Positions 1 through 33,744 of a DNA stretch of 33,744 nt are shown here, one piece after another. The stretch covers positions 1 through 33,744 of the forward strand of contig JAEWPH010000017.1 of assembly GCA_023460715.1 (NCBI GenBank). The letters run 5' to 3'. Position numbers and translations under genes: made by a program. This stretch comes from Pseudomonadota bacterium. Lineage in GTDB: Bacteria; Pseudomonadota; Gammaproteobacteria; Burkholderiales; Burkholderiaceae_C. Every line of letters starts with the position of its first letter. Positions within the stretch are counted from its first letter, which is position 1. The notes under the pieces are model-generated. The model was not told where the DNA came from and made no database searches. It saw only the letters and a program-made list of their open reading frames with translations.

Positions 1-2860
1 GGCGGGTGCTGCCTTCGGCCTGCACGCGGCCGGCGCGCTCGCTGTCCCACAGCACGCGGGCGCGCACGGCATCGCCCTCGGCTTCGATCTGCACCTCGGC
101 CTGGCGCACGCCGGCGGGCGTGCCCGGGGTGCTGGCCGCCGCCTTGGGCGCGCCTTCCGCGGCGCCCTGGCCGCTGCTTTGCACGACCGTGGTGGGCGGC
201 AGTTCGCCGGCCAGCACGCGCAGGTCGCCATCCACACGGCGCAGGCTGGCGCGGGCGCGCAGCGTGTCGCCGGCATCGACGTCCCACTGGCCGTCCAGGA
301 TCAGGTTGCCGCCCAGGCCCAGGCGCTGCAGGGCCTGCTCGCCATCGGCCATGAAGGCGTCCGCCCACGCGGTGGGCAGGCCCTGCAGCTCGCCCTGGGT
401 GCGCAATTGCATGGCGCCCTGCGCGGTCTGTGCGTAGCGCACGGGCTGCCAGCGCAGCGTGGCCTGGCCCGGCTTGGGGCCGGCCACGGTGGCCTGGCCG
501 GCGGAGGTTTCCACCAGCAGCGACGGCGCCAGGCGCGCGGTGAGGCTGAGCGGCTGCGTGAGCTGCACCGTCCACGGGCCGGGTCGCTGGTCCAGCAGGG
601 CCAGCAGCTTGAGCGTGTCGATCTGCGCGCGCCATTGGCCCGGAGCGGTGCTGCCCGCCGTGGCGCGGGCCTGCAGCGTGGCGCGCTGTCCGCCCTGGCG
701 CACTTCGCCGTCCCAGGCCAGCGTGGCCTGGGCCACGGAGCCGGCGAGTTCCGCGCGCACGTCGCGCAGCTCGATGGTCATCGGGCCCGTGGCGCCGCCC
801 GGGCGCGGAGGCAGATCGGCCTGCAGGCGCGGTGTGCTCAGGCGGGCCTGCAGGTCGAACCGGCCGGCAGGCCCCGTGGCTGCAGGCGCTGGCCCGGCCA
901 GCAGGCCGGCGGCGTGCAGCTGGCGCTGCAGGTCTTGCCAGCCGCCGTTCCAGCGGGTCTGCAGCTGGGCATTGCCCTGCAGCGTAATGCCCTTCAGCGC
1001 CGACTGCAGGCCGGGCAGGGATTCGATCCAGCGCTGCAGGCGCTGCGCATCGGCCAGGCGCAGGTCCAGCGAGCCGTTGCCCGCGCGGGCCGCCATCTGG
1101 CCGTCCACCTGCAGCGTGGCGCCCGGCACCGTGGCCTGCAGTTGCCCTTGGGCGGAGGGCTCGTCCAGACCGATGCGCAGCTGGCGGGCCTGCACCTCGG
1201 CCTGCAGGGCCGACAGCTGCAGCCGCGCCAGCGTGAGCTGCTCGCCGCGCCAATTGCCGTCGGCCACCAGCCGGTCCAGCCGCAGCGCCGAGACCGTGCC
1301 TCCAGCGGACCGGCGGCCGGCGCCCGCACTGCCGATGTCGGCCGTGAAGCGCACCGCACCGTCCGCGCTGCCTTCGGCCTGGGCCTTGCCGTGCAATGGT
1401 GCGCTGTCCAGGCGGCTGTAGAGCAGATCCGGGCGCAGCGCGCGCACCGTGGCGCTGCCTTGCAGGGCCCGCGTGGCGGGCGTGAAGGCGCCCTGCAGCG
1501 CCACGCTGCCTTGGCCCACGCGCACTTGGGCCTGGGGCACCGTCCAGCGGGCGCCGTCGAAGGCGGCCTGGGCCTGCACCTCGTCCACCGGCAGGCGCTG
1601 GCGGTCCCAGGGGCCGGGCACGGCGTTGCGCAGTTGGGCCGAGATGTCCCAGCCCTGGGCAGGCGGCGTACCCGCCGGGGCCGCGGTGGTCTGCGCAGAG
1701 GACGCGGGCGTGGATGCAGCGGTGGCGGCCGGTGGCACCGTGGCCGCAGGTGCCGGGGGGGCGGCCGTGGCGACCGTGGGCTGCGCGTTCACCTCGCCGC
1801 TCAGCTGGGTCACCGGGGCCTGCGGCCACAGGGCCGCCAGGTTGACCGATTGCAGGGCGGCACGCGCCTGCAGCAGCGGCTGCGGCGCCCACGGCGCGAT
1901 CTGCGCCTGCACATCGGCGCGCATGGGTTCTGCCGGGACCGCGGGTGCGGAGGTCTTGCGCGCTGCGGCGGTGGCTGGCCGCGAGGCCTTGCCGGCAGGG
2001 GCCTGGGGCGTGGATGCAGCCGCCGATGCGGGAGGCTGCGCCTGGGCGGCAGACAACGGTGCCGCCTCGATCTGCGCCTGCAGCTGCAGGCGGGCCGCGG
2101 CGGTGGCGAGCGTGCCCTGGAGGGTGGCGTGCGCCTTGGCTTCGATCTCGTCGCCCTCGCCGGAAGGCGGCGGCGTGCGCACCAGGCCGTTCAGCGTGGC
2201 CTGCAGTGCCATGGGGGCCTGCGCGTCCAGCTGCACGCGGCCCGCGTAGCGGCCCTGCGCCCAGTCCAGGTTCTCGACCACCAGTTCGTGTTGCGTGCCG
2301 TTGTAGCGGTACGTGCCGGTCAGTTGGTGCACGGCGACCGGGTTGCTGCCGGCGGCCCACACGATCTCGTCTGCGCGGAACGGCAGTTCCACCTGCACGG
2401 GCAGGCGCAGTTCCTGCAGCGGCTGCGTGGGTTCGGTGCTGGCCGGTGCGTTCGCCTGCGGCGTGATCAGCACGCGGGTGGCATGCACCTCGCCCAGCTC
2501 GATCTTGCGCTGCAGTAGTGGGCCCAGGTGCCAGCCGATGCGGGCGTCCTGCACTTCCACGGCCAGGGACGGGCTGCTCCAGCGCAGCCAGCCGATGCGG
2601 CCGCCTGCGCGCAGCGATCCGCTCACGTCGCGCGTCTCCAGCGTCTGCCCCGCGGGCAGGTACATCGCCACGCGCGTCAGCGTGGCGGCCAGCGACTGGT
2701 TGCCACCGGCCCACCACCAGGCGGCGCCCAGCAGCAGGAACAGCAGCGCGAAGACGGCGGCCACGCTCCACAGCGCGATGCGCCAGCCGCGCCGGCGCCG
2801 CGGCACCGGCTGGGGGGCCACGGCGGCGGCGTACGGGTCAGGGGTGTGATGGGTCGCCAT
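1..2860 (-). CDS. tamB: TamB, inner-membrane translocation/assembly protein (3' part missing)
   Basis: TamB is a very long, beta-rich periplasmic protein anchored in the inner membrane. With TamA it supports assembly of outer-membrane proteins and, in the AsmA-like family, lipid transport between the membranes. The ATG lies at 2860-2858, six bases after the tamA stop, so the two genes are probably translated as a pair. About 953 codons read open to the window edge with no stop. The N-terminus has a short cytoplasmic stretch with PRRRRGWR and one membrane helix (about residues 27-49). The rest alternates short polar and hydrophobic strands, as expected for an AsmA/TamB beta-taco. Two Pro/Ala/Thr-rich low-complexity linkers occur near residues 255-300 and 350-400. 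The conserved C-terminal TamB domain (DUF490) would lie beyond the left edge and cannot be checked. The identification rests on tamA linkage, the N-terminal anchor and composition. Confidence 0.88.
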   Translation of the reverse strand, partial: MATHHTPDPYAAAVAPQPVPRRRRGWRIALWSVAAVFALLFLLLGAAWWWAGGNQSLAATLTRVAMYLPAGQTLETRDVSGSLRAGGRIGWLRWSSPSLAVEVQDARIGWHLGPLLQRKIELGEVHATRVLITPQANAPASTEPTQPLQELRLPVQVELPFRADEIVWAAGSNPVAVHQLTGTYRYNGTQHELVVENLDWAQGRYAGRVQLDAQAPMALQATLNGLVRTPPPSGEGDEIEAKAHATLQGTLATAAARLQLQAQIEAAPLSAAQAQPPASAAASTPQAPAGKASRPATAAARKTSAPAVPAEPMRADVQAQIAPWAPQPLLQARAALQSVNLAALWPQAPVTQLSGEVNAQPTVATAAPPAPAATVPPAATAASTPASSAQTTAAPAGTPPAQGWDISAQLRNAVPGPWDRQRLPVDEVQAQAAFDGARWTVPQAQVRVGQGSVALQGAFTPATRALQGSATVRALRPDLLYSRLDSAPLHGKAQAEGSADGAVRFTADIGSAGAGRRSAGGTVSALRLDRLVADGNWRGEQLTLARLQLSALQAEVQARQLRIGLDEPSAQGQLQATVPGATLQVDGQMAARAGNGSLDLRLADAQRLQRWIESLPGLQSALKGITLQGNAQLQTRWNGGWQDLQRQLHAAGLLAGPAPAATGPAGRFDLQARLSTPRLQADLPPRPGGATGPMTIELRDVRAELAGSVAQATLAWDGEVRQGGQRATLQARATAGSTAPGQWRAQIDTLKLLALLDQRPGPWTVQLTQPLSLTARLAPSLLVETSAGQATVAGPKPGQATLRWQPVRYAQTAQGAMQLRTQGELQGLPTAWADAFMADGEQALQRLGLGGNLILDGQWDVDAGDTLRARASLRRVDGDLRVLAGELPPTTVVQSSGQGAAEGAPKAAASTPGTPAGVRQAEVQIEAEGDAVRARVLWDSERAGRVQAEGSTR

Positions 2861-2866
2861 GGCCGA

Positions 2867-4789
2867 TCAGAAGCTGAAGCCCAGGCGCAGGTGCAGGCGC
2901 ACCTCCTGGCTCTTGACGCCATACGCCACGTCCGCCTGCAGCGGACCGACCGGGCTGGCCCAGCGCAGGCCGGCGCCCACGCCCACGCGGGGCTCCAGGT
3001 CGCCCGGCTTGTCGGCCACCGCGCCGGCGTCGATGAACACGGCGCTCTCGAAATCGGTGCGGTTGCCGCGCAGGGTGATGGGACGCTGCCACTCGGCGCT
3101 GGCCACCGCGAGGTAGCGGCCGCCGTACAGCGTGTCGTTGTCGGTGCGCGCGCCGATCTTGCGGTAGCCGTAGCCGCGCACGGTGGTGTCGCCGCCGGTG
3201 ATGAACAGCAGGTTGGCCGGAATGTCCGCGCCGTCGCGGGCGAACACCGCGCCGCCTTCGGCGCGCAGCGCCACGCGGCTGCTGCGCCGGATGCCTTCGC
3301 CCATGTCCACCCGGCCGGTGGCGATGAACGACTGCCAGCGCAGCCGGGTGCGCACGAACGGATCGCGCTCGGGCCGCAGCGTGGTGCCCACGCCCACCTC
3401 GGCCGCAATGCCGTAGCCGCGCGTGGGGGCGGTGTTGTTGTTGAAGTAGCGCCCCGTCCAGCCGTAGTTGGCGCTGATGGCGGCACTGGAGGGCGGCGGA
3501 TCGGTACCCTGGTTGGCCGATGTGTCGTACTGCAGGAAGTAGCTGCGGTCGATGTGGTCGGTGCTCTTGTTGCGCCCGCCACGCAGCTGGGTGCTGTTGA
3601 CCTCGTAGCTGCCGGTGGTCTCGCGCTGCAGCTGCGCGCCGGTGAACCAGCGCCAGCCGTTCTCGCCGGGCAGGGCCGTCCATTCGGTCGAGGCCAGCTT
3701 GTTCTTGCGGTCGACCGAGAGCTTGCTCACCGCGCGCCAGCCGATGCCCGGCAGGCGGTTGTGGATGTGGTCCAGGCTGAGGCGCGGGCCGCTGTCGGTG
3801 GAGATGCCGACCCCGAACACGGCCTTCTGCAGCGGCGCCTCGCGCACTTGGGCGATCACCGGCGCAGCCTGCGGGTCCACGCCGGCCTGCGTGTCGATGG
3901 TGAGGAACACCGCGTCGTAATAGCCGCTGCTGGCCAGGCGCTGCTGGGCGTCGAGCAACTGCGACTCGCTGTAGTCGGCGCCTTCCGGCAGGCGGGCGAT
4001 GCGGCGGGCGCCGTCCGGGTCGTAGCGGGTGCTGCCCTGCACGCGCAGCGCGCCGAAGCGGTACGGCGGGCCGGGCGCGTAGGTCACGTCCAGCTTGGCC
4101 TGGTTGGCGTCGGCGTCGATCTCGGCGCGGCTGTTGGCGATGCTGGCCGTGGGGTAGCGCGTGGCCTGCAGCTGGCGCAGCCCTTGCGACTTGGCGCCGT
4201 CCCAGCCCGACTGCGTGAAGGGCTGGCCGGGCTGCAGCGACCAGTCGCGCTGGATGCGGGCCTTGCGGCGCGCGAACTCCGGCGCCTCGGCCGTATCGCC
4301 GGTGAAGCGGATGTCGGCACTGGCGACCTTGGTCTGCGGCCCGGGCTCCACGGTCACGGTGATGGTGTGCGGTGGGCGGTCTGCCTCCTGCACGTCGCGC
4401 ATCTCGATGGTGATGGTGGGGCTGAAGTAGCCCAGCGTGCCGAGCAGGTCGCGCGCATTGGCGTCGGCCGCGCCCAGGAGGCGGGAGAGCTCGGTGGCCT
4501 GCAGGTCGGGCAGCTTGCGAAAGCGCTGCAGCTCCATGTGGCGGCTGAGGTGCTCGCGGATGGCGTCGGGCGCTTTCACTTCGAGCGTGAAGGCGTCCGG
4601 GCCGCTGGCCGGGCCGGCATCGGTCTGCAGGGTGCCGTCGGTTTCCGCTGTCGCAGCTTCTTCGGTGCTTTTGTCACGGGAGCCGGGGAGCAGGCTGCAA
4701 CCCTGCAGGGCGAGCAGGCCGCAGAGGAGCAGCAGCGCCGGCCAGCGGGCCGGCACCCCGCGTCTGGCAAAGGGGCGCAATACGTTCAA
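2867..4789 (-). CDS. tamA: TamA, BamA/Omp85-family outer-membrane assembly protein
   Basis: This is an Omp85-family outer-membrane protein of 640 residues, the outer-membrane partner of TamB. Residues about 60-330 look like POTRA repeats (for example EHLSRHMELQRFRKLPDL and the DVTYAPGPPYRFG strand). The C-terminal half is a 16-strand-type barrel containing the GGDTTVRGYGYRKIG segment, which carries the conserved VRGY/F loop-6 motif. The chain ends in LHLRLGFSF, with a terminal Phe as in a beta-signal. The N-terminus has a hydrophobic export signal ending in LALQGC (Cys31), which resembles a lipoprotein cleavage site and is not usual for TamA. The start used is a TTG (4789-4787) with no clear ribosome-binding site. 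No ATG lies in frame just upstream, so the exact start is uncertain. The gene is the first of a tamA-tamB pair. Confidence 0.92.
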   Translation of the reverse strand: MNVLRPFARRGVPARWPALLLLCGLLALQGCSLLPGSRDKSTEEAATAETDGTLQTDAGPASGPDAFTLEVKAPDAIREHLSRHMELQRFRKLPDLQATELSRLLGAADANARDLLGTLGYFSPTITIEMRDVQEADRPPHTITVTVEPGPQTKVASADIRFTGDTAEAPEFARRKARIQRDWSLQPGQPFTQSGWDGAKSQGLRQLQATRYPTASIANSRAEIDADANQAKLDVTYAPGPPYRFGALRVQGSTRYDPDGARRIARLPEGADYSESQLLDAQQRLASSGYYDAVFLTIDTQAGVDPQAAPVIAQVREAPLQKAVFGVGISTDSGPRLSLDHIHNRLPGIGWRAVSKLSVDRKNKLASTEWTALPGENGWRWFTGAQLQRETTGSYEVNSTQLRGGRNKSTDHIDRSYFLQYDTSANQGTDPPPSSAAISANYGWTGRYFNNNTAPTRGYGIAAEVGVGTTLRPERDPFVRTRLRWQSFIATGRVDMGEGIRRSSRVALRAEGGAVFARDGADIPANLLFITGGDTTVRGYGYRKIGARTDNDTLYGGRYLAVASAEWQRPITLRGNRTDFESAVFIDAGAVADKPGDLEPRVGVGAGLRWASPVGPLQADVAYGVKSQEVRLHLRLGFSF

Positions 4790-4952
4790 GGCAGCGAACA
4801 GGGTAAAGAGGGCAGGGCGCGAGCGCCGGACTTCCGATGCGTCCCGGGGGGATGGCAGCGACCATCGCTGCGATCATGCCCGCGCGCGCGCACAAGGGTT
4901 GTCAGACGGGGCCGCCGATCGGGCGACTCCCGGGAGGGACCGGGCCTATTGT

Positions 4953-6140
4953 CTACTTGGACAGCAGCCGCATGGTCTCTTCGAGCCCCTTCAGGGACAA
5001 CGGGTACATGCGCTGGCCCATGAGCTGCTGGATGATGCTGATGCTCTGGCGGTACTGCCAAACGCCTTGGGGTTCGGGATTGATCCACGCGAACTTCGGG
5101 AAGGCATGCGTGAGCCGCTGCAGCCACTCGGCACCGGCTTCCTCGTTGTTGTATTCCACGCTGCCGCCGGGCTGCAGGATCTCGTAGGGGCTCATGGTCG
5201 CATCGCCCACGAAGATCAGCTTGTAGTCCTTGTTGTACTTGCGGATGATGTCCCAGGTCGGGAACTTCTCCGCGAAGCGGCGGCGGTTGTTCTTCCACAT
5301 GAAGTCGTACACGCAGTTGTGGAAGTAATAGAACTCCAGGTGCTTGAATTCCGTCTTCACGGCGCTGAAGAGTTCTTCCACCCGCTGGATGTGTTCATCC
5401 ATGGTGCCGCCCACGTCCATCAGCAGCAGCACCTTCACGTTGTTGTGCCGCTCGGGGACCATCTTGATGTCGAGGTAGCCGGCATTGGCCGCCGTGCTGC
5501 GGATGGTGTCGGGCAGGTCCAGTTCCAGCTCATGCCCCTCGCGCGCGAACCTGCGCAGCCGGCGCAACGCCACCTTGATGTTGCGCGTGCCCAGCTCCTG
5601 CTGGTCGTCGTAGTCCTTGTAGGCGCGCTGGTCCCACACCTTCACCGCGCTCCTGTTCTTGCCCGCGCCGCCGATGCGCACGCCCTGCGGGTTGTAGCCG
5701 CCGTGGCCGAAGGGGCTGGTGCCGCCCGTGCCGATCCATTTGCTGCCGCCCTCGTGGCGCTCCTGCTGCTCTTCGAGCCGCTTCTTGAGCGTCTCCATCA
5801 GCTCGTCCCAGTCCATCTTGGCGATGGCGGCCTTCTGCTCGGGCGTCAGCTCGCGCTCCAGCACCTTGCGCAGCCAGTCGGCGGGCACTTCCTGGCGGAA
5901 GTCGGCCACCATCTCCACGCCCTTGAAGTAGGCGCCGAAGGCGCGGTCGAACTTGTCGAAGTGCTTCTCGTCCTTGACCAGCACGGTGCGGGCGAGGTGG
6001 TAGAAGTCGTCGATGCTCCAGCCATCGTCGGATTTCGGGCCGACCACGCCGGCCTGCAGCGCTTCCAGCAGCGTGAGGTATTCCTTCACCGATACCGGCA
6101 GCTTGGCCGCGCGCATGGTGTAGAAAAAGTCGATCAGCAT
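4953..6140 (-). CDS. VWA-domain protein (CoxE-like), MoxR partner
   Basis: A 395-residue soluble protein with an N-terminal helical region and a C-terminal von Willebrand A domain. The metal-site strand reads VLLLMDVGGTMDEH (Asp242), so the usual DxSxS motif is DxGGT; later VWA segments include EFYYFHN and LIFVGDATMSPYEI. In the known family, VWA proteins of this type work with MoxR AAA+ ATPases as a chaperone pair that matures or inserts cofactors into other proteins; the client here is not visible. A MoxR gene lies upstream on the same strand, separated by two small genes, and the pairing is inferred from that. A good ribosome-binding site (AGGAAA) precedes the ATG. The gene starts directly after a copy of the dispersed repeat at 6156-6222. 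Confidence 0.85.
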   Translation of the reverse strand: MLIDFFYTMRAAKLPVSVKEYLTLLEALQAGVVGPKSDDGWSIDDFYHLARTVLVKDEKHFDKFDRAFGAYFKGVEMVADFRQEVPADWLRKVLERELTPEQKAAIAKMDWDELMETLKKRLEEQQERHEGGSKWIGTGGTSPFGHGGYNPQGVRIGGAGKNRSAVKVWDQRAYKDYDDQQELGTRNIKVALRRLRRFAREGHELELDLPDTIRSTAANAGYLDIKMVPERHNNVKVLLLMDVGGTMDEHIQRVEELFSAVKTEFKHLEFYYFHNCVYDFMWKNNRRRFAEKFPTWDIIRKYNKDYKLIFVGDATMSPYEILQPGGSVEYNNEEAGAEWLQRLTHAFPKFAWINPEPQGVWQYRQSISIIQQLMGQRMYPLSLKGLEETMRLLSK

Positions 6141-6155
6141 GGCGGTTTCCTGGGG

Positions 6156-6222
6156 TTCAAGCTAAATCGGCCTCTAGCGCTTATTCTTTCTGCGCATGCT
6201 GCTGCAAAAGGTATAGCAATTG
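6156..6222 (-). repeat. Dispersed intergenic repeat, copy 1 (overlaps end of the acetyltransferase gene)
   Basis: Read on the minus strand it runs from CAATTGCTATA to GGCCGATTTAGCTTGAA. It matches the copy at 31483-31549 at both ends and shares GCGC arms in the middle. It encodes the last 13 codons and the TAA stop of the acetyltransferase gene and ends just before the ribosome-binding site of the VWA gene. I remember similar elements as common in Comamonadaceae genomes, but copy number was not searched. Confidence 0.75.
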
Positions 6223-6783
6223 GGCGCGCGCCTCGGGCCACTCGCCACTGCGCATGCTGTACATCACCGTGTCGCGGATGGTGCCGTCCCGGCGCGGCGC
6301 GTGGCCGCGCAGCACGCCGTCCTTCTTCGCGCCCAGGCGTTCGATGGCGCGCTGCGAGGCGAAGTTGTAGTTGTCGGTGCGCCAGCCCACCACGTGGCAG
6401 CCCAGCGTATCGAAGGCATGGGTCAGCAGCAACAGCTTGGCGGTGGTGTTCACGTGCGTGCGTTGCACGCGCTTGGCGTACCAGGTGTAGCCGATCTCCA
6501 CGCGCTTCACGGCCGGCACGATGTCGTGGTAGCTGCTGGTGCCGATGACCTGGCCGGTGGCTTCTTCCACAACGGCAAATGCGAAGCGGTGGCCTTGGGC
6601 GCGGCCCTCCAGGGCCGTTTCGATGTAGGCGCGTGTGTCTTGGGGCTCGGGCACCGAGGTGATGCGCAGCTTCCACAGCTCGCCGTCGGCAGCGGCCGCG
6701 GCCAGGCCGGGTTCATGGGACAGAGCCAGCGGCTCCAGGCGGATGCCGCGGTCCTGCAGGGTCACGGGTTCAACGAATGCCAT
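6181..6783 (-). CDS. GNAT-family N-acetyltransferase (RimJ/RimL type)
   Basis: A 200-residue acyl-CoA-dependent acetyltransferase of the RimJ/RimL branch, which acetylates protein N-termini or small amines; the substrate is unknown. Visible marks are the N-terminal LQDRGIRLEPLALSHEPGL strand, RFAFAVVEEATGQVIGTSSYHDI, the EIGYTWYAKRVQRTHVNTTAKLLLL segment around the acetyl-CoA pyrophosphate loop, and the NYNFASQRAIERLGAKKDGVLRGH motif near the C-terminus. The ATG at 6783 follows an AAGGA site about 10 bases away. The last residues (QLLYLLQQHAQKE) and the stop come from a dispersed repeat, so the natural C-terminus may have been replaced. The gene sits between the MoxR and VWA genes on the same strand and has no obvious functional link to them. 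Confidence 0.88.
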   Translation of the reverse strand: MAFVEPVTLQDRGIRLEPLALSHEPGLAAAAADGELWKLRITSVPEPQDTRAYIETALEGRAQGHRFAFAVVEEATGQVIGTSSYHDIVPAVKRVEIGYTWYAKRVQRTHVNTTAKLLLLTHAFDTLGCHVVGWRTDNYNFASQRAIERLGAKKDGVLRGHAPRRDGTIRDTVMYSMRSGEWPEARAQLLYLLQQHAQKE

Positions 6784-6809
6784 GGGGGGTCGGTCCTTCG
6801 GAAAACAGT

Positions 6810-7043
6810 TCAGGGGGTTTCGGGCTTCTTCTTGCGCGCGGCACGCCAGCGCCGGGCTCCGTGCAGGCCCAGCCCGCCGCCCAGCCCCACCAGCGCAATG
6901 CCCAGGAGGCTGGCGGCGCCGTAGCCTTCGGCAAAGATGTCGAAGCCGAGCAGGTGGCCGATCCAGTAGCCCAGCAGGGCGCCGCCCACGAAGCCCACCG
7001 CATCCGAAACGCCTTCGAGCAAGAGCCGCTGTGCATCAGCCAT
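6810..7043 (-). CDS. Small glycine-rich membrane protein, unknown function
   Basis: A 77-residue protein with two hydrophobic, glycine-rich segments (VGFVGGALLGYWIGHLLGF and AASLLGIALVGLGGGLGLHG) and a basic tail (RRWRAARKKKPETP), so two membrane helices with a cytoplasmic end are likely. An AAAGGACA ribosome-binding site lies seven bases before the ATG, and codon use matches the neighbours. It lies downstream of moxR and 26 bases before the acetyltransferase, so co-transcription is plausible. I do not recognise a family. Confidence 0.72.
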   Translation of the reverse strand: MADAQRLLLEGVSDAVGFVGGALLGYWIGHLLGFDIFAEGYGAASLLGIALVGLGGGLGLHGARRWRAARKKKPETP

Positions 7044-7152
7044 GGAATGTCCTTTCCGGGTGTCTTCGATTCAGCCGGTGCCGGGCGCTGCAGGCAGCCC
7101 CGTTCACCGGGCGGTGGCAGAGCCGCAGCGCAACGCGGCGGGGCTCGGAGGG

Positions 7153-8007
7153 TCAGCGGTTCCTCTGGTTCATGAACACCAGCTTCTCGAACAGGCTCAC
7201 ATCCTGTTCGTTCTTGAGCAGGGCGCCCACCAGCGGCGGGATGGCGACCTTGTTGTCGGCACTCTGCAGCGCTTGCAGCGGAATGTCCTCGGCCACCAGC
7301 AGCTTGAGCCAGTCGATCAGCTCGCTGGTGGACGGCTTCTTCTTCAGGCCGGGCAGATTGCGCACGTCGTAGAAGGTCTTCATCGCCACCGTGAGCAGCT
7401 CGCTCTTGAGGGTGGGGAAGTGCACGTCGACGATCTTCTTCATCGTCTCGGCTTCGGGGAACTTGATGTAGTGGAAGAAGCAGCGGCGCAGGAAGGCGTC
7501 CGGCAGCTCCTTCTCGTTGTTGGAGGTGATGAACACCAGCGGCCGGTGCTTGGCGCGGATCAGCTCGCGCGTCTCGTAGCAGTAGAACTCCATGCGGTCG
7601 ATCTCGCGCAGCAGATCGTTCGGGAATTCGATGTCGGCCTTGTCGATCTCGTCGATCAGCAGCGCCACGGGCTGGTCGGCGGTGAAGGCCTGCCACAGCA
7701 CGCCCTGCACGATGTAGTTGCGGATGTCCTTGACGCGCTCGCTGCTGTCCGCGTCGCCCAATTGGCTGTCGCGCAGCCGGCTCACGGCGTCGTATTCATA
7801 CAGGCCCTGCTGCGCCTTGGTGGTGGACTTGATGTGCCACTGCAGCAGCGGCATGCCCAAGCCGGCCGCGACCTCTTCGGCCAGCATCGTCTTGCCGGTA
7901 CCGGGCTCGCCTTTGACGAGCAGCGGCCGTTGCAATGTAATGGCCGCATTCACGGCCAGCATCAGGTCTTGGGTGGCGACGTAATTCTCGGAACCTTGGA
8001 ATTTCAT
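7153..8007 (-). CDS. MoxR-family AAA+ ATPase
   Basis: A 284-residue AAA+ ATPase of the MoxR group. The Walker A motif is GEPGTGKT (residues 33-40), Walker B is ALLIDEIDKAD (near residue 117), and the sensor-1/arginine-finger region reads LVFITSNNEKELPDAFLRRCFFHYIKFPE. MoxR proteins act as chaperone-like ATPases together with VWA proteins, often in metal-enzyme maturation or stress response. The likely partner is the VWA gene ending at 4953, about 1 kb downstream on the same strand. The start is ATG at 8007 with a weak AAGG site. The gene diverges from cytochrome c4 across about 100 bases. Confidence 0.9.
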   Translation of the reverse strand: MKFQGSENYVATQDLMLAVNAAITLQRPLLVKGEPGTGKTMLAEEVAAGLGMPLLQWHIKSTTKAQQGLYEYDAVSRLRDSQLGDADSSERVKDIRNYIVQGVLWQAFTADQPVALLIDEIDKADIEFPNDLLREIDRMEFYCYETRELIRAKHRPLVFITSNNEKELPDAFLRRCFFHYIKFPEAETMKKIVDVHFPTLKSELLTVAMKTFYDVRNLPGLKKKPSTSELIDWLKLLVAEDIPLQALQSADNKVAIPPLVGALLKNEQDVSLFEKLVFMNQRNR

Positions 8008-8106
8008 GGGCCTTGAATAGGGTAATCGTTGATAAAGGAGGTGGACGACCCCCTCCTATAATTCTTCTCATTAGAGAGACAACCACCACGGGATTGTGCG
8101 CGCAAA

Positions 8107-8769
8107 ATGAACAGAACACTGACCACGATATTCGGGCTGACTGTCGCTTGTGCGACCGGTTTCGCGGGGGCCCAGGAAGTCAAGGGCGACGCACAGGCCG
8201 GTGAGAAAAAGGTCTCGATGTGCATCGGCTGCCACGGCATCCCGGGCTACCAGGCGAGCTTTCCCGAGGTGCACAAGGTGCCCATGATCTCGGGCCAGGG
8301 CGGCAAGTACATCGCCGCCGCGCTGGACGCCTACAAGAAGGGCGACCGCAAGCACCCCACCATGCGCGGCATCGCCGACTCGCTGTCCGAGCAGGACATC
8401 GCCGATGTCTCCGCCTATTACGAAGCCCACGGCAAGAAGGCCGGCGAGCCGCCCGCTCAGCCGTCGCGCCAGCCCAGCGCACAGGTCCAGGCGCTGCTGC
8501 AGAAGGGCGCCTGCGTGTCCTGCCACGGCGCCAACTTCGCCAAGCCCATCGACCCGTCGTACCCCAAGATCGCCGGCCAGCATGCGGACTACCTGTATGT
8601 GGCGCTCAAGTCGTACAAGACCGAGAAGAACCAGAACGTGGGCCGCTCCAACGCGGTCATGGCCGGCATCGCCAAGCAGTTCACCAATGCCGAGCTGAAG
8701 GCGCTGGCGGGATATATCGGCTCGCTGGACGGCGACCTGCAGGTGGTGCCGCAGCCGCGCTTCCGCTGA
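8107..8769 (+). CDS. Cytochrome c4, dihaem periplasmic electron carrier
   Basis: A 220-residue exported dihaem cytochrome c. A signal peptide (MNRTLTTIFGLTVACATGFAGAQ) is followed by two similar class I domains with haem sites C39-I-G-C42-H43 and C136-V-S-C139-H140. Each domain carries a downstream methionine suited as axial ligand (in HPTMRGIADSL and NAVMAGIAKQF). This fits cytochrome c4, which carries electrons from the bc1 complex to terminal oxidases. The ribosome-binding site is weak. A TATAAT hexamer at 8057-8062 is a possible -10; the best -35 candidate, TTGATA at 8029-8034, is 22 bases away, so this promoter is only tentative. A strong terminator follows the gene. Confidence 0.92.
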   Translation: MNRTLTTIFGLTVACATGFAGAQEVKGDAQAGEKKVSMCIGCHGIPGYQASFPEVHKVPMISGQGGKYIAAALDAYKKGDRKHPTMRGIADSLSEQDIADVSAYYEAHGKKAGEPPAQPSRQPSAQVQALLQKGACVSCHGANFAKPIDPSYPKIAGQHADYLYVALKSYKTEKNQNVGRSNAVMAGIAKQFTNAELKALAGYIGSLDGDLQVVPQPRFR

Positions 8770-8801
8770 CGCCGCCGCGGCGGCTACGCTGCACAAAAAA
8801 C

Positions 8802-8824
8802 AGGGCCCTTCGCGGGCCCTTTTT
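8802..8824 (+). terminator. Bidirectional intrinsic terminator
   Basis: The stem is AGGGCCC (8802-8808) with GGGCCCT (8814-8820), loop TTCGC, followed by a T-run. On the minus strand a run of six T (8800-8795) follows the stem. It therefore suits both cytochrome c4 (plus) and the convergent GGDEF-EAL gene (minus), whose stop is at 8894. Confidence 0.9.
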
Positions 8825-8893
8825 CATGGGAGCAGCGGTATCGGGTAAGCACCTGTGCCGTCTGCCTCTGGCGTCGCCGGCACCGCGCAAGCC

Positions 8894-11425
8894 TCAGGCT
8901 TCGGGCGGGATCTGGCGGTCCGATACGTCCAGCAGTTCGAGCGGCACCGGGCGGCCGAAGCAGTAGCCCTGGGCGGCGGCGCAGCCCATGGCGCGCAGCC
9001 GGCGCGCCTGGGCTTCCGTCTCCACGCCCTCGGCCACCACCTGCACGCCGAAGCCTTCGGCCATGCTGAGCACGGCGGCCACGATGGCTGCGTCCTGGGG
9101 CGAGTCGAGCAGCTTGCGCACGAAGCTCTGGTCCACCTTCAGGCAGTCGAAAGGCAGCCGGCTCATATACGCCAGAGAGGCGTAGCCGGTGCCGAAGTCG
9201 TCGATGGCCACCTTGACGCCGAGCGCCCGGATGGCCGCCAGGCGCGATTGCGTCAGGGCGTCGTCTTCGATCAGCACCGATTCGGTCAGCTCCAGCGTCA
9301 GCTGCTGCGCGGGCAGCCCGCAGGCCTGGAGCAATTGCCGCAGGCGCAGCGGAAAGTCGGACTGGATCAGCTGGCGGGCCGAGACGTTGACGTGCAGCTC
9401 GAAGTCCGCGGGCAGCTGGGGCAGCCGCTGCGCGATGGCCTGCGTGGCATGGCGCAGCACCCAGTCGCCCAGCGCCAGGATGAGGTCGGACTCTTCTGCT
9501 ACGGGAATGAACACCCCGGGCGGCACCATGCCGCGGGCCGGGCTGTTCCAGCGCAGCAGGGCCTCGGCGCCGGTCACGCGGCCGGTGGCCAGGTGGATGA
9601 CGGGCTGGTAGTGCACCAGGAACTGGTGCTTCTCCAGCGCCTGCCGTAGCTCAGAGGCCAGGCGCGCCCGCTCCACCGACTGCGCCACCATGCCGGCTTC
9701 GAACACCACGCACTGGTTGCGTCCCCGGCGCTTGGCGTCGCCCAGTGCGATGCTGGCGTTGCGCAGCCAGTCGGTCAGCTCGTCGCCGCGCATCTCGCCG
9801 CTGACCACGCCGACCGAGGCATTGAGCAGCACCTCGTCGGCGCCGGCGGTGAAGGGCGTGGCGAACAGGCCCAGCACCGCCCGGCCGATGGCCTCGTCGG
9901 ACACGCCTTCCATGTCCAGGTGCAGCAGCGCGAACTCGTCGCTGCCCAGCCGGGCGATCAGCACCGGCTGGGGCATGCGTTCGCGCATGCGCTCGGCAAT
10001 GGCCTGCAGCAACCGGTCACCGGTGCCGAACCCTACGCTGTCGTTGACGGCGCGGAAGGCGTCCAGCCCGACCAGGCTGAGCGCGGCGCGGCGCGGCTCT
10101 GTCCAGGCCGCGCGCTCCAGCAGCCCGCGCCGGGTGAGCAGCTGCGTGAGCTGGTCGGTGAGCAACTGCTCCTGCAGTTGCCGGAACGAGTGCTGCAGCC
10201 GCTCGGCCATCTGGTTGAACGCCTGGATCAGCACCGAGGGCTCGCGCAACGCGCTGCGCAGCGGCAGGCCCGACTCCCATTCGCCGCGCGCCAGCCGGTT
10301 GGCGGCGTCGGTGGTGAGCTGGATGGCGCGCACCACGCGCTGCAGCACCCACAGCCCGAGCAGCAGGCCCAACAAGGCGATGCCGACGGAGGCGAAGGTG
10401 GAACGGCGCATCGACTGCCGCGTCTCGCCCAGCAGGTCCGATTCGGGCAGCAGCACCACGATGCGCCAGTCCAGGCCACGCGGGTCGCCGAAGTGCGAGA
10501 CACGGCCGTAGTAGACGGCGCCCTCCAGTGCCAGGCGGAAATCGTTCGCCTCGTCTCCGCCGGCCTCGCCCAGGTGCTGTGCGGCGGCGCGGACCTGCGG
10601 GCTGGGGCTGTCCGACGCCATCAGCCGTTCGTACTCGGCCTGCGGGCCGCGGCGGGCGCCCAGCACGGAGCCCGGCTCGGAATGGGCCACCAGCCGCCCC
10701 GCACCGTCCACCACGAAGATGTGGCCATGGCCGCGTAGCGGCTCCTGGCGCAGGAAGCGGTTGAGGCTGTCGAGCCGGACCTCGGCCTGCGCCACGCCGA
10801 TGAACACACCCTGCACGAACACGGGCGTGGTGGCCGACACGATCACGTCGCCGCGCTCTCCCACCGTGGTGTAGATGGGCGACCAGACGGATTCGCCGCG
10901 GTGCTGGGCGTGCACGTACCAGGGCCGGGCGCGCGGGTCGTAGCCGGGCACGGTGAGCGCGTCCTGCGTGGGCGTGGCGTCCTGGTAGATGCGGGTGACG
11001 TCCTGCGTATGGCGATCCTTGAGGATGAGACGAAAACGGCCTTCATCGCGCCGGATGGCCGCATAGTCGCCGTCGCGGTCGCCGAAGCCCAGCAGCCCGA
11101 TCTGCGCGCGGTCGCCGTACAGGTCGGTGAAGATGCCGCGCAGGTGCTCCTGCACGGCCTGCAGGTCGCCCGGCTGGTAGAGGCCGTGCCGCGCGATGGA
11201 GTCGGCCAGCGTGCGCTGGATCTGGAAGGGTGGCTCCAGGAACACCGCCAGCCGGTTGCGCGAGGTGGTGGTGATGGCGTCGATGAGGCGTGCGCTCTCC
11301 TGGTCGATCAACTGGTCGATCTGCCGGTGCTGCGCCAGCGTGAGCAGCGCCACCGTGGCCGCTAACACCAGCGCCACGGGCACGCCGATGGCGATGCGCA
11401 GGGGAATCTGCAGGCGGTGGCGCAT
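8894..11425 (-). CDS. Membrane sensor with HAMP, degenerate GGDEF and intact EAL (cyclic-di-GMP)
   Basis: An 843-residue signalling protein. Order: a membrane helix (residues 10-30), a periplasmic sensor of dCache type with the DPRARPWY motif and IYTTVGERGDVIVSATTPVF, a second helix near residue 340 (VGIALLGLLLGLWVLQRVV), HAMP, GGDEF, EAL. The GGDEF signature reads GSDEF (residues 494-498), so cyclase activity is doubtful. The EAL domain keeps EALLRW, NVSARQ, ELTES, IDDFGTGY, KVDQSFV and EGVET, the residues known to be needed for metal and c-di-GMP hydrolysis. The likely net activity is a ligand-controlled phosphodiesterase, perhaps with GTP binding at GGDEF. An open frame continues upstream to 11977, but that part overlaps the DUF1841 gene and lacks a matching domain, so I start at the ATG at 11425 just before the first helix. 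No strong ribosome-binding site is visible. Confidence 0.9.
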   Translation of the reverse strand: MRHRLQIPLRIAIGVPVALVLAATVALLTLAQHRQIDQLIDQESARLIDAITTTSRNRLAVFLEPPFQIQRTLADSIARHGLYQPGDLQAVQEHLRGIFTDLYGDRAQIGLLGFGDRDGDYAAIRRDEGRFRLILKDRHTQDVTRIYQDATPTQDALTVPGYDPRARPWYVHAQHRGESVWSPIYTTVGERGDVIVSATTPVFVQGVFIGVAQAEVRLDSLNRFLRQEPLRGHGHIFVVDGAGRLVAHSEPGSVLGARRGPQAEYERLMASDSPSPQVRAAAQHLGEAGGDEANDFRLALEGAVYYGRVSHFGDPRGLDWRIVVLLPESDLLGETRQSMRRSTFASVGIALLGLLLGLWVLQRVVRAIQLTTDAANRLARGEWESGLPLRSALREPSVLIQAFNQMAERLQHSFRQLQEQLLTDQLTQLLTRRGLLERAAWTEPRRAALSLVGLDAFRAVNDSVGFGTGDRLLQAIAERMRERMPQPVLIARLGSDEFALLHLDMEGVSDEAIGRAVLGLFATPFTAGADEVLLNASVGVVSGEMRGDELTDWLRNASIALGDAKRRGRNQCVVFEAGMVAQSVERARLASELRQALEKHQFLVHYQPVIHLATGRVTGAEALLRWNSPARGMVPPGVFIPVAEESDLILALGDWVLRHATQAIAQRLPQLPADFELHVNVSARQLIQSDFPLRLRQLLQACGLPAQQLTLELTESVLIEDDALTQSRLAAIRALGVKVAIDDFGTGYASLAYMSRLPFDCLKVDQSFVRKLLDSPQDAAIVAAVLSMAEGFGVQVVAEGVETEAQARRLRAMGCAAAQGYCFGRPVPLELLDVSDRQIPPEA

Positions 11426-11526
11426 CAAGGCGCAGGCGCCGGCGCCGGCGCAGCGGCCAGGCACCAGGAAAGGCGGGCGGGCGGCAGGACCACGGCAGGC
11501 CAGGTGGTGAGGGGGAGGGCGCCGGG

Positions 11527-11964
11527 TCAGTCGCGCGTGGCGCGGCGCTGCACGCAGGCGATGTAGGCGTCGCCGTCGGGCGGGCGCCCGGCGCGCTGGC
11601 TTTCCCAGAGCATCTGGCCCAGGCATTCCATGGCGGCGTGGTGGGCGTCCTTGAGCGAATCCAGGCGCGCGGCCAGCAGCTCGACCGCCTGGCGGATGCC
11701 GCGCGGCTGGTCGATGCTGCACTGCTCGCTGATTGACAGGTGCATCGACAGGTGCAGGAAGGGGTTGGTCTGGCCGGGCGGATCGTCGTAGTTGCGGGCC
11801 AGGGCGGCGTCGACGTCCGACAGGTCGGCGTGGTATTCGGGGTGTTCGTCGATCCAGAGGCTTGCCAGGGTTTCGATGGCCTCCATCGGCTGGCCGGCGC
11901 GGGACTTGGCATAGACGGCGCAGAAGAAGCGCCGTACGTCGGCTTGGGACGGATTGAACATCAC
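11527..11964 (-). CDS. DUF1841 family protein
   Basis: A 145-residue soluble protein matching my memory of DUF1841: an N-terminal FNPSQADVRRFFCAVYAKSR, then DEHPEYHADL and the family stretch NPFLHLSMHLSISEQCSIDQPRGIR, and a Cys-containing helix near the C-terminus (AMECLGQMLWESQRAGRPPDGDAYIACV). No function is known for the family. It lies about 100 bases upstream of the GGDEF-EAL gene on the same strand, so it may share a transcript. A second ATG immediately follows the first (MMFN), and either may be used. Confidence 0.85.
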   Translation of the reverse strand: MMFNPSQADVRRFFCAVYAKSRAGQPMEAIETLASLWIDEHPEYHADLSDVDAALARNYDDPPGQTNPFLHLSMHLSISEQCSIDQPRGIRQAVELLAARLDSLKDAHHAAMECLGQMLWESQRAGRPPDGDAYIACVQRRATRD

Positions 11965-12286
11965 GGCAGATTAGCACGCCGGGCCTGCGCTTTTAGCGCG
12001 CCCGCCCCTGGGGAGCCGGCGCTGCTGCCCTCTGGCCGGGCACCGTGTTGTTAAAAAACCATAGCAGCTGGCGCTTGACTGTAAAGGGATTCAGGCATTA
12101 ATCCCTTGATAAAGCTTATGTATCAAGCGCAAGGTGCTATGGTTTTTGAAGAATGTCCCTGCCCGCTTGGTGCGGGAGGCTCCGCGGGCCGCGGTCTGCG
12201 ATGCGGCTGTGTCCTACGCGCCTTGGCGTTTCGGCTCCTTACAGTCGGGCACCTTGTTTTTGAGCCTCCCGACGAAAGGATCCCCC
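11965..12286. other. Intergenic region with a compound inverted repeat
   Basis: This gap between the divergent DUF1841 gene and the small membrane gene holds the repeat at 12053-12149 and otherwise no gene I can support. A frame opening at 12134 in phase with the small membrane gene is only its upstream extension; it starts inside the repeat and shows no protein-like composition. Confidence 0.6.
12053..12149. repeat. Dispersed intergenic repeat, copy 2, head-to-head compound form
   Basis: The left arm (12053-12080, AAAAAACCATAGCAGC then TGGCGCTTGACT) is imperfectly inverted in the right arm (12121-12149, ATCAAGCGCAAGG then TGCTATGGTTTTTGA). Between them lies a smaller hairpin, AAGGGATT (12084-12091) with AATCCCTT (12100-12107). 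The ATAGC and GCGCTT blocks are those of the other copies in the window, so it looks like two copies facing each other. Confidence 0.7.
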
Positions 12287-12508
12287 ATGACCGCACTGCG
12301 CATCATCGGAGCCGCGCTGCTGATCCTCGGCCTGGCCGGCTTCCTGACCGGCGGCTTCAGCTTCACCAAGGAAACCACGCACGCCCAGCTCGGGCCGCTG
12401 CAGCTGTCGGTGCAAGAGAAAGAGTCCGTCAACGTGCCCCAGTGGCTGAGCATCGGCGCCATGGTGGCCGGCGCCGTGGTGCTGGTGCTGGGGTTTCGCA
12501 AGCGCTGA
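12287..12508 (+). CDS. Small two-helix membrane protein, unknown function
   Basis: A 73-residue protein. The first hydrophobic stretch is LRIIGAALLILGLAGFLTGGF, then a polar middle (SFTKETTHAQLGPLQLSVQEKESVNV), then WLSIGAMVAGAVVLVLGFRKR. This gives two membrane helices with a short exposed loop of about 25 residues. The ATG at 12287 follows GAAAGGA. It resembles small DUF3185-like proteins in size and shape, but I cannot confirm a family. Confidence 0.75.
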   Translation: MTALRIIGAALLILGLAGFLTGGFSFTKETTHAQLGPLQLSVQEKESVNVPQWLSIGAMVAGAVVLVLGFRKR

Positions 12509-12661
12509 GCCCGCCGGTCCTGCCGCGGTGGGAAGAGGGCTGGGGTACCCGCCCCGTAGAATCGCCGCCGTGCCGGCACTGCCCCGCCAGCACCCGGCTG
12601 GCCGGCACGCTGCGCCTGCCCCGGGGCGGTGCTTTCTTTCCCCGTTCCGTGGTGGCCGATC

Positions 12662-13114
12662 ATGTCCTTTCCTGCCGTCTTCCGCCTCGCCTGCGCCGGC
12701 GTTCTCGCCCTCGCGGGCACGCTGCCCGCGTTCGCAGACAGCTTCGTTTCCAGTGCCTCGAGCGCTGGCTCGGCCTCCAGCGGCAGCGTGTCCGATTCGC
12801 TGAAGGGCTCCAGCAACAGCTCGCATGACGCCGTCGCCGATGCCGACTACCGCATCACCGACGTGGCGGCCGCGCCCGACCGCCCGGGCTTCGTGCGCGT
12901 CGCCTTGCAGCCGCCGGCCGGCGACGCGGTGCTGCTGGAGCTGCCCGAGGCCGTCTTCGCTCCGCAGCAATTGGCCGTGGGCGACACCGTGCGGGCCGAG
13001 CGCCGCGTATACGGCGTGCAGTTCGCGCGCGGCGATACGGGCGAGGCCTTCTTCCTGGTGCTGGCCGACGACTGGCATGGCGGGTTGGCGCCGCGCCCCG
13101 TCGGCCGCTCATGA
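12662..13114 (+). CDS. Exported serine-rich protein, unknown function
   Basis: A 150-residue protein with a clear signal peptide (MSFPAVFRLACAGVLALAGTLPAFA, cleavage before DS). A low-complexity Ser/Ala/Gly stretch (SSASSAGSASSGSVSDSLKGSSNSS) follows, then a small beta-rich domain (DYRITDVAAAPDRPGFVRVALQ to GEAFFLVLADDWHGGLAPRP). Its last four bases overlap the start of the DUF2145 gene (ATGA), so the two are probably translationally coupled. I do not recognise the family. The frame opens earlier, at 12629, but the ATG at 12662 gives a normal signal peptide. Confidence 0.75.
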   Translation: MSFPAVFRLACAGVLALAGTLPAFADSFVSSASSAGSASSGSVSDSLKGSSNSSHDAVADADYRITDVAAAPDRPGFVRVALQPPAGDAVLLELPEAVFAPQQLAVGDTVRAERRVYGVQFARGDTGEAFFLVLADDWHGGLAPRPVGRS

Positions 13115-14022
13115 GCATCTGGCGGCGCGCCGCCGCCGTGCTGCTGGGGTGTGCGGCCTGCGCCATCGCCGCTGCAGCGCAGGCGGGAGGTTGGCCCGAT
13201 GTCTGCCGCACCACCACGCCCCTGAGCGCGGCCGACCAGGACCGGCTGCTGCGCCTGTCCGCCGTCCTGCGCCAGACCCTGGAGGACAGCGGCGCGCCGG
13301 CGGTGCTCATCAGCCGGGCGGGGCTGGATCTCTCGCGCTTCGGCATCCGTTACTCCCATGCCGCCATCGCCTGGCGCAACGAGCGCGGCGAGTGGAGCGC
13401 CCGCCAGCTGTACTACGACTGCGCGGCCGGCCAGCCCCGCTTGTATGACCAGGGCCTGGCCGGCTTCGTGATGGGCATGGACGCGCCGCAGCGCAGCTAC
13501 CTGTCGGTCGTGCCGCTGCCGGGGCCTGCGGGCGAGACCGTGCGCGGCGCGCTGCTCGACGCCCCGCGCGCCATGCGCCTGCTGGCCGCGCGCTACAGCG
13601 CCAACGCCTATGCCTACGGGCTGGACTACCAGAACTGCAACCAATGGGTGGTGGAGCTGCTGGCCACCGCGTGGGGCGCTCTGCCCGACGGCCCCGACCT
13701 GCGCGCCCGTGCCCAGGGCTGGCTGCGCGGCGCCGGCTATGCGCCCGAGCCGGTGCATGTGGATTCGCATGCGCTCATGTTCGCCGCCGGCTTCGTGCCG
13801 CTGCTGCATCTGCGCGACCACCCCGAGGACGACCGCTATGCCCTGCGGCTGCACATGAGCCTGCCCGCCACGGTAGAGGCCTTCGTGCGCCAGCGCCTGC
13901 CGCAGGCCGAGCGCACCGAACTGTGCCTGGCGCACGATGGCGTGGTGGCGCACGCGGGCTGGACGCCGCTGGGCGATGGCTGCCGCCCGGGCGAGGGCGA
14001 CCGGCTGCTGCCGCTGCCCTGA
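13111..14022 (+). CDS. DUF2145 exported protein, possible permuted papain-like fold
   Basis: A 303-residue exported protein (signal MSIWRRAAAVLLGCAACAIAAAAQA). Segments match my memory of DUF2145: APAVLISRAGLDLSRFGIRYSHAAIAW, LYYDCAAGQPRLYDQGLAGF and YGLDYQNCNQWVVELL. The order of an invariant-looking His (H83 in RYSHAAIAW) before a Cys (C176 in QNCNQW) recalls circularly permuted NlpC/P60-type enzymes such as YiiX. That would suggest a peptidase, amidase or acyltransferase acting outside the cytoplasm, but it is inference. It starts inside the last codons of the preceding exported gene and ends 25 bases from the convergent pcaR stop. Confidence 0.8.
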   Translation: MSIWRRAAAVLLGCAACAIAAAAQAGGWPDVCRTTTPLSAADQDRLLRLSAVLRQTLEDSGAPAVLISRAGLDLSRFGIRYSHAAIAWRNERGEWSARQLYYDCAAGQPRLYDQGLAGFVMGMDAPQRSYLSVVPLPGPAGETVRGALLDAPRAMRLLAARYSANAYAYGLDYQNCNQWVVELLATAWGALPDGPDLRARAQGWLRGAGYAPEPVHVDSHALMFAAGFVPLLHLRDHPEDDRYALRLHMSLPATVEAFVRQRLPQAERTELCLAHDGVVAHAGWTPLGDGCRPGEGDRLLPLP

Positions 14023-14047
14023 GCGGCCGACCGCGCGCCTCGGTGCC

Positions 14048-14851
14048 TCAGCGCCGCCGCGTGCCCAGCGTGCGCGAGATGGCCTGCGAGGCCTGCAGCA
14101 GCGCGGGCAGCAGGCGTTCCTGCATCACCTCCGCGCTGGTGCGGTTGGCCTGGCCGCTGATGTTGAGCGCCGCCACCGTGTGGCCCGCGCGGTTCTTGAG
14201 CGGCGCGGCGATGGAGATCAGGCCTTCCTCCAGCTCCTGGTTCACCAGGCACCAGCCCTGCTGGCGCGCCTGCGCGATGCGGGCGAGCAGGGCCTCGTCG
14301 TCCAGCACGGTGTGCTGCGTGTGGGCCACCCGGGGGACGGTCTGCAGGCGCTGGCGCAGTTCGTCCTCGGGCAGGGCGGCCAGCAGCGTGCGGCCCAGCG
14401 ACGTCCAGAACGCGGGCAGGCGCGAACCCACGCCCAGATTGGTGCTCATGATCTTGTGCGTGTGCACGCGCAGCACGTAGACGATGTCCAGCCCGTCGAG
14501 CACGGCGGCCGAGCAGGACTCGTGCACCTGGTCCACCAGCGCTTCCATCACCGGCTCGGCCAGGTCCCAGATGGGCATGGAAGAGAGGTAGGCAAAACCC
14601 AGATCGAGGATGCGCGGCGTCAGGCAGAACAGCCGGCCGTCGCTCTCCACATAGCCCAGCGTCTGCAGCGTGAGCAGGATGCGCCGCGCGCCTGCGCGGG
14701 TCAGGCCCGTGGCGGCCGCCACCTCGCTCAGCGTCTGCTGCGGCGCCTGGGCGTTGAACGAGCGGATGACCTCCAGCCCCCGCGCGAACGACTGCACATA
14801 GCTGTCGCCGGGCCTAGGGTTATCACTAGTCTCCAGGGGGGTGTCACTCAT
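14048..14851 (-). CDS. pcaR: IclR-family regulator of the beta-ketoadipate genes (PcaR/PcaU type)
   Basis: A 267-residue IclR-type transcription factor. The N-terminal winged helix-turn-helix covers about residues 25-90 (QTLSEVAAATGLTRAGARRILLTL), followed by an IclR effector domain with DGLDIVYVLRVHTHKIMSTNLGVGSRLPAFWTSLGR and the C-terminal GWCLVNQELEEGLISIAAPL and ALNISG strands. These segments are characteristic of the PcaR/PobR/PcaU/CatR branch, which senses protocatechuate, beta-ketoadipate or muconate. It is divergent from pcaI, and an operator of the PcaU type lies in the gap over its own promoter. The ATG at 14851 follows AGGAC. The symbol is given from context; the inducer is not known. 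Confidence 0.87.
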   Translation of the reverse strand: MSDTPLETSDNPRPGDSYVQSFARGLEVIRSFNAQAPQQTLSEVAAATGLTRAGARRILLTLQTLGYVESDGRLFCLTPRILDLGFAYLSSMPIWDLAEPVMEALVDQVHESCSAAVLDGLDIVYVLRVHTHKIMSTNLGVGSRLPAFWTSLGRTLLAALPEDELRQRLQTVPRVAHTQHTVLDDEALLARIAQARQQGWCLVNQELEEGLISIAAPLKNRAGHTVAALNISGQANRTSAEVMQERLLPALLQASQAISRTLGTRRR

Positions 14852-14871
14852 GGGCTTTCGTCCTAAAATTC

Positions 14872-14900
14872 ATTATACGAACAAATGTTCGATATGCGAA
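14872..14900 (-). promoter_or_regulatory. Probable promoter of the IclR regulator gene
   Basis: Read on the minus strand: -35 TTCGCA (14900-14895, 4 of 6 consensus bases), a 17-base spacer, then a perfect TATAAT (14877-14872). It overlaps the operator, which fits autorepression. Confidence 0.7.
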
Positions 14901-14902
14901 CA
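14874..14902 (+). promoter_or_regulatory. Three-repeat operator of PcaU/PobR type
   Basis: Three 10-base units share a CGAACA core: TATACGAACA (14874-14883), its partial inverse TGTTCGATAT (14886-14895) and a direct copy TATGCGAACA (14893-14902, 9 of 10 identical to the first). CGAACA-AA-TGTTCG is a perfect palindrome. A palindrome plus one direct repeat is the layout described for PcaU and PobR binding sites in Acinetobacter. Its place between pcaR and pcaI supports control of both. Confidence 0.75.
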
Positions 14903-14960
14903 ATCGGCCGGTGCGAATCGAGCGGATTGTCCCCTCGGTCTCTCTCCCCTTCCCAAAGAC

Positions 14961-15662
14961 ATGATCAACAAGATTGCGGAATCGGTCGCCCAGGCGCTAG
15001 CAGGGGTACAGGACGGCGCCACGGTGCTGATCGGCGGCTTCGGCACGGCCGGCATTCCGGGCGAGCTCATCGACGGCCTGATCGCCCACGGTGCGCGCGA
15101 CCTGACGGTGGTGAACAACAACGCCGGCAACGGCGACACGGGCCTGGCTGCGCTGCTCAAGGCCGGCCTGGTGCGCAAGATCATCTGCAGCTTTCCGCGC
15201 CAGGTGGACAGCTGGGTGTTCGACGAGCTGTACCGCAGCGGCAGGCTGGAGCTGGAACTGGTGCCCCAGGGCAACCTGGCCGAGCGCATGCGTGCTGCGG
15301 GCGCCGGCATCGGCGCCTTCTTCTGCCCCACGGCCTACGGCACCGACCTCGCCAAGGGCAAGGAAACGCGGGAGATCGACGGCAAGCACTACGTGCTGGA
15401 GTACCCCATCCACGGCGATGTGGCCCTCATCAAGGCCGAGAAGGGCGATCGCTGGGGCAACCTCACGTACCGCAAGTCGGCGCGCAACTTCGGCCCGGTG
15501 ATGGCGACCGCTGCCAAGCGCGCCATCGCCACGGTGCACGAGATCGTCGAGCTGGGCGGGCTGGACCCCGAGGCCATCGTCACCCCCGGCATCTACGTGA
15601 GCCAGATCGTGCGCATCGAGCGCACCGCCACCCAGGCGGCGGGTTTCAAGAAATCGGCATGA
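14961..15662 (+). CDS. pcaI: 3-oxoadipate CoA-transferase subunit A
   Basis: A 233-residue alpha subunit of a family I CoA-transferase. The signature DGATVLIGGFGTAGIP near residues 19-34 binds CoA. Other typical parts are VVNNNAGNGDTGLAALLKAGLVRKIICSFPR and YRKSARNFGPVMATAAK. With PcaJ it moves CoA from succinyl-CoA to 3-oxoadipate. A thiolase and an enol-lactonase follow, which favours 3-oxoadipate over acetoacetate as substrate. The frame opens further upstream (14841), but that part covers the operator and lacks homology; the ATG at 14961 gives the usual family N-terminus MINKIAESVAQAL. The stop overlaps a possible pcaJ ATG. Confidence 0.92.
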   Translation: MINKIAESVAQALAGVQDGATVLIGGFGTAGIPGELIDGLIAHGARDLTVVNNNAGNGDTGLAALLKAGLVRKIICSFPRQVDSWVFDELYRSGRLELELVPQGNLAERMRAAGAGIGAFFCPTAYGTDLAKGKETREIDGKHYVLEYPIHGDVALIKAEKGDRWGNLTYRKSARNFGPVMATAAKRAIATVHEIVELGGLDPEAIVTPGIYVSQIVRIERTATQAAGFKKSA

Positions 15663-15708
15663 AATCGGCCTCCAGCGCAGAAGGAATAAGCGTGAGCAGC
15701 TATCAAAG
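15659..15708 (+). repeat. Dispersed intergenic repeat, copy 3 (carries the pcaJ ribosome-binding site)
   Basis: ATGAAATCGGCCTCCAGCGC, then AGAAGGAATAA, then GCGTGAGCAGCTATCAAAG. It matches copy 1 on the plus strand (AAATCGGCCTCTAGCGC), except that the loop between the GCGC arms is inverted. AAGGA in the loop is the best ribosome-binding site for pcaJ. Confidence 0.7.
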
Positions 15709-16345
15709 ACGTAGTAAGGATGAACTGGCCGCCCGCGTGGCGCAGGACATCCACGAAGGCGCGTACGTGAACCTGGGCATCGGCCAGCCGACCCTGGTGG
15801 CCAACCACATCCCTGCCGACCGCGAAGTCATCCTGCAAAGCGAGAACGGCATCCTGGGCATGGGCCCCGCGCCCGCGCCCGGCCAGGAGGATTACGACCT
15901 GACCAACGCCGGCAAGCAGCCCGTCACGCTGCTGGCGGGCGGCGCCTACTTCCACCATGCCGACAGCTTCGCCATGATGCGCGGCGGCCACCTGGACATC
16001 TGCGTGCTGGGTGCCTTCCAGGTCAGCGCCACGGGCGACCTGGCCAACTGGAGCACGGGCGAGCCGGGCGCCATTCCTGCCGTGGGCGGCGCCATGGACC
16101 TGGCCATCGGCGCCAAGCAGACCTGGGTGATGATGGATCTGCTGACCAAGCAGGGCCAGTCCAAGATCGTGCCGCAGTGCACCTACCCGCTCACCGGCAT
16201 CGGCTGCGTCAAGCGCATCTACAGCGACCTGGCGACGATCGAATGCACGCCCACGGGCCTGAAGCTGATCGACGCCGTGCCAGGCCTGGAGCACGCCGAG
16301 CTTGAACGCCTGGTCGGCCTGCCGATCCAGCCCGCGCAGGTCTGA
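15692..16345 (+). CDS. pcaJ: 3-oxoadipate CoA-transferase subunit B
   Basis: The 217-residue beta subunit that pairs with PcaI. The catalytic signature LQSENGILG carries the glutamate (E51) that forms the CoA thioester. GAYVNLGIGQPTLVANHIP near the N-terminus and GGAMDLAIGAKQTWVMMDL are typical of the family. I chose the GTG at 15692: it gives a family-like N-terminus (SSYQRRSKDELAARVAQDI) and has GAAGGAA six bases upstream. An ATG at 15659 overlapping the pcaI stop would add 11 residues (MKSASSAEGIS) encoded by the dispersed repeat; those look non-native. The choice affects only the N-terminus. Confidence 0.92.
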   Translation: MSSYQRRSKDELAARVAQDIHEGAYVNLGIGQPTLVANHIPADREVILQSENGILGMGPAPAPGQEDYDLTNAGKQPVTLLAGGAYFHHADSFAMMRGGHLDICVLGAFQVSATGDLANWSTGEPGAIPAVGGAMDLAIGAKQTWVMMDLLTKQGQSKIVPQCTYPLTGIGCVKRIYSDLATIECTPTGLKLIDAVPGLEHAELERLVGLPIQPAQV

Positions 16346-16404
16346 CCTGGCGGCCGCCGGGCACCGCCCGGCCGTCCCGACCCCCCATCTTTCTGGAGAC
16401 ACGC

Positions 16405-17613
16405 ATGACCACCCCCCAAGCCTTCATCTGCGACGCGATCCGCACGCCCTTCGGCCGTTATGGCGGAGCCCTGTCCAGCGTGCGCACAGACGACCTGGGC
16501 GCGATCCCGATCAAGGCGCTGATGGAGCGCAACCCGGGCGTGGACTGGGCGGCCGTGACCGACGTGCTCTACGGCTGCGCCAACCAGGCGGGCGAAGACA
16601 ACCGCAATGTGGCGCGCATGTCCGCGCTGCTGGCCGGCCTGCCGCTGGAAGTGCCCGGCGCCACGCTCAACCGCCTGTGCGGTTCGGGCCTGGACGCGGT
16701 GGGCACGGCCGCGCGCGCCATCAAGTCGGGCGAGGCGGGCTTGATGATTGCGGGCGGCGTGGAAAGCATGAGCCGCGCGCCCTTCGTCATGCCGAAGGCC
16801 GAAACGGCGTTCAGCCGCAACAACGCGGTGTACGACACGACGATCGGCTGGCGCTTCGTCAACAAGCTGATGAAGGCGCAGTACGGCGTGGATTCCATGC
16901 CCGAGACGGCCGAGAACGTGGCCACCGACTTCGGCATCGAGCGCGAGGCGCAGGACCGCATGGCCCTGGCCAGCCAGCTCAACGCCGTGGCCGCCATCGA
17001 GGCCGGCCACCTGGCGCGCGAGATCGTGCCCGTCACCATCCCCCAGAAGAAGGGCGACGCCATCGTGGTGAGCCAGGACGAGCACCCGCGCTCCACCAGC
17101 CTGGAGGCGCTGGCCAAGCTCAAGGGCGTGGTGCGGCCGGACGGCACGGTGACCGCCGGCAACGCCAGCGGCGTGAACGACGGCGCCTGCGCGCTGCTGC
17201 TGGCCGATGAAGCCAGCGCCGCCAAGTACGGCCTCAATCCGCGGGCCCGCGTGGTCGGCATGGCCACGGCCGGCGTGGCGCCGCGCATCATGGGCTTCGG
17301 CCCCACGCCCGCCACCCAGAAGGTGCTGGCGCAGACGGGCCTGACCATCGACCACCTGGACGTGATCGAACTGAACGAAGCCTTCGCCGCCCAGGGCCTG
17401 GCCGTGCTGCGCGCGCTGGACATCCAGGACGACGACGCCCGCGTCAACGCCTGGGGCGGCGCCATCGCCCTGGGCCACCCGCTGGGCGCCAGCGGCGCCC
17501 GCCTGGTCACCACCGCCGTCAACCGCCTGCACGAACACGGCGGCCAGTACGCGCTGTGCACCATGTGCATCGGCGTGGGGCAGGGCATTGCGGTGATCCT
17601 CGAGCGCGTCTGA
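16405..17613 (+). CDS. pcaF: 3-oxoadipyl-CoA thiolase
   Basis: A 402-residue thiolase that splits 3-oxoadipyl-CoA into succinyl-CoA and acetyl-CoA, the last step of the beta-ketoadipate pathway. The nucleophile is C92 in NRLCGSGLDA. H358 in GHPLGASGAR and C388 in CTMCIGVGQG complete the active site. The pattern GNASGVNDGA and the length fit the PcaF/PaaJ group rather than the shorter acetoacetyl-CoA thiolases. CTGGAGA provides a good ribosome-binding site. It lies 59 bases after pcaJ and 29 bases before pcaD, in one operon. Confidence 0.93.
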   Translation: MTTPQAFICDAIRTPFGRYGGALSSVRTDDLGAIPIKALMERNPGVDWAAVTDVLYGCANQAGEDNRNVARMSALLAGLPLEVPGATLNRLCGSGLDAVGTAARAIKSGEAGLMIAGGVESMSRAPFVMPKAETAFSRNNAVYDTTIGWRFVNKLMKAQYGVDSMPETAENVATDFGIEREAQDRMALASQLNAVAAIEAGHLAREIVPVTIPQKKGDAIVVSQDEHPRSTSLEALAKLKGVVRPDGTVTAGNASGVNDGACALLLADEASAAKYGLNPRARVVGMATAGVAPRIMGFGPTPATQKVLAQTGLTIDHLDVIELNEAFAAQGLAVLRALDIQDDDARVNAWGGAIALGHPLGASGARLVTTAVNRLHEHGGQYALCTMCIGVGQGIAVILERV

Positions 17614-17642
17614 CGCGCACCACTGCGCACGGAGGAACCCTC

Positions 17643-18437
17643 TTGTCCATCACCACGATCAACACGTCACAAGGCGCCTTCCGCGTCGCCATCGACGGGC
17701 CGGACGGAGCGCCCGTGTTGGTGCTGTCCAACTCGCTCGGCACAACGCTGGAGATGTGGGACGTCCAGGCCGCGCATCTCTCGGCCACCCACCGCGTGCT
17801 GCGCTACGACACCCGCGGCCACGGCGGCAGCGTGCTCTCGCCTGGCCCGTATACGTTCGACCAGCTGGGCGGTGACGTCATCGCGTTGCTGGATGCGCTG
17901 CGCATCGAGCGCGCCAGCTTCTGCGGCATTTCCATGGGCGGCTTCACCGGCCTGTGGCTGGGCGTGCATGCGCCGCAGCGTCTGAACCACCTGGTAGTAG
18001 CCAACAGCGCTGCCAAGATCGGCACGGCAGAGGGCTGGGCCGCGCGCGCCGCCCTGGTGCGCGACAAAGGCGCGGCCGCCATGGCCGAGCTGGCCGCCTC
18101 GTCGCCCAGCCGCTGGTTCACGGAGACTTTCACGGCGGCGCAGCCCGCCGTAGTGCAGCGTGCGCAGGGCTGGATCGCCGGCATTGCGCCGGAAGGCTAT
18201 GCCGCGTGCTGCGAAGCGCTGGCGCAGGCCGACCTGCGCAACGCCATCGCTGCCATCGCTGTGCCCACGCTGCTGATCGCCGGCAGTGCAGACCCGGTGA
18301 CCACGGTGGCCGATGCGCAGGCCATGCAGGCCGCCATCCCGGGATCGCAGCTCGCCGAGTTGCCGGCCTCGCATTTGTCCAACCTGGAGGCGCCCGACGC
18401 CTTCAACGCCGCGCTGGCCGGCTTTCTGGCGCGCTGA
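17643..18437 (+). CDS. pcaD: 3-oxoadipate enol-lactonase
   Basis: A 264-residue alpha/beta hydrolase that opens 3-oxoadipate enol-lactone to 3-oxoadipate. The nucleophile elbow is GISMGG (S97), with acid D217 in GSADPVT and base H244 in ASHLSNLEAP. LSNSLGTTLEMWDVQ and RYDTRGHGGS are typical PcaD segments. The start is a TTG at 17643, seven bases after a strong GGAGG; no ATG fits better. The open frame runs further up into the pcaF end but shows no homology there. Confidence 0.92.
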   Translation: MSITTINTSQGAFRVAIDGPDGAPVLVLSNSLGTTLEMWDVQAAHLSATHRVLRYDTRGHGGSVLSPGPYTFDQLGGDVIALLDALRIERASFCGISMGGFTGLWLGVHAPQRLNHLVVANSAAKIGTAEGWAARAALVRDKGAAAMAELAASSPSRWFTETFTAAQPAVVQRAQGWIAGIAPEGYAACCEALAQADLRNAIAAIAVPTLLIAGSADPVTTVADAQAMQAAIPGSQLAELPASHLSNLEAPDAFNAALAGFLAR

Positions 18438-18449
18438 GGCCCATCGCAC

Positions 18450-19523
18450 ATGAGTCTGCAGCAGCCCACCAACCCCCGCTGGCAGCGCCGGCCCGACGGC
18501 TCCACCTGGGGCGACTTCGGTCCCAACGACCAGCTCGGCCGCCTGAACCTGCTCACGCCCGAGAAGGTGCGCCAGGGCGTGGCCGAGGTGCACGAAGGCC
18601 TGGCCTTCGCCCTCAGCCTGCCGCTGGACTACCCCGGCGGCAATGCGCTCAACCCCAACCGCAATCCGCCGGTGCTGCGGCCGCTGCTGCGCAAGGGCCT
18701 GGTCAACTTCAACTGCCTGCTGGGCGGGCTGGAAGAGGGCCGCACCGATGTGCTGTCGGACGATCTGGCCATCCTGCACCTGCAATATTCGACACAGTGG
18801 GACGGCCTGGCGCACGCGGGCTCGATGTTCGACGCCAACGGCGATGGCCTGCCCGAAGCGCTGTACTACAACGGCTACGCCGCGGGCCGCGACATCGTCG
18901 GCCCGAGCGATGTGCGCGATGCCGGCGTGCCCGCCGCGCCGGGCGCTGCGGTCAGCACTTCGGCTGCGCATGCGCTGGGCATCGAAGGCATGGCCCGCAC
19001 GGGCGTGCAGGGCCGCGGCGTGATGGTCGATCTGCGCGCGCACCTGGGCGATGCCCGCACGGTGGTGGGCTACGACACGCTGATGCGCGTGCTGGACGCC
19101 GACCGCGTGGCCGTGGAGCCGGGCGACATCGTCTGCCTGCACACCGGCTTTGCCGACGTGGTGCTGGGCATGCGCAAGCACCCGGACCCGGCCGTGCTGG
19201 CGGGCAGCTGCGCGGTGCTGGACGGGCGCGACGAGAAGTTGCTGCAGTGGATCACCGACAGCCAGCTGGCCGCCATCGCCGCCGACAACTATGCGGTGGA
19301 GGCCTTCCCCGCCAACGCCGGTGCTGCCGCGTGCTGCGCCGCGCTGCCGCTGCACGAGCACTGCCTGTTCAAGCTGGGCGTGCACCTGGGCGAGCTGTGG
19401 CATCTGACGCCGCTGGCCGCCTGGCTGCGTGAACGCAGCCGCTACCGTTTCTTGCTGACGGCGCCGCCGTTGAATCTGCCCGGGGCCATCGCCTCGCCCG
19501 TGACGCCGGTTGCCACTGTGTAG
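18450..19523 (+). CDS. Cyclase-family metal-dependent hydrolase, glutamine-variant
   Basis: A 357-residue member of the cyclase/kynurenine-formamidase/isatin-hydrolase superfamily, which opens cyclic amides or lactones or cleaves formamides using a divalent metal. The expected metal motif HxGTHxDxxxH appears as QYSTQWDGLAH (residues 112-122). D118 and H122 are kept, but both earlier histidines are glutamine (Q112, Q116). I believe this is shared by a long-chain subfamily (about 330-360 residues, followed by YNGY) with no known reaction. Other segments are LRAHLGDARTVVGYD, VEPGDIVCLHTG and AADNYAVEAFP. It starts 12 bases after pcaD, so it is very likely co-transcribed and may supply or open a lactone or ring intermediate feeding the pathway. 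Confidence 0.85.
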   Translation: MSLQQPTNPRWQRRPDGSTWGDFGPNDQLGRLNLLTPEKVRQGVAEVHEGLAFALSLPLDYPGGNALNPNRNPPVLRPLLRKGLVNFNCLLGGLEEGRTDVLSDDLAILHLQYSTQWDGLAHAGSMFDANGDGLPEALYYNGYAAGRDIVGPSDVRDAGVPAAPGAAVSTSAAHALGIEGMARTGVQGRGVMVDLRAHLGDARTVVGYDTLMRVLDADRVAVEPGDIVCLHTGFADVVLGMRKHPDPAVLAGSCAVLDGRDEKLLQWITDSQLAAIAADNYAVEAFPANAGAAACCAALPLHEHCLFKLGVHLGELWHLTPLAAWLRERSRYRFLLTAPPLNLPGAIASPVTPVATV

Positions 19524-19540
19524 GCCGTCCGTCACCCCGT

Positions 19541-19562
19541 CCCTGCGGTGCGCACCGCAGGG
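19541..19562. other. Perfect 22-base palindrome between cyclase and YciI genes
   Basis: The two 11-base arms CCCTGCGGTGC and GCACCGCAGGG are exact inverses with no spacer. RNA could fold an 8-9 bp GC-rich hairpin. No T-run follows (AATCCCTT), so it is not a clear terminator. An RNA-stabilising hairpin or a protein-binding site are alternatives. Confidence 0.6.
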
Positions 19563-19630
19563 AATCCCTTCCACCCGCCGCCCGACCGGCGTTCGTTAGG
19601 TGCCGCTTTTGCGTGCGCCGGGAGACTGCT

Positions 19631-19927
19631 GTGCCTTTCATCATCGAAACCTTCGACAAACCCGGACACCAGCATGTGCGCCAGGCCACGCGCGCCGCGC
19701 ACCTGGAGTTTCTGGACCAGCACAAGGCGCTGCTGCTGGCCTGCGGCGCCAAGCTGGCCGACGACGGCACCGACCTGGGCGGCGGCCTGTACGTGGTGGC
19801 GCTGGACTCGCGCGAAGAGGCGCAGCGCTTCATCGAATCCGACCCGTTCCACACCGCGGGCCTGTTCGAGCGGGTGACGCTCACCCGCTGGCGCAAGGCC
19901 TATGTCGGCGGCCAGTGCTTCCTCTGA
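19631..19927 (+). CDS. YciI-like protein
   Basis: A 98-residue ferredoxin-fold protein of the YciI/YCII family: FIIETFDKPGHQHVRQATRAAHLEFLDQHKALLLACGAKLADDG, then GGGLYVVALDSREEAQRFIESDPFHTAGLFERVTLTRWRKAY. The relevant known member is 5-chloromuconolactone dehalogenase (ClcF), which acts on a muconolactone derivative; other YciI proteins have unclear activities. With PcaD and CatC nearby, an isomerase or lactone-processing role is a reasonable guess. The GTG at 19631 follows GGGAGA at good spacing. A GTG at 19613 would add six residues. Confidence 0.82.
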   Translation: MPFIIETFDKPGHQHVRQATRAAHLEFLDQHKALLLACGAKLADDGTDLGGGLYVVALDSREEAQRFIESDPFHTAGLFERVTLTRWRKAYVGGQCFL

Positions 19928-19973
19928 GCGGCCTGTGCCCTACCTTCCTGAAGAACCAAGAAAGAGACCTTCC

Positions 19974-20702
19974 ATGACCACCACCGCGTCTGCGCTCGAA
20001 CGCGTTCTCATCACCGGCGGCGGCGCCGGCATCGGTGCCGCCACGGCCGAGCGCTGCCGCGCCGACGGCTACGAGCCCGTCATCATTGACCGCACCGTGG
20101 GCCATGTGCCCGGCGGCATCCAGGCCGACCTGTCCGATGTGGAGGACACTGCCCGCGCCCTGCAGGAAGCGCTGGCCGGCGGCCCCATCACCCGCCTGGT
20201 GAACAACGTGGGCATCGTGGTGCCGGCGGAGGCAGCCGAACAGACGCTGGAGCAGTTCGATCTGGCCGTGGCGCTGAACCTGCGCTGCAGCCTGCAGTGC
20301 ATGCAGGCGCTGCTGCCGGGCATGCAGGCAGCGGGCTTCGGCCGCATCGTGAACATGTCGTCCCGCGCGGCCCTGGGCAAGGAACTGCGCACCGCGTATT
20401 CGGCCACCAAGGCCGGCCTGATCGGCATGACCCGCGTGTGGGCGCTGGAGCTGGGCCGCCACGGCATCACGGCCAACGCCATCGGTCCCGGGCCCATCCG
20501 CACCGAGCTGTTCGACCGCGCCAACCCCCCCGATGCGCCGCGCACGCAGGCCATCATCGAATCCGTGCCGGTCAAGCGCGTGGGCACGCCCGACGACGTG
20601 GCGCATGCCGTGTCGTACCTGCTGGATGCGCGCACCGGCTTCGTCACCGGCCAGGTGCTCTACGTCTGCGGCGGCATGACCGTTGGCGTAGCCGGTGTGT
20701 GA
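19974..20702 (+). CDS. Short-chain dehydrogenase/reductase (SDR)
   Basis: A 242-residue classical SDR. The cofactor loop is TGGGAGIG near the N-terminus, followed by NNVGIV in place of the usual NNAG. The catalytic serine is in NMSSRA (S129/S130), and YSATK gives Y142 and K146. IGPGPIRTELF and TGQVLYVCGGM follow the family pattern. D39 at the end of beta-2 (VIIDR) suggests NAD(H) preference. The substrate is unknown. It is the fourth downstream gene in the pcaIJFD unit and is followed by a repeat-filled gap. GAGA lies near the ATG at 19974. The frame upstream to 19902 overlaps the YciI gene and is not coding. Confidence 0.87.
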   Translation: MTTTASALERVLITGGGAGIGAATAERCRADGYEPVIIDRTVGHVPGGIQADLSDVEDTARALQEALAGGPITRLVNNVGIVVPAEAAEQTLEQFDLAVALNLRCSLQCMQALLPGMQAAGFGRIVNMSSRAALGKELRTAYSATKAGLIGMTRVWALELGRHGITANAIGPGPIRTELFDRANPPDAPRTQAIIESVPVKRVGTPDDVAHAVSYLLDARTGFVTGQVLYVCGGMTVGVAGV

Positions 20703-20706
20703 TAGC

Positions 20707-20842
20707 CACACCCCCCTGAGTGGCTGCGCCGCTTCCCCCCGCTCTCGCCGTGCTGCGCACAGCGGGCAGGGGGACGACGCCGGCGGCCGGGCGAAGCCCG
20801 TTCCACGGCGTCTGCTGGCTTGGCCTGCTCCGCGGCCTTCTG
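20707..20842 (+). repeat. Second intergenic repeat type (CACCCCCCTGAG...GGGGGACGACGCC)
   Basis: Starts near CACCCCCCTGAGTGGCTGCG, contains GGGCAGGGGGACGACGCC, then GCCGGGCGAAGCCCGTTCC and CTGCTGGCTTGGCCTGC. I recognise this wording as an abundant non-coding repeat in Comamonadaceae genomes; it occurs once here. It lies between the SDR and transporter genes. This is recollection, not a search. Confidence 0.55.
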
Positions 20843-20939
20843 ACGGGTGGCGCCGTGCCGGTTCCGTAAGCCGCCCGTTGGGGCGCTGAAGCGATTCCTC
20901 TTCTCTCATTCATCCCATAACAGCGAGACAAGTTCTTCC

Positions 20940-22274
20940 ATGTCGAAAATCACTGCCTTCTTCACTGAACTGATGCGGCGCTATCTGCCCGATCCGTTCG
21001 TCTTCGCGATCATGCTCACGCTGCTCACCATGGCGCTGGCCTTCGGTGTGGAAAGCCGTCCGATCAACGACGTGGTGCAGGACTGGGGCAAGGGCTTCTG
21101 GAGCCTGCTGGCCTTCACCACGCAGATGGCGGTGATCCTGGTGATGGGCTATGTGCTGGCGGCTGCGCCCATCGTGGACCGGTTTCTCAACCGCATCACC
21201 ACCTATGTGCACACGCCGCGCCAGGCGATCATCGTGGCCACGCTGGTGGGCTGCGTGGGCAGCTACCTCAACTGGGGCTTCGGCCTAGTGATCGGCGGCA
21301 TCATGGCGCGCAAGCTGGCGCTCAAGGTCAAGGGCGTGCACTACCCGCTGATCATCGCGGCGGCCTACACGGGCTTCACCATGTACAGCCTGGGCTTCTC
21401 GGCCACCATTCCCGTGCTCATCTCCACCAAGGGCCATGCCTTTGAAAGCACGATGGGGCTGATTCCGCTCACGCAGACCATCTTCTCCGCGCCCATCCTG
21501 CTGACCAGCCTGGCCGTGCTGATCGCGCTGCCGCTGCTCAACGCCACCATGCACCCGAAGCAGGGCGAGAAGGTCGTCGAGCTGGACCCGGCCACCGTGG
21601 TCGACGCCAAGCCCGCCAGCGCCGAGAGCGTGATGGGCGACGAGAAGACGCTGGCCTGGCGCCTGAACCACAGCCGCGTGCTGAGCCTGCTGATCGGCCT
21701 GTGCGGCATGGCGTATGTGGCCATCCACTTCATCCAAGGCGGCAACCTCGATCTGAACATGATCAACTTCTTCATCCTGTTCCTGGGCGTGCTGCTGCTG
21801 GGCACACCGATGGCCTACGTGGAGAAGGTCAACGAAGGCGTGAAGACCATCGGCGGGATCATTCTGCAGTTCCCGTTCTACGCCGGCATCATGGCCATCA
21901 TGCATGGCTCGGGGCTGGTGGAGTCCATCGCCCACGTCTTCGTGAGCGTGTCCACCGTCGACACGCTGCCGCTGTGGGGCCTGATCAGCTCGTTCGTCAT
22001 CAACTTCTTCGCGCCCTCGGGCGGCGGCCACTGGGTGCTGCAGGGTCCCTTCATGATCAACGCGGCCACCACGCTGGGCGCATCGCAGGCGCAGACGGCC
22101 ATGTCGGTGATGCTGGGCAACGGCTGGAACGACCTCGTGCAGCCCTTCTGGATCCTGCCGGCGCTGGCCCTGTCCAAGCTCAAGCTCAAGGACATCATGG
22201 GCTACACGGTGGTGTCGATGCTCCTGGTGGGCGCCATCTACGCCGTGACCATGCTGGTCTGGCCGCACCTGTGA
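20940..22274 (+). CDS. Short-chain fatty acid transporter, AtoE family
   Basis: A 444-residue multi-pass membrane protein of the AtoE/TIGR00366 family, known for uptake of short-chain fatty acids such as butyrate and acetoacetate. The family-type stretches GSYLNWGFGLVIGGIMARKLA and NFFAPSGGGHWVLQGPFMINAA are present, with about twelve hydrophobic helices. The ATG at 20940 gives the normal family start (MSKITAFFTELMRRYLPDPFVFAIML). Here it stands between aromatic-catabolism genes, so import of a small aliphatic acid that enters at or below beta-ketoadipate is possible (inference). A weak GAGACA site precedes it. Confidence 0.88.
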   Translation: MSKITAFFTELMRRYLPDPFVFAIMLTLLTMALAFGVESRPINDVVQDWGKGFWSLLAFTTQMAVILVMGYVLAAAPIVDRFLNRITTYVHTPRQAIIVATLVGCVGSYLNWGFGLVIGGIMARKLALKVKGVHYPLIIAAAYTGFTMYSLGFSATIPVLISTKGHAFESTMGLIPLTQTIFSAPILLTSLAVLIALPLLNATMHPKQGEKVVELDPATVVDAKPASAESVMGDEKTLAWRLNHSRVLSLLIGLCGMAYVAIHFIQGGNLDLNMINFFILFLGVLLLGTPMAYVEKVNEGVKTIGGIILQFPFYAGIMAIMHGSGLVESIAHVFVSVSTVDTLPLWGLISSFVINFFAPSGGGHWVLQGPFMINAATTLGASQAQTAMSVMLGNGWNDLVQPFWILPALALSKLKLKDIMGYTVVSMLLVGAIYAVTMLVWPHL

Positions 22275-22316
22275 TTCCCGTTCCCTTTTTTCATCCTCTT
22301 TTTCAAGGAGAACTCC

Positions 22317-22601
22317 ATGCTGTTCATGGCTGAAATGATCGTGCAGATCCCGCCCACGCTGGCCCCCGACGTGGTGGACGAGATCAAGGCCAAGGAGAAG
22401 GCGTATTCGCAGCAGCTGCAGCGCGACGGCAAGTGGCGCCACCTGTGGCGCGTGGTGGGCGAATACGCCAACGTCAGCATCTTCGACGTGGCCAGCAACG
22501 ACGAGCTGCACACCCTGCTGAGCGGCCTGCCGCTCTTCCCGTACATGCAGATCAAGGTCACGCCGCTGGCCAACCACCCGTCGTCCATCGTGCAGGAATA
22601 A
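22317..22601 (+). CDS. catC: Muconolactone delta-isomerase
   Basis: A 94-residue protein matching muconolactone isomerase: MLFMAEMIVQIPPTLAPDVVDEIKAKEKAYSQQLQRDGKWRHLWRVVGEYANVSIFD and the conserved ending LPLFPYMQIKVTPLANHPSSI. Known members are decamers converting muconolactone to 3-oxoadipate enol-lactone, the substrate of PcaD. CAAGGAG gives a strong ribosome-binding site. It follows the AtoE-type transporter by 42 bases, and a good terminator lies 50 bases downstream. Its usual partners catA and catB are not in the window. Confidence 0.93.
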   Translation: MLFMAEMIVQIPPTLAPDVVDEIKAKEKAYSQQLQRDGKWRHLWRVVGEYANVSIFDVASNDELHTLLSGLPLFPYMQIKVTPLANHPSSIVQE

Positions 22602-22653
22602 GCCAGGCAAACATCCAGCCACCGCGCTGCTCTGCAGCCACCCCGAGCCCCTT

Positions 22654-22682
22654 CTGGCGGGCATAGCACCCGCCAGGTTTTT
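22654..22682 (+). terminator. Intrinsic terminator after catC
   Basis: A perfect 8-base stem CTGGCGGG (22654-22661) / CCCGCCAG (22669-22676), loop CATAGCA, then GTTTTT. It ends the pca-cat unit before the Bug receptor gene. Confidence 0.88.
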
Positions 22683-22712
22683 CATCCATAAGAGATCCGA
22701 GGAAACAACGAC

Positions 22713-23711
22713 ATGTCCGCATTCCGCTTCAATACCCGCCGCACCGTTCTGGCCGCCGCCCTGGCCGCCACCGCTGGCGCCATCGTCCCCGCAGCCGCCT
22801 TCGCGCAGCAGGCTTACCCCAACAAGATCATCACCATCATCGTGCCGTTCGCGGCCGGTGGCACCACCGACATCCTGGCGCGCGTGATCGCCCAGGGCCT
22901 GACCACAGAGCTGGGCCAGTCGGTGGTGGTGGACAACCGTGCCGGCGCCGGCGGCAACATCGGCGGTCAGATGGCTGCGCGCGCGCCTGCCGACGGCTAC
23001 ACGCTGTTCATGGGCACGGTGGGCACGCACGCCATCAACGCGGCGCTCTACAAGAAGATGCCGTTCGATCCGATCAAGGACTTCGCGCCCCTGACGCGCG
23101 TGGCGAACGTGCCCAACCTGCTGGTGGCCAACCCGTCGCAGCCGTACAAGACGGTGCAGGAACTGATCGCCTACGCCAAGGCCAACCCGGGCAAGGTGAA
23201 CTTCGGTTCCTCGGGCAGCGGCAGCTCCATCCACCTGTCGGGCGAGCTGTTCAAGAGCATGGCCAAGGTGGACATGCAGCACGTGCCCTACAAGGGCAGC
23301 GCACCGGCCGTGACCGATCTGCTGGGCAACCAGATCGGCATCATGTTCGACAACATGCCCTCGGCCATTCAGCACGTGCGCTCGGGCAAGCTGCGCCCCA
23401 TCGCCGTCACGACGGTCAAGCGTTCGCCCGAGCTGCCGGACGTGCCGACCATCGCCGAAGCCGGCGTGCCAGGCTATGAAGCCACGTCGTGGTTCGGCAT
23501 GTTTGCGCCCTCCAACACGCCCGCGCCCATCGTGGCCCAGCTGAACAAGGCCCTGGTCAAGGTGCTGGCGCAGCCCGACATCAAGAAGAAGATCAACGAA
23601 CAGGGCGCCGAGACCGCCGGCGAAACGCCCGAGCAGTTCGCCGCCTTCATCCAGAAGGAAGCCGTGAAGTGGGGCAAGGTGGTGAAGGAGTCGGGCGCGA
23701 GTGTGGACTGA
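22713..23711 (+). CDS. Bug-family (TctC) periplasmic solute-binding protein
   Basis: A 332-residue tripartite tricarboxylate transporter receptor. A signal peptide (RRTVLAAALAATAGAIVPAAAFAQQ) is followed by the family opening YPNKIITIIVPFAAGGTTDILARVIAQGL, then QSVVVDNRAGAGGNIGG, YTLFMGTVGTHAINAALY, and HVPYKGSAPAVTDLLGNQIGIMFDNMPSA. Such proteins bind carboxylates or amides in the periplasm. No tctA/tctB membrane genes are nearby, which is common for Bug proteins in Burkholderiales. It has its own ribosome-binding site (GAGGAAA) after a terminator, so it may be transcribed separately. The ligand is unknown; an aromatic acid or lactone would fit the context. Confidence 0.9.
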   Translation: MSAFRFNTRRTVLAAALAATAGAIVPAAAFAQQAYPNKIITIIVPFAAGGTTDILARVIAQGLTTELGQSVVVDNRAGAGGNIGGQMAARAPADGYTLFMGTVGTHAINAALYKKMPFDPIKDFAPLTRVANVPNLLVANPSQPYKTVQELIAYAKANPGKVNFGSSGSGSSIHLSGELFKSMAKVDMQHVPYKGSAPAVTDLLGNQIGIMFDNMPSAIQHVRSGKLRPIAVTTVKRSPELPDVPTIAEAGVPGYEATSWFGMFAPSNTPAPIVAQLNKALVKVLAQPDIKKKINEQGAETAGETPEQFAAFIQKEAVKWGKVVKESGASVD

Positions 23712-23770
23712 TTTGCTATAGATAATGTAGCTAATTGCGCTTTATCCATAAGCGCTGCAGCCACTTTTGA
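23711..23770 (+). repeat. Dispersed intergenic repeat, copy 4
   Basis: TTTGCTATAGATAATGTAGC, then hairpin GCGCTT (23737-23742) / AAGCGC (23750-23755) with a seven-base loop. The same GCGCTT-N7-AAGCGC core is in copy 5. It fills the gap between the convergent Bug and membrane-protein genes and may act in transcription termination. Confidence 0.7.
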
Positions 23771-23784
23771 TGCCAATCGTCGCG

Positions 23785-24135
23785 TCAGGCTCCTGCGGCG
23801 CGCCATGCCAGGCCCAGCGCACAGCCGCACAGGCCTGCGGCGCCCAGCACCTGCGCCGCGCGCAGGCTGGGTGTGGGCCACTGGTTCATGGCCAGCACGA
23901 GCAGCCAGCCCAGGCCCATCCAGCCAGCCACCACCAGGGCGATGCCGCCGGCGGGCCCCTGCGCGGTGATGGCCGCCATCAACTGCAACGCCAACGCGCC
24001 CGCCGCGACGGCCCGGACCCTGGTGCGCCCGACCGTGGCTTCGCCCCAGGCCCGCGTGTCGGTGGCCCGGGCCCACAGCACCAAGGGGTAGAGCGACGCG
24101 AGCACGGCGCAGAAGGCCTGCAGCGGGGCGTTCAT
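23785..24135 (-). CDS. Small membrane protein of the iron locus (possibly DUF3325)
   Basis: A 116-residue protein with about four hydrophobic helices (LQAFCAVLASLYPLVLWAR, AVAAGALALQLMAAITA, GIALVVAGWMGLGWLLVLAMN, AAQVLGAAGLCGCALGLAWR). In related bacteria, DUF3325-type proteins end siderophore-receptor/PepSY operons, and this one has the right size and place, but the assignment is tentative. Its ATG (24135) overlaps the preceding stop as ATGA. A longer frame in phase upstream crosses the previous gene and is not real. Function is unknown, possibly in iron release or reduction. Confidence 0.75.
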   Translation of the reverse strand: MNAPLQAFCAVLASLYPLVLWARATDTRAWGEATVGRTRVRAVAAGALALQLMAAITAQGPAGGIALVVAGWMGLGWLLVLAMNQWPTPSLRAAQVLGAAGLCGCALGLAWRAAGA

Positions 24136-24908
24136 GGCAGCCTCCGCAGCCGCCACCGTCCGGCGCGCCGGTGCAGAGCCGCCACCAGTGCGGCCAGGGT
24201 GCAGCAGGCGGCAGCCACCGCCCACTGCGGCAAGCCGGCCTTGAACGCCAGTCCCGCATAACCCAGGGCCGCCAGGCACCACAGTGCTGCACTCGTGCGC
24301 GGCAACCAGCTGTGCAGCGTGGCGGCCGGCAGGGCGACCAGGCAGGCGAGCAACAGTCCCACCATGCCGGAAGGGCGGGCCGCCCCGGCGGCGACGATGT
24401 GTGCGAGCCGGAACGATTCCACGGCGAGCGCGCCGGTGAGCCAGAAGGGGGCGTGGGCCGCCTGGGCTGCCAGCCAGACGTTCCAGGGGCGCGCTGCGCG
24501 TTGATGGCGTGGCGACGGTGCCGCGGCGTGGGGGTGCCTGCCCCGGCGTGCGGGCTGCACGCGGGCGGGGCCGATGCTCGCCGCGAGGGCTGCGCAAGCC
24601 AGGCCCAGCACGATCAATGCGCTGCCCATCGCCCAGCCGATGGGCGCGGAGAGCGCCAGGCCGCTGGCCGCCGCCAGTGCCAGCAGCACACCTGCAGCAC
24701 CCAGCGCGGTGCGCCACAGCACCGTGCCGCGCAGCAGCGCCGCGCAGGCCAGCGAGCCCAGCAGCCAGCCACCGATCAATGCCCAGGTGGCCCATGCCGG
24801 CCGCTGCGCCAGGGCGGGCCAACCCGCTGGCGGCCACAGGTGCAGCACCACAGAGGCCACCAGAGCTGCGGGCACGGTGGCGTGCAGGGCGATCCAGAAA
24901 CGCATCAT
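24132..24908 (-). CDS. Polytopic membrane protein of the iron locus, unknown function
   Basis: A 258-residue protein with about seven to eight hydrophobic segments and a basic, proline-rich loop (ARVQPARRGRHPHAAAPSPRHQRAARPW) in the middle. It overlaps the PepSY gene before it and the small membrane gene after it by ATGA, so the three are translated as a coupled set. I do not recognise the family. Its place downstream of a Fur-boxed TonB receptor suggests a role in iron or siderophore handling at the inner membrane. Confidence 0.75.
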   Translation of the reverse strand: MMRFWIALHATVPAALVASVVLHLWPPAGWPALAQRPAWATWALIGGWLLGSLACAALLRGTVLWRTALGAAGVLLALAAASGLALSAPIGWAMGSALIVLGLACAALAASIGPARVQPARRGRHPHAAAPSPRHQRAARPWNVWLAAQAAHAPFWLTGALAVESFRLAHIVAAGAARPSGMVGLLLACLVALPAATLHSWLPRTSAALWCLAALGYAGLAFKAGLPQWAVAAACCTLAALVAALHRRAGRWRLRRLP

Positions 24909-26041
24909 GGCGCGGGGGGCGCGGCGGCGGCGGCGTGGCTTTCACGCGGCCGTTGCTGGCGTCCATCGAGCCAGATCAGCGTGCCGGTGATGGACAGGAA
25001 CGCGGTTGTCAGGCCCAGAAAGAAGTACAGCCACTTGAGCGGCAGCCCGCCGAAGTCGCCGAAGTGCAGCGGCTCCATGAGCGCGTTCACCTGCGACCAG
25101 AAGCCCGCGGTGCGGGGGTCGTGCATGCGGCGTATGCGGCCGGTGGCGGCGTCGAACTCCACACTTGCCGTGCTGGCCAGGTGGCCTTCCAGCCCGCCGG
25201 TGAAGCCTGCTTCGGCCTGTGCGGTGCCCCAACGCCGCAGCGACACGTAAGCCACGTCGAAGCCCGGCACGGCTTGGCGCGCGGCGGTGTGCAAGGCGTC
25301 CAGCGACGGCATGGGCGCCGCAGACACGGGGGCCGGCTGGCCCGGACCGGCCGGCCCCGGCACAGGGGCGGTCGAACGGGCCGCCACATAGCTCCAGCCC
25401 TGCTCGAACAGCGGCGCCAGGCCCAGCCAGGCGCCCGTGACCGCGATCAGCAGGTTGAAGCCCAGCCCCCAGATGCCGGCGGATTTGTGCAGGTCGGACA
25501 TCACCACGCGAAAGCTGCGGCCCCAGCGCTGCGTGAACAGCTCGGCCAGGATCTTGCGGTGGATGACGATGCCGGTGCCGATCAGCACCAGCATCGCCAC
25601 GCCCAGGAAGCCGACGATCCAGCGCGGGCCGAAGAACAGGAAGACGTGCAGCATGCGCAGGTACTGGCCCAGCTGGCTGTCCACCGGCCCGATGACGGCG
25701 CCGGAATCGCCCCGCAGGGCGATCTTGGTGCGCTGTGCGGCGGGGGCGCCGGCTTCCCGGATGAAAGCGAAATAGGCGGGGTTGACCGTGTCCGGCAACG
25801 CCAGGGCTTCGACGGTGGCGCCGGGGTAGCGCGCCTGCAGCCGGGCAAGCACCGTGTCCAGCGGCGCGGGCGGCTGCGCGCGTGGCAGCTGCGCGAGCGA
25901 CGGGTTGGCCCACAGGTCGATCTCGTGCTTGAACACCACCACCGCGCCGGAGAAACACACGATGAACAGCAGCAGGCCCGTGACGACGCCCGCCCACGAG
26001 TGCAGCGTGAGCAGGCGGTTCAGGGTGCGCTGGCTGGGCAT
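24905..26041 (-). CDS. PepSY-associated TM helix protein
   Basis: A 378-residue inner-membrane protein of the PepSY-TM family. The N-terminal helix follows the family pattern (RTLNRLLTLHSWAGVVTGLLLFIVCFSGAVVVFKHEIDLWANP). Further helices lie at FFGPRWIVGFLGVAMLVLIGTGIVIH, SAGIWGLGFNLLIAVTGAWLGL and LKWLYFFLGLTTAFLSITGTLIWLDGR, with two periplasmic PepSY-like regions between. Relatives next to siderophore receptors are thought to reduce iron or take it from the siderophore. I start at the ATG at 26041; the frame upstream runs through the structured element at 26061-26334 and is not coding. No clear ribosome-binding site is visible. Confidence 0.85.
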   Translation of the reverse strand: MPSQRTLNRLLTLHSWAGVVTGLLLFIVCFSGAVVVFKHEIDLWANPSLAQLPRAQPPAPLDTVLARLQARYPGATVEALALPDTVNPAYFAFIREAGAPAAQRTKIALRGDSGAVIGPVDSQLGQYLRMLHVFLFFGPRWIVGFLGVAMLVLIGTGIVIHRKILAELFTQRWGRSFRVVMSDLHKSAGIWGLGFNLLIAVTGAWLGLAPLFEQGWSYVAARSTAPVPGPAGPGQPAPVSAAPMPSLDALHTAARQAVPGFDVAYVSLRRWGTAQAEAGFTGGLEGHLASTASVEFDAATGRIRRMHDPRTAGFWSQVNALMEPLHFGDFGGLPLKWLYFFLGLTTAFLSITGTLIWLDGRQQRPRESHAAAAAPPAP

Positions 26042-26060
26042 GGCATGCAGGCAGGCGAAG

Positions 26061-26334
26061 TTAGAACGTGTTGACGATCTCGCAGGGGTCGCGTTGGAGC
26101 GCAATCGGGATGAGTGGATGTCTCGGGTGCGCCGCATGGGCTCGTGCCCATGCAAGTAGCCGGGGCCTTCAATCGCCCGATTTCGCTCCAACCCGAAGGG
26201 CAGCGGTGTGGGCGGGTGGTCTGCGGCGTTGCGGCGCTTGTGGATAGCCGAGCTATCCACTGCGCACCGCGCCTTGCATCCCCTCCCGCCCACTCCGCTG
26301 CGCAACCCCTGGGAGATCGTCAACACGTTCTTAG
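26061..26334. mobile_element. MITE-like structured element with 33-base terminal inverted repeats
   Basis: The left end (26061-26093) and the inverse of the right end (26333-26301) agree at 30 of 33 bases, including AGAACGTGTTGACGATCTC without change. Inside are two long hairpin arms. Arm 1 pairs GTTGGAGCGCAATCGGG (26093-26109) with CCCGATTTCGCTCCAAC (26179-26195) and holds a perfect inner hairpin GCATGGGC-TCGT-GCCCATGC. Arm 2 pairs GCGGTGTGGGCGGG with CCCGCCCACTCCGC and holds the perfect hairpin GTGGATAG-CCGAG-CTATCCAC (26240-26260). No protein is encoded. It fills the gap between the TonB receptor and PepSY genes. I recall similar elements in Acidovorax-type genomes; mobility and copy number are unproven. 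Confidence 0.72.
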
Positions 26335-26357
26335 AGGACGCGCGAGGCGCCCGGGGC

Positions 26358-28529
26358 TCAGAAGAAGTAGGTCAATCCGATGCTGAAGTTGCGCGGCAGG
26401 GACGGCGACACCACGTTGGCGTTGATCGCTCCGTCGTAGTACGCCTTGTCGAACACGTTCTTCACACCCGCCGTGATACGGTAGCTGGGGCCGGCATAGC
26501 TTACCGACAGGTCGACCACCGTATACGAGGGCAGGGTGAACGGGTACGAGCCGACCTGCTCACTTACGTAGCGCGCACCGGCGCCCAGCGTGAGCTGCGG
26601 CATCTGCGGCAGCTTGTAGGTGGCCCACAGCGATAGGGTGTGGCGGGGCGTCAGGTTCAGCGGCAGCCCGACGATAGCGGTGTTGGTGTCGCGTGTGACT
26701 TCGGTGTCGGTATAGGTGTAGGCGCCCGTCAGCTTGAGGTTGTTGCGCAGATCGGCGCCCATTTCCAGTTCCAGCCCGCGCGAGCGCTGCTCGCCGGTCT
26801 GCACGCTGAAGCCGGTGTTCACCGGGTCGGCCGTGCTGACGTTCTTGCGGCGCAGGTCGAACAGGGCCAGCGAGCCGGTCCAGTGGCCGCCCGGCGCCTC
26901 GTACTTGATGCCGGCCTCCCATTGCTTGCCGGTTTCGGGCGCGAAGGGCGAGCCGTTGAAGTCCAGTCCGGTGACGGGCAGGAACGATTCCGCGTAGCTC
27001 CCGTATGCCGCCCAGCCCGGCTTGAACTCATGCACCAGCCCCGCGGACAGCACCGTGGCGGCGTCCTTCTGGCGCAACTGCACGTTGGTCAGCCGGTTTT
27101 CGGTGTCGTTGGTGGACCAGTCGCGCCGCACGCCCACCAGGGCGGTCCACTGCGGGTGGAACTTGATCTGGTCCTGCGCGTACAGGCCCAGCACGGTCAG
27201 CTTGCTGGGCGCGTCCACGCTCAGCGCGGTGGGGCAGGTGGCCGGCATGCCGTAGACCGGGTTGAACAGGTCGAGCGCGCCGATGCGGCAGCTGCGGCTG
27301 GCCTGGCTGCTGTGGCCGGTGCGGGCGTCCAGGCCGGTCACCAGCCGGTGCTGCGCACCCATCGTCGTAAAGGTGGAGAGCAGTGAGGTGTCGGTGGCCA
27401 GGATGTCGAAGTCCAGGTACTGACGGGTCGCGCTGCGGTTCTGCAGCCGGCGGTTGGCCTGCAATGCCTGGTTGGCGACGAAGTTGCCGGTGCCTTCCTC
27501 GGTCTCGTAGCGCACGTTCTGCCGCAGCGTGAGCGCAGGGGAGAAGCGGTGCTCCAGCGCGTAGCCGACCGAGGTGCTCTCCACGTCGTAGCCGCCAAAG
27601 CCCGGGTCGGCGGTCAGCAGCGAGCGGCGCAGCGTGCCGTTGGGGTTGGGCAGCACCGTGCCGTAGGGCGAGATGCCCTGCTGGCGCAGCCAGTTGCTCT
27701 TGGTGTAGGTGGCGAAAAGCACCAGATCGGTCTGTGCGCCCAGGTCCAGCGACAGCGAAGGCGCGATCCAGCGGTCGCGCCGGTAGACGAAGTCCGTCGG
27801 GTCGTCGCTGTTGGACACCTGTGCGTTGATGCGCAGCGCCGCCTTGCCGGATTCGTTCAATGGACGGTTCATGTCGGCCTGTACGGTGCGCTCGCCGAAG
27901 CTGCCGACCGAGACGCCGACCTCGCTCAGCGCATCGCGCTTGGGCCGCTTGCTGATGGCGTTCACGATGCCGCCTGGCTGCACCTGGCCGTACATCACCG
28001 ACGCCGCGCCCTTGAGCACCTCGAAGCGCTCGTAGCCGTAGGGGACCACGCGCGTCCACATGCCGGGGCTTTGCACCAGGCCGTCGATCAGGATCGATTC
28101 AGTGGAGCGGAAGCCGCGGATGTTCAGGTCGTCGAACCCGCGCCGCCCGAAGTTGACAGGGCTCACGCCGGCCACCGTCTGCAGGGCCTGCTGCAGGTTG
28201 TTGATCTGGCGCGACTCCATCTGCTCGCGCGTCACCACGCTGACGGACTGCGGCGTCTCCAGCCGGCGCATCGGGGCCTTGCCCGCCGTTTGCGCCTCGA
28301 TCGGTGCGAAGCCCACATCCTTTTCGGTGCTGGCGTTGATGCGCACTTCCTGCATGACGGCTGCGGTCTCGGGCGTGGCCTGCGCGAAGGCGGCGTGGGA
28401 CAGGTACAGCGCCAGCGGGCTCAAAGCCCAGAAGGAGGGCAGGCCGCGAACCCGGCGTGGAGACGCCGTTCGGCGGGAGGGGACAGGGCGGAAGGCCTGC
28501 CCGGCAGGGAAGTGCTTTGGGTGGTTCAT
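26358..28529 (-). CDS. TonB-dependent siderophore receptor
   Basis: A 723-residue outer-membrane receptor. An export signal ends near SHAAFAQ; there is a TonB-box-like VMQEVRINAS, then a plug domain with ETPQSVSVVTREQMESRQINNLQQALQTVAGV, LNIRGFRSTESILIDGL and GYERFEVLKGAASVMYGQVQPGGIVNAISKRP. A 22-strand-type barrel follows and ends in GLTYFF with the usual terminal Phe. One outer loop holds a cysteine pair (SCRIGALDLFNPVYGMPATC). Such receptors import ferric siderophores using TonB energy. A Fur box lies about 80 bases upstream. PepSY and two membrane genes follow, after the structured element. No siderophore biosynthesis gene is present, so use of a foreign siderophore is possible. Confidence 0.93.
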   Translation of the reverse strand: MNHPKHFPAGQAFRPVPSRRTASPRRVRGLPSFWALSPLALYLSHAAFAQATPETAAVMQEVRINASTEKDVGFAPIEAQTAGKAPMRRLETPQSVSVVTREQMESRQINNLQQALQTVAGVSPVNFGRRGFDDLNIRGFRSTESILIDGLVQSPGMWTRVVPYGYERFEVLKGAASVMYGQVQPGGIVNAISKRPKRDALSEVGVSVGSFGERTVQADMNRPLNESGKAALRINAQVSNSDDPTDFVYRRDRWIAPSLSLDLGAQTDLVLFATYTKSNWLRQQGISPYGTVLPNPNGTLRRSLLTADPGFGGYDVESTSVGYALEHRFSPALTLRQNVRYETEEGTGNFVANQALQANRRLQNRSATRQYLDFDILATDTSLLSTFTTMGAQHRLVTGLDARTGHSSQASRSCRIGALDLFNPVYGMPATCPTALSVDAPSKLTVLGLYAQDQIKFHPQWTALVGVRRDWSTNDTENRLTNVQLRQKDAATVLSAGLVHEFKPGWAAYGSYAESFLPVTGLDFNGSPFAPETGKQWEAGIKYEAPGGHWTGSLALFDLRRKNVSTADPVNTGFSVQTGEQRSRGLELEMGADLRNNLKLTGAYTYTDTEVTRDTNTAIVGLPLNLTPRHTLSLWATYKLPQMPQLTLGAGARYVSEQVGSYPFTLPSYTVVDLSVSYAGPSYRITAGVKNVFDKAYYDGAINANVVSPSLPRNFSIGLTYFF

Positions 28530-28603
28530 GGACGGCGTTTCAGACGAAAGCGCCGCCCCTGCCCGCGGAGGACAGTCAGGTGGAAGAACGCGGCGCGGCC
28601 GGT

Positions 28604-28632
28604 ATTGTATTGAGAATCATTATTATTCAATG
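28604..28632 (-). promoter_or_regulatory. Fur box and promoter region of the siderophore receptor
   Basis: The 15-mer TGAGAATCATTATTA (plus strand, 28611-28625) matches the Fur 7-1-7 model (TGATAAT-N-ATTATCA) at 12 of 14 positions. A TACAAT -10-like hexamer for the minus strand lies at 28609-28604, next to the box, so Fur binding would block the promoter when iron is plentiful. The AT-rich block stands out in a GC-rich region. Confidence 0.85.
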
Positions 28633-28677
28633 TTGTTTTTTGGTGAGCCGCAGACGCGTGAGGTTCGGCCCTCGCCG

Positions 28678-28696
28678 CAGCGCCAGCCGGGCGCTG
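28678..28696 (-). terminator. Hairpin after the Kef gene, possible terminator
   Basis: On the minus strand, CAGCGCC-CGGCT-GGCGCTG forms a 7-base stem right after the antiporter stop. No direct T-run follows; a stretch of T/A-rich DNA comes about 40 bases later. It may slow transcription before the receptor promoter. Confidence 0.35.
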
Positions 28697-28699
28697 CAC

Positions 28700-30604
28700 C
28701 TACTCTTGGCCTGGACTGCGACCTCGCGTTGCGCCGTCCAGCGGCGTGGCGCCGGGGCCTGTGAGCCCGGCCTCCGTCGCAGCGTGTTCCTGCCGTTCCT
28801 TGGCCATCTGCTCCACCAGTTGCTGGCGGCCTTGCTTGGCCACGGCGATCATCTTCTCGCGGTTCTGGTGGTGCGGGTACATCAGGTCGGCCAGGGCGAT
28901 GTTGTGGTGGCGGAAGCGGTCGGCCAGCGCCTCGGCCTGTTCGCCGGGCATGCCCATCACCTCCAGCACGGCGCGGGCGGTCTTCAGGCTGGATTCGAAC
29001 ACCTCGCGCTCCACGCGCGTCACGCCCAGGTCGCGCAGGGCATTCCAGTGCGTCACGTCCCGTGCGCGCGCGACGATCTCCAGCTGCGGAAAATGCTTGC
29101 GCGCGATCTTCACGATCTTCAGCGACTGCTCGGTGTCGTCCACGGCCACGACCAGCACGCGCGCCTGGTCGGCCCCGGCGATGCGCAGCAGGTCCAGCCG
29201 GGTGGCGTCGCCGTAGAACACGCGGTAGCCGAAGGTGTGCGCCACCTCCAGCATTTCCACGCTGTGGTCCAGCACCGTGGCGGGCACGCCCTGGGCGAGC
29301 ATCATGCGCGCCACGATCTGCCCGTAGCGGCCGAAGCCGGCGATGATGACCGGCGCCTGCTGGGGCTCGGACAGGGCGTGTGCCTGCGCGGCCTCGGGCG
29401 GCTGCGCATCCGTCTTGAGCTGGGCGTAGCGCGGCAGCAGCACGCGGTCCATGGCCACCAGCAGCAAGGGCGACAGCAGCATCGACAGCGCCACCGCGCC
29501 GATCAGCAGCGAGGCCGTTTCGTTGGGAATGGCGCCGGCGCTTGCGCCGCTCTGGAACACGACGAAGGCGAATTCGCCGCCCTGCGCCAGCAGCAGCGTG
29601 AACACCGGGCGCTCCTGGTAGGGCATGCGCGTGATGCGCGCCAGCGCATAGATCACCCCGGCCTTCACGGCCAGGAAGCCTGCCAGCAGCGCCAGCATGG
29701 TCCACGGCGAGGCCATGAGCACCCCGAAGTCGATGCTCATGCCCACGGCAATGAAGAACAGGCCGAGCAGCAGGCCCTTGAACGGCTCGATGTCGGTCTC
29801 CAGCTCGCGCCGGTACTCGCTGTCGGCCAGCAGCACGCCGGCGAGGAAGGCGCCCAGCGCCATCGACAGGCCCACGCTCAGCATCAGCATGGCGATGCCG
29901 ACGACGAGGAACAGCGAGGCGGCCGTGAAGATCTCGGGCGTGTTGCTCTTGGCGATCCAGCGCAGCAGCGGGCGCAGCGCCCAGCGCCCGCCCAGCACGA
30001 TGGCGGCGATCATGCCGATGACCTTGGCTGCCTCCAGCGCGATCTCTGCCGGCGTGTGGTGCGGTGCACTGGCGCCCAGGGCTGCGGCGCCCAGCAGCGG
30101 CAGTAGCGCCAGGATGGGAATCGCCGCCACGTCCTGGAACAGCAGGATGGAAAACGCCTTCTGTCCGCTGTCGGTGCGCATCAGATTGCGCTCGTCGATG
30201 GATTGCAGCGCGATGGCGGTGGACGACAGCGCCAGCCCCAGCGCGCCCACCAAGCCCACGTTCCAGGGCAGGCCGCAGGCCCACGCGGCGGCCCACAGCA
30301 CGGAGGCGCAGCCCAGTACCTGCGCGCTGCCCAGGCCGAAGATCGGCCGCCGCAGGCTCCACAGACGGCTGGGCTGCAGCTCCAGCCCGACCAGGAACAG
30401 CATCAGCACCACGCCGAACTCGGCGAAGTGCAGGATGTCCTGCACATTGCTCACCAGCCCCAGCCCCCAGGGGCCGATGGCGATGCCTGCCGCCAGGTAG
30501 CCGATGATGGCGCCCAGCCCCAGCGCGCGGGCGATGGGCACGGCGATCACGGCGGCCGCGAGGTAGGTGAATCCGTAGGTGAGCCAGGTGGGGGCGTGGG
30601 CCAT
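28700..30604 (-). CDS. Kef-type monovalent cation:proton antiporter (CPA2)
   Basis: A 634-residue inner-membrane antiporter. About 12 hydrophobic helices occupy residues 1-390, including GAIIGYLAAGIAIGPWGLGL, the EFGVVLMLFLVGLEL helix and the ion-site helix SILLFQDVAAIPIL with its conserved Asp. A cytoplasmic RCK/TrkA-N domain follows from about residue 415 (PVIIAGFGRYGQIVARMM, then VLDHSVEMLE and VFYGDATRLDLLRIAGA). The tail is charged (QQLVEQMAKERQEHAATEAG). Layout and length fit KefB/KefC potassium/proton antiporters, which protect against electrophiles through glutathione adducts. No KefF/KefG ancillary gene is nearby. The ribosome-binding site is weak at the ATG at 30604. Confidence 0.9.
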   Translation of the reverse strand: MAHAPTWLTYGFTYLAAAVIAVPIARALGLGAIIGYLAAGIAIGPWGLGLVSNVQDILHFAEFGVVLMLFLVGLELQPSRLWSLRRPIFGLGSAQVLGCASVLWAAAWACGLPWNVGLVGALGLALSSTAIALQSIDERNLMRTDSGQKAFSILLFQDVAAIPILALLPLLGAAALGASAPHHTPAEIALEAAKVIGMIAAIVLGGRWALRPLLRWIAKSNTPEIFTAASLFLVVGIAMLMLSVGLSMALGAFLAGVLLADSEYRRELETDIEPFKGLLLGLFFIAVGMSIDFGVLMASPWTMLALLAGFLAVKAGVIYALARITRMPYQERPVFTLLLAQGGEFAFVVFQSGASAGAIPNETASLLIGAVALSMLLSPLLLVAMDRVLLPRYAQLKTDAQPPEAAQAHALSEPQQAPVIIAGFGRYGQIVARMMLAQGVPATVLDHSVEMLEVAHTFGYRVFYGDATRLDLLRIAGADQARVLVVAVDDTEQSLKIVKIARKHFPQLEIVARARDVTHWNALRDLGVTRVEREVFESSLKTARAVLEVMGMPGEQAEALADRFRHHNIALADLMYPHHQNREKMIAVAKQGRQQLVEQMAKERQEHAATEAGLTGPGATPLDGATRGRSPGQE

Positions 30605-30734
30605 GTGCGGCAGTCAGGTGGGCAGAAACGAAAGGGGGCGAAGCAAAAGGCGGCAGACATTGCAGCCTGGCGGCGCAGGTCAGGGACGGGCTGCGCGGCG
30701 CGGCCGGCGAGAGCCGGGGTGAATTGTGTCACCG

Positions 30735-30757
30735 GGGCCCGCGGCGTGCGCGGGCCC
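30735..30757. other. Strong GC hairpin upstream of the LysE gene
   Basis: GGGCCCGCG (30735-30743) and CGCGGGCCC (30749-30757) form a perfect 9-base stem with loop GCGTG. No T-run follows on either strand. It lies in the 237-base gap between the divergent antiporter and exporter genes, where I see no gene. Its role is unknown. Confidence 0.5.
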
Positions 30758-30841
30758 GTCCAGCCCATGCCAGGAAGGGCGCGGGGCGCCTCTCCTACAA
30801 TCCGGCCCCCTGTCCTGACTGTCTGCCGCAACGAGTTCGCC

Positions 30842-31480
30842 ATGGATCTGCACACCTGGGTGGCCTTCTTCCTCGCTTCCTGCCTCATCGCCCTTTCACC
30901 GGGCTCGGGCGCCGTGCTGTCCATGAGCCACGGCCTTTCATACGGCGTGCGCAAGACGGGCGCGACCATCCTCGGGCTGCAGCTGGGCCTGCTGCTGATC
31001 CTGGTCATCGCCGGCGCGGGGGTGGGTTCGCTGCTGCTGGCCTCCGAGACGGCCTTCAGCGTCGTCAAGGTGCTGGGCGCCTGCTACCTGATCTATCTGG
31101 GGTTCAGCCAGTGGCGCGCCGGGGAGGCTGGCGGCCTGGTGGGCGATGGCGCGGCCCCGGCCACCGGCTGGCGCCGCCGCGTGCTGACGGGCTTTCTGAC
31201 CAATGCCACCAACCCCAAGGGCATCATCTTCATGGTGGCCGTGCTGCCGCAGTTCATGACCGACACCCGCCCGCTCTGGACGCAGCTGCTGGCCATGGCG
31301 GCCACGACCGTCGCGGTGGACGTGGTCGTCATGCACGGCTACGCCTTCGGCGCCAGTGCGCTGCGGCGGCTGCTGCGCAGCGCCCAGGCCGTGCGCACGC
31401 AGAACCGCGTGTTCGGCGGCCTGCTGATGGCCGTGGGCGCGGGGCTGTTCTTCGTCAAGCGCGGGGCGCAGCACGGTTAG
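30842..31480 (+). CDS. LysE/RhtB-family amino-acid exporter
   Basis: A 212-residue membrane protein with six predicted helices. The LysE-family marks are the first helix WVAFFLASCLIALSPGSGAVLSMSHGLSYGVRKTGATILGLQLG and ACYLIYLGFSQWR, followed by the loop and GFLTNATNPKGIIFMVAVLPQF. These proteins export amino acids or small analogues to balance the cytoplasmic pool; the substrate cannot be told from sequence. The ATG at 30842 matches the usual start. A dispersed repeat begins two bases after the stop. No LysR-type regulator is adjacent. Confidence 0.9.
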   Translation: MDLHTWVAFFLASCLIALSPGSGAVLSMSHGLSYGVRKTGATILGLQLGLLLILVIAGAGVGSLLLASETAFSVVKVLGACYLIYLGFSQWRAGEAGGLVGDGAAPATGWRRRVLTGFLTNATNPKGIIFMVAVLPQFMTDTRPLWTQLLAMAATTVAVDVVVMHGYAFGASALRRLLRSAQAVRTQNRVFGGLLMAVGAGLFFVKRGAQHG

Positions 31481-31482
31481 AA

Positions 31483-31549
31483 CAATTGCTATAAAAATAA
31501 TAGCTATAGGCGCTTGTCAATAAAGCGCTTGGGGCCGATTGGGCTTGAA
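31483..31549 (+). repeat. Dispersed intergenic repeat, copy 5 (best-preserved)
   Basis: Runs from CAATTGCTATAAAAATAATAG through hairpin GCGCTT (31510-31515) / AAGCGC (31523-31528), loop GTCAATA, to GGCCGATTGGGCTTGAAG. Its two ends match copy 1 read on the minus strand. Confidence 0.78.
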
Positions 31550-31634
31550 GTCCGCTGCACGCCGGCTGCCGCAGCCGCCGCCGCGCTACCATCGCGTTCC
31601 GGAGTTCCTTTCCTGCCAATCGAAGGAGGCGCGC

Positions 31635-32252
31635 ATGCCGGTGGTCGCAGTTGCCAATCCCAAGGGCGGCGTGGGCAAGTCCACGCTGTCCACCAACATC
31701 GCCGGCTACTACGCCAGCCGCGGGCACGCCGTAGTGCTGGGCGATGCCGACCGGCAGCAGTCCGCGCGGCTGTGGCTGGGGCAGCGGCCGCCCGCCGCCC
31801 GGCCCATCGGCGCGTGGGATGTCCGCTCCGACCTGATCCCCCGGCCGCCCCAGGACGCCACCCATGCCGTGCTGGACACGCCCGCCGGCCTGCATGGCTG
31901 GCGCCTGAAGGATGTGCTCAAGCTGGCCGACAAGATCGTCGTGCCGCTGCAGCCCAGCGTGTTCGACATCTTCGCCACGCGGCAATTCCTGGACGAACTC
32001 GCCGAGCACCGCCATGGCGGCCGGGCGCAGGTCGGCATCGTCGGCATGCGGGTGGACGCGCGCACGCTGGCGGCGGAGCAGCTGCACACCTTCGTCGACA
32101 GCCTGGGCTTTCCGGTGCTGGGCTACCTCCGCGACACGCAGAACTACATCCACCTCGCCGCACACGGGCTGTCTCTGTTCGACGTGTCGCCCGGCCGCGT
32201 GGCGCGCGACCGGGAGCAGTGGCAGTCCATCTGCGACTGGCTGGACGCGTAG
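31635..32252 (+). CDS. Solitary ParA/MinD-type P-loop ATPase
   Basis: A 205-residue ParA-family ATPase. The deviant Walker A is KGGVGKST (residues 10-17) with the signature lysine. The next motif is GDADRQQSARLWL and Walker B is HAVLDTPAGL. No DNA-binding N-terminal domain and no parB follow, so this is not a plasmid or chromosome partition pair. Short ParA proteins of this kind position cellular cargo (for example chemoreceptor arrays or polar proteins) on the nucleoid; the cargo is unknown here. AGGAGG lies five bases before the ATG at 31635. The frame upstream from 31539 crosses a repeat and is not coding. Confidence 0.88.
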   Translation: MPVVAVANPKGGVGKSTLSTNIAGYYASRGHAVVLGDADRQQSARLWLGQRPPAARPIGAWDVRSDLIPRPPQDATHAVLDTPAGLHGWRLKDVLKLADKIVVPLQPSVFDIFATRQFLDELAEHRHGGRAQVGIVGMRVDARTLAAEQLHTFVDSLGFPVLGYLRDTQNYIHLAAHGLSLFDVSPGRVARDREQWQSICDWLDA

Positions 32253-32318
32253 AACCTGTTCCTTGAGGGTGTCGCCCGGCCGACAAGGGCGGCCAGCGCC
32301 TCGGCCTACAGTGCGCCG

Positions 32319-32783
32319 ATGAAAACCTTCCAGACCTATTCCGAGCTGGCCGCCTGCGTGGGCCAGGAAGTGGCCCTCACCGACTGGATCACGGTCACGC
32401 AAGCGCAGATCGATCAGTTCGCGCAGGCGACGGGCGACCACCAGTGGATCCACGTCGACCCCGAGCGCGCTGCGCAGGGCCCGTTCGGCACGCCCATCGC
32501 GCACGGCTTCCTGACGCTGTCGCTGTTGCCGCGCCTGTTCGAGTCGGCATTCCGCATCGACGGCGCGCGCATGGGCGTGAACTACGGCCTCAACCGCGTG
32601 CGCTTTCCGGCGCCGGTGCCGGTGAACAGCCGCCTGCGGGCGCGGCTGACGCTCCAGTCCGTGGAGCCGGCCGCGCCGGACGGCGTGCAGATGGCATGGC
32701 TGGTCACCATCGACCGGGAGGGGGGGGACAAGCCGGTGTGCGTGGCCGAGTCGCTGGTGCGCAACTACGGCGCCAAGCCCTGA
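32319..32783 (+). CDS. MaoC-family (R)-hydratase/dehydratase
   Basis: A 154-residue hot-dog-fold protein of the MaoC/NodN group. The hydratase motif is clear: IDQFAQATGDHQWIHVDPERA, then GPFGTPIAHGFLTLSLLPRLF, with the Asp and His thought to activate water. NYGLNRVRFPAPVPVNSRLRAR and the ending VAESLVRNYG are typical. It probably adds water to enoyl-CoA (R-specific), linking beta-oxidation to hydroxyacyl-CoA or polyhydroxyalkanoate. It stands alone, 66 bases after parA. The ribosome-binding site is not obvious. Confidence 0.9.
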   Translation: MKTFQTYSELAACVGQEVALTDWITVTQAQIDQFAQATGDHQWIHVDPERAAQGPFGTPIAHGFLTLSLLPRLFESAFRIDGARMGVNYGLNRVRFPAPVPVNSRLRARLTLQSVEPAAPDGVQMAWLVTIDREGGDKPVCVAESLVRNYGAKP

Positions 32784-32867
32784 GCCGGGACGATCGCCGG
32801 GTAGGCGATGGCCATCAGGCCCAGCAGCGGTGCCCGTCCCTCGCGGGCCGTGCTGCTGCCGCCGTGG

Positions 32868-33338
32868 TCAGCCGCCGTTGACGAAGCCGCACTGGCGCCA
32901 GGCCTCGAACACCGTCACGGCCACGGCGTTGGAAAGGTTCAGGCTGCGCTGGTCCGCCACCATGGGCAGGCGCAATTGCTGGGCGGGCGGGAAGGTTTCG
33001 CGCAGCTCGGGCGGCAGGCCGCGGGTCTCGGCGCCGAACACCAGCCAGTCGCCCGGCAGGAACAGGGTCTGGAAGACGCTCTGGGTGGCGTGGGTGGTGA
33101 GCGCGAACATGCGCGCCGGGTCGGGATGCTCGGTGCGCACCAGGGAGGTCCAGCCGGCATGGCGCTTGACCTCGGCGTACTCGTGGTAGTCGAGGCCGGC
33201 GCGGCGCATGTAGCGGTCTTCCATGGAGAAGCCCAGGGGCTCGACCAGGTGCAGCACGCAGCCCGTGTTGGCCGCCAGGCGGATCACGTTGCCGGTGTTG
33301 GGCGGGATTTCAGGCTCGACGAGAACGATGTGGAACAT
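32868..33338 (-). CDS. trmL: tRNA (cytidine(34)-2'-O)-methyltransferase TrmL
   Basis: A 156-residue SPOUT methyltransferase that 2'-O-methylates the wobble base of tRNA-Leu isoacceptors using S-adenosylmethionine. The three SPOUT motifs are NTGNVIRLAANTGCVLHLVEPLGF, LVFGAETRGLP and RSLNLSNAVAVTVFEAWRQ, which form the trefoil knot. Length and N-terminus (MFHIVLVEPEIPPN) match TrmL (YibK). The frame opens well upstream, but the ATG at 33338 fits the family. It is downstream of the comF-like gene on the same strand, an arrangement I recall from related genomes. Confidence 0.93.
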   Translation of the reverse strand: MFHIVLVEPEIPPNTGNVIRLAANTGCVLHLVEPLGFSMEDRYMRRAGLDYHEYAEVKRHAGWTSLVRTEHPDPARMFALTTHATQSVFQTLFLPGDWLVFGAETRGLPPELRETFPPAQQLRLPMVADQRSLNLSNAVAVTVFEAWRQCGFVNGG

Positions 33339-33436
33339 GCGGCTATTGTGATCGGGCAGGGCTGGGCCGACAGCGCACGTCGTAAACAAAAGTATCCGCG
33401 GGAGCCCGTCGCGCAGCCTTGGCAGGGCGACGGACG

Positions 33437-33719
33437 TCAGGGCGTGCGGGCCACGACCAGGGCCGTGATATGCACGGCGCCGGCCTCGCGCAGCACCCGC
33501 GCGGCGGCCTGCACGGTGGCGCCGGTTGTCATCACATCGTCCAGCAGCACGACGCGCCGGCCGGCGAGTTCCGGCGCCAGTGCAGGCTCCACCGCGAAGG
33601 CGCCGCGCAGGTTGCGCAGCCGCCGGTCGCGCGGCAGGCTGTGCTGGGCCGGCGTGTCGCGTGTGCGCAGCAGGGTTCGGGTGCGGGCCTTGCCCGGCGC
33701 CAGGGCGCGGGCGCGCCGC
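33437..33719 (-). CDS. ComF-family phosphoribosyltransferase-like protein (5' part missing)
   Basis: The C-terminal 93 residues or so of a ComF-type protein, linked to DNA uptake in competent bacteria. The phosphoribosyltransferase motif VVLLDDVMTTGATVQAAARVLREAGA is complete and is preceded by LLRTRDTPAQHSLPRDRRLRNLRGAFAV, both typical. The N-terminal zinc-finger part is off the contig. The apparent start at 33736 (MCISH) is encoded by an adapter-like sequence, so it is not a real start and the gene is 5'-truncated. Confidence 0.85.
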
Positions 33720-33744
33720 CTGTGGCTTATACACATCTCCGCGC
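33720..33744. other. Probable Nextera/Tn5 adapter remnant at the contig end
   Basis: The last 25 bases match the Nextera adapter (inverse Tn5 mosaic end followed by CCGAGC) at 22 of 25 positions. Read on the minus strand, the mosaic-end part is AGATGTGTATAAGCCACAG, with two mismatches to the standard 19-mer. This is probably a library artefact rather than genome. Confidence 0.85.

Follow-up and report, generated by a model that had tools for sequence, protein, structure and literature searches.

A probable non-autonomous IS5-family MITE with a conserved, structured interior, inserted between TonB-dependent receptor and PepSY genes

A mobile element of 267 bp, found at positions 26064-26330 of a 33,744-nucleotide stretch of DNA (hereafter the window, that is, the whole stretch analysed), is very probably a non-autonomous IS5-family MITE that has entered a TTA target lying between the genes for a TonB-dependent receptor and a PepSY-associated membrane protein, and that carries an interior shared with other elements. 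It belongs to a repeat family with terminal inverted repeats (TIRs), TNA target duplications and empty sites, and IS5-family elements with equal TIRs occur in the genus. As judged from sequence comparison, its interior is common to elements of Beta- and Gammaproteobacteria whose TIRs have strongly diverged, most of these elements being about 268 bp long. No earlier description of the element, or of a shared MITE interior, was found in the open-access literature searched.

Structure of the element

The features of the window are given below, with the strand where one applies.

24905-26041, minus strand: gene for a PepSY-associated membrane protein (PepSY_TM; PF03929, E 2.2e-58), its start placed at an ATG conserved among relatives
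26061-26063: left target-site duplication (TSD), TTA, present on both sides of the element
26064-26093, plus strand: left TIR, GAACGTGTTGACGATCTC..., matching the right end at 28 of 30 bases, with outer ends as on an IS5-family insertion sequence
26093-26192, plus strand: arm 1, a long imperfect hairpin with a perfect apical hairpin at 26134-26153 (from the fold and the copy consensus)
26192-26200, plus strand: central mini-hairpin CCC-GAA-GGG, between the arms
26200-26302, plus strand: arm 2, a long imperfect hairpin with a perfect apical hairpin at 26240-26260 (from the fold and the copy consensus)
26222-26278, plus strand: conserved core TGCGGCGTTGC-N36-GCGCCTTGCA, within arm 2, a pattern also found in other genomes
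26301-26330, minus strand: right TIR, 30 bp, partner of the left TIR
26331-26333: right target-site duplication, TTA, a direct repeat of the left one
26358-28529, minus strand: TonB-dependent receptor gene (PF00593 and PF07715)
28609-28627, plus strand: candidate Fur-box-like site upstream of the receptor gene, with 3 mismatches in 18 specified bases

The original prediction, made from the sequence of the window, put the terminal repeats at 30 matches in 33 bases, which agrees with 28 of 30 over the 30-bp TIRs plus the flanking TTA on each side. It also described two long arms, each with a perfect inner hairpin, and both inner hairpins are indeed perfect (GCATGGGC/GCCCATGC in arm 1 and GTGGATAGC/GCTATCCAC in arm 2). 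Folded as DNA, positions 26040-26360 reach -116.2 kcal/mol against a mean of -71.97 for shuffled sequences (z -11.4), and none of 100 shuffles folds as well. The predicted shape, a TIR stem with two arms, is that of the three-way junction first proposed; however, when 28 copies are combined into a consensus, the CCC-GAA-GGG sequence between the arms gains a stem of two pairs, and given this central stem, four-way junction may be the better name for the modelled fold.

It is assumed, on the basis of length, structure and base-pair changes, that the element codes for no protein. AT-richness is a typical feature of MITEs rather than a defining one. The element does not display it, having a GC content of 65.9% against 69.5% for the window, whereas MITEs are usually described as AT-rich (excerpts of PMC10969869).

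Copies, target duplications and empty sites

The nearest compared genome, G001 (4.6 Mb in one contig), contains at least 36 near-full-length copies of the element with 82-94% identity, and partial copies besides; this is a lower bound, as 40 of 100 candidates were scored. Matches at E <= 0.001, some of them weak and partial, are found in 17 of 100 relatives (G001 included), and the TIR pattern occurs in 12 of the 100, with no control matches. The ends found with this pattern number 120 in G005, 80 in G015, 68 in G001 and 37 in G011. Among the matches listed in a scan of named records, the pattern is also present in Paracidovorax wautersii, P. anthurii, P. konjaci, Acidovorax radicis, Simplicispira hankyongi and Rhodoferax sp. 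OV413. Phage records gave no match to the element. A comparison of window positions 25800-26600 with Rfam by E-value returned just four weak miRNA matches, far below the gathering score, and 20 related loci returned one tRNA alone at the gathering score.

Among the pooled loci, 188 TIR pairs lie 30-1000 bp apart; 132 of them span 200-300 bp, and 112 of these measure 264-269 bp. Identical 3-bp flanks, all of the form TNA, border 103 of the 132 copies of 200-300 bp (TAA 38, TTA 37, TGA 18 and TCA 10). The element is absent from five orthologous receptor/PepSY loci, where the short intergenic stretches are too diverged for a base-exact site, and a sixth locus aligns in part. A near-exact empty site is provided by the comparison of locus L048 with L319, the flanks of which are 96-97% identical. 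Multiple copies with conserved ends, duplicated targets and empty sites thus bear out the initial view of a mobile, MITE-like repeat family.

Two further sets of elements were observed. A viral contig (L374) carries two elements of 139-140 bp, at 10258-10397 and 11588-11726 and thus about 1.2 kb apart, which have IS5-like TIRs and TTA duplications. In another genus, a related family of 264 bp (G244; loci L173, L175 and L177) keeps the arms and the mini-hairpin, with stems that are A/T-richer and different in their letters.

Candidate mover and products of loss

Judging from the ends that they share with the element, IS5-family insertion sequences of 846-849 bp are its likely movers. TIR pairs at this spacing, with ends as on the element, are found in G006, G337, G269 and G012 (L205), and the elements that they enclose each have two ORFs matching IS5 transposase models. 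At locus L176 the second ORF passes the IS5 model NF033580 (147.6, cut-off 110) and PF01609, while the first is below the NF033580 cut-off (80.4) but passes PF13340. Pairs of insertion-sequence size (843-849 bp) number 17, with matching 3-bp flanks in ten; counting against this, the complete insertion sequences of G006 have matching 3-bp flanks in one of four cases and unequal flanks in three. A transposase is found at E <= 1e-40 in 9 of 17 genomes of the genus. None at this threshold is present in G001, which is rich in copies, and this weakens the case for current mobility there.

The TIR variants GAACGTG, GAGCCTG and CAAAGTC are found on both MITEs and insertion sequences, and insertion-sequence counterparts exist for MITE ends of the GAACGTGTTNACGATC, GAGCCTGTTNACGATC and ...CAAAGTC kinds. 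For the ...CAATGTC form (L037), no counterpart was seen among the loci compared, and a weak check by eye of the matches listed gave no pair of insertion-sequence size for the AGTGTANTGC-type ends of G783 and four other genomes. On plasmids, those relatives of the transposase that are annotated, among the matches listed, are named IS5 family transposase. The marks of an IS5-family MITE of the TNA-target group, a 3-bp TNA duplication and an IS5 transposase partner, were both found; IS427-like is presumably the name of this subgroup. An IS5-family transposase would move the element in trans.

Shortened forms of the element also occur. Ten derivatives of 39-40 bp keep just the folded TIR stem (40 bp: L082, L105, L146, L249, L267, L300, L307 and L351; 39 bp: L252 and L343), with matching flanks in five of the eight 40-bp cases and one of the two of 39 bp, and by eye their deletion joints fall at short, CGATC-like direct repeats. 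Five TIR remnants of 16 bases (L139 near 2701, L140 near 7264, L145 near 2327, L053 near 1711 and L036 at 2841-2856) adjoin apparent gene ends, again by eye, and four of the five have equal TNA flanks. The exact pattern of one remnant form has three matches among 60 genomes, all in G001, of which two are remnants and the third forms one end of the full copy L012. The 16-base remnants would represent near-precise excision by slippage between short repeats, and loss by slippage would leave both these and the 39-40 bp stems.

A conserved interior between diverged ends

The core, TGCGGCGTTGC-hairpin-GCGCCTTGCA, has letters at least 90% conserved in 28 members of the family although their stems differ; these members were gathered by whole-element or TIR similarity, independently of the core. 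Weak matches outside the family are elements of similar shape with other TIRs. The core pattern TGCGGCGTTGC-N28-44-GCGCCTTGCA is present in 41 of 399 Burkholderiales genomes, representing 25 of 158 genera, with two control matches in all. In the class, Gammaproteobacteria, it is found in 13 of 274 genomes (11 of 222 genera), with no control matches. Of these 13, 11 belong to nine families outside the order, which 271 of the genomes represent.

As the core letters of most of these wider members are fixed by the search, the independent evidence comes from element lengths, the second arm and the mini-hairpin. An enclosing TIR, sought within a span of 150-300 bp, was found for 49 of 69 core rows: 37 measure 249-280 bp, seven are one-arm forms of 160-171 bp and five lie between. 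The other 20 rows have no enclosing TIR within that span, two of them having TIRs at the wider spacings of 388 and 392 bp. The second arm of the 37 long members contains the core in inverted form, matching at 14-20 of 21 letters against 6-15 in shuffled sequence; with one shuffle each, the score exceeds that of the member's own shuffle in 36 cases and equals it in one. The motif CCC-N3-4-GGG is present in 24 of the 50 upstream stretches left after thinning, against 2.4 expected, and in every one of these 24 it stands 20-21 nt upstream of the core. Despite differing letters, the apical insert forms 10.4 Watson-Crick pairs within itself, compared with 7.1 in shuffled sequence (43 thinned inserts, one shuffle each).

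Different ends enclose this interior even within one genome, G001 having three end types (GAACGTGTT...; GGGCCTGTTAACGC..., at L460, 266 bp; and GGAACCTCTGCACGAATC, at L474, 160 bp). A plasmid of Comamonas odontotermitis carries an element of 268 bp with ends as here, one of Azotobacter chroococcum an element of 271 bp with other ends, flanked by CTAG, and one of Halomonas sp. PA16-9 an element of 267 bp, while one-arm forms are found on plasmids of Cupriavidus basilensis (170 bp) and Diaphorobacter sp. HDW4A (167 bp). No annotated feature lies beneath these plasmid matches, in a gene table that is incomplete (the Halomonas record is almost unannotated).

The TIRs of such elements are not wholly unrelated. 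When 28 TIRs, chosen by hand to represent each type roughly once and drawn from the window and the core-search rows, were linked at 0.55 identity, 22 joined in one chain, with one group of four and two singles. Gradual divergence of the TIRs is therefore as good a reading as their swapping.

Placement relative to genes

Neighbouring genes, called by our own codon score rather than by a gene finder, could be assigned for 105 of the 132 copies, the 27 dropped having short flanks (14) or no called genes (13). The neighbours are co-directional in 60 cases, convergent in 28 and divergent in 17, and two copies were flagged as intragenic. In raw counts, the element has a gene 3' end no more than 20 bp away in 58 of 114 cases and a gene 5' end in 11 of 92; in 39 of the 114 the stop codon is no more than 3 nt from the element, which places it in or next to the duplicated target. 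Because TNA targets include two stop codons, placement at gene 3' ends fits tolerance and not a regulatory role, and these insertions look passively tolerated. Copies would survive mainly just behind genes, where, with TAA and TGA among the targets, little is lost.

Covariation and strand symmetry

An alignment of 28 diverse members, from 31 listed, was used to examine the stems (L086, L269 and L347 were omitted for doubtful bounds or length, and L034 was trimmed). Double changes are seen at 66 of 93 consensus pairs, and so, with the many copies in G001, the element is neither unique nor without covarying stems. The original prediction took such compensatory changes as a sign of selection on RNA shape. 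Selection on a host transcript would be expected to give more G-U than A-C on the transcribed strand, together with an orientation bias. However, the 57 copies between co-directional genes are oriented 29:28, and their transcribed strands have 124 G-U and 122 A-C departures (TIR stem 29:20, arm 1 71:75 and arm 2 24:27). Thus the compensatory changes are present, but they are symmetric toward host transcription and give no support to selection on host RNA shape; their source could be selection acting on the DNA itself or the correction of palindromes by template switching.

Counts taken in the element's own orientation are unequal. Over 128 related rows, G-U and A-C number 253:76 in arm 1, 76:47 in arm 2 and 43:54 in the TIR stem, and in 52 thinned elements they total 102 and 51. 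On the core strand, A-C exceeds G-T by 53 to 23 in 71 thinned arms and by 9 to 2 in 43 thinned apical parts. As the rows are related and the numbers of distinct pair types at each position barely differ (27:24, 27:27 and 19:17), inheritance explains much of this inequality. Even so, folding may matter on just one strand in each arm, which counts against a strand-neutral DNA role. A comparison of strand energies, in which the complement was the more stable in 33 of 39 thinned arms, was discarded because it depends on the fixed core letters.

What maintains the interior

It is tentatively suggested that the interior has been retained for its DNA hairpins, the target of a host or element-borne factor that aids spread or persistence, and not as an RNA switch of the host operon; the conserved hairpins would most likely serve the element at the DNA level. 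A bolder proposal, which we consider rather unlikely, is that the interior is itself a mobile, structured DNA parasite that changes ends between IS5-type transposases, its core hairpin being recognised, single-stranded or as a cruciform, by such a factor of host or element origin. This passage between ends would extend over Beta- and Gammaproteobacterial evolution.

There is an appreciable chance that the compensatory changes arose without selection, template switching during replication correcting imperfect palindromes such that both sides of a stem change together. By eye, most double changes replace one complete Watson-Crick pair by another, and one-sided states are few; departures are equal relative to transcription, and the stem derivatives and 16-bp remnants suggest slippage across palindromes. 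Correction alone should nevertheless erase asymmetry, whereas the letters of the core, of which several are unpaired or mispaired, are conserved in the 28 members that were not selected by core, and the mini-hairpin keeps its position.

It is unlikely that this is an ordinary MITE lineage, the interior of which looks conserved merely through recent horizontal transfer between species. The patchy distribution of the core over the genomes of the order and the class is in keeping with such transfer, as is its presence on plasmids of Comamonas, Cupriavidus, Diaphorobacter, Azotobacter and Halomonas, but after a recent spread the ends should be as well preserved as the interior, and the TIRs, outer stems and apical hairpins differ between members far more than the core does.

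Least probable, and in our view improbable, is the regulatory role first envisaged, in which an RNA structure in the receptor-PepSY transcript sets the ratio of the two genes' expression by termination, processing or stability: the very stable fold, the double changes, internal letters conserved among variable paired helices, the unequal counts in the element's own orientation, the location at gene 3' ends and the RNase III cleavage proposed for neisserial MITE transcripts (in excerpts of PMC2229807) would all suit it, but co-directional copies have neither orientation bias nor G-U excess, five relatives have no element at the locus, and a scan of 25900-28900 for an intrinsic terminator (a GC stem, then a T run) found none, with 1.9 expected in shuffles. 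Control by termination was therefore not borne out, and the 57 co-directional copies leave control by processing or stability unsupported. Recognition of the hairpins as DNA is the reading tentatively favoured here.

The receptor/PepSY locus

As was noted at the outset, the element separates a siderophore receptor gene from its PepSY partner: it lies between the stop of the TonB-dependent receptor gene at 26358 and the start of the PepSY_TM gene at 26041, both on the minus strand. Fur control of this operon, also proposed, is possible. One consensus form gives the candidate site upstream of the receptor gene, and 100 shuffles contain no match as good, whereas a second consensus form gives no match. 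The locus seems variable between near relatives, since 63% of sampled 31-mers are common to the window and G001 but the PepSY stretch 25700-26060 has just a weak 53-base match there. The element is most likely a passenger at this locus, with at most a modest effect; an influence on receptor/PepSY expression is possible.

The PepSY reading frame is open across the element as far as a GTG in the TIR (24905-26326), which would add 95 codons. This is probably due to chance, and gene finders may misplace the PepSY start because of it.

Comparison with known elements

REP/BIME sequences and REPIN doublets are paired, inverted, imperfect hairpins that exist in many copies and are moved by RAYT transposases; the present doublet differs in lying between IS5-type TIRs with TSDs. 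Closer in its ends is MITEPsy1 of Pseudomonas syringae, which excerpts of its source give as 100 nt long, with 18-nt TIRs and a 4 bp duplication of CTAG or YTAA (PMC3189936). Like the present element, it is non-coding, has TIRs resembling those of an IS5-family element (it is marked 'IS5?') and a short target duplication, and movement in trans is inferred for both. By that description, the present element differs in its 267 bp, its two arms and mini-hairpin, its TNA target and an interior common to elements with other TIRs.

The CIR repeats of Caulobacter and its relatives, according to excerpts of PMC2229807, are about 110 bp long with GANTC at the loop, and are only partly MITE-like. They too consist of a pair of long inverted-repeat arms with a linker between them, are intergenic and are conserved across genera. 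The present element, in contrast, has clear TIRs and TSDs, and the GANTC motif is absent from its 267 bp. In the same excerpts, Correia/NEMIS and RUP elements have TA dinucleotide ends and lengths of about 107-155 bp, RUP being tied to IS630-Spn1 (PMC2229807). These are likewise small, multicopy elements with TIRs and structured transcripts, but their stem is formed by the two ends, whereas the present element has two arms.

Implications

Since the interior stays recognisable across many families while the ends have diverged, the part that endures may be the interior. An ordinary MITE shows the reverse pattern: nothing but its ends is of consequence to the transposase, and the sequence between them drifts. 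The old question of why some MITEs succeed thereby becomes testable, in the form of what binds the core.
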